Assembly (NCBI RefSeq): GCF_946479975.1
Contig: NZ_CAMLIX010000248.1
Coordinates: 1-6,880, forward strand
Direction: 5' to 3'
Source: an uncultured Flavobacterium sp.
GTDB lineage: Bacteria > Bacteroidota > Bacteroidia > Flavobacteriales > Flavobacteriaceae
Length of the DNA: 6,880 bases
Part shown: positions 1 to 6,880 of the stretch, one piece after another
Layout: each line of letters starts with the position of its first letter
How positions within the stretch are numbered: the first letter of the stretch is position 1
Program-made: the position numbers and the translations under genes
Notes under the pieces: generated by a model
Databases searched by the model: none
The model's input: only the letters and a program-made list of their open reading frames with translations
What the model was told of the DNA's origin: nothing

Positions 1-1104
1 TTAGACTCTGCAGAATTTTTTTATAAGAAAGCCATATCATACTCAGAACAATTTGAAGACAATAAAATCAATTCTAAATTAAGCCTTGGAAATATTTATT
101 TGTTTCAGAAAGATTTTAGTAACGCAGAAAAGATTTATTATGATATCTCTTTTTATGCAAAGCAAACCAATAATGATTATCTCTTTCAAATTGCCAACTT
201 TAATTTAGGAGATCTTTATTTTACACTTCAAAAATACGATAGAGCGCTTCTTTGCTTAAAAAAGGTAGATTCTATTAGTACCAAAAACAAAACAATTGAT
301 AACAGTTATTTTAAGTCCAACTATATTCAGGCTAAAATATATAGTATAAAAAATGAGCCCGAGCTGGCCTATAAGCATTCCAAATTATATTTAGATTCAT
401 ATGAAAAGTATGAAGGAAAAATGAGAGAGGAAGCATTAGAAGTAAATTACAAATTAGGTACAGCCAACCTAAGTGAAGAAATGCTTGTGCTTCAGGAAAA
501 GTATAAATATGAAGTTTTTTGGAACAAAGCACTAAAAGTATTTTACGTAATTCTTGTTGTCGGAATTGTATTTTTCTTGATTAAAAATATTCGGGATAAA
601 AATAAGGCTCAAAAGAAAATGAATGCTTTAATAGAAGAGTTTAAAGCCAATCTGGAGAAAAAAGAAATTGAAAAAGCGGCCATTATAGATCCTGTTTTTG
701 AAGTCGCAGAAGAAGAAGAAATACAGCTCAAGAAAGAAAATGCGAATCTGAGTATAGATGAAGCAAAAGAAAATAAAATTGTAGAAAAATTGCTGGCTCT
801 TGAAGAGAAATTAGAATATCTCAACGCAGACTTTACACTTTCATATGTTGCTAAAAAGATAAAAACCAATACCACCTATTTGTCGTATGTAGTTAATAAG
901 AGATTTGGAAAATCTTTTGGGGAATATTCTAACGAACTGAAAATAAATTATGTTATTAATCAAATGATTACGAATCATTTATATAGAAAATATTCTACTC
1001 AGGCTATTGCAGAAAGTGTTGGGTTTAAAAATGCGGTCTCTTTTGCAAAATCATTTCGCAAAAGAACTGGAGTTTCGCCAGCTCAATTTGCGAATAATAT
1101 ATAA
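1..1104 (+). CDS. TPR-repeat, membrane-anchored AraC-family transcriptional regulator (5' end cut by window)
   Basis: The reading frame is open from base 1 without a start, so the N-terminus lies outside; 367 residues are visible. Residues 1 to about 150 are helical TPR-like repeats, with motifs such as LSLGNIYLFQKDFSNAEKIY and NFNLGDLYFTLQKYDRALLC. A single hydrophobic segment follows at about residues 178-196 (VFYVILVVGIVFFLI), then a charged, coiled-coil-like linker rich in Lys and Glu. The last 105 residues or so form an AraC-type double helix-turn-helix: FTLSYVAKKIKTNTTYLSYV is the first unit, and the C-terminal signature AIAESVGFKNAVSFAKSFRK then GVSPAQF is the second. This architecture is common in Flavobacteriia, where a periplasmic or cytoplasmic TPR sensor is joined through one membrane helix to the DNA-binding domain. 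The gene converges on the small-peptide array with a 12-base gap and no visible terminator. Control of the neighbouring peptide genes is possible but not shown by the sequence. Confidence 0.93.
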   Translation, partial: LDSAEFFYKKAISYSEQFEDNKINSKLSLGNIYLFQKDFSNAEKIYYDISFYAKQTNNDYLFQIANFNLGDLYFTLQKYDRALLCLKKVDSISTKNKTIDNSYFKSNYIQAKIYSIKNEPELAYKHSKLYLDSYEKYEGKMREEALEVNYKLGTANLSEEMLVLQEKYKYEVFWNKALKVFYVILVVGIVFFLIKNIRDKNKAQKKMNALIEEFKANLEKKEIEKAAIIDPVFEVAEEEEIQLKKENANLSIDEAKENKIVEKLLALEEKLEYLNADFTLSYVAKKIKTNTTYLSYVVNKRFGKSFGEYSNELKINYVINQMITNHLYRKYSTQAIAESVGFKNAVSFAKSFRKRTGVSPAQFANNI

Positions 1105-1116
1105 GGAGAATTACGA

Positions 1117-1260
1117 TTAATTATTTCCACCACCTGCACTTTTTTTAGGATCAACAGGATCAACTGGTGGCGTTGTATCTTCTCCGCCTTTGATTGTTTG
1201 TTGTTGTTTTCTAGAAATTGTCTCTAATTCGAAATCTTTGAATGTGAATATAGTTTTCAT
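1117..1260 (-). CDS. Double-glycine leader peptide, cysteine-free family, copy 1 (47 aa)
   Basis: This small gene of 47 codons plus TAA belongs to a four-member tandem family. The leader MKTIFTFKDFELETISRKQQ then QTIKGG (26 residues) ends in a GG site of the kind cut by C39 peptidases. The 21-residue core begins EDTTPPVDPVDP and ends KKSAGGGNN. It has no Cys, Ser is present once, and it is rich in Pro, Asp and Gly. It is the most distal copy if the array is transcribed leftwards, and its start lacks the AAAGTCATG context shared by the other three. Its core differs from copies 2 and 3 by a repeated VDP motif in place of EETVDP. Being real is supported by the conservation of length, leader and core across four copies. 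The function is unknown to me; a secreted or modified natural-product precursor is the likeliest reading. Confidence 0.82.
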   Translation of the reverse strand: MKTIFTFKDFELETISRKQQQTIKGGEDTTPPVDPVDPKKSAGGGNN

Positions 1261-1306
1261 AGTTGTAAGTTTTTAAATTATTTAGATTAGCTTCTTTTAA
1301 TTGGAA

Positions 1307-1444
1307 TTAATTATTTCCTCCGCCTGCACTTTTCTTAGGATCGACAGTCTCTTCAGGTGGTGTGTCTGTATCGCCGCCTTTAATTGTTTTTAATTCTTTA
1401 TTAGAAATGGTATCTATTTCGAAATCTTTGAATGTATTTTTCAT
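1307..1444 (-). CDS. Double-glycine leader peptide, cysteine-free family, copy 2 (45 aa)
   Basis: This gene has 45 codons plus TAA. The leader MKNTFKDFEIDTISNKELKT then IKGG (24 residues, the shortest of the four) precedes a 21-residue core that begins DTDTPPEETVDP and ends KKSAGGGNN. At protein level the core differs from copy 3 by one residue (Asp for Asn at core position 3), and most other DNA differences in the core are silent third-position changes, a sign of purifying selection. The start codon is preceded by AAAAAATTAAAGTCATG, a context shared with copies 3 and 4. The gap to the next start is 46 bases and conserved in sequence, so the copies are probably co-transcribed. No cysteine is present, so disulfides and lanthionines are ruled out for this product. 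Confidence 0.83.
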   Translation of the reverse strand: MKNTFKDFEIDTISNKELKTIKGGDTDTPPEETVDPKKSAGGGNN

Positions 1445-1496
1445 GACTTTAATTTTTTAAATTATTTGGATAAGCTTCTTTTAATTTTAATTGGAA

Positions 1497-1637
1497 CTAG
1501 TTATTTCCTCCGCCTGCACTTTTCTTAGGATCAACGGTCTCTTCTGGTGGTGTGTTTGTATCGCCGCCTTTAATAGTTTGTAATTCTTTACTAGAAATGA
1601 TATCTATTTGGAAATCTGAGAATGTTTTAGTTTTCAT
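1497..1637 (-). CDS. Double-glycine leader peptide, cysteine-free family, copy 3 (46 aa)
   Basis: This gene has 46 codons and ends in TAG, unlike the TAA of the other copies. The leader MKTKTFSDFQIDIISSKELQ then TIKGG (25 residues) precedes a 21-residue core beginning DTNTPPEETVDP and ending KKSAGGGNN. The leader has diverged more from copy 2 than the core has, with FSDFQIDIISS against FKDFEIDTISN. This is the reverse of the usual precursor pattern, where leaders are conserved and cores vary, and it suggests the exact core is what is selected. It is separated by 52 bases from copy 2 downstream and 49 bases from copy 4 upstream. Confidence 0.83.
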   Translation of the reverse strand: MKTKTFSDFQIDIISSKELQTIKGGDTNTPPEETVDPKKSAGGGNN

Positions 1638-1686
1638 GACTTTAAATTTTTAAGTTATTAGGATTACTTTTTATTTTTAAATAGAA

Positions 1687-1836
1687 TTAATTGTTTCCTC
1701 CGCCTGGATTTTTTTTAGGATCTACTTCTTCTGTAGGTGGCGGCGTTGTGTCTAGACCTCCTTTGATTGTTTTTAATTCTTGATTAGAAATGGTGTCTAA
1801 TTCGAAATCTGTGAATGTGAATTTTTTAGTTTTCAT
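1687..1836 (-). CDS. Double-glycine leader peptide, cysteine-free family, copy 4 (49 aa)
   Basis: This is the promoter-proximal and most divergent copy, with 49 codons plus TAA. The leader MKTKKFTFTDFELDTISNQE then LKTIKGG has 27 residues. The 22-residue core begins LDTTPPPTEEVDP and ends KKNPGGGNN, with an extra Pro and with NP where the others have SA. The shared frame TPP...VDPKK..GGGNN is intact. It starts with the same AAAGTCATG context as copies 2 and 3. Its upstream side opens onto the 619-base gene-free region, where the promoter for the array should lie. Confidence 0.82.
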   Translation of the reverse strand: MKTKKFTFTDFELDTISNQELKTIKGGLDTTPPPTEEVDPKKNPGGGNN

Positions 1837-2293
1837 GACTTTAATTTTTATGTTTTGATATTAATTTTTATTTTCTAAGTTTTTAAAATCGTATGTATTT
1901 AACACGATAAATCTTTCAAGTATTTCTTAATACAATTATTTTCTGAGCGATAAATACACCGCAAATTTTGGATTACAGTAAACTTTTTTAGTTTTTTTTT
2001 TTGAAAAAAGACAGTAAAAAGTAACTTTATTTGTAAGATTAATAGCTGTTTTTTAAATAGCTTTTTTATGTCTTTTTAAGAGGTGTCCCGATCAGAGGTA
2101 GGGGAAATTTTAGGATATTTTTTCCTGATTTAGACCTAATTTTTTATGATTTTTTTATTCAAAATCATATTGTTTTTATGCCCTATTTTTCATGTTTTGA
2201 GATGTTTAAATTATTGCTATTCCAAAACTAGAGAAAAACTACAGCCGTTAATCGAAAATTAGCTTTCTGAATTTTTTACACAAAAATAATACG

Positions 2294-2320
2294 TATAATA
2301 ATCTGTTTTACAGTATTATA
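2294..2320. promoter_or_regulatory. Inverted repeat TATAATA / TATTATA, possible operator
   Basis: TATAATA (2294-2300) is the reverse complement of TATTATA (2314-2320). Inside it, CTGT (2303-2306) pairs with ACAG (2310-2313) around a TTT loop, leaving a two-base bulge. It lies about 135 bases before the VKOR-fusion start, a plausible operator position. Such AT-only arms arise easily by chance in this composition, so the functional claim is weak. Confidence 0.3.
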
Positions 2321-2336
2321 TGTGTTTAAGTATGCT

Positions 2337-2382
2337 TGGTATAATTTATAAATTGTATGTGGTATAATTAATAAAATGTATA
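2337..2382. repeat. Two tandem 23-base repeats upstream of the VKOR operon
   Basis: Unit 1 (2337-2359) begins TGGTATAATTTATAAA and unit 2 (2360-2382) begins TGGTATAATTAATAAA. They match at 20 of 23 positions by direct comparison. The pair lies 74 bases upstream of the VKOR-fusion ATG. A period of 23 bases is about two helical turns, which would put two copies of a site on the same face of the DNA. Each unit carries TATAATT, so the repeat could contain promoter elements or regulator sites. Confidence 0.5.
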
Positions 2383-2455
2383 TACACATGCGATTTTTAT
2401 CAATAAAAACCCCAATCTTTGCAGTGTAATTATGATTTAAAATCAATCGAAACTG

Positions 2456-4012
2456 ATGTTAAAACTGGTCCAAAAATTTCTACAAATCAACAAGTACTCA
2501 GACATAAAAAATGAGTTCAAGGATCTGTTTTTGTCTCATCCAAATTATCCGAGCTTATTTGCTATTACAGATTCGTTCGATTTGCTTTCTGTTGAGAACG
2601 CAGCGGTAAGAGTTTCGAAAGAACAGATTGTAGATTTACCAGCAAATTTTTTGGCCTATTTTAAAGAAGAATTGACTTTGGTCGAAAAAATTAAAAATGG
2701 GGTTCGAATTTCAACATTGAAAAAAGGAAATCAAAAATTATCTTATGATAACTTTCTTCTAGATTGGAATGGCGTAATTGTCGCAATCGAACCAAACAAT
2801 GTAGTTGCAAGAGAGAACTTTAAAGTAGAGTACAATTGGTTAAAATATTTTCTGCCTTTGGTACTTGTTACAGGACTATCTTTTTTCTACAATGGATTTA
2901 ATTTATTCAGCACTGCTTTTTTAGTGACTTCAATATTAGGTTTAATTGTAAGCATATTTATTGTACAGCAAAAATGGGGTGTTAAAAATACAGTGATTTC
3001 AAAATTTTGTAATTTAAGTTCTAACTCTTCCTGTCATTCTGTAATAAGTTTCAACGATGATATCGCCAATAGATGGTTAAGCTTTTCAGATCTGCCATTG
3101 CTTTTCTTCAGCTCAAGTATAATTGCAATTTTGATACAGCCATTAAGCTCAGCGATATTTGTTGGATTTTTAAGTTTATTGGCAATTCCAGTAGTAGTTT
3201 GTTCTATTTGGATTCAGAAATTTGAAATTCAAAAATGGTGCGTAATGTGTTTAGCAGTATCATTTATAATTTTAGTTCAAAGCATCGCATGGTTTTCATC
3301 AGATCTTTTCACTTTAAGTTTTAGTTTACAAAGCATTTTTCCATATGTGTTTTCTCTATTGCTTTTAATTCCGATTTGGGCAGCAGTGAAAGTGATGATC
3401 AAAAATCTGCTTGAAAATGAAAACTCATTAAAAGAGCTTAAAAAGTTTAAAAGAAATTATTCCCTGCTGAACTTCTTATCTAAAAAAGTAAAATATACAA
3501 AAGGATTTGAAGATTTAAGAGGATTGACTTTTGGAAACAAAAATGCAGCAGTAAAACTATCTATTATACTTAGTCCAAGCTGCGGACATTGCTACAAGAC
3601 ATTTCATGAAGCTTTTGATTTAGTGTTGAAATATCCAGATAAAATATTCTTGAACATTCTTTTTAATATTAATCCAGAAAATAACGATAACCCTTATAAA
3701 GCAGTTGTCGAAAGATTATTAACAATTAATAGAACAAATCCTGGGCAAACTGTTGAAGCAATTTCAGATTGGTACATTAAAAGAATGGCATATAAAAAAT
3801 GGCTTAAAAAATGGCATGTTGATTCTATCAGCATGATGATTAGCCAGGAAATTCAAAAACAATACGATTGGTGTTCAATGAATAACTTTAATTATACACC
3901 AATTAAAATTGTAAATGAGAGATTGTTTCCAAATGAATATGAACTAAACGAATTGAAATATTTCTTGAATGATTTTGTAGATGAAGTTCAAGTTTTAGAA
4001 AGAATAGCATAA
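2456..4012 (+). CDS. C39-like (degenerate) / VKOR / thioredoxin fusion membrane protein
   Basis: Residues 1 to about 120 resemble a C39 peptidase fold that has lost catalysis: the segment HPNYPSLFAITDSFDLL sits where C39 enzymes have their Cys, and DWNGVIVAIEPN where they have the His strand. Hydrophobic segments follow at about 131-148, 152-171, 211-228, 232-252, 262-281 and 293-315. The VKOR domain is identified by a loop Cys pair (C185, C193) and the CxxC C262-V-M-C265. VKOR proteins pass electrons from a thioredoxin-like partner to quinones, giving net disulfide formation outside the cytoplasm. The C-terminal domain (about 345-518) is thioredoxin-like, with C376-G-H-C379 and a Thr-Pro at 481-482 in cis-Pro position. 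Peptide genes with paired cysteines follow directly, 35 bases downstream, so the likely substrates are their cores. Six segments with a periplasmic thioredoxin domain would also put the N-terminal domain outside; the exact topology is uncertain. Confidence 0.9.
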   Translation: MLKLVQKFLQINKYSDIKNEFKDLFLSHPNYPSLFAITDSFDLLSVENAAVRVSKEQIVDLPANFLAYFKEELTLVEKIKNGVRISTLKKGNQKLSYDNFLLDWNGVIVAIEPNNVVARENFKVEYNWLKYFLPLVLVTGLSFFYNGFNLFSTAFLVTSILGLIVSIFIVQQKWGVKNTVISKFCNLSSNSSCHSVISFNDDIANRWLSFSDLPLLFFSSSIIAILIQPLSSAIFVGFLSLLAIPVVVCSIWIQKFEIQKWCVMCLAVSFIILVQSIAWFSSDLFTLSFSLQSIFPYVFSLLLLIPIWAAVKVMIKNLLENENSLKELKKFKRNYSLLNFLSKKVKYTKGFEDLRGLTFGNKNAAVKLSIILSPSCGHCYKTFHEAFDLVLKYPDKIFLNILFNINPENNDNPYKAVVERLLTINRTNPGQTVEAISDWYIKRMAYKKWLKKWHVDSISMMISQEIQKQYDWCSMNNFNYTPIKIVNERLFPNEYELNELKYFLNDFVDEVQVLERIA

Positions 4013-4047
4013 AACTAAAGAAATAGTAACCCCAAAATACCTGCGTT

Positions 4048-4230
4048 ATGTTAAAGAATATATTGAAATTGAAAGGTGCAGTAGAATTAACTGCAAATGA
4101 GCAAAAAACAATAAATGGAGGAAACGCTCCTATTTGTGAGGAAGGATTCAAGGCTAAACGATGTACAGAATTTGGAACGGTTCCGGGATATTGGAGCTGC
4201 GTACCAAATAGTTATGTTGGAAGCTGTTAA
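4048..4230 (+). CDS. Double-glycine leader peptide with four core cysteines (60 aa)
   Basis: The leader MLKNILKLKGAVELTANEQK then TINGG is 25 residues and ends in a typical double-glycine site. It aligns without gaps to the leaders of the next two peptides through ML at the start, the LT/IT..EQK block and the GG/GA end. The 35-residue core has cysteines at 30, 39, 51 and 60, giving Cx8C, x11, Cx8C; the last residue is Cys. The even number of cysteines and the VKOR-thioredoxin gene just upstream suggest two disulfides. The likely product is an exported disulfide-bonded peptide of bacteriocin or signalling type. The core sequence is not one I recognise. Translation is probably coupled loosely to the fusion gene, 35 bases upstream. 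Confidence 0.85.
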   Translation: MLKNILKLKGAVELTANEQKTINGGNAPICEEGFKAKRCTEFGTVPGYWSCVPNSYVGSC

Positions 4231-4243
4231 GACTAAAAACTAA

Positions 4244-4271
4244 AAACCTCAGATTTGAAAATTTGAGGTTT
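4244..4271. terminator. Hairpin after the first cysteine-rich peptide gene
   Basis: AAACCTC (4244-4250) pairs with GAGGTTT (4265-4271), and the stem can extend inwards with AT pairs and one G-U. There is no U run on the plus strand after the stem. On the minus strand the stem is followed by TTTTTAGTTTTTAG, so it looks more like a terminator there. On the plus strand it may act as an attenuator or mRNA-stabilising element. Confidence 0.5.
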
Positions 4272-4295
4272 ACCAAAAAACGTAAATAACCAATT

Positions 4296-4430
4296 ATGTT
4301 AGAAAAGATTTTAAAAAGTAAGGAAACTAAAAAGCTGACAAAAAAAGAGCAAAAGGACATTTTAGGTGCGGAGTATACTGCAGAACTAAATTGTGACAAA
4401 GCTGTTGCTGAAAAATATTATGCTTGCTAA
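4296..4430 (+). CDS. Short leader peptide with GA cleavage site and two core cysteines (44 aa)
   Basis: This ORF of 44 codons plus TAA is easily missed because of its length. The leader MLEKILKSKETKKLTKKEQK then DILGA is again exactly 25 residues and shares ML.KIL, LT.KEQK and the cleavage-site position with its neighbours, but ends GA in place of GG. GA is an accepted variant of the double-glycine site for C39 proteases. The 19-residue core is EYTAELNCDKAVAEKYYAC, with cysteines at 33 and 44, the latter C-terminal, allowing one disulfide over a ten-residue spacing. It lies 65 bases after the previous peptide and 62 before the next, between two hairpins. The leader alignment is the main argument that it is real. 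Confidence 0.8.
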   Translation: MLEKILKSKETKKLTKKEQKDILGAEYTAELNCDKAVAEKYYAC

Positions 4431-4444
4431 TTTTAATTTTTATC

Positions 4445-4476
4445 TAGTAACAGAGACATTATAAGCTCTGTTACTA
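4445..4476. other. Perfect 11-base-pair hairpin between second and third peptide genes
   Basis: TAGTAACAGAG (4445-4455) is the exact reverse complement of CTCTGTTACTA (4466-4476), with a ten-base loop. Neither strand has a T run after the stem, so it is not a classical intrinsic terminator. It sits 16 bases before the next start codon. A role in mRNA processing or stability, or in lowering readthrough to the third peptide, is possible. Confidence 0.6.
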
Positions 4477-4492
4477 TAAAAATTGTATTGAT

Positions 4493-4684
4493 ATGCTGAA
4501 GAAACTTTTAAATCTTAATGATGCTCGTACTATAACTAGAAATGAGCAGAAAGCAATGACAGGAGGAATTCCTAAATGCTGGATTTATGCTTTAGAAGCG
4601 GGATGCATAATAATACCATCAGGCGAAAGTTGTCCAATAAATACAACATCTGGTATTTGTAATACAAGTCGTCTTTGTTGTTGA
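4493..4684 (+). CDS. Double-glycine leader peptide with six core cysteines (63 aa)
   Basis: The leader MLKKLLNLNDARTITRNEQK then AMTGG has 25 residues and ends in GG, aligned position by position with the two upstream peptides. The 38-residue core has cysteines at 29, 38, 47, 56, 62 and 63: three consecutive Cx8C spacings, then x5 and a terminal CC. The core is otherwise small and neutral, with hydrophobic WIYAL and III runs. Six cysteines could give three disulfides, fitting the disulfide machinery on both sides of it. Ser and Thr are also present, so lanthionine chemistry is conceivable, but no synthetase is visible. The stop is followed by a gene-free stretch and a strong terminator at 4914. 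Confidence 0.85.
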   Translation: MLKKLLNLNDARTITRNEQKAMTGGIPKCWIYALEAGCIIIPSGESCPINTTSGICNTSRLCC

Positions 4685-4750
4685 TTTTTAACTTTTTTAA
4701 AAGTAATACGATATAGCCTTATTTAGAATTTAGTCATGTTTTTTTTGAAT

Positions 4751-4870
4751 GTATGGGCGCTCGATCGTGGAACATTGAGCATTTTCTCGGTATTGATGAT
4801 TGATGCTGGGATTCTTAGGAGTTGGCCGCTGTGTTTAATTTTAATTGGTTAGGGTAAAACCGCGGCCATG
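4751..4870. other. GC-richer patch with inverted repeats, possible structured RNA or element remnant
   Basis: By hand count this patch is about 46% GC, clearly above its surroundings. TGGCCGC (4823-4829) and GCGGCCA (4862-4868) are exact reverse complements. GGTT (4847-4850) and AACC (4858-4861) pair inside them, with the AACC arm directly abutting GCGGCCA. A further stem, GCTCGAT (4754-4760) with ATTGAGC (4769-4775), forms with one G-U pair. It could be a small RNA or a structured 3' UTR ending at the 4914 terminator, or a relic of an inserted element. I do not recognise a family. Confidence 0.4.
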
Positions 4871-4913
4871 TCCTAAAGAAATTGTGTTACTGTTAATTTG
4901 TTTATAAATACCC

Positions 4914-4949
4914 AAAACAGAGAAGATTAATGTCTTCTCTGTTTTTTTT
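4914..4949 (+). terminator. Strong intrinsic terminator
   Basis: AAAACAGAGAAGA (4914-4926) pairs perfectly with TCTTCTCTGTTTT (4933-4945) around a six-base loop, and the T run continues to 4949. The 13-base-pair stem plus U tract is the clearest terminator in the window. It closes the VKOR-peptide transcript, separating it from the thioredoxin and PCAT genes. The A run on its left flank could also let it work on the minus strand. Confidence 0.85.
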
Positions 4950-5092
4950 ATAGAATGTTTTTATTTTAATATCTCACAGAAATAAATCTCAGACCTAAAT
5001 ATTTTGTAATATTAATCCTAATTTTTACGATATTGCAGTTTCTATTGTGAATTTAAATGTAATATTTTGTGAAATTATTTAATTGTCAAAAG

Positions 5093-6208
5093 ATGTTAAA
5101 AAAAACAGTTCTAATTACCTTATTAATTTGTAGTTCGATTTATGCTCAAGAATCGAAACTTCTTCATGGAAAAGTTGTTGCAAAAGAAAAAATTAATGAT
5201 TCAATTGCATTTATTCCAGGATTATTTTTTAATGAAAAGTCGTATAACATTGAAGTATTAAAGGCTAAAATTACTCAAAATGAGTTTTATTTGAAATTTA
5301 GCCCAGATTATCCTCAAATGTATGTAGTGGCTCTAGATAGTGACAGAGAAACTGGTAAAATTAGGCTTGATTGTTTCTTTGTGGATAATGCTACGACCGA
5401 AATATCTTTTGATTCTGACTTGAGAATAAAGAAATCGGACGGTGTAACTAATAAAGAGTTTTTAAATCGATTCATCCCTTATGTTTTTAAAGACAAAAAG
5501 GCAAATTTTCATTTTTACAATTTTGATCAAAGCTTAGATGAACGTCTTTATAATTATATTAAACAATATCCAGATTCGTATGTGGCGCTATGGTTTTTAA
5601 TAGGAAGATTTAACAGCGAAGGATATACAGAACTTTATGAAAAAAGTTTACAGTCTTTTTCTCAAAAAATAAAAAATGAAATTCTTTGGAAAAAAATAAT
5701 TGAGGAGTTTTCAAACATAACAATAAAAAGAAACTTTAAATTTCCTGAAATTGCCTTGAAAAATACTGAATTAAAGCCTGAAACGCTTGAAATACCCGAA
5801 GCAGAATATACTTTAATAGATTTTTGGTTTAGCCGTTGTCGTCCTTGCCTGGAAGAAATGCCAATGTGGATCGATTTGTATCAAAGATATAATTCGAGTG
5901 GATTGAATATAATAGGAATTTCAACTGATAAAACTGAAAATGTAGAACCATATTGGCAGAAAAGGATAATTGAAAAGAAAATACCTTGGAAGAATTATTT
6001 GGATGAAAATGCGGTTTATGCCTCTAAAGAAAAAATATTCTCATTCCCTACCAATTATTTGCTTAACAACAAAGGAGAAGTTATTCAAAAAAACATTCGA
6101 CCTGAACAGCTGGAAAAACTAATGATTGATACTTACAAGATTAAAAAGAACTTTGATATTTATGATAGACAAATTATGGTTCCAATTTCAGGATTCCAGA
6201 AAAACTAA
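5093..6208 (+). CDS. Secreted TlpA/ResA-type thioredoxin-like oxidoreductase
   Basis: An in-frame GTG lies at 5069, but the ATG at 5093 gives a standard signal peptide (MLKKTVLITLLICSSIYAQ) with cleavage likely after YA, so 371 residues are called. There is no lipobox, because the residue before Cys is Ile. Residues about 20-215 are a beta-rich then helical N-terminal region resembling the DUF4369-type domain found before TlpA-like domains in Bacteroidota. The thioredoxin-like domain starts near residue 220 and has the active site C249-R-P-C252 in DFWFSRCRPCLEEMP and the cis-Pro motif FPTNYLL with Pro319. In this family such proteins reduce or isomerise disulfides in the periplasm. Beside cysteine-rich peptides it could correct wrong disulfides or reduce the thioredoxin domain of the fusion protein; that role is inferred. 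It has its own transcript start, judging by the terminator at 4914, and the PCAT follows 179 bases later. Confidence 0.9.
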   Translation: MLKKTVLITLLICSSIYAQESKLLHGKVVAKEKINDSIAFIPGLFFNEKSYNIEVLKAKITQNEFYLKFSPDYPQMYVVALDSDRETGKIRLDCFFVDNATTEISFDSDLRIKKSDGVTNKEFLNRFIPYVFKDKKANFHFYNFDQSLDERLYNYIKQYPDSYVALWFLIGRFNSEGYTELYEKSLQSFSQKIKNEILWKKIIEEFSNITIKRNFKFPEIALKNTELKPETLEIPEAEYTLIDFWFSRCRPCLEEMPMWIDLYQRYNSSGLNIIGISTDKTENVEPYWQKRIIEKKIPWKNYLDENAVYASKEKIFSFPTNYLLNNKGEVIQKNIRPEQLEKLMIDTYKIKKNFDIYDRQIMVPISGFQKN

Positions 6209-6387
6209 TAGTAAAATAGATAAGAACTGATTTATATTTAATTACAAGAAACAATTCGAAAGAAAAATGTATGATTTATTGTGGTTTGAGAAAAACATTC
6301 AAATCAAAAAGTTTTTAAAGTGCCCGATAAATATTACATTAGCAGAACCAAGAATTTACATTCCCAGTAAACAAAAACAAATAAGAA

Positions 6388-6880
6388 TTGAAAAAATTCG
6401 CGCATTACAGACAAGCCGATCATAAAGATTGTGGCCCGACGTGTTTAAAAATTATAGCTAAACATTACGGTAAAACAATCAATATTCAGGAGTTAAGAGA
6501 TTTTGCTGAAACAACTCGTGAAGGAAGTAATCTGCTTTTTTTAAGTGATGCTGCAGAAAAAATTGGCTTTAGAACTTTAGGCGTAAAATTATCTGTACAA
6601 AGAATCGAGGAGGCGCCTCTGCCTTGTATTCTCCATTGGAACAAAGATCATTATGTGGTTCTTTATAAAATAAAAAAAGGGAAATATTATATTTCAGATC
6701 CTGCTTTCGGACTTTTAGAATACAATAAAGAAGAATTTGTCAAATTTTGGATTGGAAACAATGCCAGTGACACCACAAAAGAAGGTATTGCATTATTGAT
6801 AGAAGCAACTCCTAACTTTTTTGAATCTGATTTCGATAAAGAAGAAAATTCAGGTTTAGGATTTAGATTTCTGTTTAAGT
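6388..6880 (+). CDS. C39 peptidase-containing ABC transporter (PCAT), N-terminal part
   Basis: The frame stays open to the window end, with 164 residues visible of a family that usually runs to about 700-750. The start is TTG at 6388: an in-frame TAA lies at 6382-6384, and MKKFAHYRQADHKDCGPTCL matches the usual beginning of these proteins. The C39 domain has its full catalytic set: Q9 (oxyanion hole), C15 in DCG, H88 in DHYVV and D104 in SDPA. C39 domains cut leaders after GG or GA on the cytoplasmic side while the transporter exports the core. After about residue 140 the chain reaches FFESDFDKEENSGLGFRF, a linker leading into the membrane domain. The three peptides upstream have matching GG/GA leaders and are its obvious cargo; the minus-strand peptides may be too. 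A 52-codon ORF in another frame overlaps its start. The TTG start and weak leader may keep expression low. Confidence 0.93.
   Translation, partial: MKKFAHYRQADHKDCGPTCLKIIAKHYGKTINIQELRDFAETTREGSNLLFLSDAAEKIGFRTLGVKLSVQRIEEAPLPCILHWNKDHYVVLYKIKKGKYYISDPAFGLLEYNKEEFVKFWIGNNASDTTKEGIALLIEATPNFFESDFDKEENSGLGFRFLFK

Follow-up and report, generated by a model that had tools for sequence, protein, structure and literature searches.

The closest described relatives of the locus reported here are the PCAT/AMS exporters with double-glycine leaders (LahT, ComA, PCAT1; class II bacteriocins and class II microcins). These possess a C39 peptidase fused to an ABC exporter, an HlyD-type adaptor, and precursors with a GG/GA leader which is hydrophobic at -12 and -4 and carries Glu at -8. 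Dedicated disulfide enzymes are known from Gram-positive bacteriocin clusters, namely BdbB (sublancin) and PedC (pediocin), where a thiol oxidoreductase gene lies beside GG-leader peptides and a PCAT. The archaeon Aeropyrum pernix is reported (Hibender 2017) to contain VKORs of two orientations which, by the title of that paper, promote disulfides in two compartments. In PMC6363468, C39 domains are described as reading leader positions near -12, -8 and -4, and PMC12457901 describes glycocins with three disulfides.

The window, i.e. the whole 6,880-nucleotide stretch analysed, carries the hallmark of class II bacteriocins and microcins, a GG leader together with a PCAT (Table 1). The parts listed by a first-pass annotation of this DNA (a VKOR fusion, three GG/GA peptides, a CRPC thioredoxin and a PCAT whose C39 site is intact) are all present in the sequence; the PCAT retains Cys, His and Asp in the translated motifs DCGPTC, DHYVV and SDP. 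Its full-length orthologue (L001:12553-14745) has C39, ABC_membrane and ABC_tran on one chain, followed 3' by an HlyD-type adaptor at 14748-16040. Unlike in the known PCAT/AMS systems, there is a second, dead C39 domain here, carried by a redox enzyme distinct from the exporter; each locus encodes several Cys-rich cores, and no immunity gene was recognised by eye. The AraC-type regulator was found in 75 of 80 orthologous loci, the other five (L009, L022, L061, L066, L070) having less than 1.4 kb upstream of the fusion. An Rfam scan of the window gave no match at gathering scores, sigma-70 promoter matches were no commoner than in shuffles (33 vs 34.6), and TANNTTTG was not enriched (6 vs 12.7).

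Table 1. Features of the window
Feature	Coordinates	Strand	Evidence and remarks
AraC-type HTH regulator with TPR repeats	1..1104	+	PF12833 49.2 bits, TPR_8 29.3 bits; 5' end beyond window
Cys-free GG-leader peptide (type B)	1117..1260	-	ORF MKTIFTFKDFELETISRKQQQTIKGG|EDTTPP...
Cys-free GG-leader peptide (type B)	1307..1444	-	TIGR01847 bacteriocin signal 17.1 bits (above cutoff 15.7); TIGR04149 19.7 bits (below cutoff 25)
Cys-free GG-leader peptide (type B)	1497..1637	-	ORF
Cys-free GG-leader peptide (type B)	1687..1836	-	TIGR04149 22.4 bits (below cutoff 25)
C39-like/VKOR/DsbA-like membrane fusion, 518 aa	2456..4012	+	PF07884 33.1 bits (cutoff 27.5), PF03412 21.3 (cutoff 22), Thioredoxin_4 17.7 (cutoff 23.2)
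Fusion: C39-like domain, residues 1-114, without catalytic Cys, His, Asp	2456..2797	+	
Fusion: extra transmembrane helix TM0, residues 127-145, outside VKOR core	2834..2890	+	mean Kyte-Doolittle 1.96, minimum 1.13 (67 fusions)
Fusion: VKOR core, residues 150-312; loop Cys185 and Cys193, CXXC Cys262/Cys265	2903..3391	+	
Fusion: DsbA/ScsC-like thioredoxin domain, residues 344-511; active site SPSC(376)GHC(379); Pro482 in TP motif	3485..3988	+	
Precursor 1: leader of 25 aa with terminal GG; core of 35 aa, 4 Cys	4048..4230	+	
Precursor 2: leader of 25 aa with terminal GA; core of 19 aa, 2 Cys	4296..4430	+	
Precursor 3: leader of 25 aa with terminal GG; core of 38 aa, 6 Cys	4493..4684	+	
Terminator-like hairpin and T tail, after precursor 3	4914..4945	+	14-pair stem; consensus match only
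TlpA/ResA-like thioredoxin, predicted secreted, CRPC active site	5093..6208	+	PF13905 47.1 bits; signal peptide assigned by eye
PCAT, N-terminal part: C39 peptidase domain and beginning of ABC exporter	6388..6880	+	PF03412 123.6 bits; TTG start; 3' end beyond window

The N-terminal domain of the fusion, mentioned only in passing by the first-pass annotation, has a C39 fold which starts one residue past the catalytic-Cys position; the nucleophile is missing and other residues occupy the His and Asp positions. This catalytically dead C39 domain probably binds the leader, and substrate recognition by the enzyme probably depends on it above all. HlyB-type C39-like domains (CLD) likewise have a C39 fold without the catalytic residues; leader binding by the fusion domain is predicted, and it sits on a VKOR oxidase rather than on an ABC transporter. 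The VKOR assignment is based upon PF07884, which scores above its cutoff, and upon the loop Cys pair and CXXC. These four Cys are invariant in 35 diverse sequences and kept in 97-99% of 74 aligned sequences, and all six redox Cys of the fusion are conserved. An AlphaFold2 model built from 72 sequences has a mean pLDDT of 82; an earlier 28-sequence model, with pLDDT below 50 at residues 7-50, was set aside. Structures matched were 4nv6/3kp9, the Synechococcus-type VKORC1/thioredoxin protein. A phmmer search restricted to the VKOR core gave no match to a solved structure at E values up to 5. The loop Cys pair, CXXC and a thioredoxin-fold partner are common to both types of fusion; here, in contrast, there is an extra N-terminal helix and a C39-like domain, the charges are reversed, and the partner is closest to ScsC/DsbA.

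Each of the three window precursors has an even number of core Cys (4, 2 and 6) and a Cys-free leader. The first-pass annotation had noted both for this cluster, and outside the window each has exceptions. All 157 same-strand GG precursors from divergent loci have at least two core Cys, with even counts in 141 and odd counts in 16. Leader Cys are rare (1 in 3475 residues in the divergent loci, 5 in 4467 in Flavobacterium), four orthologues of the 6-Cys peptide (L009, L020, L021, L022) having one each. At least two Cys were found in 378 of 381 cores, and Cys makes up 12.7% of core residues against a background of 0.8%. Shared descent alone was rejected as the source of the even counts, the modal count being even in 128 of 142 core clusters. 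A leader search biased toward Cys was likewise rejected: nothing but leaders went into training the profile, and it also picks up Cys-free peptides, both in a contrast set lacking the fusion and in the type-B set. The leaders have L/I at -12, E at -8 and I/V/M at -4; position -7 is mostly Gln, where LahT and ComA have Leu.

The precursor ORFs show pN/pS of 0.34 for the precursor 1 family (42/80 loci), 0.25 for precursor 2 (27/80) and 0.25 for precursor 3 (62/80), from 26-63 sequences per family. The six Cys of precursor 3 are all invariant in 20 aligned sequences. Only two database matches to the 6-Cys precursor were found, one being the window's own, versus the 62 loci that encode one. Of the 80 orthologous loci, 79 have at least one Cys-type precursor 3' of the fusion, and the one without (L069) ends at a contig end; a PCAT is present in 76, and the remaining four also end at contig ends. 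From these pN/pS values and the 79 loci, the cluster noticed in the first-pass annotation is more than chance.

Fusions were found in the 80 Flavobacterium loci fetched, in 40 of 299 sampled genomes of the family and in 41-45 of 395 of the phylum, usually near a PCAT, GG precursors and an HlyD-type adaptor. Viral contigs gave no relative when searched with the fusion profile. Among 73 divergent loci, Cys precursors were detected in 60 and a PCAT in 53, with a PCAT but no detected Cys precursor in 11 and the reverse in 18. The neighbourhood comparison supports the proposal of a conserved, dedicated system tying PCAT export to disulfide-rich cores. The arrangement named as telling against that proposal, fusion and PCAT without Cys-containing leader peptides, is absent from the 80 Flavobacterium loci; the 11 divergent loci have this appearance. 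Within the family, a PCAT-type C39 domain occurs anywhere in the genome in 38 of 39 fusion-bearing versus 11 of 40 fusion-less genomes (12 with one weak match; Fisher 2e-11).

Fusion-less PCAT loci yielded few GG precursors, of which 10 of 11 contain 0-1 Cys and one at least two. As a contrast set, 20 PCATs were taken whose fetched stretch holds no fusion; 15 come from fusion-less genomes and five from fusion-bearing ones. The 11 precursors, counted by hand at E <=0.05, come from six loci (L205, L208, L209, L213, L216, L221), and the other 14 gave none; in the L208 precursor the GG lies past the end of the leader profile. Left out were L210, a Cys-free candidate at E 0.2, and also L211 and two further L216 frames, these three lacking GG at the cut site. 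The thresholds are unequal, since for the divergent loci the cutoff was E 0.2 and the profile had been retrained on matches from those loci, and the Fisher test on cores treats related cores as independent.

It is highly improbable that the fusion serves the cell at large as a disulfide catalyst and lies beside a peptide exporter by coincidence. DsbB was unmatched in all 24 fusion-bearing genomes tested, so the fusion could be the main oxidase. It is, however, joined to a C39-type domain, and PCAT and Cys-rich precursors co-occur with it across divergent loci. Furthermore, all 25 fusion-less family genomes gave no VKOR match and the 20 tested no DsbB match, so a general need is not evident. 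With DsbB unmatched in 44 of 44 genomes and VKOR in the 25 fusion-less ones, no general quinone-linked oxidase was seen in the genomes tested.

The core Cys might instead serve thioether rings, another modification or metal binding, with the fusion in a supporting or reducing role. This has perhaps a marginally better chance, and is still very unlikely. Three type-B peptides were scanned against TIGR04149, a leader family which NCBIfam names for rSAM-modified peptides; two gave scores below cutoff and one did not match. The window proteins scanned, however, gave no match to a radical-SAM, lanthionine or ATP-grasp enzyme family, the Cys parity is mostly even, and the six redox Cys of the fusion are conserved. 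The four type-B peptides (1117-1836) lie outside the range covered by the first-pass annotation; 246 relatives occur in 79 of the 80 loci, always on the strand opposite the fusion. Because Flavobacterium loci also hold such Cys-free GG peptides, not every cargo can need oxidation.

The orientation of the fusion in the membrane bears on where oxidation would occur. TM0 precedes the VKOR core in the fusions, and the Cys side has the higher K/R density in 67 of 67 fusions versus 2 of 31 unfused VKORs. Classical periplasm-facing VKORs have positive charges in loops 2-3 and 4-5 and no extra N-terminal TM; all 67 fusions show the reverse charge pattern, and TM0 is present. The 67 comprise the window and 66 of the 73 divergent loci, seven fusions under 480 residues being left out. 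The unfused control started from 34 loci (L223-L256), best-scoring VKOR matches with some near-identical, whose reading frames were picked by the VKOR profile; removal of L242 and L256 (C39-like match) and L246 (no aligned CXXC) left 31. Three of these also have an upstream hydrophobic stretch, equal in strength to the fusions' minimum. One of the two charge exceptions (L250) is a CLD-less frame of a gene in G541 that itself matches the fusion profile. The topology prediction rests on charge bias and helix count. Because of TM0, the C39-like domain is predicted to lie on the same face as the VKOR Cys and the DsbA-like domain, and because of the reversed charges the VKOR part is predicted in the opposite orientation; most likely, then, all three are cytoplasmic, and the cores would be oxidised before export.

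The first-pass annotation implied export followed by oxidation, an order which conflicts with this predicted topology. Such a scheme would have periplasmic VKOR and DsbA-like domains oxidising the cores during their exit from the PCAT, with tethering of the enzyme to transporter or substrate as the sole role of the C39-like domain. Classical VKOR-thioredoxin fusions do have periplasmic or lumenal active sites, and a secreted thioredoxin is added in some loci. C39-like domains of the HlyB type tether substrates to exporters, according to PMC6363468. On the other hand, TM0 must then not span the membrane, or the N-terminal domain of ~110 residues must cross without a signal sequence, and the charges are reversed in every fusion of the set. 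We consider post-export oxidation unlikely, perhaps one chance in a few. The secreted thioredoxin itself has relatives in only 4 of 80 orthologous and, at >60 bits, 6 of 73 divergent loci; it is an optional accessory, and the earlier view of two dedicated redox proteins is not borne out.

We favor, as reasonably probable, a locus that makes and exports small disulfide-rich peptides by way of leader-guided oxidation by the fusion before PCAT export. The precursor leader of ~25 residues, ending in GG/GA, would be bound by the dead C39 domain of the fusion, and the DsbA-like domain would oxidise the core Cys. The VKOR core would re-oxidise the DsbA-like domain and is predicted to pass the electrons to membrane quinone. 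Oxidised with its leader still attached, the peptide would be handed to the adjoining PCAT, whose active C39 domain may cut at the GG, and the folded core would leave through the HlyD-type adaptor and a putative outer-membrane channel. In favor of this reading are the co-occurrence of fusion and PCAT, the Cys-rich and mostly even cores with their contrast to fusion-less loci, the C39 fold and leader residues near the positions that C39 domains read, TM0 with the reversed charges, and the lack of DsbB and VKOR matches in the genomes tested. The bacterial cytoplasm is normally reducing. This, together with the Cys-free GG cargo, the odd Cys counts, Gln at -7, the small contrast set, the divergent loci in which only a PCAT (11) or only Cys precursors (18) were detected, and the three unfused VKORs with an upstream hydrophobic stretch, is to be set against leader-guided oxidation.

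New here are the dead C39 domain on a VKOR fusion, the extra helix and the reversed charge pattern. BdbB and PedC are not known to be quinone-linked VKORs or to have a leader-binding domain; the Aeropyrum VKORs, a precedent by title for two compartments, are archaeal and are not known to be leader-guided or exporter-linked. Among the literature matches listed, in a scope largely outside subscription papers and preprints, no title or abstract opening described a VKOR/C39-like fusion with PCAT peptides, and the terms 'vitamin k' and 'vkor' have no occurrences in PMC10352776 and PMC8939145.

The chances seem even to us that the loci represent a ribosomal peptide class across the Bacteroidota sample, in which a VKOR/DsbA fusion of reversed orientation binds the leader and sets the disulfides in the cytoplasm prior to export. 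Such a fusion would be a leader-guided disulfide synthase in place of radical-SAM, lanthionine or ATP-grasp enzymes. Laboratory strains would allow direct tests of both the topology and the leader binding. If true, disulfides would form in a normally reducing cytoplasm, on a substrate held by its leader, and the enzyme may become a tool for producing disulfide-rich peptides there. A seemingly mostly unannotated peptide set would be opened to activity screening, and one enzyme family would explain the varied disulfide-rich mini-proteins of these Bacteroidota.

The window comes from Flavobacterium: the fusion protein, in which a C39-like domain, a VKOR core and a DsbA-like domain are joined, shows 92% identity to a protein of F. 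phragmitis which carries the database name 'vitamin K epoxide reductase family protein'. The first-pass annotation had proposed that this locus exports disulfide-rich peptides and oxidizes them with two dedicated redox proteins. The cysteine counts on which it drew, 4, 2 and 6 in the cores of the three plus-strand precursors and none in their leaders, were borne out in the window sequence. Two short hairpins were seen by eye between the peptide genes; neither was among the results of the terminator scan.

Features of the window in order along the plus strand
Feature	Position	Strand	Remark
AraC/TPR regulator		plus	cut at window start
Four GG-leader peptides without Cys	1117-1836	minus	between regulator and fusion
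C39-like/VKOR/DsbA-like fusion	2456-4012	plus	followed by the precursors
Three small precursors		plus	
Hairpin	4244-4272		after precursor 1
Hairpin	4445-4480		after precursor 2
Secreted TlpA-like thioredoxin		plus	
PCAT N-terminus		plus	

Contigs were scanned for relatives of the fusion, and the best 80 of 171 were taken as orthologous loci (L001-L080), all of them titled Flavobacterium, Flavobacteriaceae bacterium or [Flexibacter]. Leader profiles revealed 224 Cys-type precursors, every one on the strand of the fusion, with at least one in 79 of the 80 loci. Their cores hold 0 (1 precursor), 1 (2), 2 (57), 3 (1), 4 (84) or 6 (79) cysteines; the odd counts stem from a mis-cut leader in L012 and from a shortened peptide shared by two strains (L016, L019), and the zero count from an eroded copy (L027). 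A PCAT is present in 76/80 loci, and the remaining four (L046, L068, L069 and L070) are truncated at a contig end. An HlyD-type adaptor follows the PCAT in 72; in the other eight the sequence stops within the PCAT or ahead of it. The secreted thioredoxin was located in only four loci (L017, L029, L036 and L070) and is therefore optional. Three loci (L010, L017 and L047) contain a second, divergent VKOR fusion match with 24-54% identity to the fusion of L001.

The 4-, 2- and 6-Cys peptide families of the window are under constraint, with pN/pS values of 0.34, 0.25 and 0.25, respectively. The 6-Cys peptide occurs in 62/80 loci. Its precursor gave two matches among 5.8 billion predicted proteins, one of them the window's own, so that most copies seem to be unannotated. 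In four species (L009, L020, L021 and L022) this precursor has a cysteine in its leader (GAQC), contrary to the general rule.

A second class of GG-leader peptides (type B), to which the four minus-strand peptides of the window belong, numbers 246 members, seven of which have one core cysteine. All lie on the strand opposite the fusion, and at least one is present in 79 of the 80 loci. They form arrays of one to seven, upstream of the fusion and divergent from it, in which some copies are identical; the cores are short, Cys-poor and proline/glycine-rich (DGxPPxDPxKxxGGNGN).

Outside these orthologs, the fusion profile found matches in 40 of the 299 family genomes sampled, a count that includes the centre genome, and in 45/395 of the phylum (the centre genome and close Flavobacterium-like orthologs counted); four of the latter (G344, G505, G539 and G619) are weak and partial, and are probably C39 domains of other proteins. 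We chose 73 divergent matches, some being second loci of one genome. The fetched stretch contained a PCAT in 53, a same-strand GG precursor with at least two cysteines in 60, both in 42 and neither in two (L157, L162). GG precursors lay on the strand of the fusion in 157 cases versus two opposite; reversed decoys gave one raw match against 215, raw figures that count several starts per gene and come from a profile retrained on these loci. All 157 have 2-12 core cysteines, the count being even in 141. When 381 cores were grouped into 142 clusters, the modal count was even in 128 (p 2e-24 against one half). The rules of cysteine parity and Cys-free leaders have exceptions.

L173 and L174 have the largest arrays, with 19 and 17 precursors in approximately 9 and 6 kb, mostly with 4-8 cysteines, around one fusion and one PCAT. 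Near a full fusion paralog and a PCAT, L198:3119-4027 (G004:C48:214091-215068) carries a 343-residue frame with a C39-like domain and a thioredoxin-like part, apparently without the VKOR core.

A PCAT-type C39 domain occurs anywhere in the genome in 38/39 fusion-bearing family genomes versus 11/40 fusion-less ones (12/40 if the weak G020 match is included; Fisher 2e-11, computed with 11). Twenty PCATs whose fetched stretch lacked a fusion yielded 11 GG precursors, counted by hand, from six loci; since the other 14 gave none, this contrast set is small. Only one precursor (L216), beside a 252-residue C39 frame, has at least two cysteines; the others have 0 or 1, and several are hydrophobic. Two of the 20 PCAT loci (L208, L215) instead contain enzymes which, judged by eye, resemble lanthipeptide- and graspetide-type (ATP-grasp) peptide modifiers. 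No VKOR match was found in 25 fusion-less family genomes, and no DsbB match in 44 genomes (24 with the fusion, 20 without).

In the fusion a sixth hydrophobic helix (residues 127-145; mean Kyte-Doolittle 1.96, minimum 1.13 in 67 fusions) precedes the VKOR core, and this even number would place the C39-like and DsbA-like domains on the same side. Among 31 unfused VKOR frames, three have a hydrophobic stretch upstream of TM1 that is as strong as that of the weakest fusion. In the fusion, mean K+R counts on the Cys side are 3.3 before the extra helix, 4.1 in the Cys loop, 1.7 in a six-residue span around the start of the CXXC and 5.8 after TM5; the loops on the opposite face, which are far shorter, average 0.2, 0.04 and 0.4. 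With the two ends excluded, the Cys side has the higher K+R density in 67/67 fusions and 2/31 unfused Bacteroidota VKORs. Since positive loops are cytoplasmic under the positive-inside rule, a cytoplasmic Cys side is predicted for the fusion, whereas the unfused VKORs look classical; the N-terminal domain, which is large and has no signal peptide, favours the same orientation. In an alignment, the solved VKOR chain 4nv6, which we take to be cyanobacterial, has its positive residues (KRWR) between the second and third helices, presumably a cytoplasmic loop.

From this predicted topology we propose that the leader would dock on the dead C39 domain of the fusion, the core would be oxidized by the DsbA-like domain, itself re-oxidized by VKOR using quinone, and the folded peptide would be cleaved and exported by the PCAT. 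The PCAT1 channel is able to hold small folded proteins. Leader cysteines number one in 3475 residues (divergent loci) and five in 4467 (Flavobacterium) against a background of 0.8%, which fits oxidation before the leader is removed, although leader composition is skewed in any case. The whole account rests on sequences and models. Retention of the 6-Cys core in most of the Flavobacterium loci would suit a role as a signal or as a widely conserved weapon.
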